Below are positions 1 to 64,000 of a DNA stretch of 64,000 nucleotides, in pieces. Each line of letters begins with the position of its first letter. Positions within the stretch are counted from its first letter, which is position 1. The stretch lies in NCBI GenBank assembly GCA_029688905.1, contig JARULB010000001.1, positions 62,001 through 126,000 of the forward strand. Direction: 5' to 3'. The position numbers and the translations under genes were made by a program. The stretch is from Balneolales bacterium ANBcel1 (lineage in GTDB: Bacteria; Bacteroidota; Rhodothermia; Balneolales; Natronogracilivirgulaceae). The notes under the pieces were generated by a model, which searched no databases, had not been told where the DNA came from, and saw nothing but the letters and a program-made list of their open reading frames with translations.

Positions 1-290
1 CCCCCGAGAAAATCGGAAACGCTGTCTTCTGGTTTCATCTTGTTCCGGATGCTTGTGTGATTCCATACCGGCCGGCATGGCCGGGCTATCGCGCAATCTA
101 TCGCTTTTGGCAATAATACGTAAATAAAAAAACGGTTTCGGCGGCGCGGGCAGACCGGAACATATTCTGCGGGCATGGTGTTACTAGACAAGCGGCTGAA
201 CGATTGTCAACCGATACGGAAGGTAACCCAGGATACGCTGAAATATGATTGTTATCCGATCGTCCCGTATCACCACACAAATTATCTCTC

Positions 291-1484
291 ATGAATCATC
301 ACATGAAAAGCGCAGCTCACCTGTTAATCGCCTCAATGGCAATGTTGCTCGCAATATCCGCATGCAGCCCGTCCAATTCCAACGAATCCCTGAGCAACAC
401 CGATGAAAGCGAAAGCTGGGTTGTCTCCAGCCAGTATACCGATATCAGGCTGACAAAGATTGCCGGCGGACTCGAACACCCCTGGTCGCTGGCTTTTCTG
501 CCGGATGGCCGCATGCTGGTGACCGAACGCCCCGGACGGCTTAACATATTGGACAACGGTGAGATCACATCCGTTGACGGGCTTCCCGATATACATGCAA
601 GGGGCCAGGGCGGACTCATGGAAGTTTCCCTGCATCCCGATTATGAATCCAACGGCTGGATCTATCTGACCTACTCCAGGCCCAATGACCAGGGTCAGAC
701 CGCCACCGCATTGGCACGTGCCCGCCTGGATGGAAACAACCTGATCGACTCTGAGGATATCTTCATCCAGAACCGCTACTCGCAGCCCGGCCGACATTAC
801 GGATCCAAGCTGGCATGGGACCATGACGGCAAACTGCTTATGAGTATCGGTGACCGTGGTTCCGAACCTCCCAGAGCCCAGGACCTGATGGATCATGCCG
901 GTACCCTGCTCCGGCTTAATGACGACGGCACCGTCCCGCCGGATAATCCTTTTGTGGGAGATGACAGCGCCCTGGATGAAATATTTACATACGGCAACCG
1001 AAATATCCAGGGACTGATCGTCCATCCAGAAACCGGTGAAATCTGGGCCACCGAACATGGGCCGCGCGGCGGCGATGAACTCAACCTGCTGGAGGCGGGA
1101 AAGAATTACGGGTGGCCGACCGTCACGCTCGGACTCGACTACCGCACCCAGGAGGAGTTCCCGCATTCGGAAGCACGCCACAGCGTGGAAGGCATGACGG
1201 ACCCTGTTTACGAATTGCTGCCCACACACGCCCCCTCCGGACTCGCCCACATTTCCGGTGACCATTTCACAAGCCGCTGGGATGATAATCTGCTGGCCGG
1301 CGGCCTTCGCGCCGAACGGATCCGCAGGCTGGTTATCCAGGACTATGAAGTCATCCACGATGAAGAGCTGATCCTGCAGGAGATCGGACGCATCCGCGAT
1401 GTCCGTGTCGGGCCCGACGGCAATATCTATGTGCTCACCGACCACCCGGACGGAGGACTCTACCGGCTGGAACCCGGAAGCTGA
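291..1484 (+). CDS. Secreted PQQ-dependent sugar dehydrogenase (GSDH family) lipoprotein
   Basis: The product is a six-bladed beta-propeller aldose dehydrogenase of the glucose/sorbosone dehydrogenase family (E. coli YliI type), which oxidises sugars with PQQ outside the cytoplasm. Visible family motifs are LAFLPDGRMLVTERPGRL, GQGGLMEVSLHPDY, HYGSKLAWDHDGKLL and ATEHGPRGGDELN, followed by NYGWP. The N-terminus from the ATG at 291 (or 303) is a lipoprotein signal ending ISAC, so the enzyme is probably lipid-anchored in the periplasm. A TTG at 249 would extend the frame but puts charged residues before the signal. No PQQ biosynthesis genes are in the window, so cofactor supply is unknown. Family assignment is firm; the sugar substrate is not. 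Confidence 0.9.
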   Translation: MNHHMKSAAHLLIASMAMLLAISACSPSNSNESLSNTDESESWVVSSQYTDIRLTKIAGGLEHPWSLAFLPDGRMLVTERPGRLNILDNGEITSVDGLPDIHARGQGGLMEVSLHPDYESNGWIYLTYSRPNDQGQTATALARARLDGNNLIDSEDIFIQNRYSQPGRHYGSKLAWDHDGKLLMSIGDRGSEPPRAQDLMDHAGTLLRLNDDGTVPPDNPFVGDDSALDEIFTYGNRNIQGLIVHPETGEIWATEHGPRGGDELNLLEAGKNYGWPTVTLGLDYRTQEEFPHSEARHSVEGMTDPVYELLPTHAPSGLAHISGDHFTSRWDDNLLAGGLRAERIRRLVIQDYEVIHDEELILQEIGRIRDVRVGPDGNIYVLTDHPDGGLYRLEPGS

Positions 1485-1529
1485 CAGAAAGGCATCCAAA
1501 GTGAAATCTTGTCCGATAACGGCCATCGC

Positions 1530-1585
1530 ATAACCGGCGTGGCCAGCCGGTTATAATTGGGTGGAAACGTTCCACACGCCCAATT
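1530..1585. repeat. Two abutting perfect hairpins after the sugar dehydrogenase
   Basis: Arms ATAACCGGC (1530-1538) and GCCGGTTAT (1546-1554) form a 9-bp stem with a 7-nt loop. Directly next to it, AATTGG-GTGGAA (1555-1566) pairs with TTCCAC (1570-1575) and CCAATT (1580-1585), giving 12 bp with a 4-nt bulge. No T-run follows either stem, so they are not classical intrinsic terminators. They may stabilise the 3' end of the upstream mRNA or be a dispersed palindrome. Confidence 0.6.
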
Positions 1586-1759
1586 GATACGTGGGTTAGT
1601 CACCGATACTCCCAGTGTACAGACATAATACCCGTTATCAAATTGAAACGGTATAAGACTTACCCGGTTTGCAATTTTTAATGAGCTTAACGGTTGGCTC
1701 CAGAAATGGAAGCAACCTGTGCCATCGGCAAAACAATGTTCCCATCCACCAAAACAGAT

Positions 1760-2107
1760 ATGGTTATGAGTCCGGATATCAAAGACAAACGGTTTTCTGA
1801 AGTGATCAGGGGCGAAACGCCGGTACTGGTCGATTTTTATGCCGACTGGTGCGCGCCTTGCCGGATGATGCCACCCATTCTCAAAGAGCTCAAGAAGAGG
1901 ATGGGCGATTCGCTCCACATCCTTAAAATCGACACCGAGAAGAATGCCGACCTGGCGATACGTTACCAGGTACGCGGAATTCCAACACTGCTCCTGTTCA
2001 AGGAAGGCCGGGTTATCTGGCAGCAATCGGGTGTGATGCAGGCGCCGCAACTGGAGGAGGTAATCCGGCGCGAGCTGGAGGATTACGAAACAAAAATGGG
2101 TGCATAG
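1760..2107 (+). CDS. Thioredoxin
   Basis: This is a single-domain thioredoxin of about 115 residues with the canonical WCAPC active site in the context VDFYADWCAPCRMM, and the cis-proline segment RGIPTLLLF. It reduces cytoplasmic disulfides. Nothing resembles a signal peptide. Starts at 1760 (MVM) or 1766 give the usual thioredoxin length; an upstream TTG at 1694 or ATG at 1736 would add a tail unlike the family. No Shine-Dalgarno site is seen, as is common in this group. Its stop lies 3 nt from the stop of the convergent EamA gene. The neighbouring VKOR-like gene is another thiol-redox protein but is separately transcribed. Confidence 0.9.
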   Translation: MVMSPDIKDKRFSEVIRGETPVLVDFYADWCAPCRMMPPILKELKKRMGDSLHILKIDTEKNADLAIRYQVRGIPTLLLFKEGRVIWQQSGVMQAPQLEEVIRRELEDYETKMGA

Positions 2108-2110
2108 ATA

Positions 2111-2962
2111 TTATATGCGCGAGAAACGGCGGTTTACCCAGTAGGCCGCAACAAGAATGACGGCACCGGCGGCCAGCCGGATGAGGTCCGCGTCCCTGTT
2201 CCAAATCAGCAGGTTGACCAGCAGTCCGGCCGGGATGACCGCATTGTTCATGACCGCAAGAGTTCCGGCATCGACTTTGGTGGCGCCGTGGTTCCATAAA
2301 AAGAGTCCGGCTGCTGATGCGCCGAAGCCGAGCCACAGCAAAACGGCCCAGTGCGTGCCGGTCTGCGGCATCAGCGTGGTGTCACCAAAAATCAGATAGG
2401 ACGGCAAGGTGATCAGCAGGGCGCCGGCATAGAAGTAGCCGAAAAAGCGGACAGGCGGGATTTCGGTGGGATACCACCGGACCAGGTTTTTATATCCGAC
2501 CTGGCCTGCGGCGAACGAGGCATTCGCAACCTGCATCAATAAAAACCCGAACAGATAGCCGCTTGTGATGCCGTCGTAGCGGATCACGCCCGCACCTACA
2601 ACCGCGAGAATGGCGGCAATCAGCGCCACCGGCGAAAAGCGGCTGTTCAGGGCATCATCAAGGACGGTGACAAACACCGGTGTCATGATGGTGAAAAGCA
2701 GCACTTCCGGTGCCGTCAGAAACTGAAATGAGCGGTACAGGCACAGGTAGGTCACACCGAACTGAAGCGCGCCGACCAGGATCATACCGGTTACCAGTTC
2801 GCGCCTAACACCGGTCCACCGGGTAAACGGAAGCATCACAAGTCCGGCGAAAACCACCCGGGAGAGAACGGCAAAATCACTGTCCACCTGTCCGGCCAGG
2901 TACTCATCGATAAGGCTGAACGAAAAGGCCCAGAGCAGGGTCACAAAAACGAGGTACTTCAT
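2111..2962 (-). CDS. EamA/DMT-family membrane transporter (YtfF-like)
   Basis: The 283-residue protein is built from about ten hydrophobic segments in two EamA repeats, with a short basic C-terminus (NRRFSRI). It begins MKYLVFVTLLWAFSFSLI, typical of drug/metabolite superfamily exporters annotated as carboxylate/amino acid/amine transporters. It should sit in the inner membrane; the substrate cannot be read from sequence. The downstream-facing stop nearly abuts the thioredoxin stop. The methyltransferase gene lies 15 nt upstream on the same strand, so the two are probably cotranscribed. Confidence 0.85.
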   Translation of the reverse strand: MKYLVFVTLLWAFSFSLIDEYLAGQVDSDFAVLSRVVFAGLVMLPFTRWTGVRRELVTGMILVGALQFGVTYLCLYRSFQFLTAPEVLLFTIMTPVFVTVLDDALNSRFSPVALIAAILAVVGAGVIRYDGITSGYLFGFLLMQVANASFAAGQVGYKNLVRWYPTEIPPVRFFGYFYAGALLITLPSYLIFGDTTLMPQTGTHWAVLLWLGFGASAAGLFLWNHGATKVDAGTLAVMNNAVIPAGLLVNLLIWNRDADLIRLAAGAVILVAAYWVNRRFSRI

Positions 2963-2977
2963 ACCGGCGGTCCTCCG

Positions 2978-3502
2978 CTACAGCCAGCGCGGTGTGCGAT
3001 CGGTATAGGCGTCATAATCCTCCCCGAACTTTTCACGCAGGGCACGCTCCTCGGAAATAATTTGAAACCGGGTCATATATATGTAGAACAGCGGCATGAG
3101 CATCAGGCAGAGCAGGTCGGAGAGAAAGATCGCCCAGCCAATAAGCACAAGCGACAGAGAAAGATACATGGGATTGCGACTGTGCCGGTACGGCCCATCG
3201 GTGACCAGCGCTGTCGTTTCGGCGGGTTTTCCGGCATGCACCGTTGTTTGATTCTTCATGAAGAGATAAATGCTGTATGCGGCGGTCAGTATCGCTGTAC
3301 CCATCAGAAAAGCGGTCAGATAATACTGAAACGGAATATCTACGGCAAAAACCGGGAAGTAACGGGCTATCGCCCACATCGCCAGGGCAAAAAAACCAAA
3401 AACCACAACTGGGGGAATCTTCCGTTCCAGAGGATGTTCTGCCGGGACCGATGCCGTGTTTTCCCGGCTGTCTTCATTTTCGTTGCTGCTATCAGGATTC
3501 AT
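2978..3502 (-). CDS. Isoprenylcysteine carboxyl methyltransferase (ICMT/PEMT)-like membrane protein
   Basis: This 174-residue integral membrane protein has an acidic soluble N-terminus, about four hydrophobic segments and the family signature TDGPYRHSRNPMYLSL in the C-terminal half, followed by EERALREKFGEDYDAY. These are the SAM-binding features of the ICMT/phospholipid methyltransferase family. Bacterial members have poorly defined substrates (isoprenoid, lipid or thiol methylation). It is the first gene of a two-gene minus-strand unit with the EamA transporter. The start ATG at 3500-3502 is the only good one. Confidence 0.82.
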   Translation of the reverse strand: MNPDSSNENEDSRENTASVPAEHPLERKIPPVVVFGFFALAMWAIARYFPVFAVDIPFQYYLTAFLMGTAILTAAYSIYLFMKNQTTVHAGKPAETTALVTDGPYRHSRNPMYLSLSLVLIGWAIFLSDLLCLMLMPLFYIYMTRFQIISEERALREKFGEDYDAYTDRTPRWL

Positions 3503-3830
3503 AAAGCCATATTGGTTGACAGGTTTTTTTCGGATGTCCTGCTTTTAGGAGGCCACCCCGAATATCAAAGGTCCGGACATTACATGCTCTGCTTTCGTGT
3601 TCCGCAAATTCGGGTGATGCCGGATAACAATGCGCAAATACCGGTTGAAAAGGCCTCTGTACTGATAATGTCGGATACTTTCACCAGCCCGCCGCGTGGC
3701 AATATAACACTGACGGACCAAGCCGGCAAGCGCCTGCCACGCCGATGAACAGACAGGGCTATATGCCGCGATACACCGATCGGGCTTACCCAAAAACACT
3801 GCAGGTAACAGGAAAAGAGACAGCCGGGAC
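3503..3830. other. Intergenic region with no supported gene
   Basis: This stretch separates the divergent methyltransferase and VKOR genes. Open frames exist on both strands (plus 3062-3748, minus 3545-3895) but encode no recognisable domains, are rich in cysteine and arginine, and look like chance frames. The right-hand end becomes very AT-rich and leads into the promoter at 3831. Confidence 0.5.
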
Positions 3831-3861
3831 TTGACAGCCATCAACCCTTTACTTATATTTG
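3831..3861 (+). promoter_or_regulatory. Bacteroidota-type promoter of the VKOR-like gene
   Basis: TTG at 3831-3833 (within TTGACA), a 20-nt spacer and TATATTTG at 3854-3861 match the Bacteroidota consensus TTG-N17-23-TAnnTTTG exactly. Transcription would start near 3868, leaving about an 80-nt leader before the ATG at 3947, which has GGAG at 3938-3941. Confidence 0.75.
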
Positions 3862-3946
3862 TATATAAATATTTAAATATATATATTAAGCACATCTTCT
3901 AACGAGTGTTGCTTATTTGATTTCATAACCAAAAAACGGAGTTGTC

Positions 3947-4489
3947 ATGAACAAGTTCATTATCGGTTTCATTGTTGTAGCCATGCTGGGTTGGGTAGCC
4001 AGCGTCATCCTCACTGCGGTACATTTCTGGGCGATACCGCTGATTCCGGCCGGTGCCGATTTACCGGGAAGCATGCAGGTCATCACCAGCCAGTGGGCGT
4101 ATGTCGGACCGATTCCTCTTGCCACTATCGGAGCCATTTATTACATCGCCATGATTGCACTTGGTGCTTTCTGGCTTTCCACAAAAAACGAGCAGGTGGA
4201 GAGATGGCTGCTGCCGGTCACGGCTCTCGGATTCCTTGCTTCACTCGGGTTTGTCTATCTTCAGCTGGGAGTGATTGGAGCCATTTGTCCGTTTTGCATG
4301 ATGTCGGCTGCCGCGACCACGATTTTGCTGGGGATTGAGCTGTTTGTGAAATACCGCGGCGGAGCGGCCTCCACCCCGTCCGTATCGCCTTCAAAAGTCT
4401 GGCCCACGGTATTCGCGGCGACCATGCTGCTCACGATCTTTGCGATGTGGACCCTCACTGTGCTCCCCCTTCCGGGTGGCGGGGCGTAA
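3947..4489 (+). CDS. Vitamin K epoxide reductase (VKOR)-family membrane protein lacking the loop cysteines
   Basis: The 180-residue protein has five predicted transmembrane segments (about 4-24, 52-75, 87-107, 110-132, 153-172). The VKOR redox motif CPFC is at residues 114-117, and the segment before TM2 (SQWAYVGPIPLATIGAIYY) matches the conserved S-x-Y-a-x-x-f-G-I-P region. Bacterial VKOR reoxidises DsbA-like proteins using quinone. The usual periplasmic-loop cysteine pair before TM2 is missing; only Cys114 and Cys117 exist in the whole protein. No thioredoxin domain is fused. It therefore may hand electrons to a separate partner or be a divergent member. It is transcribed alone from the promoter at 3831. 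Confidence 0.8.
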   Translation: MNKFIIGFIVVAMLGWVASVILTAVHFWAIPLIPAGADLPGSMQVITSQWAYVGPIPLATIGAIYYIAMIALGAFWLSTKNEQVERWLLPVTALGFLASLGFVYLQLGVIGAICPFCMMSAAATTILLGIELFVKYRGGAASTPSVSPSKVWPTVFAATMLLTIFAMWTLTVLPLPGGGA

Positions 4490-4506
4490 AGGATTGCGTT
4501 TTCAGA

Positions 4507-4539
4507 GGGTGGGAGGTTTATGCAGTGGCCGTCCCACCC
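4507..4539. terminator. Hairpin between convergent genes
   Basis: GGGTGGGA (4507-4514) is perfectly complementary to TCCCACCC (4532-4539), leaving a 17-nt loop. It lies between the VKOR stop (4489) and the ABC permease stop (4543) and could serve both strands, but no T-run follows, so termination is only suggested. Confidence 0.4.
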
Positions 4540-4542
4540 GAT

Positions 4543-5745
4543 TCAGGCCCTGCGAAACCAGTAGTACATTTCGCGCAATCCGGGCTCCTTGCCGTAAATG
4601 AGCATGGCGACGGCGAAAATTCGTCCGGCTGCCTTCCGGAAGAGCCATACGGTTGCAACCAGAAGTACCAGTGCCAGAATCGGTTCCCAGAACGCAACGT
4701 CGGTCAATACCATCCTGGCGGGCAGTACGGCATAGGATGTGAGCGGAAACCAGCCCATGAAAGTAATTGCGGTACTGTCGGCATTTACCAGTGCGTAAAA
4801 CGCGAACATAACCGGAACTGTGGGCAGCAACATCAACCCGGAACGTTCCGAAGCATTGGGGTCGTCGATGGTGGCGGCAACTGCTGCAAGGAACGAGTTC
4901 CACATGAGAACACCCAATATCGCAAGCAGCAGAAACGTAACCAGTAGAACAGGATCGATCATCAGGATCACGTTTTGAAATGCCGATGGCGCGATAAACC
5001 AAAAAACCATTGCGCCGAAAACTCCCATAGATCCGTAAATCAGCACGTAGGCGATGCCGATAGCGCTGATCCCCAAAATTTTTCCGTCAATCCAGGCCTG
5101 CGGTTCGATAGCTGCGACAACCTGCTCGGTTATCCGCTGCTGTTTCTCACCGGTGATGGCGGTGAACTGGTAGGCAAATCCCAGAAACACGGCCATCAGA
5201 ACCAGGCCGATGGCGGCCCCGGCGAGAATTTTATCGGCGGTTCCCACACGATGCTCGCGGGTATTCAGAATTTCAAGCGCGACAGAGGCGGTCAGATCCT
5301 CAAATTGCCCGGCATCAATGCCATGTTCGTCAAGCTTGACTCCGGTGCGCAGTTCGTCAAGAAGCCGGGAAATCTGGGTTGTCCACCCCGGTTCGCCATG
5401 CACCTTCAATCGGGCCTCATCCGTGGAATCAAAAAAGAGGATCCCGTCAATGTTCCCTTCTCTCAGTGAGACCATCATGGTATCGGGCGAGCCCTGACTG
5501 TAATCCATAAAATGGAATCTTTCGTGCTCCACTTCCTCCACGGTATACGGACCCCAATCGGCCACGGCGATGTCGATTTGTCCGTGAACACTGGAAGCGG
5601 CCAGCCAGTATCCGCCAATTCCGCCGATCACGGCAAAACCGATCGTCCACAGAACACCGGAGATAACATTCCGAATTTTGAAAAAACGGTTGAATTCCCA
5701 CCGGGCCACCTGCATCACGGTGCCCCATTTGTTTGCCGCTGTCAT
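4543..5745 (-). CDS. ABC-2 type exporter permease (NatB-like)
   Basis: The 400-residue protein has one N-terminal transmembrane helix (around residues 28-50), a large extracytoplasmic domain to about residue 170, then five or six helices in the C-terminal half. This is the architecture of NatB/YhaP ABC-2 permeases, which pair with a single ATPase. The segment ITGEKQQRITEQVVAAI is typical of this family's coupling region. Its ATG overlaps the stop of the ATPase gene by 4 nt (ATGA at 5742-5745), so the two are translationally coupled. Sodium, drug or peptide export are all possible. Confidence 0.85.
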   Translation of the reverse strand: MTAANKWGTVMQVARWEFNRFFKIRNVISGVLWTIGFAVIGGIGGYWLAASSVHGQIDIAVADWGPYTVEEVEHERFHFMDYSQGSPDTMMVSLREGNIDGILFFDSTDEARLKVHGEPGWTTQISRLLDELRTGVKLDEHGIDAGQFEDLTASVALEILNTREHRVGTADKILAGAAIGLVLMAVFLGFAYQFTAITGEKQQRITEQVVAAIEPQAWIDGKILGISAIGIAYVLIYGSMGVFGAMVFWFIAPSAFQNVILMIDPVLLVTFLLLAILGVLMWNSFLAAVAATIDDPNASERSGLMLLPTVPVMFAFYALVNADSTAITFMGWFPLTSYAVLPARMVLTDVAFWEPILALVLLVATVWLFRKAAGRIFAVAMLIYGKEPGLREMYYWFRRA

Positions 5746-6674
5746 TTCGACTCCATATTTGTGTTCGTAAAACTGTGCAGAAAGATTTCATGCAGGCCCG
5801 CATCGGCGGTTTGCAGGTGTCTGACCCGGCCGGCCTCTGTGAAGCCATTCAGGATGCGGTTCAGGTCGGCGTTTTCTTCCGGGTAAACCGTCCATACTTC
5901 CTGTTCCAGCGATTCCACCGCTTTGATTCCGGGGATGCGTGACAGAGCGGACGGGTCCACTCCGGCATCAAAACCGACTTCAATTTTCCGGGCCGAGATG
6001 GTTTTTTTACGAATTTCTGCGAGAGTCCCGCAGATACGCTCCCGGCCGCTGTCCAGAAGCAGGATACGGTCGGCGATACGCTCAACCAGCTGCATCTGGT
6101 GCGCGCTCAGAAGTATGGTGGTGCCGGCATTTCGCAGATCGCGGATCACATCCGACATCAGCTCCTGGTTGATGGGGTCGAAGCCCGAGAACGGCTCATC
6201 CAGCACGGCCAGAGCGGGGCGATGAAGGATGGATGCGATGAACTGGATTTTTTGCTGATTCCCTTTGGAGAGAGCCGAAACCTTGTCGCGCTTTCTGTCT
6301 GCCAGCCCAAACCGTTCCAGCCACTGCAGGGCTTCCTTTCTGATACTGTTCGGGTCATTCGAGCACAGCCCTGCCAGATAGACCAGATTTTCCAGAACTG
6401 GCATATCCTGATACAAGCCCCGCTCCTCCGGGAGATAGCCCAGCCTGGAGCGCATCACCCGGCCCTGCCCATTGATGGCCGGATCAAAACGTATCTCTCC
6501 GCGGTCGGGCTGGATGATCTGCATGATCATGCGAACCGTGGTGGTTTTTCCGGCACCGTTGGGCCCAAGCAGGGCAAAGATCTCCCCATCTTCCACCGAA
6601 AAAGAGAGCTCGTCAACGGCCTTCGCTTTTTGAAACTCCTTGACTACCGAAGACAAGGTCAGAATAGTTTTCAT
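5742..6674 (-). CDS. ABC transporter ATP-binding protein (NatA-like)
   Basis: This 310-residue ATPase carries Walker A GPNGAGKTT near residue 38, the signature LSKGNQQKIQ, Walker B LAVLDEPFSGFDP and the switch-histidine segment LLSAHQM. After about residue 215 comes the C-terminal DUF4162-type domain found in NatA/YhaQ proteins. Together with the overlapping permease it forms a complete two-gene exporter. It is first in its transcription unit, about 106 nt downstream of the S9 peptidase terminator. Confidence 0.92.
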   Translation of the reverse strand: MKTILTLSSVVKEFQKAKAVDELSFSVEDGEIFALLGPNGAGKTTTVRMIMQIIQPDRGEIRFDPAINGQGRVMRSRLGYLPEERGLYQDMPVLENLVYLAGLCSNDPNSIRKEALQWLERFGLADRKRDKVSALSKGNQQKIQFIASILHRPALAVLDEPFSGFDPINQELMSDVIRDLRNAGTTILLSAHQMQLVERIADRILLLDSGRERICGTLAEIRKKTISARKIEVGFDAGVDPSALSRIPGIKAVESLEQEVWTVYPEENADLNRILNGFTEAGRVRHLQTADAGLHEIFLHSFTNTNMESK

Positions 6675-6700
6675 AGCTGCATATCGTTACGTAATCAGAT

Positions 6701-6763
6701 AAAAAAACGGACGGCGCCCGGCCAACAAGTACACACTATTACCCAACGGCCCGGAACCGTCCG
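6701..6763 (-). terminator. Intrinsic terminator of the S9 peptidase gene
   Basis: Read on the minus strand, CGGACGG (6763-6757) pairs with CCGTCCG (6714-6708), with further partial GC pairing inside, followed at once by seven T residues (6707-6701). It starts 18 nt after the S9 peptidase stop codon at 6781. Confidence 0.75.
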
Positions 6764-6780
6764 CTCATCACTGCAAATCG

Positions 6781-9531
6781 TTAATCCTGTTTTAGTGTCA
6801 TTTTCATGGTGCCTCCACCCATCTGTGCGGGGAGGGAATCCTCGATGGAGTGGATGACTCCATCGGCTGCCACCCGGTAGGTCCGGGAGCTGCTTTTGCC
6901 GTCCAGCGCTTCAAAACGAACCTTTGTCAGTTCTTCTCCCGGACTGGACACCGCGCGCACATAGCGCACTTCCTGGCTGTTGATGTCAAAGTAGCGCAGC
7001 ATGGCCGCCTCCATTCCGCTTTGAACCATGTGCGAGACAAAGAAATCGGCATGAATACCTTCCGCAAAAACCGGCGCTTCGAGGGCAACATCGATCTGAT
7101 GCTGTTGTGGTCCGGCCTGAATGGTGCCGGCCACCTTGTCGTCGCTGAACGCGACCTCGATTTGGGCCATCGGCTGCTCCATCTTCCTGAGAAGCGGAAT
7201 AAAGGTGGCGGGATCGGTATGGACGGCATCGGTCATGGATCCCATCGGCGAAGAGATGGCATCTTTCAGTTCGAGCACTTCGCCCTCTCCGGTTTCAACC
7301 AGCGTGGCGGTGCGTACGAGCTCCATTCCGATCTCGTTACCCTGGACATTCATGGTAATGCCGTACTCCAGCGAAGTTCCGTCGAAACCGGTGGCATCAA
7401 ACCGTGGCAGAACCACCATTTTGGCCGCCTCCAGCTCCGGAGACTCCTCGGGAAGCTCTACGGTATCAACATCCACGGTTATCTCCCGAAGACGTTCGCG
7501 GTACTCCTCTTCGAGCTCCGCCTGATAGCGTCCGCCCAGATGCTCGGCGAAGAATTGCTCCATGGCATAAGTGAAGGCGAGGCGGTTGACCTGCCGGGCG
7601 AACCCGTGGCCTTCATCCTCGGCAACCAGATACTCCACATCGCGGCCCAGATCGCGCATGGCCACTACAATCTGATCCGATTCGGCCTGGACAACGCGCG
7701 GATCGTTGGCGCCCTGGACCACCATCAGCGGCGCGGTTATGTTTTCGGCAGAAAAGAGCGGCGACTGCTCCATCAGCCGGGCGTAATCCTCCGGGTCGTC
7801 GGGATCTCCGACGCGGGTGTGGAAAATCTTGCGAATGGGTCCCCAGTAGGCCGGGATGGAGTTAAGCAGCGTAATGATGTTGGACGGGCCGACGAAAGAG
7901 ATGCCGGCGGCGTACAGATCCGGGGTGAATGCCAGTCCGGCAAGGGTGGCGTATCCGCCGTATGATCCGCCAAAAATGGCGATGCGGTCGGGATCGGCGA
8001 TTCCTTCATCGATCAGGTAACGGACTCCGTCGGTGATGTCGTGCTGCATGGCGCCGGTCCCCCACTCCCGGTTTCCGGCATTCAGAAACGCCTTGCCGAA
8101 GCCGGTCGATCCGCGGAAATTGATCTGCAGGACGGCATAGCCTCGATTGGACAAGAACTGTGCGTACGAGTCGTAGCCCCAGTAATCGCGGGCCCAGGGT
8201 CCGCCGTGCGGAACCACTATCACCGGAAGGTTTTGCGGCTCCATGCCGTGCGGGACGGTGAGATAGGCCGGGATTTCGAGTCCGTCGCGCGCCGTATAGC
8301 GAATCGGCGTCATCTCCGAGAGATACTCCGAAGGCAGATCCGGGCGGGTCTGATAAAGCAGTTCCAGGTCACCGGACGAGAAATCATGGTAGTACACCGA
8401 TCCGGGGTCGACATCGCTGCCCACATGAAAGAGCCAGCGCTGCTCGTCATGGGTGCGTGAAGTCGGACTCACCTCGCCGGGACCCAAACGGCTCTGGACA
8501 TCCTCGAACATCTCTTCATATTCGGCATCCCTGAAATAGGTGCGCCGTTTGTCGCCTACATAGTAGGTTGCCAGAATTTCGTTGGTGATCTCCGAGAATG
8601 TGGCACCGCCGAAATCAACCTTCCCTTCGGGATCGCGTTCGATGAGTTCAGATTCCCTGGTATCGGGATTAAACAGCACGAACTCGGCAAGGTCGCGGTC
8701 GCCGGTGTTGGTACTCATGTATATATGTATACCATCTTCATGATAGCGCAGCGGTGAGAAAGACTCTTCCGGTCCGGCGGCATACACCTGTTCAAAGCCG
8801 TCATCACGAATCATGAGCAGTTCGGAGCCGCCGTCGGGTGTCTGGCGGATACCGGCACGGATGTTCGCTTCGCGATCGGCGACCCATCCGGCAATATTAT
8901 CGGTGTTTTCAATGAGCAGGGTACGTTCACCGGTTTCGATGTCCAGATGATAGGCATCGTGAAGGGCGGGATCACGGTCGTTGATACCGACGATCATGCG
9001 GTCGGGGAACTCGCGCGGCAGCGAATAGATCTGGGCACGGATTCCATCGATCGGTGTGAGGTTGACCGCTTCCGGGACGCCCGTCTCAGGATCGGGCTCC
9101 TCATTGATATCTACGCGATAAATATGAAAATTTTCGTCCCCTCCCCTGTCCTGTACATACAGGACATAGCGGTCGTCATGGCTCCAGAAATAGGAGCTCA
9201 CCGGTCGCTCGGTGTCGGCGGTAAGCGGACGAGCCGCTTCAAAGTCCTCATCCACCCCCTTGATCCAGATATTCATTACTCCGTTGTACTGCTTTCGGAA
9301 CGTGATATATCTGCCGGTGCGGGAGAGCTGGGCGCCGGCGTATTGCGGATCGCCGAAAAAGAGGTTGCGATCGATCAGGGGTGCCGTGTATGGGTCGGTG
9401 GCAGGGCCCGACACACCCGAATCAGCAGCATCAAGCGGCCTTTCGGGCGAACAGCTGGAAAACATCATCATCATACCTAAACTTAACAGCAGTGAATAAA
9501 AAAGCGGGTAACTGCAGGTAACGGTTCTCAT
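6781..9531 (-). CDS. Lipoprotein S9-family prolyl oligopeptidase with an extra C-terminal domain
   Basis: The 916-residue product begins with a lipoprotein signal ending FSSC, then a WD/PD40-like beta-propeller (about residues 55-400) and an alpha/beta-hydrolase peptidase domain (about 405-665). The catalytic triad is visible: Ser in GGSYGG (about 523), Asp in GANDPRV (about 610) and His in DEGHGFA (about 642). It resembles acylaminoacyl peptidases that cleave peptides at the cell surface. Unusually, about 230 residues follow the peptidase domain (683-916), reading like a repeated beta-sheet fold with no motif I recognise. The start at 9531 gives a proper signal peptide; a TTG at 9552 is in frame but less likely. 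Confidence 0.9.
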   Translation of the reverse strand: MRTVTCSYPLFYSLLLSLGMMMMFSSCSPERPLDAADSGVSGPATDPYTAPLIDRNLFFGDPQYAGAQLSRTGRYITFRKQYNGVMNIWIKGVDEDFEAARPLTADTERPVSSYFWSHDDRYVLYVQDRGGDENFHIYRVDINEEPDPETGVPEAVNLTPIDGIRAQIYSLPREFPDRMIVGINDRDPALHDAYHLDIETGERTLLIENTDNIAGWVADREANIRAGIRQTPDGGSELLMIRDDGFEQVYAAGPEESFSPLRYHEDGIHIYMSTNTGDRDLAEFVLFNPDTRESELIERDPEGKVDFGGATFSEITNEILATYYVGDKRRTYFRDAEYEEMFEDVQSRLGPGEVSPTSRTHDEQRWLFHVGSDVDPGSVYYHDFSSGDLELLYQTRPDLPSEYLSEMTPIRYTARDGLEIPAYLTVPHGMEPQNLPVIVVPHGGPWARDYWGYDSYAQFLSNRGYAVLQINFRGSTGFGKAFLNAGNREWGTGAMQHDITDGVRYLIDEGIADPDRIAIFGGSYGGYATLAGLAFTPDLYAAGISFVGPSNIITLLNSIPAYWGPIRKIFHTRVGDPDDPEDYARLMEQSPLFSAENITAPLMVVQGANDPRVVQAESDQIVVAMRDLGRDVEYLVAEDEGHGFARQVNRLAFTYAMEQFFAEHLGGRYQAELEEEYRERLREITVDVDTVELPEESPELEAAKMVVLPRFDATGFDGTSLEYGITMNVQGNEIGMELVRTATLVETGEGEVLELKDAISSPMGSMTDAVHTDPATFIPLLRKMEQPMAQIEVAFSDDKVAGTIQAGPQQHQIDVALEAPVFAEGIHADFFVSHMVQSGMEAAMLRYFDINSQEVRYVRAVSSPGEELTKVRFEALDGKSSSRTYRVAADGVIHSIEDSLPAQMGGGTMKMTLKQD

Positions 9532-9691
9532 GGTGACTGGGATTGGTTGCAAGTAAAATACAGCTTCGAAGATACCTGTTTTTCAGGAAGTTGCACACTG
9601 TACAAAAGCAGATTAACCTCGGGTTTACGTGCTGTCTGAAGAAAAGTTGCAACACCCGGCGGATGGTTCTTAACATGCGCCTTTACTGCGG

Positions 9692-11668
9692 TCAATCGCC
9701 TTTCGCCACGCCCTCCATGCGAGGGTCGGCGCCTCCGCGCCAACGATAACGGACACCCTGGGCCGGCTCCCTGTCTACTCCGGTTTCGAGCGCGGCGGTG
9801 TTCCGGCCGGCCGGATGGTCTGTCTGCCCCTGAGGAGATCTCTTATCGCGCGCATCCGTTGCTCCCGATACGCGGTTTGCCGCGCCGCCCCGGTATTCGT
9901 CCGGGATCCGTTCGATGCCGTGCACCCCGCTCTCGAGCGGCAGCACGCTCACCTGATGGCCCATGCCGGAGAGCAGCTCCGCATATTCGGCCCACTCCGT
10001 GCCCTTCTCGATCTCCAGCTCATTGCCGCGATGCAGCAGATTGGGCAGTGCGATGGCCTCCTGCAGGGGGAGCCCCCAGTCAAGGACCCCGATCAGGGTT
10101 TTAAGCACATAGCCGATAATCCGGCTTCCTCCGCGCGATCCCACGAGCAAAAGGACGTCACCATCTTCATCCAGAACCATAACGGGTGCCATGGAGCTGC
10201 GCGGCCGTTTGCCGGGTGCCACGGCGTTGGGGGAATAGTAGCCGTTCCGGTGCGGGTCGAAGGTGAAGTCCGTGAGCTGGTTATTCAGCAGGAACCCGTT
10301 GGCCATGATTCTGTTGCCGAATGGCGCCTCTATGGATGTCGTCATGGAGACCATGTTGCCCCTGGCGTCTGCAATTGAAAAATGGGCCGTGCCGGTGGTT
10401 TTGAGGTCGTCGCCATGTTCGGACGGGGATTTGCCCGCGGTATGGAAGATCTGCGGATTGTTGCGTTCGGCATCATCCGGCTGGGGGTGCCACCCCGGAG
10501 GCCGGCCCGGAGCTGCCGACGTCATGGCGTGACCGGGATCAATCAGCGCCGCACGGGCGGCGAGGTAGGTGGAGTCGATGAGTCCGGCTACCGGAACCGG
10601 GACAAAAGCCGGATCTCCGATAAACCGGGCCCGGTCGGCGAATGCGAGCCGGGATGCCTCGGCTATCAGATGGAGTGCTCCGGGATCACCCGGAGGCATT
10701 TCGTCGATGGGAAAGTGCTCCAGCATCCCGAGGATCTGCAACAGGGCGATTCCTCCCGAAGAAGGAGGCGGGATGCCGCATATCGTCCGGTTCCGGTAGC
10801 GGGCGCACACGGCGTCCCGGTTTACCGGCTGATAATCCAGAAAGTCGCGGCGGGTAAGGTCGCTCCGTCCCGGCCAGCGTGCATCGGCGGCATCGATCAT
10901 CGGACCGGTAAGGGGTCCAGAATAGAAGGCTTCGGGGCCTTCGGCGGCGATGAGGCGGAAGGTGCGCGCCAGTTCCGGATTCCTGAGTACGGGGTCATCC
11001 GCCCTGCGCGGTCGCACAAAGTGCCGTCGTGTATCACGAAAGATCCAGAGTGTCGGGTCGTTGTCTATTTGTCGTTTCAGCCGGCCGGACATCGGCACGC
11101 CGCTTTCGGCGAGGGCCGCCGCCGGCTCGAACAGTTCGCTCCACGGGAGGCTGCCGAAATCACTGTGTGCCCTGTGAAGCATGGCCGGGATTCCGGGCAC
11201 TCCGGTGGCGAGTCCGGTGGGAACCGCTGCCCACAGCGGGAGAGTACGGCCACCCACCATGAAACGGGTATCGGTTGCAGCGGCCGGGGCGGTCTCTCTG
11301 CCGTCATAAACCGTCAGTTCTCCCGTCACTCCATCCCTGTAAAGCATAAAACCGCCACCGCCGATTCCACTTTCCGGCGGCTCAACGACGGTCAGCGCCA
11401 TTTGCACGGCTACGGCGGCATCGACCGCATTCCCCCCATTCCGAAGAATTTCGAGTCCGGCTTCGACAGCCAGAGGATGGGAGGCAGATATCATGTACTC
11501 TTCGGCAAGCATCTGCTTACCGGCTTTCTCGTCGAGGCGGTTCACATCATACCCTTCCCCGCAGGAAGTCAGTGTCATGGCGACGATCAGCAGCAGGCAT
11601 CTGCTCACGGCACTTGCGGCATCCTTTCCCGGTATGTCATTAAAAAGCGGACTCATATCTGTTACCAT
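9692..11668 (-). CDS. ggt: Gamma-glutamyltransferase lipoprotein
   Basis: This 658-residue enzyme cleaves the gamma-glutamyl bond of glutathione and related peptides outside the cytoplasm. It has a lipoprotein signal ending LTSC (Cys36), the large-subunit motifs NGGNAVDAAVA and ESGIGGGGFM, and the autoprocessing site before TAHFS, where Thr427 would be the nucleophile. SRGGSRI in the small subunit forms the oxyanion region. It is longer than the usual 550-580 residues because of low-complexity insertions before the processing site (about 383-424) and near the C-terminus (about 590-638), just before the conserved GGADPR end. It is followed on the same strand by the S9 peptidase, about 160 nt away, consistent with a peptide-scavenging role. 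Confidence 0.93.
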   Translation of the reverse strand: MVTDMSPLFNDIPGKDAASAVSRCLLLIVAMTLTSCGEGYDVNRLDEKAGKQMLAEEYMISASHPLAVEAGLEILRNGGNAVDAAVAVQMALTVVEPPESGIGGGGFMLYRDGVTGELTVYDGRETAPAAATDTRFMVGGRTLPLWAAVPTGLATGVPGIPAMLHRAHSDFGSLPWSELFEPAAALAESGVPMSGRLKRQIDNDPTLWIFRDTRRHFVRPRRADDPVLRNPELARTFRLIAAEGPEAFYSGPLTGPMIDAADARWPGRSDLTRRDFLDYQPVNRDAVCARYRNRTICGIPPPSSGGIALLQILGMLEHFPIDEMPPGDPGALHLIAEASRLAFADRARFIGDPAFVPVPVAGLIDSTYLAARAALIDPGHAMTSAAPGRPPGWHPQPDDAERNNPQIFHTAGKSPSEHGDDLKTTGTAHFSIADARGNMVSMTTSIEAPFGNRIMANGFLLNNQLTDFTFDPHRNGYYSPNAVAPGKRPRSSMAPVMVLDEDGDVLLLVGSRGGSRIIGYVLKTLIGVLDWGLPLQEAIALPNLLHRGNELEIEKGTEWAEYAELLSGMGHQVSVLPLESGVHGIERIPDEYRGGAANRVSGATDARDKRSPQGQTDHPAGRNTAALETGVDREPAQGVRYRWRGGADPRMEGVAKGD

Positions 11669-11871
11669 GTATTGATGAAAACCGTTTGCCGGGTTCGCAC
11701 CCAGAATCGGTCAACCGTGCTACGCAGGAACGTTAACCTCCGTTTCGACTGAAATCAACTCCTTTCTTTCCGCGTGTTCGGGCAGAAGGCCGGCGGCGGA
11801 AATCCGGATGAACCCGTGGCGCGCCATACTTGTTGCCATCAATGCAAGGCGAAAAACAGTGATAATTTCAA

Positions 11872-11879
11872 TATCTTTC
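11872..11879 (+). promoter_or_regulatory. Possible -7 element for cysE-cysM
   Basis: TATCTTTC matches seven of eight positions of the TAnnTTTG -7 box and lies 39 nt before the cysE start. No TTG is found at the expected upstream distance, so this is a weak call. Confidence 0.3.
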
Positions 11880-11917
11880 GGGCTGATCAGATACAGACAG
11901 ACCCGAGCAGGCATAAC

Positions 11918-12748
11918 ATGGAGAAAAAATTCCTTCAGGAACTATTTGACGAACACAGAAGGGCGGAAAGCTGCCCTTCTCCGGAACAGGTGGTGGCCTT
12001 TTTCAACCGGTTGCTGGGATTGCTGTTTCCGGAATACAGCAACACGCGATACCGAAGTATCGAGAAGCTGGAGAAACTCGACGCCGGGCTGAAGCGGGAG
12101 TTCTGTGATGTTCTTAAAAAGTGTTCGGAGTGTCCGGGCACCCATGTGGAGGAACTTGCCGAGGCGTTCTGGTCAGAGTTGCCCAACATCAAGGCCGGAC
12201 TGGAACATGACATTCAGGCCATTTACGAGGGCGATCCTGCGGCAAAAAGCCGTACCGAAGTGGTGCGCACCTACCCCGGCTTTTACGCGATCACCTCATA
12301 CCGCATCGCCCATTATCTGCATGGCAAAGGGTATCGGCTCCTCTCGCGCATGATCACCGAAAACGCCCACAGCCGTACCGGGATCGATATCCATCCCGGT
12401 GCAAAAATCGGGCAACATTTCTGCATCGACCACGGAACCGGAATTGTAATCGGGGAAACGACGGTCATCGGCGATTATGTCAAGATCTATCAGGGGGTTA
12501 CCCTGGGCGCGCTGAGTGTGCGGAAGGAGGATGCGGCGGTGAAGCGCCACCCGACCATCGGCGATCATGCCGTAATCTACGCCGGAGCCACCATCCTGGG
12601 GGGTGAAACCGATGTCGGCTCCCACAGCGTGATCGGCGGGAACGTCTGGCTCACCGAAAGTGTACCGGAATGGACACGGGTCACTTATGTCGCCCGTCAG
12701 GAAAACCGCAGCGCCCTGAAGAATTCCGTTCAGGACAGCGGCGAATAA
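11918..12748 (+). CDS. cysE: Serine O-acetyltransferase
   Basis: The 276-residue protein makes O-acetylserine from serine and acetyl-CoA, the first step of cysteine synthesis. An N-terminal helical domain of about 140 residues is followed by left-handed beta-helix hexapeptide repeats with the diagnostic GIDIHPGAKIGQHFCIDHG and GIVIGETTVIGDYVKIYQG. The catalytic histidines lie in that region. The ATG at 11918 was chosen because upstream in-frame codons give a cysteine-rich tail unlike the family. cysM starts 30 nt after its stop, so the two genes form a cysteine operon. Confidence 0.93.
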   Translation: MEKKFLQELFDEHRRAESCPSPEQVVAFFNRLLGLLFPEYSNTRYRSIEKLEKLDAGLKREFCDVLKKCSECPGTHVEELAEAFWSELPNIKAGLEHDIQAIYEGDPAAKSRTEVVRTYPGFYAITSYRIAHYLHGKGYRLLSRMITENAHSRTGIDIHPGAKIGQHFCIDHGTGIVIGETTVIGDYVKIYQGVTLGALSVRKEDAAVKRHPTIGDHAVIYAGATILGGETDVGSHSVIGGNVWLTESVPEWTRVTYVARQENRSALKNSVQDSGE

Positions 12749-12778
12749 CAGATTACGAACCAGTTCCGGTTCCGGTAC

Positions 12779-13705
12779 ATGGAGCCGGGCAACACATACC
12801 AATCAGCCATGACTCTGGAAGACCTTATCGGCAATACTCCCATAGTGCGCCTGCCACACCTGTCCCCTTCGCCAGATGTGGCCATCTACGCGAAACTTGA
12901 AGGGCGCAATCCCGGCGGGAGTGTCAAGGACCGGGCGGCTTTCGGAATGATCAACGCCGCGCTCGAACGGGGTGACATCCAACCCGGAGACAAGCTGGTG
13001 GAGGCAACCAGCGGCAATACCGGGATCGCCCTGGCCATGATCGCCCGGCTCAAGAACCTGCACATGACGCTTGTGATGCCGGACAACTCAACCCGGGAAC
13101 GAATCGACACCATGCGTGCCTACGGTGCGGAGCTGATTTTGACTCCCGGCGAAAAAACGATCGAATACTCCCGTACCGTTGCCGAAGAGATGGCCGAAAC
13201 CGGGGAGTACTATCTGCTCAACCAGTTTGCCAATGCCGACAACTACCGGATGCACGAACGCACCACCGGACCGGAGATCTGGAGGGACACCAAAGGCTCC
13301 ATCACCCACTTCGTCTCCTCGATGGGTACCACCGGTACTATCATGGGCGTTTCACGTTATCTCAAGGGACAGAACCCGGATGTTCAGATTGTTGGCGTAC
13401 AGCCTACCGAAGGGTCGCAGATTCCGGGAATCCGCCGCTGGTCGCCGGAGTTCCTCCCGAAGATATTCGAAGCCGACCGTGTTGACCGTATCATCGACGT
13501 AAGCCAGGAGGAGTCGACGGCCATGACCCGCCGGCTTGCCCGGGAGGAGGCCATATTCGCCGGCATGAGCAGCGGCGGGTGTGTCGCCGCCGCCGTGAAA
13601 CTGGCAGAGGATTTGGAGCAGGGCGTGGTAGTCTGCATCGTTTGCGATATCGGTGACCGGTACCTGAGTTCACCATTGTTTGCCGAAGAAGGGCACGCCG
13701 GATAG
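12779..13705 (+). CDS. cysM: Cysteine synthase (O-acetylserine sulfhydrylase, CysM type)
   Basis: This 308-residue PLP enzyme converts O-acetylserine and sulfide (or thiosulfate) to cysteine. The PLP lysine lies in NPGGSVKDRAA, the substrate loop is TSGNTG, the phosphate-binding loop is MGTTGTIMG, and SSGGC is near the C-terminus. CysM rather than CysK is suggested by the loop sequence RNPGGSVKDR and by overall similarity, but this is not certain. It follows cysE in a two-gene operon. Enzyme class is firm; the thiosulfate preference is inferred. Confidence 0.92.
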   Translation: MEPGNTYQSAMTLEDLIGNTPIVRLPHLSPSPDVAIYAKLEGRNPGGSVKDRAAFGMINAALERGDIQPGDKLVEATSGNTGIALAMIARLKNLHMTLVMPDNSTRERIDTMRAYGAELILTPGEKTIEYSRTVAEEMAETGEYYLLNQFANADNYRMHERTTGPEIWRDTKGSITHFVSSMGTTGTIMGVSRYLKGQNPDVQIVGVQPTEGSQIPGIRRWSPEFLPKIFEADRVDRIIDVSQEESTAMTRRLAREEAIFAGMSSGGCVAAAVKLAEDLEQGVVVCIVCDIGDRYLSSPLFAEEGHAG

Positions 13706-13837
13706 GGGCATTGCTCGCGGCCGGCCGCTGCGAGTCTTCCGCTGCGATAACACCACACGATTATCCCTCCCATTTTTAGTTGTAACATTCGTATCTTGTA
13801 AAGATTTAACCGACGGCAGCAATCACGAAAACAAGGT

Positions 13838-14434
13838 ATGTCCAACAGGCGAAAAATTCGGGAAACCGTACTTCAGGCGATTTATTCTTCCATCATCGGC
13901 GACCATTCTCCCGAGCATGTTCTTCAAACCATTGTCAAACCGAACCTGAGCCAGGACACCGCCGGTCTTGCCTTCGCCGAAAAACTGTATCTGCGGTCTT
14001 TGGACAACCGGAGCGATGTTGAGGAGATCATCAGTAAGCATATCGCCAACTGGGAAATCGAGAGGCTGGCAACGGTGGACCGTTTTATTCTTCAGATGGC
14101 CATAACGGAGCTGCTCACGTTTGAAGACATCCCCACAAAAGTGACCATCAACGAGGCCATTGAAATTGCCAAAGAGTATTCTACGGCAAAATCGGGGCGG
14201 TTCGTGAACGGCATCCTCGACGCCGCCCTGATATCGCTTCAGCAGGAAGGCAAGCTGAAGAAAAAGGGCCGCGGCCTTATCGATGCCCCGGCAAGAAGGC
14301 CGCACGCCGGGCCGGTGGATTACGGGCAGGATGAGGATTTTCCGGAGGATGCTTCTCAGCAGGAGCCGATAGACCCCGACCGGCCGGCTGCAACCAAAAA
14401 AAAGCGGATCAAACGGCCCAAGCGATCACCGTAA
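13838..14434 (+). CDS. nusB: Transcription antitermination factor NusB
   Basis: The 198-residue protein contains the NusB all-helical fold from residue 1 to about 150, with the arginine-rich N-terminus (SNRRKIRETVLQAIYSS), WEIERLATVDRFILQMAI and the conserved PTKVTINEAIEIAKEYSTAKSG block. NusB binds boxA RNA with S10 in rRNA antitermination. About 50 residues beyond the fold are charged and low in complexity, ending in a lysine/arginine-rich stretch (TKKKRIKRPKR) that could contact RNA. ychF follows after 294 nt in which I see no gene. Confidence 0.93.
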   Translation: MSNRRKIRETVLQAIYSSIIGDHSPEHVLQTIVKPNLSQDTAGLAFAEKLYLRSLDNRSDVEEIISKHIANWEIERLATVDRFILQMAITELLTFEDIPTKVTINEAIEIAKEYSTAKSGRFVNGILDAALISLQQEGKLKKKGRGLIDAPARRPHAGPVDYGQDEDFPEDASQQEPIDPDRPAATKKKRIKRPKRSP

Positions 14435-14728
14435 TCCGCGCAATCGGTGGCATGGAAACCCCGCAAAGCTCTTCCTCCGTTAAACCGGCATCGCAAAAAT
14501 CTGCCGGATGTCACGGTTTTCAGAAGAACGTGCCGGCACGCATTCATCGCAGGAGCCGTTTCCAAACCCTTCCGGTCGACGAAGTAAATATGGCCGGCAA
14601 AGCGGCTCACCCGGCCAATTGATATACCTGGCCGAAATCCCGGCGGCCTGCAGCAAACCCGAGTATTATCTGGCGCGATTACCGTTGCCAGTCCGTTTTT
14701 TCAATTTAACCCAATCAGTCATTTACCT

Positions 14729-15829
14729 ATGAGTCTCACCTGTGGAATTGTCGGTTTGCCGAATGTCGGCAAATCAAGCTTGTTCAATGCGTTAAGCAAC
14801 GCCGGAGCCGAGGCGGCCAACTTCCCGTTCTGCACTATCGATCCAAATGTGGGCATCGTGCCCGTACCTGACGAACGTCTGGATCATCTGGCGGAGCTGG
14901 TCAATCCCCGCCAGGTGACCCCCACATCCATCGAGTTCGTGGATATTGCCGGCCTGGTAAAAGGGGCTTCGGAAGGCAAGGGCAAAGGCAATGCGTTCCT
15001 GTCGCATATTCGGGAGGTGGACCTGATCATCCATGTTGTCCGGTGTTTTCAGGATGATGACGTGGTGCATGTGGAGGGCGGCATAGACCCGGTCCGTGAC
15101 ATCGGCATCATTGAGAGCGAATTGTTGTTCAAGGACCTCGAAACACTGGAGCGGCGGGAAGAGCGCGTGAAAAAAATGGCGAAATCCGGCGACAAGGCGC
15201 TTCAAAACCAGCTCTACAGTCTGGAGCAGCTCCGCCACCACATTGAAGAAGGCAAGCCGGTGCGTTCGTACAGTGGCTGGGACCCGGCCAATCCCGCCTT
15301 TCAGGAGCTGTTTTTCCTGACGGCAAAGAAAGTGCTCTACCTGTGCAACGTCTCCGAAGACGACCTTCCCGAAGGCGAGGGCAACAGTTACGTTATGAGC
15401 GTTCAGGAACACGCGGAGAAAGAGGGAGCGGAAACGGTGGTCGTATGTGCCAAGATCGAAGCGGAGATCGCCGAACTGGATGAGGAGGAGAAGCGGGAGT
15501 TCCTGGCTTCGCTGAACCTGAAGGAGTCGGGACTGAAGCGGCTCATATCGGCGGCCTACAGCAAGCTGGGACTGATCACTTTCTTCACCGCCGGCCCGAA
15601 AGAGGTGCGGGCATGGACCATCACCCGAGGGACCAAAGCGCCCCAGGCAGCCGGGGTCATTCACTCCGATTTTGAAAAGGGATTCATCCGGGCGGAAACC
15701 ATATCGTTCGACGATTACTCCGCATGCAAATCGGAAGCGGCAGCACGGGAAGCGGGAAAAATGCGATCGGAAGGGCGCGGGTACACGGTCAAGGACGGAG
15801 ATGTGATCCTGTTCCGCTTTAATGTATGA
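14729..15829 (+). CDS. ychF: Redox-sensitive ribosome-binding ATPase YchF (OLA1 family)
   Basis: The 366-residue protein is a P-loop NTPase of the Obg superfamily that prefers ATP because the G4 motif is altered. Visible motifs are G1 GLPNVGKSS, the G2 region NFPFCTIDPNVG, G3 DIAGLVKGAS and NVSED in place of NKxD, followed by a coiled hairpin and a C-terminal TGS domain (about 280-366) ending VILFRFNV. Length matches the family (about 363). It stands alone on the plus strand upstream of thrS and probably acts on ribosomes. Confidence 0.95.
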   Translation: MSLTCGIVGLPNVGKSSLFNALSNAGAEAANFPFCTIDPNVGIVPVPDERLDHLAELVNPRQVTPTSIEFVDIAGLVKGASEGKGKGNAFLSHIREVDLIIHVVRCFQDDDVVHVEGGIDPVRDIGIIESELLFKDLETLERREERVKKMAKSGDKALQNQLYSLEQLRHHIEEGKPVRSYSGWDPANPAFQELFFLTAKKVLYLCNVSEDDLPEGEGNSYVMSVQEHAEKEGAETVVVCAKIEAEIAELDEEEKREFLASLNLKESGLKRLISAAYSKLGLITFFTAGPKEVRAWTITRGTKAPQAAGVIHSDFEKGFIRAETISFDDYSACKSEAAAREAGKMRSEGRGYTVKDGDVILFRFNV

Positions 15830-16072
15830 TCCGAAGAGAATTTCTGTTATTGTAGTCTTATATTGCGACGTTCCGACCGTTTCTGATCCGGTACCGATGG
15901 CGGAGAATGCCGACATCCCATCCGCAGCAACAGATTGCGGAAACCGGTCAGGGACCCTTCCTCCCGCAAATGGGCGTCGTTGCAAATTCGGCCCTGCCCT
16001 TGCAACCGGATGCAGCCGGACGAAAAGGGTCAGAGGATATCATTTCAAACCAACAAGTCAAAACCGCGTTAC

Positions 16073-18028
16073 ATGTCAGCACAGACCACCGACAAAGAGC
16101 AGCAACTGACGTTTACCTTTCCCGACGGTAGTGAAAAACAGTTCCCGGCAGGCGTTACGGGACATGAAATTGCCGGATCGATTTCGGGCCGGCTGGCCAG
16201 GGAAGCCCTCAGCATCACCATCGACAACACGGTAGTGGATTTGCATCGACCGCTGCACTCCGGCGGCAGGATCACGATTAACACCTGGGATGATGAAGAC
16301 GGCAGGATGGCGTTCTGGCACTCATCGGCCCACGTTCTGGCCGAAGCGGTGGAAGCACTCTACCCCGGCGTAAAACTGGGTATTGGTCCGCCCATCGAAC
16401 AAGGTTTTTACTATGACATCGATTTCGGAGACCGTCACATCGGCACCGAGGACCTTCCGGCGATTGAGAAAAAAATGCTGGAGCTGGCCCGTCAGAAAAA
16501 CCGATTTGAGCGGTTCGAAATTTCAAAAGACGAGGCGGTCGACCACTATCGCAAGAAAGACGATCCCTACAAGCTGGATCTTCTGGATGGGCTGGAAGAT
16601 GGCACCATCAGCTTTTACAAGCAGGGCGCTTTCACCGATTTGTGCCGTGGTCCGCATATCCCCGATACCGGGAACATCAAGGCGATCAAACTGCTGAACA
16701 CCGCCGGGGCTTACTGGCGCGGGGACAACAGCAGCAAGCAGTTGACCCGGATTTACGGCATCAGCTTCCCCAAGAAATCGATGCTTGACAGTTTTCTCAC
16801 CCAGCTGGAGGAGGCCCGCAAGCGGGATCATAAAAAACTGGGTCCGCAGCTCGGCATCTATATGATCGACCGGATGGTGGGAAGCGGCTTGCCCATGTGG
16901 CTGCCCAACGGAACCATTCTGCGCCGAACCCTCGAGGCTTTTTTGAGGGATGAGCAGGTGCGACGCGGTTATGAGGAGGTGATCACCCCCCACATCGGGA
17001 ACCTGGAGCTGTACCGCACATCCGGCCATTACCCCTATTACAAGGATTCGCAATTTGCCCCGATGGAGATCGACGACGAGGGGTACCTTCTGAAGCCGAT
17101 GAACTGCCCGCATCACCACCGGATATACGACCACGAGATGCGAAGCTACCGTGATTTGCCGGTAAGGCTCGCGGAGTTCGGCACGGTTTACCGCTACGAA
17201 CAAACCGGCGAGCTCAACGGCCTTTCGCGCGTCAGGGGATTCACCCAGGACGATGCGCACATCTATTGCACCAACGACCAGCTCAAGCAGGAAATCATTC
17301 ACTGTATCGAGCTCACCCAGTTTGTTTTCTCCACATTCAACATGCCGGTCGATATCCGTCTCTCCTTCCGGGACGAAAGCGAGGAGAAATACGGCGGCGA
17401 CCTGGAGCTGTGGGAACGCGCGCAGCGGGAAATCCGGGAAGCGGCCGACGAAATGGAGCTGGAGTACAAAATCGCCGAGGGCGAAGCCAGCTTCTACGGA
17501 CCCAAAATCGATTTTATCATCCACGATGCGCTGGGTCGAAAATGGCAGCTTGGCACGGTGCAGGTGGATTACGTTATGCCGGAGCGGTTTGACCTGACCT
17601 ATGTGGGTTCCGACAATCAGAAACACCGGCCGGTGATCATCCACAGAGCGCCATTCGGCTCGATGGAGCGGTTCACGAGCATACTGATAGAGCACTTTGC
17701 AGGATACTTCCCGCTGTGGCTGAGTCCGCAGCAGGCGGTCATCATTCCGGTATCGGACCAGTTCAATGACCTGGCGGAGACTTACAGGGAGCAGCTTGAA
17801 CAGGCGGGCATTAGGGTGAAAAGCGACCTTCGGGGGGAGCAAATCGGCGCAAAAATCCGAAATGCGGAAACCCGAAAGATCCCATATATGTTAATAGTGG
17901 GTGAAAAAGAGGCTGAAAATCACAGCGTGTCGGTCAGAAAACACAAAAAAGGTGACATCGGCAGCTTTAATTTTTCAGATTTTCTTTCGATTATAAAAAA
18001 GGAAGTGGACGAAAAAGTGTTGCCGTAA
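16073..18028 (+). CDS. thrS: Threonyl-tRNA synthetase
   Basis: This 651-residue class II synthetase charges tRNA-Thr. Domain order is N-terminal TGS (residues 10-70), the editing SAD domain, catalytic core and anticodon-binding domain (about 545-640). Core signatures include MNCPHHHRIY with a zinc-ligand cysteine, RVRGFTQDDAHIYC (motif 2) and HRAPFGSMERF (motif 3). The ATG at 16073 starts just before the TGS domain; upstream in-frame codons lack conservation features. A TATATTGC box at 15859-15866 may be the -7 element of its promoter. It heads the conserved run thrS-infC-rpmI-rplT-pheST. Confidence 0.96.
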   Translation: MSAQTTDKEQQLTFTFPDGSEKQFPAGVTGHEIAGSISGRLAREALSITIDNTVVDLHRPLHSGGRITINTWDDEDGRMAFWHSSAHVLAEAVEALYPGVKLGIGPPIEQGFYYDIDFGDRHIGTEDLPAIEKKMLELARQKNRFERFEISKDEAVDHYRKKDDPYKLDLLDGLEDGTISFYKQGAFTDLCRGPHIPDTGNIKAIKLLNTAGAYWRGDNSSKQLTRIYGISFPKKSMLDSFLTQLEEARKRDHKKLGPQLGIYMIDRMVGSGLPMWLPNGTILRRTLEAFLRDEQVRRGYEEVITPHIGNLELYRTSGHYPYYKDSQFAPMEIDDEGYLLKPMNCPHHHRIYDHEMRSYRDLPVRLAEFGTVYRYEQTGELNGLSRVRGFTQDDAHIYCTNDQLKQEIIHCIELTQFVFSTFNMPVDIRLSFRDESEEKYGGDLELWERAQREIREAADEMELEYKIAEGEASFYGPKIDFIIHDALGRKWQLGTVQVDYVMPERFDLTYVGSDNQKHRPVIIHRAPFGSMERFTSILIEHFAGYFPLWLSPQQAVIIPVSDQFNDLAETYREQLEQAGIRVKSDLRGEQIGAKIRNAETRKIPYMLIVGEKEAENHSVSVRKHKKGDIGSFNFSDFLSIIKKEVDEKVLP

Positions 18029-18139
18029 CGTTCATTCGGGGTCACATGCAGCGAAATGTGCGGCATGATGCATTCACCGGGAAGCCCTGGTGACTCCCCG
18101 TGGAAGCCGGCACGATCGTCTTAAATTTTAAAAAAAAAC

Positions 18140-18154
18140 GGAGAAACAGCCATC
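18140..18154 (+). promoter_or_regulatory. Shine-Dalgarno and ATC start of infC
   Basis: GGAG at 18140-18143 is followed after eight nucleotides by ATC at 18152-18154. This is one of few clear ribosome sites in the window and decides the start of infC. A rare start codon behind a strong ribosome site is the arrangement used for IF-3 autoregulation in enterobacteria. Confidence 0.75.
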
Positions 18155-18706
18155 GGAAAACGATTTAAAAGTTATCCCGTCCGCAGAGCGGAACCCAAAG
18201 AACGGGTCAATGAACAGATTCGTGCGGATGTGGTCCGGGTGATCAAGCCCGATAACGAACACGTCATCATCCCCATACAGGAGGCGCTGGACATGGCCGG
18301 CCGCCTGAACCGTGACCTGGTTGAAGTCGCACCGAATGCAGATCCGCCGGTGTGCAAGATTATGGATCACGGCAAATACATCTTTGAGAAGAAGAAAAAG
18401 GAGAAAGAGGCCAAGAAGAAGCAGCATGTCGTGGTTCTCAAGGAGCTTCGGTTCCGGCCACAGACCGACGACCACGACTATGAGTTCAAAAAGCGCCATG
18501 CCGAAGGATTCCTGAAAGAGGGAAACAAGGTAAAAGCGACGGTTCAGTTCAAGGGGCGTGACATCATATACAGTGATCAGGGTAAAAAGCTGCTGGACCG
18601 GCTCACCAAGGATCTTGAAGATCTGGGCAAGGTGGAAACTCCGGCCAAGCTGGAGGGCAAACGCATGTCGATGGTTATCGCGCCGTCAAAAGGGCCCGGC
18701 TCCTGA
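18152..18706 (+). CDS. infC: Translation initiation factor IF-3, probable ATC start
   Basis: The product, about 184 residues, matches IF-3: N-domain VNEQIRADVVRVI, linker EKKKKEKEAKKKQ, and C-domain KELRFRPQTDDHDYEFKKRHAEGFL. No ATG, GTG or TTG lies upstream of the conserved VNEQIR motif in this frame; the first GTG is at 18230, inside the domain. An ATC at 18152 is preceded by GGAG (18140-18143) at ideal 8-nt spacing and gives the normal IF-3 length. Non-canonical AUU/AUC/AUA starts are established for infC and allow IF-3 to repress its own translation. An ATT at 18125 is also in frame but has no ribosome site. It lies 123 nt after thrS. Confidence 0.9.
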   Translation: MGKRFKSYPVRRAEPKERVNEQIRADVVRVIKPDNEHVIIPIQEALDMAGRLNRDLVEVAPNADPPVCKIMDHGKYIFEKKKKEKEAKKKQHVVVLKELRFRPQTDDHDYEFKKRHAEGFLKEGNKVKATVQFKGRDIIYSDQGKKLLDRLTKDLEDLGKVETPAKLEGKRMSMVIAPSKGPGS

Positions 18707-18779
18707 ACCTGCCCGGCAGCTCTCCCTCTGACCGCAAGCCATGGAATGCCGGGGTGACACTATGGGTATCGAGTCTACC

Positions 18780-18810
18780 TTGCTGCTCACCATCCTTTTT
18801 ACTATATTGT
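18780..18810 (+). promoter_or_regulatory. Probable promoter for rpmI-rplT
   Basis: TTG (18780-18782), a 20-nt spacer and TATATTGT (18803-18810) resemble the Bacteroidota -33/-7 elements with the last two -7 bases swapped. It would give a separate transcript for L35 and L20 with about 30 nt of leader. Confidence 0.45.
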
Positions 18811-18846
18811 GTTCTTGCAAAATTTTAACGAATTACCGGGTGTATC

Positions 18847-19044
18847 ATGCCTAAAATGAAAACCATAAGCGGCGCCAAGAAGCGTTTCAAGCTGACAAAG
18901 TCCGGCAAAATCAAGCGCAAGAAGGCGTTCGCCAGCCATATTCTTACCAAGAAGACACCGAAGAGAAAGCGGAATCTGCGTGCTGCAACATTGGTGGACA
19001 AATCCGATGCCCCTCGCATGCGTGATCTGATTCCATACGCTTAA
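18847..19044 (+). CDS. rpmI: 50S ribosomal protein L35
   Basis: This is a 65-residue, very basic protein beginning [20 protein letters not shown] and containing [16 protein letters not shown], both diagnostic of bacterial L35. It binds the 50S subunit. Length equals that of other L35 proteins. It sits between infC and rplT, the universal order, with 33 nt to rplT, so rpmI and rplT are cotranscribed. Confidence 0.97.
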
Positions 19045-19077
19045 TCTCATATCAACAACCATTAAAATCCTGATAAA

Positions 19078-19431
19078 ATGCCACGATCGTCCAATAATGT
19101 GGCTTCCCGTCGCCGTCGCAAACGCGTATTAGAGCGTGCGAAAGGTTACTGGGGTGCAAGGAGCAAAGTCTACACTGTCGCGAAAAATGCGGTAGAAAAG
19201 GCCCTTCAGTACCAGTATCGCGACAGGAGAGTCCGCAAAAGAGAATTCAGAAAACTCTGGATAGCCCGTATCAACGCGGCGGCCCGCCTTAACGACACGA
19301 CCTATTCCAAACTGATGGGCGCCTTGAAAGCCCGGAATATGGAAATCAACCGGAAAGTGCTTGCCGACCTGGCAGTTCACGACCCCCAGGCCTTCAGTGC
19401 CGTGGTTGAAACGGCTCTCAAGAAATCCTGA
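19078..19431 (+). CDS. rplT: 50S ribosomal protein L20
   Basis: The 117-residue basic protein shows the L20 blocks [20 protein letters not shown] and [16 protein letters not shown], and the C-terminal [21 protein letters not shown]20 binds 23S rRNA early in 50S assembly and in several bacteria represses its own operon by binding the leader RNA; such a leader was not identified here. A strong intrinsic terminator follows the stop by about 20 nt. Confidence 0.97.
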
Positions 19432-19449
19432 CGGTTTTCAAAGCCTCCA

Positions 19450-19485
19450 GCCGGCAGTATCCCAGCGATGCTGCCGGTTTTTTTA
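19450..19485 (+). terminator. Intrinsic terminator after rplT
   Basis: CCGGCAG (19451-19457) pairs with CTGCCGG (19471-19477), leaving a 13-nt loop, and a run of seven Ts starts at 19478. It closes the infC-rpmI-rplT transcription unit and separates it from pheS. Confidence 0.85.
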
Positions 19486-19658
19486 TTTTTTGCTTCCGTG
19501 ACTGCAGCGGCACACCGGAATCCCATTTCGCTTTTCCCTATATTCCGGCTCATGGTACCAAACGTATCTGATTCCCGTTCAGTGACATCGGCTGCGGGTT
19601 CGGATCAGGGCACGTTTGACGCTGCCACGACATCCACCAAACAGTTTTTTATTCTGAT

Positions 19659-20678
19659 ATGGCAACCCCTCCTGATATTGACGCGGTAAAAAAGGAAATT
19701 TCATCGATCACGCTGGATTCGGCGGAAAACCTGGAAACTTTCCGCCTGAAGTATCTGTCGCGGAAAGGGCTCATCACCGGTATGCTCGCCGGAATCGGCA
19801 AGGCCGCTCCGGAGGACCGCGCACGTCTTGGCAAGGAGCTTAACGAACTCAAGAAACTGGCCGACTCCCGGTTTGAAGAGGCGAAACAGGCACTGACCGC
19901 CTCCGCCACATCGCATGCCGCCGCCACCGACGACCCCACCCTGCCGCCGGCGCCGCTTCCCGTCGGCTCCACCCATCCCCTCACCCAGACTCTTGAGGAG
20001 ATAAAATCCATTTTCTACCGCCTCGGGTTTACCATTGCGGACGGCCCCGAACTTGAAGATGACTTCCACAATTTCACGGCGCTCAACTTCCCGCCCGAAC
20101 ATCCGGCAAGGGATATGCAGGATACGTTTTTTATCCGAAAGGATGAGCGTCAGCCGGAGCGGGATCTGGTTCTGCGGACCCACACCTCACCGGTGCAGAT
20201 CCGCCTTATGAAGGAGCAGAAACCGCCGTTTCGCGCCATTATGCCCGGACGCGTATACCGAAACGAGTCCATCACCGCCAAATCGTACTGCCTGTTCCAT
20301 CAGGTCGAGGGACTGTATGTCGATAAGGGCGTAAGCCTGGCGGATCTCAAACACACCCTGATCACTTTTGCCGGGCATCTGTTCGGGAAGAATCTGAAGT
20401 ACCGGATTCGCCCCTCCTTTTTTCCGTTTACCGAGCCCAGCCTCGAAATGGACATCTGGTGGGAAACCGGCAGCCGACCCGGTCAGTGGATGGAGATCCT
20501 CGGTGCGGGTATGGTGCACCCCAACGTGCTCAAGGCGGTGGATATAGACCCGGAAGTTTATACCGGATTCGCCTTTGGAATGGGTGTGGAGCGCATTACC
20601 ATGTCGCGCTACGAAATCGACGACATTCGCCTGCTGTACGACAACGACCTCCGTTTCCTCAATCAGTTTCCCGGATGA
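19659..20678 (+). CDS. pheS: Phenylalanyl-tRNA synthetase alpha subunit
   Basis: This 339-residue class II catalytic subunit has an N-terminal coiled-coil tRNA-binding arm (residues 1-90), a low-complexity linker rich in Ala and Pro, and the catalytic core with HPLTQTLEEIKSIF, FHNFTALNFPPEHPARD, RTHTSPVQIR (motif 2 region), FHQVEGLYVDKG and GFAFGMGVERI (motif 3). It forms an alpha2-beta2 enzyme with PheT. A TATATTCC box at 19539-19546 may be its -7 element. pheT starts about 150 nt downstream. Confidence 0.97.
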   Translation: MATPPDIDAVKKEISSITLDSAENLETFRLKYLSRKGLITGMLAGIGKAAPEDRARLGKELNELKKLADSRFEEAKQALTASATSHAAATDDPTLPPAPLPVGSTHPLTQTLEEIKSIFYRLGFTIADGPELEDDFHNFTALNFPPEHPARDMQDTFFIRKDERQPERDLVLRTHTSPVQIRLMKEQKPPFRAIMPGRVYRNESITAKSYCLFHQVEGLYVDKGVSLADLKHTLITFAGHLFGKNLKYRIRPSFFPFTEPSLEMDIWWETGSRPGQWMEILGAGMVHPNVLKAVDIDPEVYTGFAFGMGVERITMSRYEIDDIRLLYDNDLRFLNQFPG

Positions 20679-20829
20679 CGGCGCAGGCATGCGGCTCCGT
20701 TCTCCAGGAAGGAACGCTGGAACGGCGGCCGCATGAAACGGCTCCGAGGCCGTCCGTACCACAGCAGCCGGGCACCCCTCATCTTGATCATTCACTTTTT
20801 GAAATCACATATTCAGGACAGATAAACCG

Positions 20830-23337
20830 ATGAAAATCTCGTACAACTGGCTATCCCGCTACCTCTCAGAAATACCGGACCCCGCCGAAACCGCCGAGCG
20901 CCTCACCCTTACCGGCCTGGAAGTCGAAGAGATCGAAGAAACCGGAGCCGATCTGAGTGGCATCGTGGTGGGAGAAGTGCTTGAAGTGAAACCCCATCCT
21001 GATGCCGACCGGCTGGTTGTCTGCACGGTGGATATCGGAGATGACGGGATTTCACAAATCGTCTGCGGGGCTCCGAATGTTGCGGCCGGACAAAAAGTGC
21101 CCGTCGCTACAGTGGGCTCGGTGCTTCCCAAACCACTGCCCGACGGCAAGCCGTTTAAAATCCGGAAAGCCAAAATCCGGGGGCAAAAATCCGCCGGAAT
21201 GATCTGTGCCGAGGATGAACTGGGGCTGGGCGACGACCACAGCGGAATCATGGTGCTGGACCCCTCCATCAAGGCGGGTACCCCGTTTTCTGAAGTGGCC
21301 GGGGTAGAAAAAGATTCGGTGTACGAAATCGGTCTGACCCCCAACCGGCCCGATGCAACCTGCCATCTGGGAGTTGCACGGGATCTCGCTGCCGCTACCG
21401 GAGCCGCCCTCAAAAAACCGCTGGAGAACCTGCCGCACATATCGGCACCTCTTCCTCCGGACACCATCCGTATCGTCGATACCGACAAATGTCACCGCTA
21501 TGTGGGGATTCTGGTACGCGGCGCCAACGTTGATGAATCGCCCCAATGGCTCAAAGAGTCTCTGCTGGCGATTGGCCTTCGTCCCGTCAACAATGTGGTG
21601 GATATTACCAATTTCGTGCTTCAGGAACTGGGTCAGCCGCTGCACGCATTTGATTACCGGCATCTGGCCGGCGGGATAATTGAAGTCCGTTCCTTTGAAA
21701 ACGACCGGAAGTTTACGACCCTCGATGACGTGGAGCGCACCGTACCCGCAGGCTCGCTGTTTATTTGTGACGCAGAAAAGCCGGTGGCCCTGGCCGGGGT
21801 CATGGGTGGACTTAATTCGGAAATTGAGTCTGAAAGCAGTGATATCCTGATCGAATCGGCCTGGTTTGAACCCACCGGAATCCGGAAGACCGCCCGGCAA
21901 CTGGCTCTGCAAACGGACTCCTCCTACCGTTTTGAGCGGGGAGTTGATCCCAATCTGACCCGCAACGCGGCTCTTCGCTGCGCACAGCTGATCATCGAAG
22001 TGTGCGGCGGAACCATTGAAGGGATGGAGGATGTCCACCCGGTGAAAACGGAACCCCTGGAAGTGGAATTGCGCCATGACCGCCTCAACCGGCTTTTGGG
22101 CATGGAAATTGATCCCGATGTGGCCGTAACGCTTCTGGAGCGGCTTGAAATCGCGGTGAGCAGCGAGCGTGCGGAACCCCTGACCTGGAAATGCCGGGTG
22201 CCCACGTTTCGCCCCGACATCACCACCGAAATTGACCTGATCGAGGAGGTGGCCAGGATATACGACTACAATAACATCCCGGATCCCGAACACATTGCGA
22301 TTGCGCAGCCCGAACCGATTCCCTACGGAGAAACCTTCCGTGAAAACATCCGGAGGGCAGCCGTTTCTGCAGGTCTCAAGGAGATCTACTCCAACAGCCT
22401 GTTGCCGGAACAACTGCTTGACCCCCTCGGCGGAGAGGCGGTTGTAGTGCCCACGCTTAACCCCATCACCAAAGACCAGGCGCTGCTGCGTACCAGTCTG
22501 AAGTACGGATTTCTCCGTTCGGCGGCCTACAATTTCAACCGCAACGCCGCTGGTGTCCGTTTTTTTGAAATAGGCAATGTATTTCGTCGCGCCGAAAACG
22601 GAGGCACCTGGATTGAGGGCATCCACGAATCCACCCACATTCATATCGGGGTGGCGGGACAGGCCTCGCCGGAACACTGGAAAACCGACGCCAGGGCGTT
22701 TGACCTGTTTGACCTGAAGGCGCTGGTTAACGCCATGCTCAGCAAACTCGGCATCGGACACCTGACACGCTGGGAGTCGGCCGATAACCGCCTGCTGCTG
22801 GTTGCCAATAATCCTGCCGGGACGAGCAACGGACAGGGCGGATCAGCCGGCAGTTCGGGGAACATCGCGGACCGCTCCGTTTCACCGCCGTCATCTGCAG
22901 ACGATAACATCATCGGCATCCTGGAAGCCGTTGACAGCGAATGGAAAAAACGGACGGAAGTGGAAACGGCCGCATTTTCGGCCGAGCTGAACATCGGCAA
23001 ACTCGAACTAATTGCGCGGCAGGCCGGACAGCGGATATACAAGCCGGTATCCCGGTTCCCCGCATTTGAATTTGACCTTGCGCTGGTCGTGGATAAGTCC
23101 GTTGCAGCGGGCGATCTGGAGCGGAGGATGCATGATATTGCGGGAAAAATACTTAAGACTTCCGAGGTTTTTGACGTATTTGAGGGCGGTTCTCTGGAAA
23201 AACATCAAAAAAGCATTGCTTTTCGTCTGATGTTTCAGGATTATGAAAAAACATTAACCATAAATGACATCGACCCTGTCATCCGGAAGATTCTTAAAAA
23301 GCTGGATGAAGATTTTTCTGCAAAGTTGCGTTCTTGA
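20830..23337 (+). CDS. pheT: Phenylalanyl-tRNA synthetase beta subunit
   Basis: The 835-residue beta subunit shows the expected order: EMAP-II-like tRNA-binding domain (about 40-150, VVCTVDIGDDGISQIVCGAPN), B3/B4 editing domain (about 205-385), B5 DNA-binding-like domain (about 400-475), catalytic-like core, and C-terminal ferredoxin-fold anticodon domain (about 740-835, SRFPAFEFDLALVVD). A stretch of about 35 residues around 660-695 is rich in Gly, Ser and Asn and looks like a low-complexity insertion. It is operonic with pheS and is followed by the coiled-coil gene after 47 nt. Confidence 0.97.
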   Translation: MKISYNWLSRYLSEIPDPAETAERLTLTGLEVEEIEETGADLSGIVVGEVLEVKPHPDADRLVVCTVDIGDDGISQIVCGAPNVAAGQKVPVATVGSVLPKPLPDGKPFKIRKAKIRGQKSAGMICAEDELGLGDDHSGIMVLDPSIKAGTPFSEVAGVEKDSVYEIGLTPNRPDATCHLGVARDLAAATGAALKKPLENLPHISAPLPPDTIRIVDTDKCHRYVGILVRGANVDESPQWLKESLLAIGLRPVNNVVDITNFVLQELGQPLHAFDYRHLAGGIIEVRSFENDRKFTTLDDVERTVPAGSLFICDAEKPVALAGVMGGLNSEIESESSDILIESAWFEPTGIRKTARQLALQTDSSYRFERGVDPNLTRNAALRCAQLIIEVCGGTIEGMEDVHPVKTEPLEVELRHDRLNRLLGMEIDPDVAVTLLERLEIAVSSERAEPLTWKCRVPTFRPDITTEIDLIEEVARIYDYNNIPDPEHIAIAQPEPIPYGETFRENIRRAAVSAGLKEIYSNSLLPEQLLDPLGGEAVVVPTLNPITKDQALLRTSLKYGFLRSAAYNFNRNAAGVRFFEIGNVFRRAENGGTWIEGIHESTHIHIGVAGQASPEHWKTDARAFDLFDLKALVNAMLSKLGIGHLTRWESADNRLLLVANNPAGTSNGQGGSAGSSGNIADRSVSPPSSADDNIIGILEAVDSEWKKRTEVETAAFSAELNIGKLELIARQAGQRIYKPVSRFPAFEFDLALVVDKSVAAGDLERRMHDIAGKILKTSEVFDVFEGGSLEKHQKSIAFRLMFQDYEKTLTINDIDPVIRKILKKLDEDFSAKLRS

Positions 23338-23384
23338 TGGATTAAAGGGCATAATTCGGGGCGTTCAAACATGGAGCGCGAAAC

Positions 23385-23828
23385 GTGACGTATCAGGATC
23401 AACCATACTACAAGGAGTATCGTGATCTGCTCAAGGAGTTGTCCGGAGCGATTTCGACACTGAAAGCCGACAAAAAGCGCCTTGAAGAGGAGAACCGCGA
23501 TTTGACCGGTGAGCTGAGGGCCGTGCGTTCGGAGCTGACGGAAGCCACAAATCTGCTGGACTCGCTGAAATCGGAAAATGAACATCTGAAGACGGCATCT
23601 CCGCAAACCGTGGCTACGGAAAGGCAAGCAGAAGCCTCCGCCTCTGCGGATTTCTCCGGAAAAGGCACCGGAGTTGCGCAATCCCTTTCAGCCAGAGATG
23701 CAGGAAGTAACGAATCTCCTTCCCTGTTTTCAGATCTGGATGAGAATGAAAAAATTATCCTTCGCCAGCAAATCCATGATCTGATCAGCCGAATCGACCA
23801 CCATCTTGCCGGCTCCGGAAAAGCCTGA
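23385..23828 (+). CDS. Uncharacterised coiled-coil protein, possibly division-related
   Basis: I do not recognise this 147-residue protein by family. Residues about 15-70 form a strong heptad coiled coil (KADKKRLEEENRDLTGELR and onwards), followed by a serine/alanine-rich linker and a C-terminal helix (NEKIILRQQIHDLISRIDHH). It starts at GTG 23385; an ATG at 23371 opens only a five-codon frame whose TGA overlaps the GTG, which could couple translation. Lying between pheT and zapA and resembling ZapB-like short coiled coils, it may work with ZapA at the division ring. That role is inferred from context. Confidence 0.75.
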   Translation: MTYQDQPYYKEYRDLLKELSGAISTLKADKKRLEEENRDLTGELRAVRSELTEATNLLDSLKSENEHLKTASPQTVATERQAEASASADFSGKGTGVAQSLSARDAGSNESPSLFSDLDENEKIILRQQIHDLISRIDHHLAGSGKA

Positions 23829-23947
23829 AACAGAGGATGGGTACCGGCATCCGGATCGGGGCGCCGGGCAACTGACAGATCCACGACAACATCACATCCG
23901 GAACAACCAATTTGGGGATATTCGAATCCCTTAACCGCCAGGTAGTT

Positions 23948-24259
23948 ATGAAATCCATAAAAGTCTCCATACTGGGAAAAACGTATCCCCTCAAAATCAA
24001 CGAAGGTGATGAAGAGGCCATGCTCAATATCGCCTCCTATGTCGACAAGCGGTTCTATGATTTCCGCAAGGCGCTGATCAACCAGCCGGAATCCACCATC
24101 ATGGTGCTGGCGTCTCTCAGTATCGCCGAGGAACTCTTTCTCAAAAACAATGGAAACAGGCCGGATATAACCCCGGATGCCCCCAAAATCTTCGGAGAAA
24201 TTAATGAATCCCTGCGTGAGATTTTGGATGACATTGAGCAGGAAAATCGCGATATTTAA
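23948..24259 (+). CDS. zapA: Cell division protein ZapA
   Basis: The 103-residue protein has the ZapA N-terminal strand pair (KSIKVSILGKTYPLKINEGDEEAML), the conserved IASYVDKRF segment and a C-terminal coiled coil ending DDIEQENRDI. ZapA cross-links FtsZ filaments at the Z-ring. The ATG at 23948 gives the family length; an earlier TTG at 23912 is unlikely. A probable 6S RNA follows directly, repeating the zapA-ssrS neighbourhood known from gammaproteobacteria, and the RNA's -7 box overlaps the zapA stop codon. Confidence 0.9.
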   Translation: MKSIKVSILGKTYPLKINEGDEEAMLNIASYVDKRFYDFRKALINQPESTIMVLASLSIAEELFLKNNGNRPDITPDAPKIFGEINESLREILDDIEQENRDI

Positions 24260-24264
24260 GTTGT
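24234..24264 (+). promoter_or_regulatory. Promoter of the 6S-like RNA
   Basis: TTG (24234-24236), a 20-nt spacer and TAAGTTGT (24257-24264) fit the Bacteroidota promoter pattern apart from the final two -7 bases. It places the transcription start near 24271, just before the closing stem of the RNA. The element lies inside the 3' end of zapA and includes its stop codon. Confidence 0.5.
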
Positions 24265-24270
24265 ATTGAG

Positions 24271-24461
24271 TTACAACGCTTTTGAGGCAGGGTTAACATA
24301 AACAAGCACAACACTCAAAAACAAGGGCGTTTAACTTCGTTCGGCAATGCCAGGCCTCACGTCACCTCGCGTGAATAGTGGAAGGCAGACCCGATCGAGT
24401 GGATGCCCGCACTGTCATAGACGGTAGCTTGTCTTGTGCCTGCTTCATTAGCGTTTTTTTT
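24271..24461 (+). ncRNA. ssrS: Probable 6S RNA (ssrS-like) downstream of zapA
   Basis: No protein frame fits this 190-nt gap. Its ends pair: AACGCT (24275-24280) with AGCGTT (24450-24455), then after a 3x3 internal loop GAGGCAGG (24284-24291) with CCTGCTTC (24439-24446), and farther in CACAA (24307-24311) with TTGTG (24434-24438). Eight Ts (24454-24461) end the transcript. A long closing stem with an interrupted interior and a total of about 187 nt is the 6S RNA layout; 6S mimics an open promoter and binds housekeeping RNA polymerase. Linkage to zapA matches ssrS in gammaproteobacteria. The structure is read by eye, so identity needs a covariance-model search. Confidence 0.65.
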
Positions 24462-24584
24462 ATCCTTCTGCCCGCACTGTCGCCCGATTAATATTTGCCG
24501 CAGACATCCGGCCCCGCCTTGCCGGATGACGAACTGCACCAGACAGCGTGCATCAATCCAGACATAACCCAGGAAGGCTCACAC

Positions 24585-25400
24585 ATGTCGCAACCCGTAA
24601 AGGTTCTGTTCATCGGTGATATTGTCGGATCACCCGGCCTCTCCCTTCTGGAAACCCTGCTCCCCTCTCTCATCAGCAAATACGAAGCGCAGTTTGTCAT
24701 CGCCAATGCGGAGAACTCCCATGAGGGTATGGGAATAAACGAAGAAATCATCCGGACTCTGTACCGGCTGGGAGTTCATGTGATTACTGGTGGAAATCAC
24801 AGTTTTGCCAAGTGGAAGATCTATCCGTACATGAAAACGGACCCCCGGCTGCTGCGCCCCATGAACTATCCGAAGGGAGCGCACGGATACGGATTCGGCG
24901 TATACGACATACCTGATTCCGGTCACCGGATCGGAGTCGTAAACCTGCAGGGCCGAACCTATATGCAGCCGATCGATGATCCGTTTCGCGCCGGTGACTG
25001 GGTGCTCGAAAAAATCCGGCAGGAGACAAAAATGGTCTTCATCGACTTCCATGCCGAAGCTACAGCCGAAAAGATGGCCTTTGGGTGGTATATCGACGGG
25101 CGCGCCTCCGTAGTTGCCGGCACCCACACACACATACCGACCGCCGATGCACGGCTGCTGCCCAAAGGCACCGGTTATATTTCCGATGTGGGCATGACCG
25201 GCCCCTACCAGTCCGTTATCGGCATGGACAGAGACACGGCTGTCAAACGGTTCCTGCTCCAGACCCCCCACAAATACAAGATGGCCAACGGAGACAACCG
25301 GATCTGCGGCCTGTTTACAAAAATCGATCCCGAGAGCGGATCATGCATTCATATCGAGCCGATTATCTTTCCAGCATTTGAAACCGGAAAATCATCGTGA
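24585..25400 (+). CDS. YmdB/TIGR00282-family metallophosphoesterase
   Basis: The 271-residue cytoplasmic enzyme carries the dinuclear-metal motifs FIGDIVGSPG, NAENSHEGMGI, GGNHSF, VFIDFHAEATAEKMAF and AGTHTHIPTADARLLPKGTGY, which define the YmdB family (2',3'-cyclic nucleotide phosphodiesterase, modulating RNase Y and biofilm formation in Bacillus). The ATG at 24585 has AGGAAGG at 24571-24577, one of the better ribosome sites here. Its stop overlaps the GTG start of lolD by 4 nt (GTGA), indicating translational coupling of two functionally unrelated proteins. Confidence 0.92.
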   Translation: MSQPVKVLFIGDIVGSPGLSLLETLLPSLISKYEAQFVIANAENSHEGMGINEEIIRTLYRLGVHVITGGNHSFAKWKIYPYMKTDPRLLRPMNYPKGAHGYGFGVYDIPDSGHRIGVVNLQGRTYMQPIDDPFRAGDWVLEKIRQETKMVFIDFHAEATAEKMAFGWYIDGRASVVAGTHTHIPTADARLLPKGTGYISDVGMTGPYQSVIGMDRDTAVKRFLLQTPHKYKMANGDNRICGLFTKIDPESGSCIHIEPIIFPAFETGKSS

Positions 25401-26098
25401 AGAAAGACGAATTGCTTCTCAAGGCAACCGATATCCACAAAACATATCGCGGAAAAACCGAACCTGTACAGGTTTTGAGAGGGCTTGATATTTCCATTCA
25501 CCGAAATGACCTGGCTGCGATTGTCGGCGCCAGCGGTTCTGGTAAAAGCACGCTTCTCCACATTCTTGGGGGGCTGGATCGTCCCGACAGCGGCAGCATC
25601 CGCTTTCGCGACAGGGAACTCTCCTCTATGGATGACGAGACCCTGGCAGGGTTTCGAAATCGCAATATCGGGTTTGTATTTCAGTTTCATCACCTGCTTC
25701 CGGAATTCTCCGCCCTTGAAAACGTCTTCATGCCCGGACTCATCGCCGGAAAGTCCATGGCAGAGATCAAGCAGCGAGCCGAATACCTGCTCGAGGAGAC
25801 GGGCCTGAAGGACCGGATCGACCACCGCCCTTCCGAACTCTCCGGCGGTGAACAGCAACGGGTAGCAGTCGCCCGCGCACTTATGAATGAGCCCGAGATC
25901 ATCATGGCGGACGAACCCACGGGAAATCTGGACGAGCGGAATACCGAAAAACTGCTGGCCCTGCTGATGGACCTCAAGCAGAAAGAGCAGAGCGCCATCG
26001 TACTGATTACTCACGACCATCGAATTGCACACATCACCCCTTCGGTTTTCCATCTGCAGGAAGGGCGATTGACTCCCGAGAAAATGCACCATACCTGA
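25397..26098 (+). CDS. lolD: LolD-type ABC transporter ATP-binding protein
   Basis: This 233-residue ATPase has Walker A GASGSGKST, signature LSGGEQQRVAVARAL, Walker B IIMADEPTGNLD and the LolD-typical FVFQFHHLLPEFSALENV. LolD powers release of lipoproteins from the inner membrane in the LolCDE complex. No LolC/E permease is adjacent, so the partner must lie elsewhere; MacB- or FtsE-like ATPases of the same subfamily cannot be fully excluded. It starts at a GTG overlapping the stop of the phosphoesterase gene. The many lipoproteins in this window fit a need for Lol transport. Confidence 0.88.
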   Translation: MKKDELLLKATDIHKTYRGKTEPVQVLRGLDISIHRNDLAAIVGASGSGKSTLLHILGGLDRPDSGSIRFRDRELSSMDDETLAGFRNRNIGFVFQFHHLLPEFSALENVFMPGLIAGKSMAEIKQRAEYLLEETGLKDRIDHRPSELSGGEQQRVAVARALMNEPEIIMADEPTGNLDERNTEKLLALLMDLKQKEQSAIVLITHDHRIAHITPSVFHLQEGRLTPEKMHHT

Positions 26099-26100
26099 TT

Positions 26101-26130
26101 TTGTCCTCTGGCAAAACAGTCATATATTTA
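26101..26130 (+). promoter_or_regulatory. Promoter of the TPR membrane protein gene
   Basis: TTG (26101-26103), a 19-nt spacer and TATATTTA (26123-26130) match seven of the eight -7 positions and lie between lolD and the next gene. The transcript would start about 38 nt before the ATG at 26174. Confidence 0.55.
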
Positions 26131-26173
26131 CCTCACTTTTTAACATCGTTTTTTACCAGGTTAGAACAACATT

Positions 26174-26860
26174 ATGGCCAAGCGACTCTCCAAAGAACAA
26201 CTCGAAACGGATCCCCTCCTTACCAGTTACTATATTTTTGTCAGTTTCATCAAACGCAACATGACCGCCGTAATCGCCGTTTCGGTTGCGGTACTGGTCA
26301 TCGTTGGCGGAGGAATCTATTACTATCTCCACTCCCAGGCCCAGGAACAGGAAGCCCAGGAGCTTCTGGCACAGGTGGATCCGGCATTCCAGGCCGGTGA
26401 TTACGAAATCGCCCTCGAAGGGGGCAGCACCCGTATTACCGTGGGCCTGATCGACATCATCAACAATTATGGCCGTACCAATGCCGGCAACATGGCCCGC
26501 TATTACGCGGCCGTAGCAGAGTCGGAGCTGGGTAATTACGCCCAGGCGCGATACTACATCGAACGGTTCAACCCGCCCGAGGGGATACTCGGAGTAGGTC
26601 CGATCGCGCTCCACGGCGTCATTCTCGCAAATCTCGGTGAGTTTGAAGAGGCGGCGGATATCTTTGTTAAAGCAGCGGAGTGGGATAAAAACAACTCTAC
26701 CACGCCCCAAAACCTGCTGCAAGCCGCCCAGGTGTCGATGGAAGCCAACAACTACAGCCGTGCCACAGAGTATGTGAACCGCATCCTGCGGGATTACCCG
26801 GATTCGGAATTTGTAGACCGGGCGCGCAGGCTGGAAGGCATGCTTCTGGCTCGCGGATAA
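26174..26860 (+). CDS. Membrane-anchored tetratricopeptide protein (YfgM-like)
   Basis: The 228-residue protein has a charged cytoplasmic N-terminus (about 30 residues), one transmembrane helix (about 31-52, TAVIAVSVAVLVIVGGGIYYY) and an extracytoplasmic domain of about four TPR-like helical repeats (for example ARYYAAVAESELGNYAQARYY and ALHGVILANLGEFEEAADIF). This layout matches the YfgM ancillary SecYEG translocon subunit/DUF2133 group widespread in Bacteroidota. A role in periplasmic protein biogenesis is inferred. Confidence 0.85.
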   Translation: MAKRLSKEQLETDPLLTSYYIFVSFIKRNMTAVIAVSVAVLVIVGGGIYYYLHSQAQEQEAQELLAQVDPAFQAGDYEIALEGGSTRITVGLIDIINNYGRTNAGNMARYYAAVAESELGNYAQARYYIERFNPPEGILGVGPIALHGVILANLGEFEEAADIFVKAAEWDKNNSTTPQNLLQAAQVSMEANNYSRATEYVNRILRDYPDSEFVDRARRLEGMLLARG

Positions 26861-26975
26861 GCCTAACGAATGGGAGTGAATCAGGCTCCGTTCACACCGC
26901 CCTTGCAAACGGTCACGTAAGTACCCTCAAGAAGGCGTTATTTTCCCTGTTCCGTACACTTTATATTTTTTTTAA

Positions 26976-27120
26976 GAAATATATAATAATCGGGTACTCT
27001 GAACCGTAACATAGTCAAGTGCAGCAAGCGAACAGCACTGCATGGACAGGACACAATAAACTACATTGACCTCTAAGTTTACAGCCCCGAATACTGATTC
27101 TATTCGGGGCTTCGTTTTTT
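26976..27120 (+). ncRNA. Possible small RNA ahead of a strong terminator
   Basis: A 220-nt gap after the TPR gene ends in a very strong terminator. Within it are TATATTTT (26962-26969), which could be a -7 box, and TATAAT (26982-26987), and no coding frame is seen. The segment 27019-27043 contains GTGC/GCAC arms. Either this is a long 3' untranslated region or a small RNA of about 100-140 nt starting near 26976-26995. Confidence 0.35.
27083..27120 (+). terminator. Strong intrinsic terminator
   Basis: AGCCCCGAATA (27083-27093) pairs perfectly with TATTCGGGGCT (27101-27111) around a 7-nt loop, followed by TTCG and six Ts ending at 27120. It works on the plus strand and its T-run reaches the last base of the convergent DUF2721 gene. 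Confidence 0.9.
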
Positions 27121-27521
27121 CAGCTGTTTTTCTCACCGCTCATATCACTCAGCTGGATGTTCAACGCCCTGATCGAAATCTGGATTTCCCAGATGGACAA
27201 GCCCAGTGAGGCCAGAAGAAAAAGCATGCTGGCTCCGAAGGTATATTCCGCAGCCGTTATGTATCCCTGAAACAGGAGCAGCATGCAGAGTGCCGACAGG
27301 AACAGGCTGATCACGCCCAGGACCTGCATGTCACGAATCAGACGGGTTCGCAGCCGTAAATTGGCGATCTGTGAGACAAGGGCAGGGTCACCGTCCTCCT
27401 GATACCGTTTGTGAAGATTCCGGATAAGTGTGGCGAGGGTCAAAAAGCGGTTGGTATAGGCCAGCAATAAGAGAGAAATCGCCGGAAACAGAAGCGCCGG
27501 TGTCGCCAGGTCTAATGACAT
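27120..27521 (-). CDS. DUF2721 membrane protein
   Basis: This 133-residue protein of unknown function has three hydrophobic segments (about 4-20, 66-86, 90-110) and the DUF2721 core LLAYTNRFLTLATLIRNLH followed by the charged IANLRLRTRLIRDMQVLGV. It is an inner-membrane protein. The ATG at 27521 was preferred over a GTG/TTG-type extension to 27560, which would add an uncharacteristic basic leader. Its stop overlaps the T-run of the convergent terminator. Confidence 0.8.
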   Translation of the reverse strand: MSLDLATPALLFPAISLLLLAYTNRFLTLATLIRNLHKRYQEDGDPALVSQIANLRLRTRLIRDMQVLGVISLFLSALCMLLLFQGYITAAEYTFGASMLFLLASLGLSIWEIQISIRALNIQLSDMSGEKNS

Positions 27522-27726
27522 GATGCCGATGGGTTGGGGTGATCGGGCAGCCCGCCGCAATGCTCCGACAGGCAGAATGCCGCTGAAAATCGCAGTTTAT
27601 CGTATTGGCAGACATGATAGCGTATTTTATGCTGCATTGCACCATTGCTGTTCATTACCCGCCTGCCACCTGTAGCCGCAGCCCCTGATCCTGCTGCAAT
27701 AACCGCCCGATCCCGTTTTATGAGTC

Positions 27727-30549
27727 TCAGCCGGTACTCTGCATTCCGGCTGCAATTCCGTTGATACTGGAAAATAGCGCATGACGCAGCCGGGAGCTTT
27801 TTTCCTTCCTGTTCCGCTGCATTAGTTCAATCTGCAGCAAATTGAGCACATCGGTGTATGGATTGCGCAGCTGGATGGACTTCCGAATCACCGGGTTGGA
27901 TGTCAGCAGCTCCTCCTCCCCGGAGATGCTCAGCAGCACCCTGCGGGCTTTGCTGAATTCCTCTTCAATAACATGATGGAACTCTTTCTCCACCTGCCGC
28001 GAATAATACCTGGCGATGTCGAGATGGGCCCTGGCCAACTCACGCTGTGCATTGTCGATCACCGAACGGAAAAAACGTGACTCCCCGTACAGGTTTTGCA
28101 TCCGTTCCAGGTCATCGGGAAAATCTTCAAGATAGGAGTCGAGAGCCGAGCCGATGCCGAACCATCCCGGCAGATTGTAGCGGGTCTGTGTCCATGCAAA
28201 CACCCATGGAATCGCGCGAAGATTGTCGAAATCCACCTCCTTGCCGGACTTCCTTGAAACCGGACGCGAGGCGATCGGCAACGCGCTGATAAACTCAATG
28301 GGCGTGATGGTGGTGTACCACTGCCAGACCTCGGTCTTGCGGGTAAACTCCATGTACGATTTCATCGAACGAGCCGATATTTCCTCCATCATGGCCACGG
28401 CCTGTTCATCATTCTTGAATCGATGTGTTTTCTTCCGGCCGGCCCTGGCTGTCGACTGGATCATGGCATTCACGATCTGTTCAAGGTGCCGGCGCGCAAT
28501 ACTCGGCAGCGCGTAGCGGAAAGAGATGACCTCCCCCTGTTCGGTAAAACGGATTTTTCCGTTATGGCAAGCCTGGGGCAGACCGAGCACTGCCTGATTC
28601 GAGCGCCCGCCTCCGCGTCCCACGGTCCCTCCCCTGCCGTGAAACAGCCTGCAGGTCACATCATGGTCCCGGCAAACCGTAGCAAGGTCTTCCTGGGCCT
28701 TGTGAAGCGCCCAGTTGGCCATCCAGTACCCGCCGTCCTTGTTGCTGTCGGAATACCCCAGCATAATCTCCTGAAACATTCCGCGGCTTTGCAGATGCTT
28801 ACGGTAAATGCCATCTTCAAAGAGGCGGGCCATCACCTCCCGGCTGGCATTCAGGTCTTCAACCGTCTCAAACAGCGGCACCACATCGATCAGGGTGTCC
28901 ACACCGGCGTGGGAATACCGCCAGATACCGGTCTCCTTGGCGATAAGCAGCACCTCCATGAGATCACTGACGTCGTGGGTCATGCTGACGATGATGCTTC
29001 CGATCGCGTTTGGATCGCGCTCCAGGGCCTTGTAAATCACGCGGAATGTAGCCAGTAGATCAGACGAGGTTTCGCCAAGCCGGGTGTTTTTCGGAATCAG
29101 CGGCCGGGGGCTTCTCAGCTCCTGTTCCAGCAGCTCCCGCTTCTTTTCTTCCTTCATGTTACGGTACCCGGTGGCCACCCCGGCAGATTCCAGCATTTCG
29201 GCAACACAGGTGCCGTAGATGTCGCTATGCTGACGAATATCGAGCGCCGCCATATGATACCCGAATGTCTTGATCTGGTAGTGCAGCTTCCGGAGGGATC
29301 CACGGTCGGCCAGCTGGCGGAAGCCGGCCTGGCGCAATGCCGAGATGAGCTGCTCCACATCATCCAGAAACACCGGTATGGGATAGGGGCCGGCCTCGGT
29401 GGATGCCATATCGAGCAGAGAGCGGCGCTGCAGCATCAGTTTGTGCTGCATAAAATGGACTTTAAGACGATAGGGCTCGTGCCAGTAGTCGGCAGTTTTC
29501 AAACCGGTATCACACACTTCTTCATCGCTCTTTATACCGTCGATCAGAACCTGCGGAACTTCCATGTGCCGGGAAGAAATGCTCAGTTCGTACCAGACGG
29601 CGCTCAGGGCCTGCTCATACCGGTTAAACGCCGATTCATAATGCAGGCGGAGCGTCTCCCCGGTCATTTCCGAAGTAACCCTGGGGTTGCCGTCGCGATC
29701 GCCGCCGATCCAGCTGCGGTATTTCAGAAACGGAGGGAGCTCCGGGCGCTTGCCGTAATAGATATCGGCGGCATCCTCCAGGTCGGAGTAGATTTTCGGC
29801 ACCGTATTCCAGATGGAGTTGCTCAAAAAATAGAGGCCGTTGCGCACCTCATCGTGCACACTCAGGCTGGATGGACGGACATCATCGGTCGATATCAGAA
29901 TACAAATCTGTGAAAACAGTTCTGAGAGAAGCTGTTCCTTTTCGGATGGGATCAGCGACTCGTTGTTGAGCCTGAGGATCAGGCTGGAGATGTTCTGCTG
30001 GATGTGCAGGATACTGCGGCGGCGGGCTTCGGTCGGATGCGCGGTCAGGGTAGGCTGGATATCCAGGCTGGCCAGAATGCTGGTGAACTCGAAATAGGTG
30101 AGGCCCGCTTCCCTGATGTAGTGAATCGCCTGCATCACCGATTCATCCCGGGGGTGGTCTTTATCGGCATTGAGCTCCCGCTCCCGGTTGATTCTGGTGA
30201 TCTCGATCTGCTCGGCCCGATTGACCAGGTGAAAAAACGAGGTAAACGCCCTGAGAAGCCAGTCCATCTGGTTGGTTGTCAGGGCCGCCAGTGTCTGCTG
30301 CACCTCGGACCGGAGAGCACCGGCGTCCTGCCCTTCCTCATAGGCCAGTTTGCATCTGGCCCGAAGGGATTCCACCATGTCGAACATCTCCTCTCCCGCC
30401 AGGTCTCTGACGGCGTGCCCAAGCATTGAGCCCAGCAGATTCACATTGCGGCTGAGAGGCCGGGAGATGCCCTCTCCTTCCGCCTCAATGTCCAGTCCCT
30501 TCCATTCTTGCATAGGTCCCATGCTGTAAGTCCCGTTATTCTGATTCAT
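27727..30549 (-). CDS. ppc: Phosphoenolpyruvate carboxylase
   Basis: The 940-residue enzyme carboxylates phosphoenolpyruvate to oxaloacetate, replenishing the TCA cycle. Catalytic blocks are present: LTAHPTEARRRS (catalytic His), WIGGDRDGNPRVT, GYSDSNKDGGYWMANW, FHGRGGTVGRGGG and the C-terminal asparagine-containing allosteric region LRNPYTDVLNLLQIELMQR. Length is normal for the family. Starts at 30549 (MNQNN) and 30558 (MITMNQ) are both possible; an upstream extension to 30732 would add about 60 atypical residues. A TATATTTA box on the minus strand at 30624-30617 could be its -7 element. It is divergent from tdk. Confidence 0.95.
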   Translation of the reverse strand: MNQNNGTYSMGPMQEWKGLDIEAEGEGISRPLSRNVNLLGSMLGHAVRDLAGEEMFDMVESLRARCKLAYEEGQDAGALRSEVQQTLAALTTNQMDWLLRAFTSFFHLVNRAEQIEITRINRERELNADKDHPRDESVMQAIHYIREAGLTYFEFTSILASLDIQPTLTAHPTEARRRSILHIQQNISSLILRLNNESLIPSEKEQLLSELFSQICILISTDDVRPSSLSVHDEVRNGLYFLSNSIWNTVPKIYSDLEDAADIYYGKRPELPPFLKYRSWIGGDRDGNPRVTSEMTGETLRLHYESAFNRYEQALSAVWYELSISSRHMEVPQVLIDGIKSDEEVCDTGLKTADYWHEPYRLKVHFMQHKLMLQRRSLLDMASTEAGPYPIPVFLDDVEQLISALRQAGFRQLADRGSLRKLHYQIKTFGYHMAALDIRQHSDIYGTCVAEMLESAGVATGYRNMKEEKKRELLEQELRSPRPLIPKNTRLGETSSDLLATFRVIYKALERDPNAIGSIIVSMTHDVSDLMEVLLIAKETGIWRYSHAGVDTLIDVVPLFETVEDLNASREVMARLFEDGIYRKHLQSRGMFQEIMLGYSDSNKDGGYWMANWALHKAQEDLATVCRDHDVTCRLFHGRGGTVGRGGGRSNQAVLGLPQACHNGKIRFTEQGEVISFRYALPSIARRHLEQIVNAMIQSTARAGRKKTHRFKNDEQAVAMMEEISARSMKSYMEFTRKTEVWQWYTTITPIEFISALPIASRPVSRKSGKEVDFDNLRAIPWVFAWTQTRYNLPGWFGIGSALDSYLEDFPDDLERMQNLYGESRFFRSVIDNAQRELARAHLDIARYYSRQVEKEFHHVIEEEFSKARRVLLSISGEEELLTSNPVIRKSIQLRNPYTDVLNLLQIELMQRNRKEKSSRLRHALFSSINGIAAGMQSTG

Positions 30550-30616
30550 TGTTATCATCCGCCCGGGGCCGCACACAGGTGCAGGCGGGGCCGGGGCCGA
30601 CGTCTTTGCCCGCCGG

Positions 30617-30624
30617 TAAATATA
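30617..30624 (-). promoter_or_regulatory. Possible -7 element for ppc
   Basis: On the minus strand this reads TATATTTA, seven of eight matches to TAnnTTTG, about 60-70 nt before the ppc start. No TTG is found about 20 nt upstream, so the promoter is incomplete by eye. Confidence 0.35.
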
Positions 30625-30807
30625 ACATTGTTCCGGACATGGATGAACCTCACCGGGAAAAAGTCTTTTGAAGATTCCATTTTTCTTTTTACGAATCGGC
30701 AGATATATTGCGCTCCATGTATCCTGCCACACCGATTCCGGCGGTACATTGGCCGGTCCGGCAACACCTATTTAAACGCCCTTTGCGTAACCAGTTAGAA
30801 AACAGAT

Positions 30808-31494
30808 ATGCTCAGCGAACCTACGATTCTCTCAAAAAAAATCGGCTGGATTGAAGTCATATGCGGAGGCATGTTCAGTGGCAAAACCGAGGAGTTGATA
30901 CGGAGGGCGCGCAGAGCCCAGTTCGCGGGTCAGCATGTGGTTATTGTGAAGCCGGAAATAGACAAGCGCTATGACGATGTGAACGTGGTTTCGCACAATG
31001 CGACCAGACTGCCGGGCATTGTATCGGCGACGGCCGATCAGATCGTGCTTATGACCGGCAACGCAGAGGTGGTCTGCATAGACGAAGCGCAGTTTTTCGA
31101 CAGCCGCTTGGTGGATGTGGCCAATACGCTGGCCAATAACGGAAAGCGGGTCATTATCGCCGGGCTGGATATGGACTTCGAGGGCAAACCTTTCGACCCC
31201 ATGCCCGACCTGCTGGCCGTCGCCGAATATGTGACCAAACTCCATGCTATCTGCGCCGAAAGCGGCATGCCTGCCAACTACTCCCAGCGGGTAGTAGAAA
31301 GCAGCCAGAGGATACTGGTCGGCGAAGCCGAAGCGTACGAACCGCGGGCGCGCCACTGCTTCCGGCCGCCGGTCGACGCTCCGAAACGCAAGAAGACGAT
31401 CGCCTTCAACCAGGCCGGAGGTTCCAAAGGAGCTTCCGGAGAGACCGCCGAAAAAGATGACAGCCCCGCCCAAACAACCTCCGGCCGGGATTAA
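30808..31494 (+). CDS. tdk: Thymidine kinase (type II)
   Basis: This 228-residue cytosolic enzyme phosphorylates thymidine for salvage. Walker A is GGMFSGKT (20-27), the catalytic base segment is VVCIDEAQFF (around 93) and the lasso region is LHAICAESGMPANYSQR. The zinc site is altered: one cysteine of each expected CxxC pair remains (Cys149, Cys184), while the others are Ser152 and Ala181. About 40 charged residues trail after the enzyme core. nupC starts 27 nt downstream, making a nucleoside uptake and phosphorylation operon. TATATTGC at 30704-30711 is a possible -7 box. Confidence 0.92.
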   Translation: MLSEPTILSKKIGWIEVICGGMFSGKTEELIRRARRAQFAGQHVVIVKPEIDKRYDDVNVVSHNATRLPGIVSATADQIVLMTGNAEVVCIDEAQFFDSRLVDVANTLANNGKRVIIAGLDMDFEGKPFDPMPDLLAVAEYVTKLHAICAESGMPANYSQRVVESSQRILVGEAEAYEPRARHCFRPPVDAPKRKKTIAFNQAGGSKGASGETAEKDDSPAQTTSGRD

Positions 31495-31521
31495 TGCTCA
31501 TTTCCTAATAACCGTTGTTAC

Positions 31522-32862
31522 ATGGATTTTACCGACTTACTCCGAGGCATCATCGGCATGGCCTTTCTCATCGCCCTTGCCACTTTGTTCAGCAGAAACC
31601 GACGAAACATCAACTGGCGGCTGGTCGGAACAGGGGTTTCCATCCAGGTAGTCCTGGGGATCTTCATCCTGAAAGGAGAACAGATGGCAGAGTGGTTCTC
31701 GCCGCTGGGTTGGCCCAAGGAGCTGTTTCGATTCATCTCCTCTTTTTTCGTTCTGATACTCGATTTCACCACGGAAGGAGCCCAGTTCATCTTCGGTGAT
31801 CTTGCACTGAGTCCCGGCATGGACGGCAGCATGGGCCATTTTTTTGCGTTCCAGGTGCTGCCTACCATCGTCTTTTTCGCCTCCATCACCACCATTCTCT
31901 ACCATTACGGAATTCTTCAGGCGATCGTCAAGGGGATGGCCTCCGTAATGAGAAAGCTGCTTGGAACCTCGGGGGCCGAGACTCTGAGCGTCACCGCCAA
32001 TATTTTTATCGGCCAGACAGAGTCGCCCCTGCTCATCAAACCCTACATTGAAAAAATGACCCGCTCGGAGCTGTTGACGGTCATGACGGGCGGGATGGCC
32101 ACAATCGCCGGTGGCATCATGGCTGCCTATATCCAGATGCTCGGGGATGCGTACGCCGTTGCCAACGAAGTCACCCTCACCGTCGGACGCCAGCTTTTCG
32201 CCGAGCAGCTGCTGGGTGCCAGTATCATGGCGGCTCCCGCAGCCATTGTGATCGCCAAAATCTTCTATCCGGAAGATGATACCCCGGCGACCATGGGGGA
32301 TGTCAATATCAGTGTTGAAAAAACCGATGCCAACGGCATCGACGCGGCATCGTCGGGTGCCGCCGAGGGACTTCGTCTGGCGCTGAATGTTGGTGGAATG
32401 CTGCTCGCTTTCATCGCGCTGCTGGCTATGATCAACTCCATGTTCATGTGGTTCGGGGATACGGTTGGCCTCGAACGATTCTTTCCCGGGTTCACTCTGA
32501 CCATGCAGTCGCTGCTCGGCATTATCTTCGCGCCGCTCATGTTCATTCTGGGGGTTCCCTGGGCCGACGCGGTAACCGCCGGATCCATGCTGGGAACCAA
32601 GATTGTCCTGACCGAGTTCATCGCTTATTCCGACCTCTCGGAGTTCATACGAATGGAGTCCCTGGATCCGAAAACCATCGCCATGGCCACATTTGCCCTT
32701 TGCGGTTTTGCCAATTTCGCCTCCATTGCCATCCAGATCGGGGGGATCGGCGGGCTCGCGCCGTCAAGAAAATCAGAGCTGGCCGAGTTTGGAATCCGGG
32801 CCGTCGCTGCCGGTACCATGGCCAACCTGATGTCCGCCACCATCGCGGGCATTCTTTACTGA
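31522..32862 (+). CDS. NupC/CNT-family concentrative nucleoside transporter
   Basis: The 446-residue inner-membrane protein has about ten helices with CNT signatures: FFASITTILYHYGILQ, the gate motif NIFIGQTESPLLIKPYI, GGMATIAGGIMAAYI and the C-terminal ALCGFANFASIAIQIGGIGGLAP. These proteins import nucleosides with sodium or protons. It follows tdk with 27 nt between them, so imported thymidine would be trapped by phosphorylation. Length is slightly above typical, due to a loop around residues 255-275. Confidence 0.92.
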   Translation: MDFTDLLRGIIGMAFLIALATLFSRNRRNINWRLVGTGVSIQVVLGIFILKGEQMAEWFSPLGWPKELFRFISSFFVLILDFTTEGAQFIFGDLALSPGMDGSMGHFFAFQVLPTIVFFASITTILYHYGILQAIVKGMASVMRKLLGTSGAETLSVTANIFIGQTESPLLIKPYIEKMTRSELLTVMTGGMATIAGGIMAAYIQMLGDAYAVANEVTLTVGRQLFAEQLLGASIMAAPAAIVIAKIFYPEDDTPATMGDVNISVEKTDANGIDAASSGAAEGLRLALNVGGMLLAFIALLAMINSMFMWFGDTVGLERFFPGFTLTMQSLLGIIFAPLMFILGVPWADAVTAGSMLGTKIVLTEFIAYSDLSEFIRMESLDPKTIAMATFALCGFANFASIAIQIGGIGGLAPSRKSELAEFGIRAVAAGTMANLMSATIAGILY

Positions 32863-32909
32863 TACAGGTACAGTAACTCCGTACATACTATCAGGAAAGA
32901 ACCGGCGTT

Positions 32910-32944
32910 TTGCTACGGAATAGTGGATAAAAATGCTATCTTTA
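32910..32944 (+). promoter_or_regulatory. Possible promoter of the parvulin cluster
   Basis: TATCTTTA (32937-32944) matches seven of eight -7 positions. A TTG at 32910-32912 is 24 nt upstream, slightly beyond the usual spacing. The transcript would start about 60 nt before the ATG at 33012. Confidence 0.4.
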
Positions 32945-33011
32945 TAGCTTGAAAGAAATACGCCTTTTTGACATTAAACCCTAATTGAACCAAGTCATTA
33001 TTTCACAGCAT

Positions 33012-34976
33012 ATGTTTCGAATTATTGGTATGGGCGTCATTGCGACGCTGCTCCTCACAACCGGGTGCACCCTGTTTGAATCCTCCAGAAGCACATCAGA
33101 TGAAAAAACGGTTGTCGGAAAGATCGGTGGACAACCCGTCACTCTGGATGAATTGACCGCCCAGTACAATAAATCAAGCGCGATGATGGGCGATGCTGAA
33201 GATGCCGACGGCTTGAGGGAGTTTTTGCCGCTGTACATGGACTACCGGCTGAAACTGGCCGTTGCCGAAGACGCCGGTTACATGGAAGATCCGGAAATCC
33301 TTGCGGAACTGGAGCAGTATGAGCGTCAATCGGCCTACCCTTACTGGCTTGAGCGGCATATTAGAGACCGATTGCTCGATGAGCTCTACGAGCGGTCGAA
33401 GGAGCTGGTGCATGCACAGCACATACTCATATCCATTCCGGAAAACGCAGCGCCGGCCGACACCGCCTGGGCGTACGAAAAACTGATGGAGGTTCGTGAG
33501 CAGTTTCTTGACGGTGAAGCGGAATTCATGGACCTTTCCAACGAGCACTCGAGCCGCCAACGCGGCCAGAGCATGGGAGGCGACCTTGGATATTTCAGCG
33601 CGGGATGGGCTGTCAAGCCCTTTGAGGATGCCGTCTATTCGCTGAAACCCGGCGAAGTGAGCATGCCGGTACGCAGCTCTTTCGGCTATCACCTCATTTA
33701 TCTGCTCGACCGAAGGGAAACTGGTCCGGATAAACATTTTTCCCATATTTATTTCATGACCCGCAGAACCGGGCAACCGGTCGACTCGATTATGGCAAGA
33801 GCCGAAATAGCCCACGAAGAGCTGGAGCAGGGCGATGCCTGGAGCTTTGTGGTTGAGCGCCATACCGAAGACGAGCAATCCCGCCTTGCCGATGGAAACA
33901 TCGGATGGGTTGAGTACGGAAGGTATGATCACGCGTTCACCGACACGATCATGCAACTTGAAAACCCCGGTGACTATACCCGGCCCTTTGTCAGCCGTTA
34001 CGGCATTCACATTGTCCGCCTGGATTCGATCAGGCAGCCCTCGGAAGCAGAGCACCGCAGTGAACTGGCCGAGAGGCTCAAACAGCTCCCCCGTTACCGG
34101 GAAAACGAGCAGGCCGTACTCGACAATGCCGCGGAAATCGGTAACGCCCGGTTCCATACTCAAAATCTGAATGCGCTCGAAGACTACCTCCGCTCCAATG
34201 AGTTCGAGAATCTGAACGAACTTTCGATCCCGGACTCCCTGCTTAACAAACCGGTGTTCTCTTTCCATACGGTCACCAAGGACGGAGCCGCATTCGTGGA
34301 ATGGCTTGCCGAGAGCTCAGGTGCGGGAAATAACCCGGACTACCACCACCGCCAGGCACAACGCTTCCGCGACCATGTCATTGACGATCAGCTCCTTTCA
34401 CTTACACGGGAACACTTTTCCGAATTCAAGGAACTCAGCAAGGACTACCACACCGGCCTTGCCGTGTTTCGGGTCAATGAAGACTCCATATGGACCTACG
34501 CGCGTCAGGATACCGCCAGGCTTCGCCAGATCTTTGAAGAGCAACCTGACGAATACCACTATGACCGGCGTTATCGCTACGTGAGACTGTCGGCCAGAGC
34601 GGACAGTACCCTGGACATGGTCCGGGAAAGAATTGTGGCCGGAGAACCCCTGGACAGCATCCGCAATGACTTCGCGAATGTGGTCATTCGCAGGGATATT
34701 GCCGCCAGCCTCGAGAACGAACCCTATTCCCGTCTGCAGGGGCTGAGTGAGGGCGAGTTTTCCGAATATTTCGACCATCAGCGCCGCCGTACGGTCATGT
34801 ACCTTGCGGAAGAGCTGGAAGCCCGCCCCATGACGTTTGATGAAGCCTACAACAGGCTGGTCACGGAATACCAGCCGATTCGCGAAAGAGAGTGGCTGGA
34901 AGCGATGCGGGCCAAATACCGGATGGAGTATTACCCGGAAGCACTGAAAGCCGGACGAAACGGTAACCATGACTGA
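33012..34976 (+). CDS. Lipoprotein peptidyl-prolyl isomerase with two parvulin domains
   Basis: This 654-residue lipoprotein (signal ending LTTGC) has a SurA-like N-domain with KIGGQPVTLDEL, then two parvulin (PpiC) repeats at about 125-235 and 240-345. The first shows VHAQHILISIP, GGDLGYFSAGW and VRSSFGYHLIYLLDR; the second has SHIYFMTRR and SRYGIHIVRLDS. A long helical C-terminal half follows. It should act in the periplasm on outer-membrane protein folding. It is first of three related chaperone genes; its 3' end overlaps the next start by 8 nt. Confidence 0.88.
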   Translation: MFRIIGMGVIATLLLTTGCTLFESSRSTSDEKTVVGKIGGQPVTLDELTAQYNKSSAMMGDAEDADGLREFLPLYMDYRLKLAVAEDAGYMEDPEILAELEQYERQSAYPYWLERHIRDRLLDELYERSKELVHAQHILISIPENAAPADTAWAYEKLMEVREQFLDGEAEFMDLSNEHSSRQRGQSMGGDLGYFSAGWAVKPFEDAVYSLKPGEVSMPVRSSFGYHLIYLLDRRETGPDKHFSHIYFMTRRTGQPVDSIMARAEIAHEELEQGDAWSFVVERHTEDEQSRLADGNIGWVEYGRYDHAFTDTIMQLENPGDYTRPFVSRYGIHIVRLDSIRQPSEAEHRSELAERLKQLPRYRENEQAVLDNAAEIGNARFHTQNLNALEDYLRSNEFENLNELSIPDSLLNKPVFSFHTVTKDGAAFVEWLAESSGAGNNPDYHHRQAQRFRDHVIDDQLLSLTREHFSEFKELSKDYHTGLAVFRVNEDSIWTYARQDTARLRQIFEEQPDEYHYDRRYRYVRLSARADSTLDMVRERIVAGEPLDSIRNDFANVVIRRDIAASLENEPYSRLQGLSEGEFSEYFDHQRRRTVMYLAEELEARPMTFDEAYNRLVTEYQPIREREWLEAMRAKYRMEYYPEALKAGRNGNHD

Positions 34977-35862
34977 CTCTCTCCGTTTTATTCTGATACT
35001 GGCCATAGCATTGTTCCTGGCCTCCTGCGAACATCATGTGCGCGATGCACATGATGTGTTGCTGGCCGAGGTAGGCAATGAGGTGCTCACGTTGGGTGAC
35101 ATTCGGAACAACGTCTCGCCCGAACTTTTTGCACAGGACAGTATCAGTGCAATTCAGGAGTATCGGAACAACTGGATCCGCCGACAGCTGAAAATTCGCG
35201 AAGCCCGGCGCCTGGGACTGCATGAACAAGAAGCCGTCGAACAGCGAATTCGCCGGGCGCAGGAAACCATTCTTGTCGACGCCTACAATGAAGCGGTATT
35301 TCTCGACCTGAAAGACAGTCCCGTAACACGTTCCGAAGCCCAGACCTACTACGAAAGCAACAAGGAAAAATTTGTACTTGCGGAGCGGCACGTTCGTTTC
35401 AGACATATGATGACGAACACCCTCAACGAAGCCCAGAATGCCAGGAATGCCCTGCAGCGCGGACAGAGCTGGAGAAATGTAACCGAGACGTACTCGGTCA
35501 ATCCCCGGCAGACATACCGGCATTCCACCCGGTTTTTCGCGATCTCTGATGCTGCCCGGGGTTACGAGCCGCTCAACAACTTTCTGCAGGTCATTGGCGT
35601 CACCGAGATATCCCCCATCAGACGCATCGGTGATCATTTCCATTTTGTTCAGCTGATGGAGACCCGTGACGCGGGCGAACACCCCGAGATGGAGTGGGTC
35701 ATCAACCAGATAACCGAGTGGCTGGAGATTGATCGAAAACGCAAACAGTTGCGGGCATTGGAAGAGAACCTGTTTCTTCAGGCACAGGCCAACAACGAAA
35801 TCGTCATCTACGACATTCGGACTCCGAACCGGGAGATTGACATTGTTACAGACAGTTTGTGA
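34969..35862 (+). CDS. SurA-like lipoprotein without an obvious parvulin domain
   Basis: The 297-residue lipoprotein has a signal ending LASC and a SurA N-domain (VLLAEVGNEVLTLGDIRNNV, then a helical NWIRRQLKIREARRLGL segment). The middle and C-terminal part (about 120-240) is parvulin-like in length but lacks clear active-site motifs, so it may only chaperone, like the SurA core. It overlaps the upstream gene by 8 nt and is 68 nt before the third chaperone gene. Assignment rests on pattern similarity and neighbourhood. Confidence 0.75.
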   Translation: MTDSLRFILILAIALFLASCEHHVRDAHDVLLAEVGNEVLTLGDIRNNVSPELFAQDSISAIQEYRNNWIRRQLKIREARRLGLHEQEAVEQRIRRAQETILVDAYNEAVFLDLKDSPVTRSEAQTYYESNKEKFVLAERHVRFRHMMTNTLNEAQNARNALQRGQSWRNVTETYSVNPRQTYRHSTRFFAISDAARGYEPLNNFLQVIGVTEISPIRRIGDHFHFVQLMETRDAGEHPEMEWVINQITEWLEIDRKRKQLRALEENLFLQAQANNEIVIYDIRTPNREIDIVTDSL

Positions 35863-35930
35863 TCTGCTTTCATTCACCCGACTCCCGGATCACAGCGATT
35901 CATAAAAACCAGTAAGGTAGTACATTACAT

Positions 35931-37358
35931 ATGCGTTATCCCCTTATCATACTATTGATTATGGCAACAGCCGGTACGGCACTGGCACAACAGCAAAAGC
36001 GGATTGCCGACCAGATTGTGGCCGTAGTCAACAACCATATCATCCTCAAGTCCGATGTCGACCAGCGCATGTTCGAGTTCATGCAGCAGCAACAAATCCG
36101 TGAATTCGACGAAGCCATCTGGTACCATGTACTCGAGTCGATGATCGATAACTACGTTCTGGTTGAAAAAGGAAGAATTGACTCGGTTGTCGTGAGTGAC
36201 GCCGAGGTGGAGCGGCAGCTTGATGACCGAATACAGCAGTTGGTCAGACAAGTGGGCAGCGAACGGGAACTGGAGCGGGCTTTTGGTCAGCCTATCGTTG
36301 AAATCAAGGCCGAGTATGCCGATGAATTCCGCAGAGAGATGCTGGTAAACCGTGTTCGGCAAAGCCGACTGGAGCGCATCAACATAACCCGGCCCGAGGT
36401 GGTCGAATTCTTTGAAAGCATACCTACGGATTCCCTGCCCGTAATTCCCGAGTCGGTAGCACTGTCACAGATAACCGCAATCCCGCCGCCGAAACCTGAT
36501 GCCAGGGAGAATGCCCGCCGGCTTGCGGAGCAGTTGCGGGACTCCCTGATCAACCACGGCGCAAGCATGGAGGAGCTGGCCATGCGCCACAGTGACGGCC
36601 CGACAGCCAGCCGCGGCGGGGGCTTGCCGATGGTTTCGACCAGCGATCTGCTCCCGGAATACGCCGCAGCTGCCGCAGCCCTGGAGCCCGGTGAAATTTC
36701 GGAAGTCGTCAATACCCGCGAAGGCCTGCACATCATCCGCCTGAACGAGCGTAGCGGGCAGAACATTTCCACACACCATATCCTTATTACGGTCGATGAA
36801 GTGGAGCTTGACGAAGAGTTTGCTATTGAAAAACTTACGGCGATAAGGGACAGTGTGATGCACCACGACAGGTCCTTTGCCGAAATGGCGCGCAAACATT
36901 CCGAGGATCCCAATACCGCGCCGGCCGGCGGACGCCTTATGAACCCGCGTACCGGACAGCGCAGTATTCCCGTCAACGAACTCGATGCTTCTTTGTACAG
37001 GCTGGTCATGCTGCTGGATGAAGTCGGAGATATCTCCCCGCCGCGGTCATACCGGTACGGAGAGGAGGAACGAACAGCCTACCGCATTGTTAAACTGAAC
37101 AACCGCATCGAAGAGCACAGAGCCAACCTGGAACAGGATTATTCGCTGATAAGAAGCTTTGCCCTTCAGAATAAACAGCAGCGGGTCATGGAGGAGTGGA
37201 TGGACCGGCTTCGCAATGAAATGTATGTCGAGTACCGTATCTCCGTGCCCGATACCGACCTGGATATGGATCTGACACCTCCCATTCCGGAGAGCCCGGA
37301 GGATATACCTGACGATCAGCCTGTGCAGCAGCCAATGCCTCAACAGCCGCCTCCGTAA
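35931..37358 (+). CDS. surA: Periplasmic SurA-type peptidyl-prolyl isomerase
   Basis: The 475-residue protein has a cleavable signal (AGTALAQQ), a SurA N-domain (IADQIVAVVNNHIILKSDV) and two parvulin repeats (about 175-275 and 280-385) with ALSQITAIPPPKPD, GGGLPMVSTSDLLPEY and THHILITVDEVELDEEF. The C-terminus is a proline/glutamine-rich tail from about residue 445. It is the best SurA orthologue of the three consecutive chaperones and should escort outer-membrane proteins to the BAM machinery, whose BamD is encoded about 8 kb away. A terminator lies 59 nt after its stop. Confidence 0.88.
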   Translation: MRYPLIILLIMATAGTALAQQQKRIADQIVAVVNNHIILKSDVDQRMFEFMQQQQIREFDEAIWYHVLESMIDNYVLVEKGRIDSVVVSDAEVERQLDDRIQQLVRQVGSERELERAFGQPIVEIKAEYADEFRREMLVNRVRQSRLERINITRPEVVEFFESIPTDSLPVIPESVALSQITAIPPPKPDARENARRLAEQLRDSLINHGASMEELAMRHSDGPTASRGGGLPMVSTSDLLPEYAAAAAALEPGEISEVVNTREGLHIIRLNERSGQNISTHHILITVDEVELDEEFAIEKLTAIRDSVMHHDRSFAEMARKHSEDPNTAPAGGRLMNPRTGQRSIPVNELDASLYRLVMLLDEVGDISPPRSYRYGEEERTAYRIVKLNNRIEEHRANLEQDYSLIRSFALQNKQQRVMEEWMDRLRNEMYVEYRISVPDTDLDMDLTPPIPESPEDIPDDQPVQQPMPQQPPP

Positions 37359-37417
37359 TTGCCTTCCACTCTGTGAGCAAGGGAAGTCCATTTCGGAAAG
37401 AGACTCCGGCCCTGTTT

Positions 37418-37445
37418 GCCGAAGTGCAGCTTTCGGCTTCTTTTT
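37418..37445 (+). terminator. Intrinsic terminator after the chaperone cluster
   Basis: GCCGAA (37418-37423) pairs with TTCGGC (37432-37437), extended by G-C next to the loop, and is followed by a T-rich run (37438-37445). It separates the SurA-like genes from the MoxR gene. Confidence 0.65.
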
Positions 37446-37545
37446 GTGCAACCTGGCCGCGAACCATACCCGAAGCTGCCTGAAGTGCACCAGACACCGG
37501 ACAGGCCCCGAACTCTGTAACTACGAAATATAAACCACTTCTTAT

Positions 37546-38544
37546 ATGCCTAAGCAACCTGATTTCAGCAATGTAGAAATGGCCGAGTCATTCAGAAACC
37601 ACTTTCAAACCCTGCGTGATGAAATCGGGAAAGTGGTTGTCGGACAGAATGATATCGTTGAACAACTGCTGATCAGCCTGTTTTCGCAGGGGCACTGTAT
37701 CCTCGTCGGTGTACCCGGCCTGGCCAAAACCCTGCTCATTCGCACGCTCTCTCAAAGTCTGAGCCTTTCTTTCAACCGAATCCAGTTTACTCCGGATTTG
37801 ATGCCTGGCGATATTACCGGTACCGAAATTCTCGAAGAGGACCATTCCAGCGGCAAAAAAGTGTTTCGCTTCATTCACGGTCCCCTGTTTGCCAATATCA
37901 TCCTTGCCGATGAAATCAACCGGACACCTCCCAAAACCCAGGCGGCACTGCTCGAATCGATGCAGGAGTACCATGTCACTGCCGGCGGTCAGCGCCACGA
38001 TCTGGACAAGCCGTTTTTTGTGCTGGCAACGCAGAACCCGATCGAGCAGGAAGGAACCTATCCGTTGCCGGAAGCACAACTTGACCGTTTCATGTTCAAT
38101 CTCTGGCTCGATTACCCGGCATTCCAGGAGGAACTGGATATCGTGAGTCAAACCACCGCACCCCGACACGTGGAAGTGAATCCTGTGCTCGATGCCGGTC
38201 AGATTATGGCCTACCAAAAGCTGGTTCGCGAGGTTCCGGTACCGGACAGCGTTCTGGAGTATGCCGTCAGACTGGTTTCCCGGACCCGTCCGAAAACCGC
38301 CGATGCCCCCGACTTCGTCAATAAGTACATGAGCTGGGGAGCCGGACCCCGCGCTTCCCAGTATCTGATTATCGGGGGCAAAACCCGCGCCCTGGCCCAG
38401 GGACGCTTCAACGTCACCGAAGATGACATCCGCCATCTCTCCATTCCCGTCCTGCGCCACCGCGTGGTTACAAACTATGCCGCCGAAGCCGAAGGCCACA
38501 CCACCATCGCGCTCATTGAACGCCTGCTAGACCACAGCGGCTGA
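37546..38544 (+). CDS. MoxR-family AAA+ ATPase
   Basis: This 332-residue AAA+ protein has Walker A GVPGLAKT, Walker B IILADEINRTPPKTQAALLE, sensor-1 LATQNPIEQEGTYPLPEAQL and arginine-rich sensor-2 regions. MoxR ATPases remodel or activate von Willebrand factor A proteins and are usually followed by DUF58 and BatA-like genes. Here a large membrane VWA protein follows 38 nt downstream, with no DUF58 gene between, so the two are likely partners in one operon. Confidence 0.93.
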   Translation: MPKQPDFSNVEMAESFRNHFQTLRDEIGKVVVGQNDIVEQLLISLFSQGHCILVGVPGLAKTLLIRTLSQSLSLSFNRIQFTPDLMPGDITGTEILEEDHSSGKKVFRFIHGPLFANIILADEINRTPPKTQAALLESMQEYHVTAGGQRHDLDKPFFVLATQNPIEQEGTYPLPEAQLDRFMFNLWLDYPAFQEELDIVSQTTAPRHVEVNPVLDAGQIMAYQKLVREVPVPDSVLEYAVRLVSRTRPKTADAPDFVNKYMSWGAGPRASQYLIIGGKTRALAQGRFNVTEDDIRHLSIPVLRHRVVTNYAAEAEGHTTIALIERLLDHSG

Positions 38545-38582
38545 TAACTTACCGCTCACGCAACAGGCCGGTAGTCCCTGCT

Positions 38583-40721
38583 ATGGATATTCAATTTGAC
38601 GGTTTTCAACAATCTGTTTCCCTCACGTGGGCGGTACTGCTCCTGGTTGTTGTTCTGGGTATCTCCTACTGGACCTACTTCCGGGTGGAGGGCCTCACCC
38701 CTGCCTTCAGGTGGATACTCACCGGCCTTCGGGCCGCCGCTTTCACACTGCTTCTGCTGCTCCTGCTCAATCCGGTTATAGCCCTCCATGATCAACTCAC
38801 TCACCCGCTCAGAATCGCGCTGGTGCTGGACAACAGTCAGAGTACTGGCATTGAGAAAGGGCAGTACCGTGGCGCCGAACACTACGAAGAGATCATCCGG
38901 CAAATTGTACCGGGCGAGGGCGAACGCTTCCGGCATGTCGATATTTCCTCCTACGGATTTGACGCGGATTTCTTCCCGCTAGAATCCCCGTTCGACCTGG
39001 ACTATTCCGGCTCACGGACCAATATTGACCATGCTCTTACCGGCTTTATGGATATTTTCGACCGGGAGGAGGCCGTTATTCTCGTTACCGACGGCATCGT
39101 TACCTCGGGACGTGATCCCTCTGCTTCCTCTTCGCGCATGCCGGTCCCGGTATTCACCGTTGGAATCGGAGACACAACCCGGCAAAACGACATTGTTGTG
39201 CAGCGGGTGTCCAGCAATCCCACCGCTTCCCTCAACAGTACCCTCAGTGTGGAGGCCTCGATCCTCAATGAAGGCTTTCCGGATCAGGATATTGCCGTTC
39301 AGCTTCGAAGGGACGAGGAAGTGCTGGATGAGGCAACCATCCGTTCATCCGAACAGCGATCGATTCAGCAGGTTCGGTTTGAACTCGCACTCGAGGAAGA
39401 GGGGCTTCAGCAGTTCAACATCCATGTTCCCGAACTGGAAGGCGAATGGACCGCGGAGAACAACACCCGCTTTTTTTCGGTGAATGTTCGTGACGACCGG
39501 ATCCGCATTCTTCACCTTGCATTCGAAGTGCATCCGGATGTCAGGGTCGTGCGCTCCTTTCTGAGGGAGGATCAGCAAGTATCGTTGGAAAATCGAACCT
39601 GGACAGGCGGTGACCGTTACGTCGAGGGAGAGCTACCGGATCGCCCCGACACGCTGGACCTGGTCATATTACACGGTTTTCCGCACACCGATCTGCCCGC
39701 TTCTGAAGCCGCTGCCGTTGCCGACCGCTTTGGCGAGAACGCTCTTTTCATCATCGGATCGCCCGGTCAGGAGGTCAGGAGGCTTTCTGCCCACTTCCCC
39801 GGCATACTCCCCCTGCAGTTTGAGGATGGCTACAGCTGGCACGATGTGAGTATTGCCATTGCAGCGGAGCACGCCGGACATACCATTCTGGACTTCGACA
39901 AGGCTGATGATTTCCGGCCGGAATCGGTCGGCGGAGGTATTCGAAACGTGACGGTTTCTGCCGGAGCCGAAGTGCTGCTGCAGAGTGTCTACCGAGGCAG
40001 TCGGACCAATACGCCTTTGCTCGGCGTACGAACCGCCGGCGACCGGCATATCGCGCATTTGAACGGTTACGGGTTTTTCCGGTGGGCCCTGAGCACGAGG
40101 AATGAAACCCGTGATTTTTGGGAGCACTTGTTGAATAATACCACCAAATGGACAGCGGCACGCCCTGATGATGAGTTACTCGACCTGAGGCCGTCCGATC
40201 CGGTTTTCCAGGCGGGTGAACCAGTGATACTCGATGGTTTTCTGAGAAACGAAGCGGGAGACCCGGAACCAAACGGAGTGGTGGAAGTTGAAGTTGGGCA
40301 GGAAGGCCGCGAATCGCGCCGCTATGTTATGAGCAACGAAGGTGAAGGACGATATCAGTTGGAAATTACCGGTCTGCCGGAAGGTGTCTACGAATATGAG
40401 GGAACGGCAAGCCGTTCGGATCGTGAAATCGATACTCGCAGCGGCCGTTTTACGATCGGTGGAGTCAACCGGGAGTATGTAAACACCATCCGCGACGATG
40501 CCGTACTCGAGCAGATAGCCTCCTTGTCGGGCGGCCAATACCTTCCGCATGAAGAAGCCGCTGATCTGCCGGATCTGCTTGAAGAGAGGCTTGGTTTCGA
40601 ACAGCGAACCGAGACCGTCACCCGCTCTATTTCGCTTCACCGCCACCCGATCTGGTTTATTCTGCTCATTGTGATGCTTACCGCCGAGTGGTCCTTGCGC
40701 AAATACAAGGCGTTGGCCTGA
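38583..40721 (+). CDS. Large membrane VWA-domain protein, partner of MoxR
   Basis: I do not recognise a named family for this 712-residue protein. Two N-terminal transmembrane helices (about 15-35, 49-68) precede a VWA-like domain (about 75-205) with a MIDAS motif DNSQST (DxSxS) and LVTDGIVTSG. A long beta-rich extracytoplasmic region follows, including an Ig-like segment around 240-300 and a segment (about 350-420, LVILHGFPHTD) resembling glutamine-amidotransferase-like folds. A final helix (about 690-706) returns to the membrane with a basic tail (RKYK). The MoxR neighbour suggests MIDAS-dependent activation, perhaps in envelope stress or complex maturation. Confidence 0.78.
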   Translation: MDIQFDGFQQSVSLTWAVLLLVVVLGISYWTYFRVEGLTPAFRWILTGLRAAAFTLLLLLLLNPVIALHDQLTHPLRIALVLDNSQSTGIEKGQYRGAEHYEEIIRQIVPGEGERFRHVDISSYGFDADFFPLESPFDLDYSGSRTNIDHALTGFMDIFDREEAVILVTDGIVTSGRDPSASSSRMPVPVFTVGIGDTTRQNDIVVQRVSSNPTASLNSTLSVEASILNEGFPDQDIAVQLRRDEEVLDEATIRSSEQRSIQQVRFELALEEEGLQQFNIHVPELEGEWTAENNTRFFSVNVRDDRIRILHLAFEVHPDVRVVRSFLREDQQVSLENRTWTGGDRYVEGELPDRPDTLDLVILHGFPHTDLPASEAAAVADRFGENALFIIGSPGQEVRRLSAHFPGILPLQFEDGYSWHDVSIAIAAEHAGHTILDFDKADDFRPESVGGGIRNVTVSAGAEVLLQSVYRGSRTNTPLLGVRTAGDRHIAHLNGYGFFRWALSTRNETRDFWEHLLNNTTKWTAARPDDELLDLRPSDPVFQAGEPVILDGFLRNEAGDPEPNGVVEVEVGQEGRESRRYVMSNEGEGRYQLEITGLPEGVYEYEGTASRSDREIDTRSGRFTIGGVNREYVNTIRDDAVLEQIASLSGGQYLPHEEAADLPDLLEERLGFEQRTETVTRSISLHRHPIWFILLIVMLTAEWSLRKYKALA

Positions 40722-40831
40722 GGCTCATCTCATCCAGCCAACCAAGTTCACCATTTTATCGCGTTTTCACCCGGTATATGTTGGCCCGATACTCCTCTCA
40801 TCCAGCCGCATATGTATCCGGCTATATCCGA

Positions 40832-40868
40832 CAAAAAAAAAGCCGAACCTCGAGATGAGGTCCGGCTT
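40832..40868 (-). terminator. Intrinsic terminator of the 40.9 kb minus-strand gene
   Basis: On the minus strand AAGCCG-x-ACCTC (40868-40857) pairs with GAGGT-x-CGGCTT (40851-40840) around a 5-nt loop with one mismatch, then eight T residues (40840-40833). It lies about 100 nt after the stop at 40969. Confidence 0.85.
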
Positions 40869-40968
40869 GATAAACATCATTTGCCGCAAGGCTGACTCGC
40901 CTCAACGCGGAAGGTATTCATTCAACTTTCCGTGAAGAGCCGGTCTTGCGATTCGCGACTTCAGGAGT

Positions 40969-42213
40969 CTATTTCCTGGTGCGCTCACGCAGCCAGAGGC
41001 CAAGCAGTACAAGAGCGATTATAATGGCAAGGCCGAGAAGAATCGCTGTGGTATACGATGTGGGCTGAGCCTGAAGCTTCCACTCGGTGAGCTTCTCGTC
41101 GATAGTATTGAAGTTATCGTACGTCAGCATGTTAGCCGAAACGAGGTACTCCTGCCAGCGGGGCTTCACATCGTTAAACCAGAAGTCGGCGAAGTTTTGG
41201 TAGCGTGCCACTTCCTCTTCGCTGCCGTTCTCTTCCGCACGTGCGATAGCTTCGTCAAGATAGGTATTCAGCGATGTGTAGAACTCCAGGGAGTTGCTGA
41301 ACGGGGCAAGATTGATGCCGTTCTGTTCGAACCCTTCTGCGAGGGTTGTCCATGCGGCGTCATCAATCAGCATTTCCCACTCGTCAATCTTCTCAACGAT
41401 ACGTGTGAGGCGTTCCTGGCGGTTGGTTTCGGATACATAAATCTCGGCGAGATCATGGCCCATGTTCTGCCACATTCGCTCAAACTCAACCTGTACACCG
41501 TACAGCTTCAGGAAATCCTGGGTGCTGAGTTGTGTATGGGTATTGAGGAAATCGATGTTGTTATCCACAACCGTCTCGATGAAGCCGAACACGTTCTGGG
41601 CATCGATTTCAAGCGCGAGGCCACGGCGTTCTGCGGGGGAGAGAGACTCCAGGTCAACGTTTTCATACGCGACGAAGGTGGAATCCACCATTTTGATGAT
41701 AAACGCGTCGCGCTGATCCAGCTCCTGGCGAAGACGTCGGGCCTGGGCGGCATTGGCGTCACGCGAGCGGCGCATGGCTCTCAGCTCATTATTGAGCGAG
41801 TCCGCTTTTTCCTGATAGCGGGTGGCATCCGTAGTCAGTTCGGCAATTCGCTCCTCAAGAACGATAACGGTATCCCCTTTCTCGGCAATCATGGCTATAC
41901 GTGCACCGGTAGCCTCGGTCAATTCCCTGAGGTTGGTGATGCGCACATCAAAGGTTTCGGGATACAGAACGCGGTTGAGCAGTTGTCTGTGATCGTTGTA
42001 ACGATCTTCCATTGCGTTAACGGCCTCGTGCAGAGAATCCGCCTGCTCTTCGGTTTGAATACGTTTCAGACCCTCAAGAACTTCCGCATGATCCTGATCG
42101 AAGTTCTGTTTGATCCGAAAATCAGACTGAAATTGTGCCTGTACCTGGCCGGTAAAACCGATTGCAAGTACGAGTAATCCTGCCAGTACAGTTTTAAAAT
42201 TTAGCTTTTCCAT
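40969..42213 (-). CDS. Uncharacterised exported coiled-coil protein with C-terminal membrane anchor
   Basis: No family is recognised for this 414-residue protein. It has a signal peptide ending AQAQ (about residue 27), a long helical coiled-coil region (about 30-175, including LVEERIAELTTDAT-like heptads and ELRAMRRSRDANAAQARRLR), a mixed domain (about 180-370), and one C-terminal transmembrane helix (about 388-408) followed by the basic tail RERTRK. Most of it would project into the periplasm while tethered to a membrane. It is 36 nt downstream of the small lipoprotein gene at 42250, so they are probably cotranscribed; a terminator follows at 40868. Confidence 0.75.
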   Translation of the reverse strand: MEKLNFKTVLAGLLVLAIGFTGQVQAQFQSDFRIKQNFDQDHAEVLEGLKRIQTEEQADSLHEAVNAMEDRYNDHRQLLNRVLYPETFDVRITNLRELTEATGARIAMIAEKGDTVIVLEERIAELTTDATRYQEKADSLNNELRAMRRSRDANAAQARRLRQELDQRDAFIIKMVDSTFVAYENVDLESLSPAERRGLALEIDAQNVFGFIETVVDNNIDFLNTHTQLSTQDFLKLYGVQVEFERMWQNMGHDLAEIYVSETNRQERLTRIVEKIDEWEMLIDDAAWTTLAEGFEQNGINLAPFSNSLEFYTSLNTYLDEAIARAEENGSEEEVARYQNFADFWFNDVKPRWQEYLVSANMLTYDNFNTIDEKLTEWKLQAQPTSYTTAILLGLAIIIALVLLGLWLRERTRK

Positions 42214-42249
42214 TGTTCTTTAGTCTTAATCGTAGCTTAAAATTTCGGT

Positions 42250-42714
42250 TTAATTAACGATGCCATTAATCGTCAGGCGATAATCAATACCTTCGTCAAC
42301 CAATTGGATATGAGGGCTGCGCTGATTAAACGCCGGGTTTGCCAGTCCGGTGCTGGAAACACGGATGGTCTCCTCGAGATCCATGGCACTTTCCTTGGCT
42401 TTAAATACATATACATTCCGGAATCCCGGAGCTGTGACGAAATAGTACCCGTCGCTGCTACGAATAAGTCGCACTTCCGCAGGTAAGGAAGCACCCTCTC
42501 CCCGCTCCTTGACGTTAAGCGGAGTTACATCGAAGCTGATACCCATGCGTGGATCTTCAACATTTCCATTAGCATCAGGTGTCATCACTGATTCCATGGG
42601 CTGTGCATATTCCACACCGGTAAGTGTCAGGGAAGGACCGCAAGCAACCGTAAAAACGAGCAAGGTTGCCGCCGAAATATTCCCCAGTAGTCTGAGATGT
42701 TTTTTTGAGACCAT
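42250..42714 (-). CDS. Uncharacterised small lipoprotein
   Basis: The 154-residue protein begins at the ATG at 42714 with a basic, hydrophobic signal ending FTVAC and thus is a lipoprotein. The mature part is mixed beta (EVRLIRSSDGYYFVTAPGFR) with no motif I recognise. An upstream extension to 42798 is too rich in Lys/Asn to be natural. A possible minus-strand -7 box (TAAATTTT, about 42782-42775) lies upstream. It pairs with the membrane-anchored coiled-coil protein downstream; joint function is unknown. Confidence 0.72.
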   Translation of the reverse strand: MVSKKHLRLLGNISAATLLVFTVACGPSLTLTGVEYAQPMESVMTPDANGNVEDPRMGISFDVTPLNVKERGEGASLPAEVRLIRSSDGYYFVTAPGFRNVYVFKAKESAMDLEETIRVSSTGLANPAFNQRSPHIQLVDEGIDYRLTINGIVN

Positions 42715-42858
42715 TTTTTTGTGCGTTAAATGATTGATTGTTCGTTTTTGTTTTTTGTTCTTGTTGAAACTCAAAAATTTACCTGATAATAGTGGCAATC
42801 AGGAGACAGTTTATTGGGTGAAAATATCAAAAAAAAGCACAGAATAAAACAAGCGTTG

Positions 42859-42879
42859 AAACAATATCACATATTGTTT
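42859..42879. repeat. Perfect AT-rich palindrome between apt and the lipoprotein gene
   Basis: AAACAATAT (42859-42867) is perfectly inverted to ATATTGTTT (42871-42879) with a 3-nt centre. It lies 40 nt after the apt stop and about 145 nt before the lipoprotein start on the same strand. It may be a terminator stem without a T-run or an operator. Confidence 0.5.
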
Positions 42880-42918
42880 TGAATTTTGTTCCAGTTTTCT
42901 GATTTCTTCAACACTTTA

Positions 42919-43461
42919 TCAAACTTTTACGAGTGATTCTATCATGACATCCGTTTCTAACTGACTCCTGCCGTTGAGAAACGTCAGTTCTACAATGAAA
43001 GAATAACCAACGACCGTGCCCCCCAGTTTTCGGATCAGGTTTGATGCCGCCCTGGCAGATCCGCCGGTGGCCATCAGGTCGTCGTGGATAATAACCCGGT
43101 CACCCGGTTTGATGGCATCCGCATGCAGTTCCAGCGCGTCGGTGCCATATTCCAGCTGGTAGGTCTCAGAGATGGTATCCGCCGGCAGTTTTCCGGGCTT
43201 TCGAACCGGAACAAAGCCCGCGTTCAGATCGGTGGCAAGCCTCGGGCCAAGCAAAAAACCGCGCGATTCAATACCTGCCACGATATCCACTGACTCCGTT
43301 TCAAAAGGGGCCAGCAACAAGCGGGAAGCCAGTTTTAGTGTTTCCGGGTCCTTCAACACCGGTGTGATGTCCTTGAACAGGATTCCTTTTTTCGGGAAAT
43401 CGACAATATCCCGAATTTTTTCCCGAATGCGGTTACTTTGATCGGAGTGCTGGTCGGTCAT
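42919..43461 (-). CDS. apt: Adenine phosphoribosyltransferase
   Basis: This 180-residue cytosolic enzyme converts adenine and PRPP to AMP. It shows the N-terminal IRDIVDFPKKGILFKDITP, the hood region GIESRGFLLGPRLA, and the PRPP-binding loop DRVIIHDDLMATGGSARAA. Length is typical (about 175). It faces away from tadA, with 87-165 nt of divergent upstream sequence rich in A and T. Both are nucleobase-related enzymes but lie on opposite strands. Confidence 0.95.
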   Translation of the reverse strand: MTDQHSDQSNRIREKIRDIVDFPKKGILFKDITPVLKDPETLKLASRLLLAPFETESVDIVAGIESRGFLLGPRLATDLNAGFVPVRKPGKLPADTISETYQLEYGTDALELHADAIKPGDRVIIHDDLMATGGSARAASNLIRKLGGTVVGYSFIVELTFLNGRSQLETDVMIESLVKV

Positions 43462-43627
43462 AAAAACTCTAACAAATTAGAAATGAAAGCACATGATAAC
43501 GAAAATGAAGATTTTTTAAAATTCTGATTCTTCTGATTCGGCCCATATATTGCACTACTCTGCTTGCACCCAGGTTACCAGCTGTCTGTCATTTGTCATC
43601 TTCTCTTCTGCCATGTTACCAAACGAA

Positions 43628-44092
43628 ATGAACCATCTGTTCCCGTCGGATAGTGAACGCTTCATGCGCCAGGCCATGAATGAAGCCCTGAAAGCAGCGG
43701 ATGCGGGGGAGGTTCCTGTCGGGGCGGTTATCACCTGCCGAAACCGTATCATCGCCCGTGGCCATAACCAGGTGGAGATGCTCAGCGATCCCACGGCTCA
43801 TGCCGAGATGATCGCAATTTCAGCGGCTGTCCAGCACCTGGGCGAAAAATATCTGAACGAGTGCACCCTCTACGTAACGCTGGAACCCTGTCCGATGTGT
43901 GCCGGAGCACTGGTTTGGGCAAAACTCGGCCACATGGTGATCGCCGCCCAGGATGAAAAATCCGGAGCTTGCGGCAGCATCTTCAATATCGGGGCACACC
44001 GAAAGCTCAATCATCAAATCCAGATTACCTATGGCGTGTTGGAAGACGAAAGCGAGGCTCTGCTCAAAGAGTTTTTCTCCGGGCTTCGTTGA
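43628..44092 (+). CDS. tadA: tRNA-specific adenosine deaminase TadA
   Basis: The 154-residue zinc enzyme deaminates A34 of tRNA-Arg(ACG) to inosine. Zinc ligands and catalytic Glu are in DPTAHAEMIAI, and the second half of the site is LEPCPMCAGALV; the family also shows DEKSGACGSIFNI. The ATG at 43628 gives the usual length; 43613 would add five residues and an upstream codon at 43550 a hydrophobic leader that the family lacks. TATATTGC at 43546-43553 may be its -7 box. It converges with nadD, with a short hairpin (44100-44122) between the stops. Confidence 0.92.
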   Translation: MNHLFPSDSERFMRQAMNEALKAADAGEVPVGAVITCRNRIIARGHNQVEMLSDPTAHAEMIAISAAVQHLGEKYLNECTLYVTLEPCPMCAGALVWAKLGHMVIAAQDEKSGACGSIFNIGAHRKLNHQIQITYGVLEDESEALLKEFFSGLR

Positions 44093-44143
44093 AAACACCC
44101 CGGTGGTATGGATTTCCACTGGCGGCGAAGGAGATAACGCGTG

Positions 44144-44752
44144 TTAATCCGGCAGGCCGAACGGTTTCTCTTCCCGGTAGAGGCCATGTTTTTTAATATA
44201 TGCGGCAACTTCAGGGTGAAGGTCACGGGCAGATTCCTCATGTCCCGATGCCATCCTTTCGCGAATATCTGTTGAAGAGACCTCAACCGGATCGTGTTCA
44301 CAGAAATGGACGCTAAAGGCGGAGAGTTCGTCGGGAACATCCAAAGAGACTCCGGGCCGCTCGGCAACCAGCAGTTCCGCCTTTTGGCCAATGCTGCGGT
44401 AATCAAACCAGTTTGGAAGATCCTGCAGAGAGTCGCCGCCGATACAGAGAATCAGGGAGCGATCCGGGTAACTCGCCTTCAGATACGACAGGGTCTTGAG
44501 CGTGTAGTGAGGCGGAGTAATGCGTTGCTCGACATCCGAAAGGCTTACCTCTGACCGGGTGCCGAAGACAAGTTGCAGCATGTTCCACCGGTGTTCAAAG
44601 GGAGCAAGCGATGCGACATGTTTGTGGGGCGGACTTGGAGTTACAATAATCCACAAGTCATCCAGGTGATTGGAGTGCAAAAACGAATGCACCAGCGCTT
44701 CATGTCCGCGATGGACCGGGTTGAAGGTACCGAAGAAAAGTCCGGTAACCAT
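44144..44752 (-). CDS. nadD: Nicotinate-nucleotide adenylyltransferase
   Basis: The 202-residue nucleotidyltransferase makes deamido-NAD from nicotinate mononucleotide and ATP. It carries GTFNPVHRGHEALV (GxFxPxHxGH), IVTPSPPHKH, and the C-terminal SSTDIRERMASG. It is the last gene of the long minus-strand run from sufB, just 4 nt after the bamD stop, so it is probably cotranscribed with bamD. The stop faces tadA across about 50 nt. Confidence 0.93.
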   Translation of the reverse strand: MVTGLFFGTFNPVHRGHEALVHSFLHSNHLDDLWIIVTPSPPHKHVASLAPFEHRWNMLQLVFGTRSEVSLSDVEQRITPPHYTLKTLSYLKASYPDRSLILCIGGDSLQDLPNWFDYRSIGQKAELLVAERPGVSLDVPDELSAFSVHFCEHDPVEVSSTDIRERMASGHEESARDLHPEVAAYIKKHGLYREEKPFGLPD

Positions 44753-44756
44753 CGGT

Positions 44757-45575
44757 TCAGCGTCCGGCGGTTATCGTGGCCAATTCAGCAAGGCCGTCCA
44801 GAGCCCGGTTGTAATGCTCCTCGGCTTCAGGCCGGTTTGGTCCCCTCGGAAAGATCTGCACATAGGATTCGTAGCTTTCGACCGCTTTTTCGAATCGTTC
44901 CTGCTGCCGGGCACGGACACTGTTTTCGGCATACTCCACATAGGCCAGAATCCGATTGGCCAACGCCTTTTCCGCCCATTGGCTCTCCGGGTAGTTATCA
45001 ACCGTGAGTCCGTAATAAATGGCGGCCGATTCATACTGGCCGATCCTGAAATACATTTCGGCGGCGTGGAACATCTTTTTAGCCAGCTTGTCTCTCAATT
45101 CATCCATGTATCCAGCTGCCTCTTCGGCGAATTCGGAGTCCGGGTACCGGGTAATAAATAGTTGAAACCGGCTCAGCGCATTATAGGTCTCGGTCTGGTC
45201 GAGGTTGAATCTCGGGCTCATCCGGTAGTGGCTGTAAGCTTCCAGGAACTCCGCTTCCATCCTGCGTTCATCGGTGGTGTAGTTTCTGGCAAACCTGCGA
45301 AATTCACTTGCTGCAAGCAGGAAGGATCTGTTCTGGTAGTGACTTTTAGCCAGATAGTACTGTGCATCGGCCGCCAGAGCGGTTCCCCTTGCAATCGAAA
45401 GGACCGTCTCGAAGGCATCCACAGCCTGGGAGTAGCGCTCCCGGTCATAAAACCCCATGGCCTTCTCGAATGCCACCTCCAGGGTGTCGCCAGGCTTTAT
45501 CGCCTGTCGTGAGCCGCAGGATGCTATCGTAACCAAAACCAGCAGCAGTGTAATAAGTTTGATAATGTTCGGCAT
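44757..45575 (-). CDS. bamD: Outer membrane assembly lipoprotein BamD
   Basis: The 272-residue lipoprotein (signal ending TIASC) consists of about five TPR-like repeats, e.g. AFEKAMGFYDRERYSQAVDAF, AADAQYYLAKSHYQNRSFLLA, and AAIYYGLTVDNYPESQWAEKA. Together with BamA it inserts beta-barrel proteins into the outer membrane. It is 4 nt before nadD and about 24 nt after the prenyl synthase. Its SurA-like partners are encoded at 33-37 kb. Confidence 0.92.
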   Translation of the reverse strand: MPNIIKLITLLLVLVTIASCGSRQAIKPGDTLEVAFEKAMGFYDRERYSQAVDAFETVLSIARGTALAADAQYYLAKSHYQNRSFLLAASEFRRFARNYTTDERRMEAEFLEAYSHYRMSPRFNLDQTETYNALSRFQLFITRYPDSEFAEEAAGYMDELRDKLAKKMFHAAEMYFRIGQYESAAIYYGLTVDNYPESQWAEKALANRILAYVEYAENSVRARQQERFEKAVESYESYVQIFPRGPNRPEAEEHYNRALDGLAELATITAGR

Positions 45576-45599
45576 AAAAAACAGTTGGTGTTAAGCCCG

Positions 45600-46589
45600 T
45601 TATTGATCTCGTATCTTCAACTTGTCCAGCAGCACTTTTATTTCATGGCGGTATTCGGAATCCTCGAAAATCCCCAATTTTTCAAGTGCTATTTGATAAT
45701 TCCGCTCAATTTCCGAGGCAGCATCCTCAATTACTCCGAGGTCATGGTAGCACCGGATCACTTCTGAAATCGCCCCATCTCCGGCCTGTCGGTTACCCAG
45801 TGTTTCGGCAAGCATTCTACGGCCGGCGTCATCCGCCCGTTCTGTTGCGAGGATGGAAAGATACGTCTTTTTTCCCTGGATGATGTCACCGCCCACGCGC
45901 TTGCCAAATTTCCCCGTATCGCCGGTGGCGTCGAGCAGATCATCCTGTATCTGAAATGCGATACCGGTGTGTTCTCCGATATCGGCACAGTTATTTTCGG
46001 CGTCGGAATCAGCTCCAGCAACAATCGCTCCCATCTGCATGGAGCAGCGAATAAGGGCGGCGGTCTTGGCGTGGATCATTCCGATGTACTCACCCAGCCT
46101 CACATCCGCCCTTTTCTCGAAATCCATGTCCATCGCCTGGCCTTCACAAACGGTTTGGGTGGCCTCGAGAAGGCAGTGCATCAACCGGTCTTTTATGTTA
46201 CCGGGGAAGGAGTTCTTGCCGTCATGCCCGATGAGCGTTCTCAGTGCCATTACAAATAGCACATCCCCGGAGAGGATGGCGGTCGATTCATTCCATTTCC
46301 GGAAAACGGTCGGTTCTCCCCGCCTTGTATCCGCCTGGTCCATGATATCATCATGGATCAGTGTAAAGTTGTGAAGCATCTCAACCGCCACGGCCGCGGG
46401 AACAGCCCCCGAAGGATCCTCTCCGCACAACCCGGACGCGATGAGTACCAGACGTGGACGAAAACGTTTCCCGCCCTGAGCCATGGTGTACCTGACAGGT
46501 TCATACAGTGAGTTCGGTTCTGCAGTTGATGACAGAGCCTTGAACCCGGACTCCAAAAGCCGGTCCAGATATTCGTTTGTGCTATTCAA
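45600..46589 (-). CDS. Polyprenyl diphosphate synthase
   Basis: This 329-residue all-helical enzyme condenses isopentenyl diphosphate units. Both aspartate-rich motifs are present: LIHDDIMDQADTRRG and IQDDLLDATGD, with the upstream GGKRFRPRLVLIASGL. Chain length (geranylgeranyl, octaprenyl or other) is not readable from the sequence alone. It lies immediately next to the IPP isomerase gene, which supplies its allylic primer, so the two form a small isoprenoid unit downstream of the SUF genes. Confidence 0.9.
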   Translation of the reverse strand: MNSTNEYLDRLLESGFKALSSTAEPNSLYEPVRYTMAQGGKRFRPRLVLIASGLCGEDPSGAVPAAVAVEMLHNFTLIHDDIMDQADTRRGEPTVFRKWNESTAILSGDVLFVMALRTLIGHDGKNSFPGNIKDRLMHCLLEATQTVCEGQAMDMDFEKRADVRLGEYIGMIHAKTAALIRCSMQMGAIVAGADSDAENNCADIGEHTGIAFQIQDDLLDATGDTGKFGKRVGGDIIQGKKTYLSILATERADDAGRRMLAETLGNRQAGDGAISEVIRCYHDLGVIEDAASEIERNYQIALEKLGIFEDSEYRHEIKVLLDKLKIRDQ

Positions 46590-46647
46590 TACAGACAGCC
46601 GTTGCGTGAAGGGTTACAGCTTGTGAAGATACAAAAAACTCCGGGAC

Positions 46648-47673
46648 TCACCTCATGGAAACCCGGCGAAGGTGGATCATGTCCAGATCCGTGGGCCGTT
46701 CGCATCCAAGCAGGAAAAGTATGGTCCTGAAATCCTCCTGCCACTGTTTATACAGGGTCTCGAGGCCGTCGTAACCGTGATCCAGTACCACCCGGATTAC
46801 CGGCTGGGCAACAGCGGCTATGACAGCTCCCATGCACAGGCTTTTGGCAATATCTTCGCTTCCGCGAATACCCCCGGATGAGATAAGCTCACACCGTTCA
46901 TGAACGCTCTCCCGGGCGGAGAGCAGACAATCGGCGGTCGGAATACCCCAGTTATCGGTGAAATGGATCTCCTGCGGATCGTTTCTCATATTTTCCACCT
47001 TGCCCCAGCTTGTACCGCCGGCGCCCGCAACATCCACGGCGGCAACACCGCAGTCGATAAGCTGCTCAATCACTCCCGGTGACAGCCCCGCCCCGGTCTC
47101 CTTTACAATCACCGGCACTTCCGTATCCGTTACCAGGGTACGGATCCCTTCCCGGATACCGCTAAAATTCCGGTCGCCCTGTTTCTGGCGCAGTTCCTGC
47201 AGCGGATTGAGATGTACGATGAGGGCATCCGCCCGAATGGTATCGTTCAGCAGCGATACCTGCTCTTTCGAGAGGCCGTTTACCAGCTGTGCACCACCGA
47301 TATTGGAGGCGATGAACGCGGAGGGCGCTTCATTTCGCACCACTGAAAACGTATCCGTCAGCGAGGGATCTTCCAGCATGGCTCTCTGGCTCCCGACACC
47401 GAACGGCAGATTGTACCGTTCACAAAAGGCGGCGATAATGGCATTTACCGGAGTGGCTTCGTGATGTCCGCCGGTCATAGACGAAATAAACAGCGGAAAA
47501 CCGAACCAGCGGTTTAAAAAACGGGTGTCACAGGAGATATCCTCCTGGTTCAGCTCTGCCAATGCATTGTGGATAAAATCATAGCGCTCGAACCCGGTCG
47601 TTTTCTCGTATGCGGCGTTTCCCGTACGGGTTATCTCGAGATGGTGTATTTTTCTACTGCCTAATTCATCCAT
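46648..47673 (-). CDS. fni: Isopentenyl-diphosphate delta-isomerase, type 2
   Basis: The 341-residue FMN-dependent isomerase interconverts IPP and DMAPP. Motifs for type 2 enzymes include ISSMTGGHHEAT, PFGVGSQRAML, HLNPLQELRQKQGD, VIVKETGAGLSPG, DVAGAGGTSW and SSGGIRGSEDIAKSL, which bind FMN and NAD(P)H in a TIM barrel. It is 58 nt upstream of the prenyl synthase and 13 nt downstream of the DUF2480 gene on the same strand. Confidence 0.95.
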   Translation of the reverse strand: MDELGSRKIHHLEITRTGNAAYEKTTGFERYDFIHNALAELNQEDISCDTRFLNRWFGFPLFISSMTGGHHEATPVNAIIAAFCERYNLPFGVGSQRAMLEDPSLTDTFSVVRNEAPSAFIASNIGGAQLVNGLSKEQVSLLNDTIRADALIVHLNPLQELRQKQGDRNFSGIREGIRTLVTDTEVPVIVKETGAGLSPGVIEQLIDCGVAAVDVAGAGGTSWGKVENMRNDPQEIHFTDNWGIPTADCLLSARESVHERCELISSGGIRGSEDIAKSLCMGAVIAAVAQPVIRVVLDHGYDGLETLYKQWQEDFRTILFLLGCERPTDLDMIHLRRVSMR

Positions 47674-47686
47674 GAATCACGTTTTC

Positions 47687-48202
47687 TTATGCACGATAGA
47701 CCGGCACAAATGAGCATGCCTCGCCATACATCAGGCGTTCTACATAAGGTAAGAGTTTTTGCGTAGCATATAAATAGACGGCCGGAGGCAGTTCCATGCC
47801 GGCGCATCCCTTGAGCAAAACCCGCTTTCCCTTGAAACGTGACCAGTCTTCGGCATCCAAGGCCTTTCGAAACTGCTCAAAGCGTACCTCTTCCGGCGTG
47901 CCGAATACCACATCCGAAGCCACTCCTCTGAGGTGAGCCGCGACCAGCATGTAGGCCCAGGAGGCGACAATGGCATCCGAAGAACAATACACAGCCACCA
48001 TTTTTCCTTGATAGGCGGAACCGTCCAGGTCGTTGAGCGCCTCACGGAACATTTTTTCCTTCAGAATAAGCTCCATGTGGAGGTAGTCTTTCAAATCGAA
48101 CGGGACGATGTCGTGTCCGGCGTACCAGTCCTCCAAATCCAGTGTGATCAGTCCCGAACGGGCCACTTTGTTTACTACCGGTGTTGACTCACTTGCTGCC
48201 AT
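47687..48202 (-). CDS. DUF2480-family protein
   Basis: This 171-residue cytoplasmic protein of unknown function is typical of Bacteroidota (DUF2480): NKVARSGLITLDLEDWYAG, VAVYCSSDAIVASWAYMLVA and KGCAGMELPPAVYLYATQKL. The family is often found near Fe-S and isoprenoid genes. It starts at the ATG at 48202; a longer frame to 48373 would add a cysteine/glycine-rich leader. It lies between sufA and the IPP isomerase on the same strand. A role in Fe-S cluster delivery is inferred from neighbourhood. Confidence 0.85.
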   Translation of the reverse strand: MAASESTPVVNKVARSGLITLDLEDWYAGHDIVPFDLKDYLHMELILKEKMFREALNDLDGSAYQGKMVAVYCSSDAIVASWAYMLVAAHLRGVASDVVFGTPEEVRFEQFRKALDAEDWSRFKGKRVLLKGCAGMELPPAVYLYATQKLLPYVERLMYGEACSFVPVYRA

Positions 48203-48329
48203 CTTTTTGTCATCCAGTTTTTGTCGGACTCCGGCGACCTGTGAAGACGCAATCCAGGCCCGTCCGGTACAGCCCCCTGTTGTTGTGTGCGATGTGTCTA
48301 TATTGCTCAACCGGCACCCAGCCGGTACT

Positions 48330-48668
48330 TTACACGGAAAAGGATTCCCCGCAGGAGCAGGTGCGCGCAGCATTCGGATTCACAAAATGAAACCCTTTTC
48401 CCTCCAGACCGTCGGAGTAATCCAGCTCCGTGCCGGCAAGATAGAGAAAGCTTCTCATGTCAATGACCACGCGGATTCCATCGACATCAAACATCTTGTC
48501 CTTTCTCTCCTCGGAAGCGCCGGATTCATCAAAATCGAGTTTGTATGTAAGTCCGGAGCACCCTCCGCCGACTACACCAATCCGCAGGGCGGTATCTTCG
48601 GAAGCTCCTTCGCTTAATCGAATGTCCCTGATGCGTTCCCGCGCATTTTCACTGATCTTTATTGCCAT
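48330..48668 (-). CDS. sufA: A-type Fe-S carrier (SufA/IscA/ErpA family)
   Basis: The 112-residue protein has the three conserved cysteines of A-type carriers, in GVVGGGCSGLTY (first) and the C-terminal CSCGESF pair. It holds [4Fe-4S] or [2Fe-2S] clusters for transfer to apo-enzymes. It starts 1 nt after the nfu stop on the same strand, so these two genes are tightly coupled. Placing it in the SUF gene run supports the sufA name, but IscA/ErpA cannot be separated by eye. Confidence 0.88.
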   Translation of the reverse strand: MAIKISENARERIRDIRLSEGASEDTALRIGVVGGGCSGLTYKLDFDESGASEERKDKMFDVDGIRVVIDMRSFLYLAGTELDYSDGLEGKGFHFVNPNAARTCSCGESFSV

Positions 48669-48669
48669 A

Positions 48670-49224
48670 TTACACGGACTCTATACGAATGTTCGGATCG
48701 ATTCTTCTGGCCATACTCTCGATGGCATACAGGGTACCCGTAGTGGCTGTCGGGCACGTTCCGCAGGCTCCCTGGTAGTGAACTTTCAGGACATCGTCCT
48801 TCAGGCCGATCACTTTGAGTCCGCCGCCATCGGCAAGCAGATACGGCCGGACCTGCTCATCCAGCATTTTGTTGATTTCTACGAGGCGGGGGTCGTCGGA
48901 GTTTTGCGCCTCTTCGCTCACATTTACGTTCGGATCGTCGGTTTCAAGCTGCTCAATGGCTTCGGCTTCCCGGATCGGCGGTGCCAACTGCCTGAGCAAC
49001 GTATTCCAGTCGATGCCACCATCCTGGGTAATCGTGATATAGCGATCCACGTAATAGACGGAAATCACATGCGGAATAGTGAACAATTCCGAGGCGAAGG
49101 GATCGGCTACGGCCTCTTCCGGCGATTCATATGAGCGGGTGACACCCTGCGAAATCGGCTCACGCAGTACAAACCGCATGGCGTCCGGGTTGGGTGTTCT
49201 TTCAATTTCGGCAATCTTGGGCAT
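48670..49224 (-). CDS. NfuA-like Fe-S cluster protein (Nfu N + NifU C-terminal domains)
   Basis: The 184-residue protein combines an N-terminal Nfu domain (about 1-90, RTPNPDAMRFVL and GVTRSYESPEEA) and a C-terminal NifU domain (about 110-184) with DEQVRPYLLADGGGLKV and the cluster-binding GACGTCPTA (CxxC). Such scaffolds deliver [4Fe-4S] clusters. The acidic linker (about 92-110) separates the two. It is followed by sufA after 1 nt and preceded by sufU, within the SUF cluster. Confidence 0.9.
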   Translation of the reverse strand: MPKIAEIERTPNPDAMRFVLREPISQGVTRSYESPEEAVADPFASELFTIPHVISVYYVDRYITITQDGGIDWNTLLRQLAPPIREAEAIEQLETDDPNVNVSEEAQNSDDPRLVEINKMLDEQVRPYLLADGGGLKVIGLKDDVLKVHYQGACGTCPTATTGTLYAIESMARRIDPNIRIESV

Positions 49225-49286
49225 GATACTATCTTTTCGTTAATGCATAATCACGGTTACAACGCAGCGGCAACCGCGTCCTTGTG

Positions 49287-49742
49287 CTATTCGGTAGAAA
49301 CTTTTTCTCTTCCCTTCAAGGCGGCATTCAGCGTATGCCATGAAAGCGTAGCGCATTTGACCCGTGCCGGAAGATTGCGGACACCGGCAAAGACTTTCAG
49401 CCTTCCCAGGTCATTGGGTTCGGTTTCCGGATCCATCCGCCCCTGTGTCATATCCTGGAACTGTTGAAACAGCGTTTCGATTTCATCCACGTGCCTTCCT
49501 TTTACTATGGTGGTCATCATGGAAGCGGAGGCCTTGGAAATCGCGCATCCGTCACCGAGAAAGGTTACGTCGGTGATGATATTTTTTTCATCAATATTCA
49601 CGAACACTTTCAGTTTGTCGCCGCACAGGGGGTTATGACCGAGCGACTCCTGATCAGCAGGTTCAAGAGCCCGATAATTCCTTGGTGTTTTGTTGTGATC
49701 CAGCAGAACCTGCTGGTAAAGCTGACTCATTTTGTCATTCAT
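49287..49742 (-). CDS. sufU: SufU/IscU-type Fe-S scaffold
   Basis: This 151-residue scaffold carries the three cluster/zinc-binding cysteines in HNPLCGDKLKV, DGCAISKASAS and RVKCATLSWHT. The insertion typical of SufU (NLGRL-like segment before the last Cys) is present as EPNDLGRLKVFAGVRNLPA. It accepts sulfur from SufS. It lies 157 nt downstream of sufS and upstream of nfu. Note that SufE is absent here, as expected where SufU is present. Confidence 0.92.
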   Translation of the reverse strand: MNDKMSQLYQQVLLDHNKTPRNYRALEPADQESLGHNPLCGDKLKVFVNIDEKNIITDVTFLGDGCAISKASASMMTTIVKGRHVDEIETLFQQFQDMTQGRMDPETEPNDLGRLKVFAGVRNLPARVKCATLSWHTLNAALKGREKVSTE

Positions 49743-49899
49743 GTTGCGGCTGCGCTATGTTTCAAATATCCTTGCAGATGCTCTTTATTTTTAATGGCCG
49801 CCCGCCGGCTTACTCATACCGGAGCTTTGTCTGTTGCCGCCGATAGCGGTTGTGGATGGCATGCTGCCGATGCGATAATAAGCAATTCCATTTCATATC

Positions 49900-51156
49900 T
49901 CACCGAAAAAGTTCAACGGTTTTGTGCAGCGCGGCAACCAGCTGATCGATCTCTTCTTTACGATTGTACATCGCCATGGACGCACGCGTGGTAGCCACAA
50001 CGCCCATACGCTCCATAAGCGGCTGTGTGCAGTGATGGCCTGTCCTCACCGCCACTCCTTCCAAATCCAGGATGGTACCGATGTCATGCGGGTGGATACC
50101 GTCCATCACAAAAGAGATTACCGCAGACTTCTGCGGCGCGGTTCCCACTATTCGAAGCCCCTCGATGGCCGACAACTCACGGGTTGCGTAGTCCAGCAGC
50201 TCCTGTTCTTTCCGGTGGATGGCATCGTAGCCGACCGACCGGATATAGTCCGCTGCCCGGCCCATCCCGATGGCTCCGGAAATGTTCGGTGTTCCCGCCT
50301 CGAACTTGTACGGGAGATCGCTGTAAAGCACTTCGTCGAAAGAGACGCTCAAAATCATGTCGCCGCCGCCGCGGTAGGGCGGCAGGCCGGAAAGCATCTC
50401 CTCCCTGCCGTAGAGAATCCCGATACCGGTCGGGCCGTACATTTTATGGCCGGAAGTGGCGAAAAAGTCACATCCGATCTCCTGCACATCCACCTGAAGG
50501 TGAGATACCGCCTGGGCGCCATCCACCAGAACCGGCACGTCATGGTCGTGCGCGATACGCGTAATCTCCTTCACCGGATTGATGGTGCCGAGGGTATTGG
50601 AGACATGGACGATCCCAACCAGCCTGGTTCGATCGGAAAACATGGATGCGTACGCGTCCATGTCCAGCACGCCGTCATCACCGATCGGAATGACTTTCAG
50701 CACCGCGTTTTTCTCATCACAGAGCATTCTCCAGGGAACAATATTGGAGTGGTGTTCCATGGTACTGATGATGATTTCATCCCCCTCGCCGATCTGGCTC
50801 CGCCCGTAGGTCTGCATCACCAGATTCACCGCATCGGTGGCGCCGGAGGTGAAAATGACCTCCCTGGCACTGCGGGCGTTGATCAGCTCCCGGATAGATT
50901 CGCGCGCCGCTTCCATGGCACCGGTGGCCTCCTGGCTGAGCAGGTGAACGCCTCTGTGGACGTTCGCATGGTACCGGCTGTGATAATCGGTATAAGCCTC
51001 CATCACCTGCACGGGCATCTGGCTCGATGCGGCGTTGTCGAGAAAGGCCAGCGGCTTGCCGTGGACTTCCCGCTTCAACACGGGAAAATCATCACGGCAG
51101 CGTTCAATATCGACGGTCACGTCATTGTGTTTCGGTATGGATGCGGCGTTGCTCAT
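49900..51156 (-). CDS. sufS: Cysteine desulfurase SufS
   Basis: The 418-residue PLP enzyme supplies sulfur for Fe-S clusters. Group II signatures are visible: FLDNAASSQMP, PLP lysine in SGHKMYGPTGIG, and the active Cys in RTGHHCTQPLM. Length is normal. The start ATG overlaps the sufD stop by one base (TGATG), so translation is coupled. SufU, the likely sulfur acceptor, is next downstream. Confidence 0.95.
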   Translation of the reverse strand: MSNAASIPKHNDVTVDIERCRDDFPVLKREVHGKPLAFLDNAASSQMPVQVMEAYTDYHSRYHANVHRGVHLLSQEATGAMEAARESIRELINARSAREVIFTSGATDAVNLVMQTYGRSQIGEGDEIIISTMEHHSNIVPWRMLCDEKNAVLKVIPIGDDGVLDMDAYASMFSDRTRLVGIVHVSNTLGTINPVKEITRIAHDHDVPVLVDGAQAVSHLQVDVQEIGCDFFATSGHKMYGPTGIGILYGREEMLSGLPPYRGGGDMILSVSFDEVLYSDLPYKFEAGTPNISGAIGMGRAADYIRSVGYDAIHRKEQELLDYATRELSAIEGLRIVGTAPQKSAVISFVMDGIHPHDIGTILDLEGVAVRTGHHCTQPLMERMGVVATTRASMAMYNRKEEIDQLVAALHKTVELFR

Positions 51157-52493
51157 CAGGCATACTGCTTGATTGACTTGCTTTGGCGGGTGAAATTCTC
51201 CACTTCCTTACTCAGCCGTTTCTGAATGGAATCGACCGGAATGGATTCAATTACATTCAGGGCAAAGCCATAGGTGAGAATTTCGCGGGTCTGCGCTTCC
51301 CGAAGGCCTCTGGTCTTGAGGTAAAACACCTCCTCGGGATTCAATTGTCCGATGGTGGCACCATGGCTGCAGGAGACATCATCGGCGAAAATCTCAAGCT
51401 GCGGTTTGGCATAGGCCGTACCCGTGTCGGAGAGCTGCAGATTCCGGTTTTCCTGGAAGGCATCGGTTTTCTGGGCGTCCTGCCTGACAAAAATCTTGCC
51501 ATTGAATACCGACGTGCCGTCGCCGTCGATGATACATTTGTGCAGCTGATGGCTTGTGCAGTTCGGCATGGTGTGATCCATGATACTGTGGGTATCGGAA
51601 AGCTGGTCGCCGTTGACCATAACCAGTCCGTCCAGGGTAGCATGGGTGTTTTCGTCCGTGAGCACCGCCTTCACATCACTGCGTGACAGGTGCGCGCCGA
51701 GCTGAACCGCATAGGACTTGTAGTCGCTGTCGCGGCTGATGTCCGCGGCCAGGCGCGAAATGTGATAGGCATTTCTGCTGTCACGCTGCAGTTTGACATG
51801 CGTCATATGCGAATTTTCCGCGAGCTTTATCTCGGAAACCGGTGAGTTGAAATAGACATTGTCTCCCAGTCCGATGTGATCCTCGACCACGGTCATTTCG
51901 CTGGAGCGGTCCCCCACGATCAGGCTTCGCGGTGCAAGCATGTACTGTTTGTTCTCATCCGTATTGATGAAAAGCAGCTGGATGGGCTCCTCGATCTTCA
52001 CCGATTTGGGAACATAGATAAACGCGCCGTCACGGAAAACCGCCGTGTTCAGCGGGGCAAACGGATCATCTTCCCATTTGGCGTACCGGCCGAGATGCTC
52101 CAGCGCAACCTCATTGCCGTCACGGAGTACATCGGCCAGATTGGCAACGATTACCCCTTCGGGAAGCTGGTCGGTTTTCGAGTACTGCGCACTGTAAACC
52201 CCGTTGATAAAGGTGAGGTGGTGGTGCTCCGCCTCCGGATAGATGTACCCGGAGACATCATCCGGCAGGTTGGGTGTCTTGATTTCGGCCGGCGGTACAA
52301 ACGTTTCGTTGTCAAGCGATTTGAGATTGCAGTACTTCCACTCTTCGTGACGGGGCGTCGGAAGCTCCTTGCCGGAAACCTCCCGGCGGGCCTCCTCCTG
52401 AAGCTCCGCAAGCTTCGGGTGCAAAGGCTCAATCTGACCGAAATTCCCGATCAGTCGATCCAGAAAAACTGTTTCCTTGGTGATATCTGACAT
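51156..52493 (-). CDS. sufD: Fe-S cluster assembly protein SufD
   Basis: This 445-residue beta-helical subunit of SufBCD has the C-terminal family core ADDVSCSHGATIGQLNPEEVFYLKTRGL, with the GQLNPEE segment shared by SufB and SufD. It starts at the ATG at 52493, which overlaps the sufC stop by one base (TAATG). SufD forms a heterodimer with SufB above a SufC ATPase pair and may take part in iron entry. Upstream and downstream genes complete a sufBCDS order. Confidence 0.93.
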   Translation of the reverse strand: MSDITKETVFLDRLIGNFGQIEPLHPKLAELQEEARREVSGKELPTPRHEEWKYCNLKSLDNETFVPPAEIKTPNLPDDVSGYIYPEAEHHHLTFINGVYSAQYSKTDQLPEGVIVANLADVLRDGNEVALEHLGRYAKWEDDPFAPLNTAVFRDGAFIYVPKSVKIEEPIQLLFINTDENKQYMLAPRSLIVGDRSSEMTVVEDHIGLGDNVYFNSPVSEIKLAENSHMTHVKLQRDSRNAYHISRLAADISRDSDYKSYAVQLGAHLSRSDVKAVLTDENTHATLDGLVMVNGDQLSDTHSIMDHTMPNCTSHQLHKCIIDGDGTSVFNGKIFVRQDAQKTDAFQENRNLQLSDTGTAYAKPQLEIFADDVSCSHGATIGQLNPEEVFYLKTRGLREAQTREILTYGFALNVIESIPVDSIQKRLSKEVENFTRQSKSIKQYA

Positions 52494-53260
52494 TACCTGG
52501 CCTCTCCGTTTACTTCCGTGTTGGCAGTTACCCATTCGTATCCATGCTCTTCCAGCTCAAGTGCGAGCTCTTTTCCACCCGACTTGCGGATGCGTCCGTT
52601 TACCAGAACATGGACATAATCCGGTGTGATATAGTTCAGGATTCGCTGATAGTGTGTCACGAGAAGAACCGCGTTCTCTTTTCCGGACAGTTTGTTGATT
52701 CCTTCGGAGACGATGCGCAGAGCGTCGATATCCAGGCCGGAGTCGGTTTCGTCAAGCAGCGCCAGCTTCGGGGCGAGCACTGCCATCTGGAGAATCTCGT
52801 TTCGCTTCTTTTCACCTCCGGAGAAACCGGCATTGACATTACGCTCCAGAAATTTGGCATCCATCTCGACAAGGTTGAGCTTCTCGGTGATATAGTCTTC
52901 AAACTCAAGAGGATCCAGCGGGTCGAGCCCCTGCTCTTTCCGGATTTCGTTATAGGATTCGCGCATCAGCATGGAGTTGCTGACCCCGGGGATTTCCACC
53001 GGGTACTGAAACGCCATAAAAACCCCTCTGCGGGCGCGCTCATCCGGCTCCATTTCGGCCAGGTCCTCACCCTCATAGATTATTTCGCCTTGTGTGACTT
53101 CATAGGAAGGGTGTCCGGCGATGATTTTCGCCAGGGTGCTCTTGCCACTTCCATTGGGACCCATGATCGCATGGACTTCGCCAGCTTTGATTTCAAGGTC
53201 AATTCCTTTCAGGATTTCTGCTCCGTCCACTTCTGCGTGGAGATTTTTGATAGTCAGCAT
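52493..53260 (-). CDS. sufC: Fe-S cluster assembly ATPase SufC
   Basis: The 255-residue ABC-type ATPase shows Walker [15 protein letters not shown], signature [14 protein letters not shown], Walker [17 protein letters not shown] and the SufC-typical [13 protein letters not shown]. It drives conformational changes in SufBCD. It lies between sufB (167 nt upstream) and sufD (one-base overlap). Confidence 0.97.
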
Positions 53261-53427
53261 GTATGTCAGTCTGTTTGGATATCGATTGTGGTTATAATCT
53301 GTTTTGGATGGCGCCTGTCACCAGATTGCGTCAGGCATCGGCTTTGCCGAACCGGAAGCGTACTGCCGCACATTGAGCGGGCGACAGGCGGGCAGCCGTC
53401 TGTCGCGAAAGGCGCCGGTGCCCGGCC

Positions 53428-54870
53428 TTAGCCGACACTGCCCTCGAGTTTGATGCCCAGAAGTTTGATGGCTTCGACGGCGAACTCCATGGGAAGCTCC
53501 TTGAACACCTCTTTGCAAAAACCGTTGATGATCAAAGAAACGGCGTCCTCCTCATCCAGTCCGCGCTGCTGCAGGTAGAAAATCTGATCCTCGCCGATTT
53601 TGGAGGTGGTCGCCTCGTGCTCCACACTGGAGGAGTTATTCTTTGCCTCCAGGTACGGAAACGTATGGGCTCCGCAACGGTCGCCGATCAGCATGGAGTC
53701 ACAGACCGAGTAATTTCGCGAATTCTTGGCATTTGCCCCGATTTTGACCAGGCCCCTGTAGCTGTTTTGTGACTTGCCTGCAGCAATACCCTTGGATATG
53801 ATCGTGCTGTTGGTATTCTTGCCGAGGTGAATCATTTTGGTACCGGTGTCCGCCTCCATCATGTCATTGGTGACGGCGACCGAGTAAAACTCACCGATCG
53901 AATTGTCCCCTTTCATGATGACACTGGGGTACTTCCAGGTGATGGCCGAGCCGGTCTCCACCTGGGTCCAGGAGATCTTGGAGTTGACGCCCTTGCAAAG
54001 GCCTCGCTTTGTAACAAAGTTGTAGATACCGCCAACACCTTCTTCGTTGCCGGAGTACCAGTTCTGAACCGTGGAGTACTTGATCTGTGCGTTGTCAAGC
54101 GCCACGAGCTCAACGACGGCGGCGTGCAGCTGGTTCTTGCTGAACATGGGTGCCGTACAGCCTTCAAGGTAGCTCACGTAACTGTCCTCTTCAGCGACAA
54201 TGAGGGTCCGCTCAAACTGGCCCGACTCTTCATTGTTAATCCGGAAATAGGTGGAGAGCTCCATCGGACTGACAACCCCTTTCGGGACGTAGCAGAACGA
54301 ACCGTCTGAAAAGACCGCGGAGTTCATGGCCGCAAAGTAGTTGTCGCTGTAGGGAACAACCGAACCCATATATTTTTTCACCAGATCCGGATAGTTCTTG
54401 ACCGCCTCGGAAATTGAGCAGAATACTACGCCCGCCTCCGCCAGTTTCTCCTTGAACGTGGTTGCAACCGAGACACTGTCAAAGACGGCATCAACGGCAA
54501 CTCCAGCAAGCATTTTCTGTTCAGAAAGAGGGATACCCAGCTTCTCATACGTTTCCAGAATTTCGGGATCCACCTCGTCAAGGCTGTCCAGCTGAGGCTT
54601 CTTTTTGGGAGAAGAGTAGAACTGGATGTCATTATAGTCAATCCGGGGATACTTGATATTGGCCCACAAGGGATCCTTCATGGTCTTCCAGTGGCGAAAC
54701 GCCTTCAGGCGGAACTCACGCATGAAATCGGGCTCCTCCTTGATGTCGGAGATCATGTTGACGATATCCTCATTGAGCCCTTTCGGGAAGTAGTCGTATT
54801 CGACATTGGTCTTGAAGCCATACTTGTATGGCTGCTTGACCATTTTTTCGATGGTTTGGGTATCACTCAT
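53428..54870 (-). CDS. sufB: Fe-S cluster assembly scaffold SufB
   Basis: The 480-residue SufB has the family blocks [48 protein letters not shown], the long beta-helix and the C-terminal [22 protein letters not shown] cluster is assembled on SufBC2D. The ATG at 54870 matches the family start; an in-frame extension upstream to 55065 would add a leader with no family resemblance. It is first in the SUF run and is preceded by about 250 nt of leader and a palindromic promoter at 55103-55135. Confidence 0.95.
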
Positions 54871-55102
54871 AGTGGAAAAACACCTTGTTTGATTGTAACG
54901 CCCCGGCTTTGATTGCAGGAGCTTGTTGCAGCAGTATTCAAAAAATCTCTCGTCCGTTTCAGAGTTTACAGCAGGTAGCGGCTCCGAATCGGCGAACCCG
55001 CAGGCGATGGACGAAACGGCCGGAATAGCAGCAACCGGAGAACCGGAAGACTCGGCTTCTTCCAACCGACACTGTTTGTAACTACATCGGGGACCTGAGA
55101 AG
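54871..55102 (-). other. Untranslated leader upstream of sufB
   Basis: If transcription begins at the minus-strand -7 box at 55130-55123, the sufB mRNA has a leader of about 250 nt. An in-frame extension of the sufB frame runs back to 55065 but shows no conservation features. No riboswitch or hairpin beyond simple stems was recognised. Confidence 0.4.
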
Positions 55103-55135
55103 TTCCTTATTTTTAAACAATCTAAATATAAGGAA
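55103..55135 (-). promoter_or_regulatory. Palindromic operator over the sufB promoter
   Basis: TTCCTTAT (55103-55110) is perfectly inverted to ATAAGGAA (55128-55135) with a 17-nt centre. On the minus strand a TATATTTA -7 box (55130-55123) overlaps the right arm. A repressor bound to this palindrome would block transcription toward sufB. The regulator is unknown; IscR, Fur or another iron/redox regulator is a guess. Confidence 0.45.
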
Positions 55136-55225
55136 TAACCCGCCGTAAATCGAATTAAAATAGACGTCGCAGGTACACTCGCTACCTCCTCCCGTACCGT
55201 TCTTAAAAGCCCGTATGGCGGTCAA

Positions 55226-55258
55226 TTTGGAAAAGTAAGCGCTTTCATTTTAAATTTA
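55226..55258 (+). promoter_or_regulatory. Amylase promoter with LacI-type operator in the spacer
   Basis: TTTG (55226-55229) and TAAATTTA (55251-55258), with 21 nt between them, form a Bacteroidota promoter about 110 nt before the amylase start. In the spacer, AGTAAGCGCTTTCA (55234-55247) reads on the minus strand as TGAAAGCGCTTACT, matching the LacI/GalR-family operator pattern TGWAARCGYTWNCW in full. Binding there would occlude the promoter until sugar is present. No LacI-family gene is in the window. Confidence 0.55.
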
Positions 55259-55377
55259 TTACCTTGTTAAGACCCTGTTCAACAGACCGCGACATCCTTT
55301 CTCACGTATTATGAACTCGTGAAAAACTCTGTGAAACAGGAAATTTTCCATTACCTGCTTACCAATTCATACTGATT

Positions 55378-56742
55378 ATGGCTTCTCGAGTGATTTTTCC
55401 CCTGCTAATTGCGGTACTGCTGCTTTCTGCCTGCTCCGGTAACGACCAACCCGTCACCGGCTATCCCTCTCCTCCCCAAACTCCCGACTGGGCGAAGAAT
55501 GCGACGATATACGAGGTTAACCTCCGCCAGTACACCGAAGAGGGCACCTTTGAGGCTTTTGCGGAACATCTGCCCCGGCTCCGGGATATGGGGGTCGACA
55601 TTCTCTGGTTTATGCCGATCCATCCGATCGGTGAGAAAGAACGCAAAGGCTCCATGGGAAGCTATTACTCGGTATATGACTATTACGGTGTAAACCCGGA
55701 GTTCGGTGACAAGGACGATTTTCGCCGGATGGTATCCGAAATTCACGACCTGGGCATGTATGTAATACTGGACTGGGTTGCAAACCACACCGCCTGGGAT
55801 GCCGTCTGGACCGAAACTCACCCCCATCTGTACGAAACAGATGACGAGGGCAATTTCATTATTCCTCCCGATACCGACTGGACCGATGTCATCCAGCTGG
55901 ATTACAGTCTGGATGAGACCCGCGAAATGATGCACGATGCGCTGTTATACTGGGTCGAGGAGTTTAACATTGACGGGTACCGGTGCGATGTGGCGGATTA
56001 TGTGCCCACTGATTTCTGGAATGAGGCGCGCAGCCGGCTGGATGCGGTAAAACCGGTCTTCATGCTTGCAGAAGCGGAAACCCCGGAGCATCACATCCAC
56101 GCATTCGACATGTCTTATGGGTGGGAAACCCATCACAGGATGAATGAGCTGGCCGCCGGGGACCTGACAATTAACGAGTTTGAGCAACACCTGGAGGAGA
56201 ATCGCCGCCGCTTCCCGGATTACGCCTATCGCATGCAGTTTACCTCGAATCATGACGAGAACAGCTGGAACGGCACTGTCTTTGAGCGCTACGGCGACGG
56301 GGCCGAAACATTTGCCGTACTGGCATCTACGATTCCCGGCATGCCCCTGGTGTACAGCGGTCAGGAGGCGGCCATGGACAAACGGCTCGAGTTTTTTGAA
56401 AAAGACCCCATTGAGTGGGGCGACTATCCCCTGCTTGATTTCTACACGCGCCTGCTTCGTCTGAATCAGGAGAATCATGCGCTTTTCAACGGCATACACG
56501 GCGGGGAGCTGGTGCGGGTATCAACCTCGGAGGATGACCGGGTATTCGCCTTCTACCGGCAGAAAGAGGGAAACAGAGTCTTCACCCTGCTCAACCTCAG
56601 TGATGAACCGGTCACCTTCGACATCTCCTCCCATGCCATTGCCGGAAGTTATACGGAGCTGTTTACCGACGAGCAGGTGACGCTCACCGACCGGGAGTCC
56701 TGGGAAATGGACAGCTGGGGGTACCGGGTCTATTTCTATTGA
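55378..56742 (+). CDS. GH13 alpha-amylase-family lipoprotein
   Basis: This 454-residue enzyme cleaves alpha-glucans. The lipoprotein signal ends LLSACSG; the (beta/alpha)8 barrel shows ILWFMPIHPIGE, VILDWVANHT (region I), GYRCDVADYVP (region II nucleophile Asp), FMLAEAETPEH (region III acid Glu) and TSNHDENSWN (region IV Asp). A C-terminal beta domain (about 380-454) follows. As a surface or periplasmic lipoprotein it fits starch or maltodextrin breakdown. It is expressed from a LacI-operated promoter. Its last 7 bp overlap the convergent pta stop. Confidence 0.93.
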   Translation: MASRVIFPLLIAVLLLSACSGNDQPVTGYPSPPQTPDWAKNATIYEVNLRQYTEEGTFEAFAEHLPRLRDMGVDILWFMPIHPIGEKERKGSMGSYYSVYDYYGVNPEFGDKDDFRRMVSEIHDLGMYVILDWVANHTAWDAVWTETHPHLYETDDEGNFIIPPDTDWTDVIQLDYSLDETREMMHDALLYWVEEFNIDGYRCDVADYVPTDFWNEARSRLDAVKPVFMLAEAETPEHHIHAFDMSYGWETHHRMNELAAGDLTINEFEQHLEENRRRFPDYAYRMQFTSNHDENSWNGTVFERYGDGAETFAVLASTIPGMPLVYSGQEAAMDKRLEFFEKDPIEWGDYPLLDFYTRLLRLNQENHALFNGIHGGELVRVSTSEDDRVFAFYRQKEGNRVFTLLNLSDEPVTFDISSHAIAGSYTELFTDEQVTLTDRESWEMDSWGYRVYFY

Positions 56743-57722
56743 TCCGCAGCCATCAGCGCGGTAACGCAGGCCGTATTGACGATATCTTCCCAGTTGCATC
56801 CCCGGGAGAGGTCGTTCATCGGCCTGGCCAACCCCTGAATCACCGGGCCGGTTGCCGTTGCGCCGGCCAGTCTTTCAGTGATTTTGTAACCGATGTTGGC
56901 CGCGTCCAGATTCGGGAATACGTAGACATTGGCTTTGCCGGCCACGGTTGAGTCGGGGGCCTTGCTTTTGGCAACCGATGCGACGTAGGCGGCATCAAAC
57001 TGCAGCTCTCCGTCGATATTCAGTTCGGGCTGACGCTCTTTGGCCAGAGCGGTTGCCTGTGCCACCATCTGGCTGCGCTCGTGCTGTGCGCTTCCGCGGG
57101 TAGAAAAGGAGAGCATGGCGACCGAAACTGACTGACCGGTCAGGGCCTCGTGTGTGGCGGCCGAATCGACGGCGATGCTGGCCAGCTGGTTTTCGTCAGG
57201 ATACGGTACCACGGCACAATCGCCGAAGGTCAAAACGTGACCGTCCATCGTGCTCATCAGGAAGATGCTGGATACGATTCCGGATCCTTCCTTCAGTCCG
57301 ATTCCCTGAATGGCGGCCCGCAGCACATCGCCAGTGGTATTGACTGCTCCGGCTACGGCTCCGTCGGCATCGCCTGAAGCCACCATAAGCGCGGTAAAAT
57401 AGAGCGGTTGAGCGGCGACTTCCTCTGCCTGTTCCGGTGTCATGCCCTTGTGCTTGCGCTTCTCGTGCAGCAAAGCGGCATAACGACCCAGGGTCTCCCC
57501 CTTTTCAATTTTTACAAATTCAATTGAATTCGGCAACACTACTGACTCAGAGGAGGCTTTCTGCCTGATGGCCTTTTCCGAGCCCACCAGGATAACCCGG
57601 GCGAGATCGTTATCCGCCAGAAACGCAGCTGCCTTGACGGTTCTGATGTCATCGGTTTCGCACAGGGCGATACGCTTTTTCTGTAGTCCGGCTTTGTACC
57701 GAATCTGGGCAATTATATCCAT
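56736..57722 (-). CDS. pta: Phosphate acetyltransferase
   Basis: The 328-residue enzyme interconverts acetyl-CoA and acetyl phosphate. PTA motifs include the N-terminal KRIALCETDDIRTVKAA, SIFLMSTMDGHVLTFGDCAV, ALLSFSTRGSAQHERS-like region (AMLSFSTRGSAQHE) and the C-terminal KANVYVFPNLDAANIGYK. It is short-form PTA without extra regulatory domains. It lies 42 nt downstream of the caspase-fold lipoprotein gene, all three genes facing minus, so ackA, the lipoprotein and pta are likely one operon for acetate formation. Confidence 0.93.
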   Translation of the reverse strand: MDIIAQIRYKAGLQKKRIALCETDDIRTVKAAAFLADNDLARVILVGSEKAIRQKASSESVVLPNSIEFVKIEKGETLGRYAALLHEKRKHKGMTPEQAEEVAAQPLYFTALMVASGDADGAVAGAVNTTGDVLRAAIQGIGLKEGSGIVSSIFLMSTMDGHVLTFGDCAVVPYPDENQLASIAVDSAATHEALTGQSVSVAMLSFSTRGSAQHERSQMVAQATALAKERQPELNIDGELQFDAAYVASVAKSKAPDSTVAGKANVYVFPNLDAANIGYKITERLAGATATGPVIQGLARPMNDLSRGCNWEDIVNTACVTALMAADQ

Positions 57723-57764
57723 TTTTCTTTAATTATTATTTCCAAAAAAACTTACTGTCAGTTT

Positions 57765-59555
57765 CTATCTGACGAGATTCATGTTTGAATTGCCGATAAA
57801 CCGCGGGTTCTGGGCGCGGTCATGCAATCTGCGTGAAGTGAAGGGAATATTGCGTTCCAGGTGCTGCTCCACTGCTCCGGTTGTTGACGCACCGTTCTGC
57901 AGCGCCTCAAAAAAATACCAGGTAAAAATGTCATAGGGATAGTCGCTTCTCTCCCCTCCATCGGAATAGGAGGAGGCATGCTGACCGGGTTCCGCGGCCC
58001 AGAATATGGCTCTACTCTCGGAGTTTGCGGTGAAGTTTTCTGACGTCCGTTCCAGCAGCTGCGAACGCGACCGTACCTGACCCGCGGGGGATTGTCCATA
58101 TACCGAACTTCGCTCCCAGTCGGTATCCATAACCAGTAGTGTTTGCCTCGACCGGATGTCGCCCAGAATATTGGAGAAATCATCGAACGCGACAAGCCGC
58201 TCGGTTCTTGCGCCCGGATCATAGTCGACGGGAAGCATATAGAGCCGGTCGCCGTCATCGGTAAAAGCATGTCCGTAATAATAGACAAAAAGATCCGACT
58301 CATCCATGGAAATATGACGCCCGCCGATCATCAGGGAGTCGCTCTCCTGCATAAAGGCCTGCCATTCATCCAGGGTAAGGTTCTCAAAAACGCGGACATT
58401 ATCGCTGTAAAAGCCCATGGTCCGGGTCAAATAGTGTGATACCAGCTCGGCGGTGCGAGCGGCATATGGCAGGCTTCTCACCGGAGTGGAGTACTCCCCG
58501 TTTACAATCACGATGGCAATGCCCTCTGGATTACTGTGCCGGTTTTCAGGAACATCACGCTCTATCGAGAGATCTCCGAATACCGGTTTCCCGGCTCCAG
58601 CAATAACGGTACCGGAAAGGTCCGATTCAGCCGCACGCCAGACAAGCCGGGATCGCTCCCTTTCGACATAGGCAGGTCCGCTGCTTTCCAATATGCGAAA
58701 CCAGCGGTCATTGATCGTGCTCAGATACGGAAAAAAGCCGGAAGATGACGCATGGCGGATGATATTGCCGCTGATCGCCGCGGGATCGGTCCGGAGCGGC
58801 ACATTATTCTCCATGATCTCCACATACTCCTGCAGAAAGTGATCGACAGGGATATGCCTGCTGAAATGCTTCCCGTCATAGGACACTTCCACATGCACCC
58901 CGGCTGTGTCGGCAATATCGAGGATGCGAATTCCGGTCTCCTCTGGCAGGTTGACGGTCAGCTGGTCGTTTTCGAGAGCGATTTCCCGGCCTTCGGCAAT
59001 CAGGGAGTCCGCTCTGGTGATGGTGACCCTGGCCGCCACGTCATCGGGGGCAGAAACGGTCAGCGTATCGGTGACAAGATGCAGCCCCGTCTGCTGCAGC
59101 AGTCGTTGCTCATCGGCATACCGCGGTTCCCCAACCGGTTTCATGGAGAGAAATGACGCAGCTCCAATACCCACGGACGCCAGGTTCAGCATGGCCCGCT
59201 CGCGATTGGAAAGTCGGTCGGCATCCACAACGGAAGTATTGGACAGATAGAGGCCGGCCGTCATGCCTGCAAGTCCCAGCGTCAGGTACCCGTAACGGGG
59301 GTGGTAGCTCTGGACATATCGCCTGGACACCAGATGTTCCTGATAGCTGAGTTCGCGACGAACCACAGGACTCAGTACCAGCAGCGGCTGTTGAGGCGTG
59401 GGAGTCACAATCACATCCAGAAAAGACGTTTCCGATAGAATCTCTTCTGTAGCGGGATCCGTAACGGGTTCCTCTTCCACGATCCAGGAAGCCGTTGTGC
59501 ACCCTGCCCCAAGCAGCAGCAAGAGGCCGAACAAAAGAAACCGGTGAAACGACAT
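57765..59555 (-). CDS. Caspase-fold lipoprotein without a catalytic cysteine, inside the ackA-pta operon
   Basis: The 596-residue protein begins with a lipoprotein signal ending GAGC (Cys19), has hydrophobic patches around 88-104 and 122-138, an Ig-like beta region (about 160-290), and a caspase-like domain (about 345-480, IAIVIVNGEYSTPVRSLPYA). The caspase His-containing motif is present as YYYGHA (425-430, His429), but the place of the catalytic DxC reads VMDTDW (475-480). Cys19 is the only cysteine in the protein, and it is used for lipidation, so cysteine protease activity is excluded. It lies 9 nt after ackA and 42 nt before pta on the same strand, a placement I know of from no other ackA-pta operon. 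It may be a binding scaffold rather than an enzyme. Confidence 0.8.
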   Translation of the reverse strand: MSFHRFLLFGLLLLLGAGCTTASWIVEEEPVTDPATEEILSETSFLDVIVTPTPQQPLLVLSPVVRRELSYQEHLVSRRYVQSYHPRYGYLTLGLAGMTAGLYLSNTSVVDADRLSNRERAMLNLASVGIGAASFLSMKPVGEPRYADEQRLLQQTGLHLVTDTLTVSAPDDVAARVTITRADSLIAEGREIALENDQLTVNLPEETGIRILDIADTAGVHVEVSYDGKHFSRHIPVDHFLQEYVEIMENNVPLRTDPAAISGNIIRHASSSGFFPYLSTINDRWFRILESSGPAYVERERSRLVWRAAESDLSGTVIAGAGKPVFGDLSIERDVPENRHSNPEGIAIVIVNGEYSTPVRSLPYAARTAELVSHYLTRTMGFYSDNVRVFENLTLDEWQAFMQESDSLMIGGRHISMDESDLFVYYYGHAFTDDGDRLYMLPVDYDPGARTERLVAFDDFSNILGDIRSRQTLLVMDTDWERSSVYGQSPAGQVRSRSQLLERTSENFTANSESRAIFWAAEPGQHASSYSDGGERSDYPYDIFTWYFFEALQNGASTTGAVEQHLERNIPFTSRRLHDRAQNPRFIGNSNMNLVR

Positions 59556-59564
59556 TAGCTCGCT

Positions 59565-60788
59565 TTAAATCCAGGGTGACTGCTTGGATGCGGTGGCAAT
59601 TTTTGCTGCATCGATGGCAATCACAAGTTCTTCATTGGTTGGAATAACGTAGACATCCACGCTTGAGTTGTCTGCACTGATTTTTCGCTCACCACGGGCA
59701 TCCGGATCCCGGTTTCGGTCTGGGTCCAGAATCACCCCCATCGCCTCCATGTTTCCAAGTGCCCGCTCTCTGATGTCCGGAGCGTTCTCTCCGATTCCCG
59801 CCGTAAAAATGATGGCGTCGCATCCGTTCATCACCGCAAAGTAGGAACCTGTGAATTGCCGGATCCGATAGCAAAAAGATTCTATCGCCTGTTTGCATCT
59901 TCTGTCGCCGTTTTTTGCTTCTTCTAGCAGATCACGCATATCGGCGGCATATCCGCTCATGCCTAGCAGGCCGCTGTGGCGGTTCAGCAAGCCGTGCAGG
60001 CTGCTCAGCGGCAGCTCCTCTTTTTCCACCAGATAAAAAAGTATGGATGGGTCGATATCGCCGCACCGGGTACCCATAATCAGGCCGGACAAGGGGGTAA
60101 ATCCCATGCTGGTATCCACCGAGTTACCGTCCTTGATTGCCGTGATGGACGAACCATTGCCCAGGTGACAGGTAATGAGCCTGGTATTTTTCGGCCCCTG
60201 CCCCGTAAGCCGGTAATAGCGGCGGCTTACAAAATAGTGTGATGTTCCGTGAAAGCCGTATTTCCGGATGCGGTATCGGCGGTACATCCGGTTGGGGATT
60301 GCGTAAAGATAGGCCTCGGGAGCCAGCGACTGGTGAAACGCCGTATCAAAAACTGCGACATGCGGAACATCGGGCAGGCTTTGACGCGCCGCCTCAATTC
60401 CCCTGAGGTTGGGTGGATTGTGAAGCGGGGCCAGGTCGATGGCCTGTTCGATCGCCTCAACCACCGTATCGTCTATCAATACCGAATCCTTGAACGATTC
60501 ACCGCCGTGAACAACGCGGTGTCCAACCGCCTTTATATCATCCTTGGATTTCAGCAGCTTATTGTCCTTGTCCAGGATGTAGTCCATGATCGCCTTGAGC
60601 GCCTGGGTATGGTCTTCAATCACGGTGCTCTCCTTCACCGGCTTCTGCCCCTTCACCTCGTGCTTGACTATGGAAGTCACCGCGCCGATGCGCTCCACCA
60701 TACCCGTGCAGAGATACTCCTCGCTTTTTGTCTCGATTAACTGATATTTAACCGAGGAGCTGCCACAATTGATAACCAGAACTAACAT
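59565..60788 (-). CDS. ackA: Acetate kinase
   Basis: This 407-residue enzyme makes acetate and ATP from acetyl phosphate. Motifs include MLVLVINCGSSSVKYQL, the catalytic region AVFDTAFHQSLAPEAYLYA, RLITCHLGNGSSITAI, and the C-terminal AIIFTAGIGENAPDIR. It is first of a three-gene minus-strand unit with the caspase-fold lipoprotein (9 nt apart) and pta. A -35 TTTGCA and -10 TATAAT lie just upstream at 60839-60813. Confidence 0.96.
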   Translation of the reverse strand: MLVLVINCGSSSVKYQLIETKSEEYLCTGMVERIGAVTSIVKHEVKGQKPVKESTVIEDHTQALKAIMDYILDKDNKLLKSKDDIKAVGHRVVHGGESFKDSVLIDDTVVEAIEQAIDLAPLHNPPNLRGIEAARQSLPDVPHVAVFDTAFHQSLAPEAYLYAIPNRMYRRYRIRKYGFHGTSHYFVSRRYYRLTGQGPKNTRLITCHLGNGSSITAIKDGNSVDTSMGFTPLSGLIMGTRCGDIDPSILFYLVEKEELPLSSLHGLLNRHSGLLGMSGYAADMRDLLEEAKNGDRRCKQAIESFCYRIRQFTGSYFAVMNGCDAIIFTAGIGENAPDIRERALGNMEAMGVILDPDRNRDPDARGERKISADNSSVDVYVIPTNEELVIAIDAAKIATASKQSPWI

Positions 60789-60812
60789 AATTCCAACCTG
60801 TTTGAAAGCGAT

Positions 60813-60839
60813 ATTATAATGATAAAACGGAAATGCAAA
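60813..60839 (-). promoter_or_regulatory. Possible promoter of the ackA operon
   Basis: On the minus strand TTTGCA-like (60839-60834) and TATAAT (60818-60813) flank a spacer close to 17 nt, about 25 nt before the ackA ATG. It looks more like a classical -35/-10 pair than the other promoters in this window. Confidence 0.4.
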
Positions 60840-60883
60840 GCGAGACGATCACAGCCGGCAGCCTTGCATGGAAAAAAGGATAC

Positions 60884-62176
60884 TCAGAAAAGGAACTGGG
60901 CTCCAACACCTAGCAGATGCCTGACATCAAGGGCGCTGTCTTCGCCTGCGGGTTCAGAAAGCCAGACCGGTAATTCATAACGAATGAAAAAACCGCGATT
61001 CCTTCCCATATAGTCCGGAATATTGAGCGACAACATGAAGCCGGCTCCGGCGTTTGCCTGCACTTGTTGCCAACCGTTATGATCATGGAACAGGCCGGCA
61101 TCAGCGAAAACATAGGACTCGAATCTCAGCAGATCGCCAAGATACGGGATTTTTGAGAAATATGTGTCCACCGGATTGGGGTAGTAAATATCGATATTGC
61201 CCGAAAAAGCGTGGCGTACCCAGGGCGGGCCGGCGGTTTCCAGTGCTTCGGCGGTCTGCATGCTATAGCCGCGCAGACCGGGGCCGCCGGGGATATGGAT
61301 CCAGCCGGACTCAACCCATCCCTGGGGGATGGTTCCGCGTGCTCTGGTAAACCGGGAGTCCAGCAGGGCGAATGGAGCCGCATCAGATGGAAGGTAGCGG
61401 TGTTCCGGTGGCAGCGCATCCGAAGAAAAGCCTGCGAAGAGTCGCGTTCTGGCGTAAAACGGACCTGATATCCCGATTTGGTTCAGCAGTTCAAGCTGAA
61501 GCTGCCCGAACAGCCCCTCGGGTCCTGTTCCATCCGGGCGGTCGGCCGGCAGGCCGGAGTAATCCAGGAATTGGGCATCGGTGGATAGTGGCGCGCCCGC
61601 GATAGCCGCCCCTCTGAACGTCCAGCGCCCCAGCGCGTTGTGGTCCCTCCTGCGCACTGACGATCTGACAAATAAAACCGGATCATCCTGCCACAGATCA
61701 TTATATATCAGATAGTCATCGTCGAACCGCTTGTACAGACCGGCGTCAAATCGAACGTCGGTCGCGACAAATTCGTCGAAGCCGCGCTGCCAGCGTTTCC
61801 GGATTCCCGCTTCGTGCAGATGCACCCCGGCACGCATGCTGCTGAACAGGCGAACAGCCCCCTCGCTTCGCGGAGCAGTGATAGCCGCTATGGGATGTGT
61901 ATAAGAGATATGGTAGGAAACCGGCGTATCCGGGAGCCAAGTGGCCAGGCTGAACCCCGCGCTGAGTCGGTGCGGACCGTCCAGAAATGTGCGCGGATCC
62001 TCTCCGCGAAACCTGGCCCCTAGAAGGATACCATCGACTGCATTGAACCAGACATCCGGGGCCACACGAAGCTCATAGCCTTCGCCCGAGACAATCTGGG
62101 CATGAGTTTGATGTGTTGTGACAACCGTCACAAACAGCATAAAAACGCAGAAAAAAAATAATTTCATCGGTTTCAA
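60884..62176 (-). CDS. Outer-membrane beta-barrel protein, Omp85-like without POTRA
   Basis: The 430-residue protein has a signal peptide ending THAQ (about residue 26), alternating beta-strand pattern over its whole length, the loop motif HIPGGPGLRGYSMQ (like the Omp85 lid-loop V/LRGF/Y) and a C-terminal strand RHLLGVGAQFLF ending in Phe, as outer-membrane barrels do. No POTRA domains precede the barrel. It could be a short BamA/TamA-related porin or transporter. It is about 95 nt upstream-facing from ackA and alone on the minus strand. The family is suggested, not certain. Confidence 0.72.
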   Translation of the reverse strand: MKPMKLFFFCVFMLFVTVVTTHQTHAQIVSGEGYELRVAPDVWFNAVDGILLGARFRGEDPRTFLDGPHRLSAGFSLATWLPDTPVSYHISYTHPIAAITAPRSEGAVRLFSSMRAGVHLHEAGIRKRWQRGFDEFVATDVRFDAGLYKRFDDDYLIYNDLWQDDPVLFVRSSVRRRDHNALGRWTFRGAAIAGAPLSTDAQFLDYSGLPADRPDGTGPEGLFGQLQLELLNQIGISGPFYARTRLFAGFSSDALPPEHRYLPSDAAPFALLDSRFTRARGTIPQGWVESGWIHIPGGPGLRGYSMQTAEALETAGPPWVRHAFSGNIDIYYPNPVDTYFSKIPYLGDLLRFESYVFADAGLFHDHNGWQQVQANAGAGFMLSLNIPDYMGRNRGFFIRYELPVWLSEPAGEDSALDVRHLLGVGAQFLF

Positions 62177-62490
62177 TCTCGAATCTCTGATTATTGGGCC
62201 AAGGTAAGCCGTAAGACCTACGTTACGAAATATCTTCCGTGCTTGCTTAAAAAATCTGACCTGGCTCTACCGGCAGCAGACATCTGTCAAATTGCCGCAA
62301 ATCGCCCCTTCCCCGATGATTCGGCCATTTCAGATGATACCCGGTGAAAGGCAATGATCCAAAGTTCTTCGGGCCACTTTTAAAAAAAAATCGCATCTTG
62401 TTTCCTACCCGATTGTTCAATCCGAAAATCGCCGGCAACACTCATTAGAACGTAGCCGGCCGGGTGAACGTCAACAATTATCCGCCTATT
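62177..62490. other. Divergent intergenic region without a supported gene
   Basis: This 314-nt gap separates the minus-strand barrel protein gene from the plus-strand DUF2914 gene. The centre is AT-rich with a run of A residues at about 62381-62389. I found no tRNA, hairpin terminator or coding frame. A GTG at 62464 opens the DUF2914 frame nine codons earlier, but the ATG at 62491 starts at a more likely place. Confidence 0.5.
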
Positions 62491-63177
62491 ATGAAACGAA
62501 ACCGAAGTTTCTGTTTTGCCTTAGCCGGGCGGTGTCCGGTCAAGAGGAACGCCATCGTCCAAAGCGGTGCAGCACGCGACACAAATACATCCGGGAGATT
62601 CTTCACCCCGGCTCAAGTGGCCTTAATACTGTTTTTTGCCTGGTTTGCGGGTGTTCCCGCTGTTCACGGCGCATCCCATGCAGCAGCCGGATCTGAAAGC
62701 AGCCCTCCAAATACGATCGGGCAGTCCGGTTCTCTGCCGGAACGTGACGGTGCAGAGCCTGAGTATCGTGGTTTGGCTGACAGTTATGCAGTGGAAATAT
62801 CCACAACTGCCGGACACCGGAGCTTTGCAGGTCAGCCCCCGGAAGAAAACCATTCCGACACACTGTTCATCCGAGATTTTCTGCTGGCAAGGGATGTCGT
62901 GGAGAGAGAGCCGGTAGACACCCTGCAGTCTTACAACATGAGCGACGCAAGGGCCTGGTGTTTTGCGCGCATACACAACTCCGACTCCATGCAGGATGTC
63001 ACTTTTGAGTGGTATTACGAGGAGGAACTCTATTTTGAAATGAGCAGCAAAATCGGGTTGTCGCCCAACTGGCGTACCTACTCATCCGTCGGGCTGCAGC
63101 CGGGTTCATGGCGCGTCCTCATCAAAAACCGGGATGGGAGAGTTCTTGAAGAGATCCGTTTTATGGTCACCGGGTAG
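62491..63177 (+). CDS. DUF2914 domain-containing exported protein
   Basis: The 228-residue protein has a Cys-rich, low-complexity N-terminus, one hydrophobic segment (about 42-61, VALILFFAWFAGVPAVHG) serving as signal or anchor, an acidic linker, and a C-terminal DUF2914 domain (about 130-228): ARAWCFARIHNSDSMQDVTFEW, WRTYSSVGLQPGSWRVLIKN and ILEEIRFMV-like end. DUF2914 domains occur in proteins of unknown envelope function. The N-terminal 40 residues look poorly conserved and a later start cannot be excluded. Confidence 0.75.
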   Translation: MKRNRSFCFALAGRCPVKRNAIVQSGAARDTNTSGRFFTPAQVALILFFAWFAGVPAVHGASHAAAGSESSPPNTIGQSGSLPERDGAEPEYRGLADSYAVEISTTAGHRSFAGQPPEENHSDTLFIRDFLLARDVVEREPVDTLQSYNMSDARAWCFARIHNSDSMQDVTFEWYYEEELYFEMSSKIGLSPNWRTYSSVGLQPGSWRVLIKNRDGRVLEEIRFMVTG

Positions 63178-63252
63178 CAGTCGGTACGGCCGGCTTTTTG
63201 CGTGAATAATCCGGATTGAAAAGCGAGGCGCTCCGTTTTATGAAACCGTTTC

Positions 63253-64000
63253 CTAAATGTGTTTCCGGAAGTACTCGAGCGTGCGATCCAGTCCTACAGA
63301 CCGATCCACTTCGGGTTTCCATCCGATCACGTTCCAGGCTCGGCTGATATCCGGCTTTCTGACCAGGGGATCGCCTGCGGGCAGATCATGGTAGGTAATT
63401 GTGCTGGAGCTTCCGGTTCGGTCGATGATCGCGCGGGCAAGCTCAATCATGGTTATCTCATCGGGATTGCCGATATTCACGGGGTCGTGGAAATCCGACC
63501 GGCAAAGCCGAAACAGCCCTTCCACCAGGTCGTCGATATAGCAAAAGGACCGGGTCTGGGAGCCGTCCCCATAGACGGTAAGCGGTTCGCCCCGAAGCGC
63601 CTGCGTAATGAAGTTGGGCAGAACGCGGCCGTCATCCATCTGCATGAAGGGCCCGTACGTGTTGAAAATCCGGGCGATATATGTGGGGATTCCGTGGCTG
63701 CGATGGTAGGCCATGACCAAGGCCTCTCCAAAGCGTTTGGCCTCATCATACACACCGCGAAGGCCGACGGGATCGACGTTGCCCAGGTAGGATTCCTTCT
63801 GGGGATGCTCCTTCGGATCTCCGTAAACTTCACTGGTTGATGCCAGCAAAAACCGTGAGTTCTTGGCCCTGGCCAGGCCCAGAGCCTTGTGTGTACCCAG
63901 GGATCCGACCTTGAGGGTCTGAATCGGAAGCTCGAGATAATCCACCGGTGATGCGGGCGAGGCAAAATGGAGCACCAGATCGACCTTCCCGGGCACATAC
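63253..64000 (-). CDS. UDP-glucuronate decarboxylase (UXS), truncated by the window end
   Basis: The visible 249 residues are the C-terminal part of an extended short-chain dehydrogenase: [18 protein letters not shown], the active-site [14 protein letters not shown] with catalytic Ser/Tyr-x-x-x-Lys as [31 protein letters not shown], and [13 protein letters not shown]. The NAD-binding GxxGxxG lies beyond the right edge. UXS makes UDP-xylose for capsule or lipopolysaccharide. Reading through the end in this frame gives no stop, so the gene continues past 64000. Confidence 0.9.

Follow-up and report, generated by a model that had tools for sequence, protein, structure and literature searches.

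We found that the gap directly downstream of zapA in the window, by which we mean the whole 64,000-nucleotide stretch analysed here from the 3.3 Mb genome of Balneolales bacterium ANBcel1, encodes a 6S RNA (ssrS), a reading well supported at the level of sequence. 6S RNA elsewhere in bacteria is a small RNA that mimics an open promoter and blocks RNA polymerase; this global regulator is regarded as near-universal in bacteria, and rapid sequence drift hides copies of it from standard models. We assign the window RNA to 6S because homologues in the same gap match the Rfam 6S family RF00013, because the RNA shows covariation and because it is linked to zapA. It is very probable that an ssrS gene lies here whose product acts as an open-promoter mimic, restraining the housekeeping holoenzyme until released by pRNA synthesis. 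The kind of RNA is itself known; this one is a divergent, unannotated member from an uncultured Balneolales branch that Rfam 15 does not recognise. A literature search for 6S RNA together with Balneola returned nothing; the survey by Wehner et al. 2014, which reportedly covers 6S across bacteria, lay outside the scope of that search, and an earlier listing is possible.

A structured RNA gene between zapA and ymdB

The gap between zapA and the downstream TIGR00282/YmdB gene (ymdB) measures 325 nt, and the RNA starts 16 nt 3' of the zapA stop. The features, all on the + strand, are as follows.

23948..24259, +, zapA, the upstream neighbour (Pfam ZapA, E 6.5e-16)
24228..24256, +, possible sigma-70-like promoter, ATGACA-17 nt-GATATT (9/12 matches; weak)
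24257-24259, +, zapA stop codon TAA (sequence)
24276..24461, +, 6S RNA gene (ssrS), ~186 nt, T run at the end included (model R1 plus homology chain; putative 5' end)
24275-24280, +, AACGCT, pairing with AGCGTT at 24450-24455
24276..24291, +, closing stem P1, 5' strand, pairing with 24439-24454 (fold; arm-swap test)
24284-24291, +, GAGGCAGG, pairing with CCTGCTTC at 24439-24446
24297..24307, +, helix P2, 5' strand, bubble-proximal (downstream) (fold; consensus fold of 11 family copies)
24308..24324, +, central bubble, open 5' side, 17 nt (fold)
24325..24408, +, terminal (apical) arm (21 consensus pairs, 13 changed on both sides, 25 order-wide sequences)
24411..24425, +, 3'-bubble hairpin (fold; also found as a stem-loop in the terminator scan)
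24427..24438, +, helix P2, 3' strand (fold)
24439..24454, +, closing stem P1, 3' strand (fold; arm-swap test)
24454..24461, +, 8-T run after the closing stem (sequence)
24585..25400, +, TIGR00282/YmdB-family phosphoesterase gene, the downstream neighbour (TIGR00282, 278.1 bits against a cut-off of 254.15; Pfam YmdB, 1.2e-99)

The initial annotation of this DNA had described a non-coding gap with these stems, an interrupted interior and eight terminal Ts, and we found every one of these elements in place, coordinates included. The non-coding character was likewise borne out, with no reading frame kept among copies from the genome's own family (f1): there was no conserved ORF, and across five f1 copies no frame opening with ATG exceeded 37 codons, the longest one changing frame from copy to copy. 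Folding gave z = -5.64 for 24271-24461, with none of 200 shuffles equally good, and z = -4.92 for 24276-24458 on the + strand versus -2.59 on the reverse strand. Single and consensus folds alike produced a rod of the size expected of 6S (~160-200 nt), with a closing stem, a large open 5' bubble and a terminal arm, and this anatomy fits the canonical 6S layout as published (PMC8414754, PMC8876501), in which a hairpin lies opposite the 5' bubble (PMC8414754). The 8-T run is likely an intrinsic terminator; a standard terminator scan returned nothing besides the small 3'-bubble hairpin.

The promoter and the exact RNA ends given here are putative. The proposal that the RNA has its own promoter overlapping the zapA stop held in part: a promoter-like site is present there, but it is a chance-level match and as a promoter unproven, a scan of 501 bases having turned up one such site where chance predicts 0.5. 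Its conservation within f1 is uninformative because GATATT doubles in these close relatives as Asp-Ile codons of zapA. Copies from the sister family f4 mostly carry TATATT 12-15 nt 5' of the RNA, as judged by eye.

Conservation directly after zapA in Balneolales

A DNA search for the RNA region across 97 relatives gave matches in 24 genomes, and those in 17 of the 20 f1 genomes (own genome counted) and in five f4 genomes were genuine. Two BLAST places (L023 and L024, in genomes G023 and G072) were rejected as chance, there being no zapA near either; the true G023 copy is L097. Another f1 genome, G007, was not found by the DNA search and also has a copy (L066), and the zapA profile matched neither of the remaining f1 genomes, G008 and G015. 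With family f3, the Balneolaceae, set aside, the RNA followed zapA in all 33 zapA-matched genomes of the order (18 in f1, 10 in f4, 4 in f5 and 1 in f2), with the gene in G011 divided between two contig ends (L015, L025). Between the window and eight close family copies, nucleotide identity was 90-96% for the RNA, 66-74% for zapA and 73-78% for ymdB, and the most distant f1 copies retained 74% (L017) and 69% (L066) RNA identity to the window.

The closest named relatives in the zapA profile search were MAGs labelled Balneolales or Balneolaceae, whose isolate names presumably point to soda-lake sediment. One contig filed under a Syntrophomonadaceae MAG (L186, SLHT01000165.1) bears a Balneolales zapA-6S locus and was probably mis-binned.

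Homology to 6S families

Scanning with the Rfam 6S models gave a divided answer to the Infernal check that had been proposed: the window copy stayed unmatched, whereas homologous gaps in relatives matched RF00013 over its full length. In the window copy there was no relevant match even at E <= 10 across 24000-24700, and the whole genome yielded no match to RF00013 or to the 6S-Flavo model RF01685, the latter not even at E <= 10. Among eight loci scanned, three sister-family copies matched RF00013 from position 1 to 187 (L018, E 0.0077; L020, E 0.11; L019, E 3.1) and the other five had no 6S match; L189 and L201 matched at E 0.012 and 0.027. Across 117 genomes of the class, RF00013 matched six at E <= 0.1, all six directly after zapA, and none passed its cut-off. 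That Rfam misses the window copy reflects the sensitivity of the models and not the biology of the RNA.

We then relied on models built from the copies themselves. R1 was built from alignment A2 (MAFFT, 25 copies from three families) and recovered a single match in the window (24276-24458, 188.8 bits), as expected by construction; it matched 17 of the 117 class genomes, and apart from the eight in its training set the other nine all carried the match directly after zapA. The class-wide model R2, trained on 26 copies selected for their position after zapA, reached E <= 0.1 in 26 of 37 zapA-downstream loci from the class outside the order, 11 of the 26 being from its own training set. Over 148 Bacteroidota genomes it matched 82, at one place each, 66 of them outside the class, while RF01685 matched 17 of the same sample. 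R2 also matched six of the 17 6S-Flavo loci in place, four of them at E < 0.05, and one locus found by R2, L255, exceeded the RF00013 gathering threshold in the same place (47.1 against 46.4); the other 19 of the 20 loci in that scan matched nothing in Rfam at E <= 0.01. The 66 genomes outside the class fall in families where RF01685 finds none, and R2 and RF01685 seem to pick up different families of the phylum.

Linkage to zapA like that of ssrS, which had been noted for the window alone, proved to be the usual arrangement among the Bacteroidota loci that we checked. All 23 R2 loci examined (18 outside the class, and L255 among the 23) had a co-oriented zapA-profile ORF immediately upstream, and zapA was directly upstream of 16 of the 17 6S-Flavo matches as well as of the six RF00013 matches in the class. 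Homology establishes the gene's identity, and these comparisons also establish that the locus is conserved.

Covariation of the stems

The covarying stem pairs sought in relatives were found in both the terminal arm and the closing stem. In the terminal arm of A2, 13 of 21 pairs showed two-sided compensatory change, and none of 500 shuffles reached the observed counts; 97.3% of cells were paired versus 85.2% in shuffled alignments, with again no shuffle of 500 as high, the number of pair types was equalled by 7 of 500, and shifting the partner strand out of register by one to three columns left 57% or less paired. The closing stem differs entirely in sequence between families, and in an arm-swap test the 5' arm paired better with its own 3' arm than with any arm from another lineage in 25 of 25 cases, L097 leading by just 0.1 kcal/mol. 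Own arms also beat 100 shuffles in 24 of 25 copies, the failure being L098. Covariation of this kind establishes the RNA structure at the sequence level and, along with the RF00013 matches of relatives and the above-threshold score of L255, supports the 6S-like reading of the initial annotation. Locus and covariation together recover 6S in a class whose sampled genomes all fall short of the Rfam cut-off.

Alternative explanations and known systems

A chance, functionless hairpin in the zapA 3' UTR might be suspected from a start so close to the zapA stop, but the RNA is better conserved than both neighbouring genes, carries compensatory changes and occurs at one place per genome, and we regard this explanation as practically negligible. 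The RNA might instead be a cis-acting leader of ymdB, a riboswitch or attenuator ending in a terminator, as would suit its place ahead of a co-oriented ymdB in the Balneolales carriers and the T run at its end. Against this, the downstream gene varies while the RNA stays, with rny following it in a 6S-Flavo locus and in family f7; ymdB of the Balneolaceae manages without the RNA; and the RNA matches Rfam 6S models. A leader function is therefore very unlikely.

Slightly less likely still is a separate structured RNA class that resembles 6S in shape alone, for example a relative of Ms1, the actinobacterial RNA that is structurally related to 6S and binds core polymerase (PMC9130861). The window copy has no Rfam match and shape by itself is no proof, so such a class deserves mention, but there is homology in both sequence and structure to members of RF00013 and RF01685, at the same locus and in one case above the RF00013 cut-off. 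The Rfam scan of the window gave no Ms1 homology, and locus and homology favour 6S.

Compared with known systems, the 6S RNA of the window resembles 6S/SsrS (RF00013) in length and layout, in the full-length model matches of its sister-family copies and in its position after zapA, as described for beta- and gamma-proteobacteria (PMC7641849). It differs in that the window copy falls below any reporting level and in having ymdB downstream rather than ygfA or a gene for an EVE-domain protein. With 6S-Flavo (RF01685) it shares the post-zapA locus and the in-place R2 matches at six of 17 loci; the differences are that RF01685 is a 108-position core model with no match in the window genome, and that the single 6S-Flavo locus read (L026) is followed by rny. 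In Bacteroides thetaiotaomicron, of the same phylum in the GTDB sense, 6S and two pRNA classes have been seen by dRNA-seq (PMC7366714), which is evidence of 6S acting with pRNAs in Bacteroidota; that RNA is validated by dRNA-seq, whereas the Balneolales copy is known from sequence alone.

Predicted pRNA and proposed release

Polymerase binding, pRNA synthesis, release, a growth-phase role and expression itself are attributed to the window RNA by analogy with known 6S RNAs. The transcript would fold into a rod whose open central bubble mimics a melted promoter, and would bind the housekeeping-sigma form of RNA polymerase, restraining the enzyme as growth slows. Once nucleotides return, the polymerase would start at C24312 and use the bubble's 5' side as template for a short product RNA; this synthesis would unwind P2, the 3'-bubble hairpin would grow and the polymerase would be freed.

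The pRNA start is predicted at C24312, beside A24313, giving 5'-GUUGUGCUUG... (in longer form 5'-GUUGUGCUUGUUUAUG), with a predicted template that runs on into the P2 5' strand at 24297..24307. Known 6S RNAs have a highly conserved adenine adjoining the pRNA start (PMC8414754), and in a class-wide alignment fitted to the model (A6) the adenine beside the C24312 column was kept in all 23 scorable rows, three of the 26 rows being gapped at the start column. The first base of the predicted pRNA was G (13) or A (10) across that alignment. Known pRNAs also carry a conserved GG at positions 4/5 or 5/6 (PMC8414754); this is present in several class members and absent from the predicted window pRNA, an absence that speaks mildly against the exact start.

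Two release types are known, a Bacillus-like one with the hairpin already present and that of E. coli with a new hairpin (PMC8876501). Blocking 14 template bases in silico opened P2 and added two pairs to the 3'-bubble hairpin of the window copy, which pre-exists and grows in the Bacillus-like manner. Of ten sequences treated in this way, L019 and L020 formed a new 3'-bubble hairpin, as for E. coli, and L001, L005 and L065 extended theirs; the other five were not clear-cut.

Apparent absence in Balneolaceae and variation of the neighbourhood

The RNA is not universal in the order, as the Balneolaceae, which make up most of it, seem to be without 6S RNA, either by loss or by extreme divergence. 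Of the 38 f3 loci measured, 33 had a zapA-to-ymdB spacing of -9 to 81 nt, and the other five (372-752 nt) gave no model match. R2 matched none of 42 f3 zapA-downstream loci, the named genera Balneola, Gracilimonas and Fodinibius being among the negatives (examples without 6S after zapA are L068-L094 and L101-L114). Over 39 whole f3 genomes nothing convincing appeared with R2 (only E 0.46 and 0.94) or RF01685 (one match, E 0.098), and RF00013 gave none at E <= 1. With carriers at hand in the same order, this apparent absence offers a comparative test of what follows when a lineage lacks 6S. We offer as a tentative scenario, which we rate somewhat short of an even chance, that 6S was already paired with zapA in the ancestor of Bacteroidota and Proteobacteria, that most Bacteroidota have a zapA-linked 6S invisible to Rfam and that the Balneolaceae lost theirs; if true, the family would amount to a natural 6S knock-out, beside carriers in its own order, for a regulator that is otherwise near-universal.

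A coiled-coil ORF lies directly 5' of zapA at 23385-23828, is conserved within f1 and gave only sub-cut-off coiled-coil matches in Pfam. The proteobacterial gene order is zapB-zapA-6S, and by analogy this ORF could be a ZapB-like partner. In family f7 (L274-L276) the R2 match lies upstream of RNase Y (named from sequence by eye) and not beside zapA, which is on another contig, and in the 6S-Flavo locus L026 RNase Y (rny) also follows the RNA. The genes adjoining 6S in these loci are, repeatedly, those for RNase Y or YmdB.

Follow-up and report, generated by a model that had tools for sequence, protein, structure and literature searches.

The 64,000-nucleotide stretch of the Balneolales bacterium ANBcel1 genome analysed here (the window) contains an open reading frame with an ATG start whose 596-residue product joins a lipoprotein signal peptide to a predicted caspase-like domain, and which is flanked by ackA and pta (Table 1). 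The three genes are all on the minus strand, with ackA lying 9 nt upstream of the pseudo-caspase gene and pta 42 nt downstream, just as a sequence-only reading of this region had described, and profile matches to PF00871 and PF01515 confirm the identities assigned to ackA and pta, respectively. The number of promoter-like sites in the gene block is no higher than in shuffled sequences. Further upstream is a gene coding for a putative outer-membrane protein, which is present in 109 of the 129 genomes of the order. Its product matches nothing in Pfam or NCBIfam and, in a profile search, no PDB sequence, and it contains a GGPGLRGY segment whose resemblance to an Omp85 motif is only an impression.

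Table 1. Positions in the window of the pseudo-caspase gene, the predicted parts of its product, and the neighbouring genes.
Feature	Coordinates	Strand	Basis
Coding sequence of the pseudo-orthocaspase lipoprotein (596 aa)	57765..59555	-	Open reading frame; orthologue in 107/129 order genomes
Lipoprotein signal peptide and lipobox (Cys19 at 59499-59501)	59499..59555	-	Sequence
Predicted membrane-proximal module: three long antiparallel strands (residues 20-50, 58-86, 138-166) bracketing a helical hairpin	59058..59498	-	AlphaFold2, pLDDT 87 and 93.5
Predicted helical hairpin (residues 88-106 and 117-136)	59148-59294	-	AlphaFold2 models
Remaining strands of putative Ig/FN3-like sandwich (residues 175-235)	58851..59033	-	VIA-align Z 6-7.5, model range about 25..220
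SH3b domain (residues 242-307)	58635..58832	-	Pfam SH3_3; structure match
Caspase-fold domain (residues 340-596), catalytic Cys lost	57768..58538	-	Z 18.8-20.5
His429, at the position of the catalytic His (retained in f1 alone)	58269..58271	-	Alignment
Asp477, probable equivalent of the metacaspase S1-pocket Asp (TbMCA2 Asp211)	58125..58127	-	Inferred from DACFSG alignment
Asp479, at the catalytic-Cys position	58119..58121	-	Alignment
ackA, neighbour, not needed for pseudo-caspase retention	59565..60788	-	PF00871; distribution
pta, neighbour, not needed for pseudo-caspase retention	56736..57722	-	PF01515; distribution
Putative outer-membrane protein, conserved upstream neighbour of the block	60884..62176	-	Neighbourhood comparison

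The N-terminus of the protein has a lipoprotein signature, a signal peptide with the lipobox LLGAGC, and Cys19 within it is the sole cysteine of the protein. Among 56 orthologues Cys19 and Trp24 are nearly invariant, with Cys19 kept in at least 90% of those aligned, and 52 of the 56 have no cysteine beyond the lipobox; the absence of other cysteines is thus a property of the family and not a quirk of the ANBcel1 strain. The protein is most likely an outer-membrane lipoprotein and would face the periplasm, a placement that we presume from the threonine at position +2 and from there being no recognised retention or surface-export signal.

We built an AlphaFold2 model of the full protein on the 56 orthologues, with a mean pLDDT of 87 and a pTM of 0.50, and modelled the N-terminal half separately (pLDDT 93.5). 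In the model the C-terminal domain is a caspase fold, and the structural match is unambiguous: Foldseek pairs residues 340-596 with caspase-8/c-FLIP, MALT1, caspase-3/7/9, and plant metacaspases, at E-values down to 4.5e-11, and superposition on caspases, MALT1, and metacaspase 4 gives VIA Z-scores of 18.8-20.5 and rmsd values of 2.2-3.4 with about 200 residues aligned. A fold search was required, as the domain has no sequence match among solved structures. Peptidase family C14 (PF00656) and the NCBIfam model NF047832 (caspase, EACC1-associated) do recognise it over residues 345-557, but below both curated cut-offs, at 19.6 of 21.4 bits and 31.3 of 140 bits, respectively. Of the orthologues, 26 of the 56 match Peptidase_C14 at E ≤ 0.1, the best at 4.8e-12.

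The N-terminal half is modelled as three strands of about 30 residues each together with a helical hairpin, all at a pLDDT of about 93. Because the two long helices sit between strands 2 and 3, the predicted topology places the hairpin at the same end as the lipidated cysteine. Hydrophobicity of the two hairpin helices is only moderate, averaging about 1.1-1.2, and R79 and Q82 within this membrane-proximal module are invariant among the aligned orthologues. The PDB search listed no clear match to the module, its hits being taken up by SH3b and Ig-like entries, although this does not imply a new fold. At their distal ends the long strands seem, in the model, to join an Ig/FN3-like sandwich, a fold common enough to make the evidence for it weak. 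The SH3b domain that follows is recognised by Pfam SH3_3 in 15 of the 56 orthologues and matches in structure (Z 9-11) those of peptidoglycan enzymes of the NlpC/P60 type and of YrvJ, and the weak PDB profile matches of the protein are almost all to SH3b-containing entries.

For the active site we used as alignment reference three true caspases of the same order with SGHG and DACFSG motifs; these intact-dyad proteins are encoded in some genomes of family f2, away from the gene block (L099:5316-6110, L100:6947-7735, and L101:7859-8647). The window protein has YYYGHA at residues 425-430, which includes His429, and VMDTDW at residues 475-480, and the alignment puts Asp479 in the catalytic-Cys column. 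The His-Cys dyad of active C14 peptidases is therefore absent, with Asp in place of Cys, and the same is true of the family, for at the nucleophile column the 56 aligned orthologues have Asp (35), Glu (11), Ser (4), Gln (2), or others (4), and none has Cys. With the nucleophile gone throughout, the caspase-fold domain should be unable to act as a cysteine protease. All 12 members of family f1, to which the window protein belongs, retain the catalytic His, whereas the other 44 orthologues all lack it and mostly have Tyr or Phe instead. The Asp477 column has Asp or Glu in all 56. Of the 39 f2/f5 members, 38 keep a second S1 Asp (column 368), where f1 and f4, the window protein included, have Thr, Ser, or Val; these metacaspase S1 residues are named in PMC4357240 and PMC6426788. 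That each lineage keeps a different remnant of the active site is what an early loss of catalysis, with differing constraints left behind, would be expected to produce. The motifs, the single cysteine, and the non-catalytic caspase fold claimed in the sequence-only reading are thus all borne out, the fold by the model and by the profile matches of the orthologues.

Orthologues are present in 107 of the 129 genomes of the order, and in 76 of the 84 high-quality ones, ruling out a strain-specific oddity or a recent insertion. Nearly all are single-copy and most are full-length, with the architecture conserved. A sample of 296 genomes from across the phylum gave no full-length match beyond the order, the matches there being to the caspase domain only, and no Peptidase_C14 match at E ≤ 0.001 was found in the ANBcel1 genome. 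Family f3 is without the pseudo-caspase gene, and its role is therefore not universal in the order. In unrooted single-gene trees the AckA of f3 clusters with that of the f1 genome G112 (L140) and the f3 Pta falls inside an f1+f3 group; this placement of f3 among or next to f1 suggests that f3 lost the gene, and makes it less likely that f3 was primitively without it.

Across the order the gene is part of a block with the arrangement UXS, (NUDIX), putative outer-membrane protein, [ackA], pseudo-caspase, [EamA-type transporter], pta, [amylase-like], sufB. We tallied the position of ackA in 106 carriers of the pseudo-caspase gene, leaving out the borderline genome G075. It is directly upstream in 43, which come from families f1, f2, f4, and f5, so that, as had been anticipated, the placement is not confined to one strain. 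It is intact elsewhere in 34, in which the pseudo-caspase gene is still in the old block, is missing or only a remnant in 28, and is ambiguous at a contig end in one. Eight high-quality carriers (at least 90% complete and no more than 5% contaminated; G113, G117, G127, G011, G012, G016, G017, and G083) have no detectable ackA and no detectable pta. Family f3 shows the reverse, with ackA but no pseudo-caspase gene, and with pta within 75 nt after ackA in four sampled genomes. Co-occurrence with ackA and pta is thus not obligate, and since either side is kept without the other, the gene order is recurrent but not a functional requirement. Judged by these distributions, the location between ackA and pta is that of an inherited order-level gene block and not a metabolic partnership.

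The block varies in several other respects. Remnants of ackA with in-frame stops are found beside intact pseudo-caspase genes at L089:7185-7397 (G086) and G128:C127:1808-1957, where ackA is apparently decaying in place. At several f2 loci (L060, L067, L070, L075, L076, L082, and others) the pta beside the pseudo-caspase gene is divergent, with 45-51% identity to that of the window, and these are the genomes whose ackA moved elsewhere or was lost. At loci lacking ackA and pta in genera g5 and g8 (L045, L046, L049, and L111) and g6 (L139) the slot is taken by an acetyl-CoA synthetase gene in divergent orientation (TIGR02188; L045 scores 1005 bits). A lactate-type MFS transporter gene (NF049980 at L045) accompanies it at all of these loci but L139, which is cut off by the contig end. 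The synthetase is a paralogue distinct from the ANBcel1 genome's own (53% identity, contig C4). The EamA-type transporter, of about 285 aa, is encoded 0-24 nt after the pseudo-caspase gene (L055, L058, and most of L062-L098); most f2 genomes have it, as do some of f1, f4, and f5, but in the window the position is empty.

We propose that this order-specific pseudo-orthocaspase is an anchored outer-membrane lipoprotein that has its SH3b domain at the peptidoglycan, binds a partner through its dead caspase domain and works as a tether or docking scaffold of the envelope, a reading to which we assign about an even chance. The lipid and the helical hairpin would anchor the protein in the inner leaflet of the outer membrane, as the predicted secondary structure and topology suggest, and the three-stranded stalk, whose length is estimated from the topology, could then hold the Ig-like and SH3b domains at the peptidoglycan. 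A point against the peptidoglycan contact is that SH3 folds can bind proteins as well. The dead caspase domain may bind, but not cleave, a basic peptide or a partner protein, and an acidic S1 remnant would be available for binding at one position in every member and at both in the f2/f5 lineage. Only one of the two S1 Asp residues is left in f4 and in f1, the window protein's own family, and binding of basic peptides may thus not extend to all members. In a bolder form, which we offer tentatively and hold to be rather less probable, the protein would represent an unreported class of envelope scaffold core to one order, in which a membrane-inserted hairpin and a rigid beta stalk present the SH3b and dead caspase domains at the peptidoglycan and the caspase cleft acts as a peptide receptor.

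In the main rival reading the pseudo-caspase helps to assemble the adjacent putative outer-membrane protein, or is its partner lipoprotein, much as other lipoproteins assist beta-barrel machines. Where ackA is absent from the locus the outer-membrane protein gene lies directly upstream, at 8-9 nt in four species lacking ackA and pta and at roughly 11-80 nt in other genomes, and the two proteins diverge at similar rates, with 60% and 64% identity to L042 as against 89% for AckA and 81% for Pta. However, the upstream gene occurs without the pseudo-caspase in f3, the pseudo-caspase occurs without the upstream gene in genus g28, and the neighbour is a barrel only putatively, and we regard this explanation as unlikely.

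A much less probable role is that of a sensor of acetyl-phosphate or acetate metabolism. The sequence-only reading had suggested that the protein, coexpressed with acetyl-phosphate metabolism, could sense metabolite or protein state or be a binding scaffold; the scaffold is still plausible, but a functional tie to that metabolism is not supported. In favour of a sensor are the ackA-X-(transporter)-pta order, which recurs and has ackA immediately upstream in 43 genomes, and genera g5, g6, and g8, which lost ackA and pta and yet have the acetyl-CoA synthetase gene in the same slot. Acetyl-phosphate sensing is nonetheless largely refuted by the double dissociation from ackA and pta (the eight carriers with neither, the 34 with relocated ackA, and the f3 genomes with ackA-pta alone), and acetyl-phosphate is in the cytoplasm, from which the signal peptide directs the protein away.

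An enzyme of altered chemistry, with Asp or Glu acting at the Cys position (together with His429 in f1), is similarly improbable. This position is acidic in 46 of the 56 orthologues and the His is present in every f1 member, but ten are non-acidic, the other orthologues have Tyr, Phe, or other residues for His, and no dyad is common to the whole family. Least probable by some way is a decoy or regulatory function towards an active caspase, such as c-FLIP has towards caspase-8, for although active-type caspases occur in some members of the order (L099-L101), the protein is exported and its own genome has no C14 match at E ≤ 0.001, which speaks against an active partner in the same cell.

Most known pseudo-orthocaspases come from cyanobacteria and Rhizobiales and have been linked there to photosynthesis, for which the Balneolales are, to our knowledge, not known. 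That almost the whole order has retained a lipid-anchored dead caspase, in our preferred reading a tether or docking scaffold of the envelope, points to recruitment of the fold for a structural or binding function there, and the natural series of dyads within the order (HD, YD, YE) provides a test set for the function of a dead caspase cleft. The Balneolales lipoprotein is an order-wide pseudo-orthocaspase, sharing with the pseudo-orthocaspases of Klemencic et al. 2019 (PMC6426788) a caspase p20 fold with a substituted His-Cys dyad, and differing in dyad, architecture, lipidation, and lineage. The acidic S1 positions retained in those proteins are both present in f2/f5 and one is present in the window protein, and in ANBcel1, as in many unicellular cyanobacteria (PMC6426788), the pseudo-form is the only orthocaspase found in the genome. 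Their dyads are commonly YS, YN, YA, or FS (PMC6426788), whereas here they are HD, YD, YE, or FD. Only 10 pseudo-orthocaspases were reported among 1078 Bacteroidetes sequences (PMC6426788), and in the limited literature searched we found no paper describing such a lipoprotein, or joining orthocaspase, Bacteroidetes, and outer membrane. The Balneolales protein is further set apart from the pseudo-orthocaspases of PMC6426788 by its lipidation, its long-strand stalk, its Ig-like and SH3b domains, and its mostly single-copy presence across an order. The Trypanosoma brucei MCA4 pseudopeptidase (PMC4357240, PMC6426788) also has a metacaspase fold with a replaced dyad, but is eukaryotic, has a YS dyad, and is not a lipoprotein with SH3b. 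Finally, the SH3b domains of peptidoglycan enzymes (NlpC/P60, YrvJ, and endolysins) have the same fold as that of the Balneolales protein, but those enzymes carry a hydrolase, whereas here the SH3b domain precedes a dead caspase domain.
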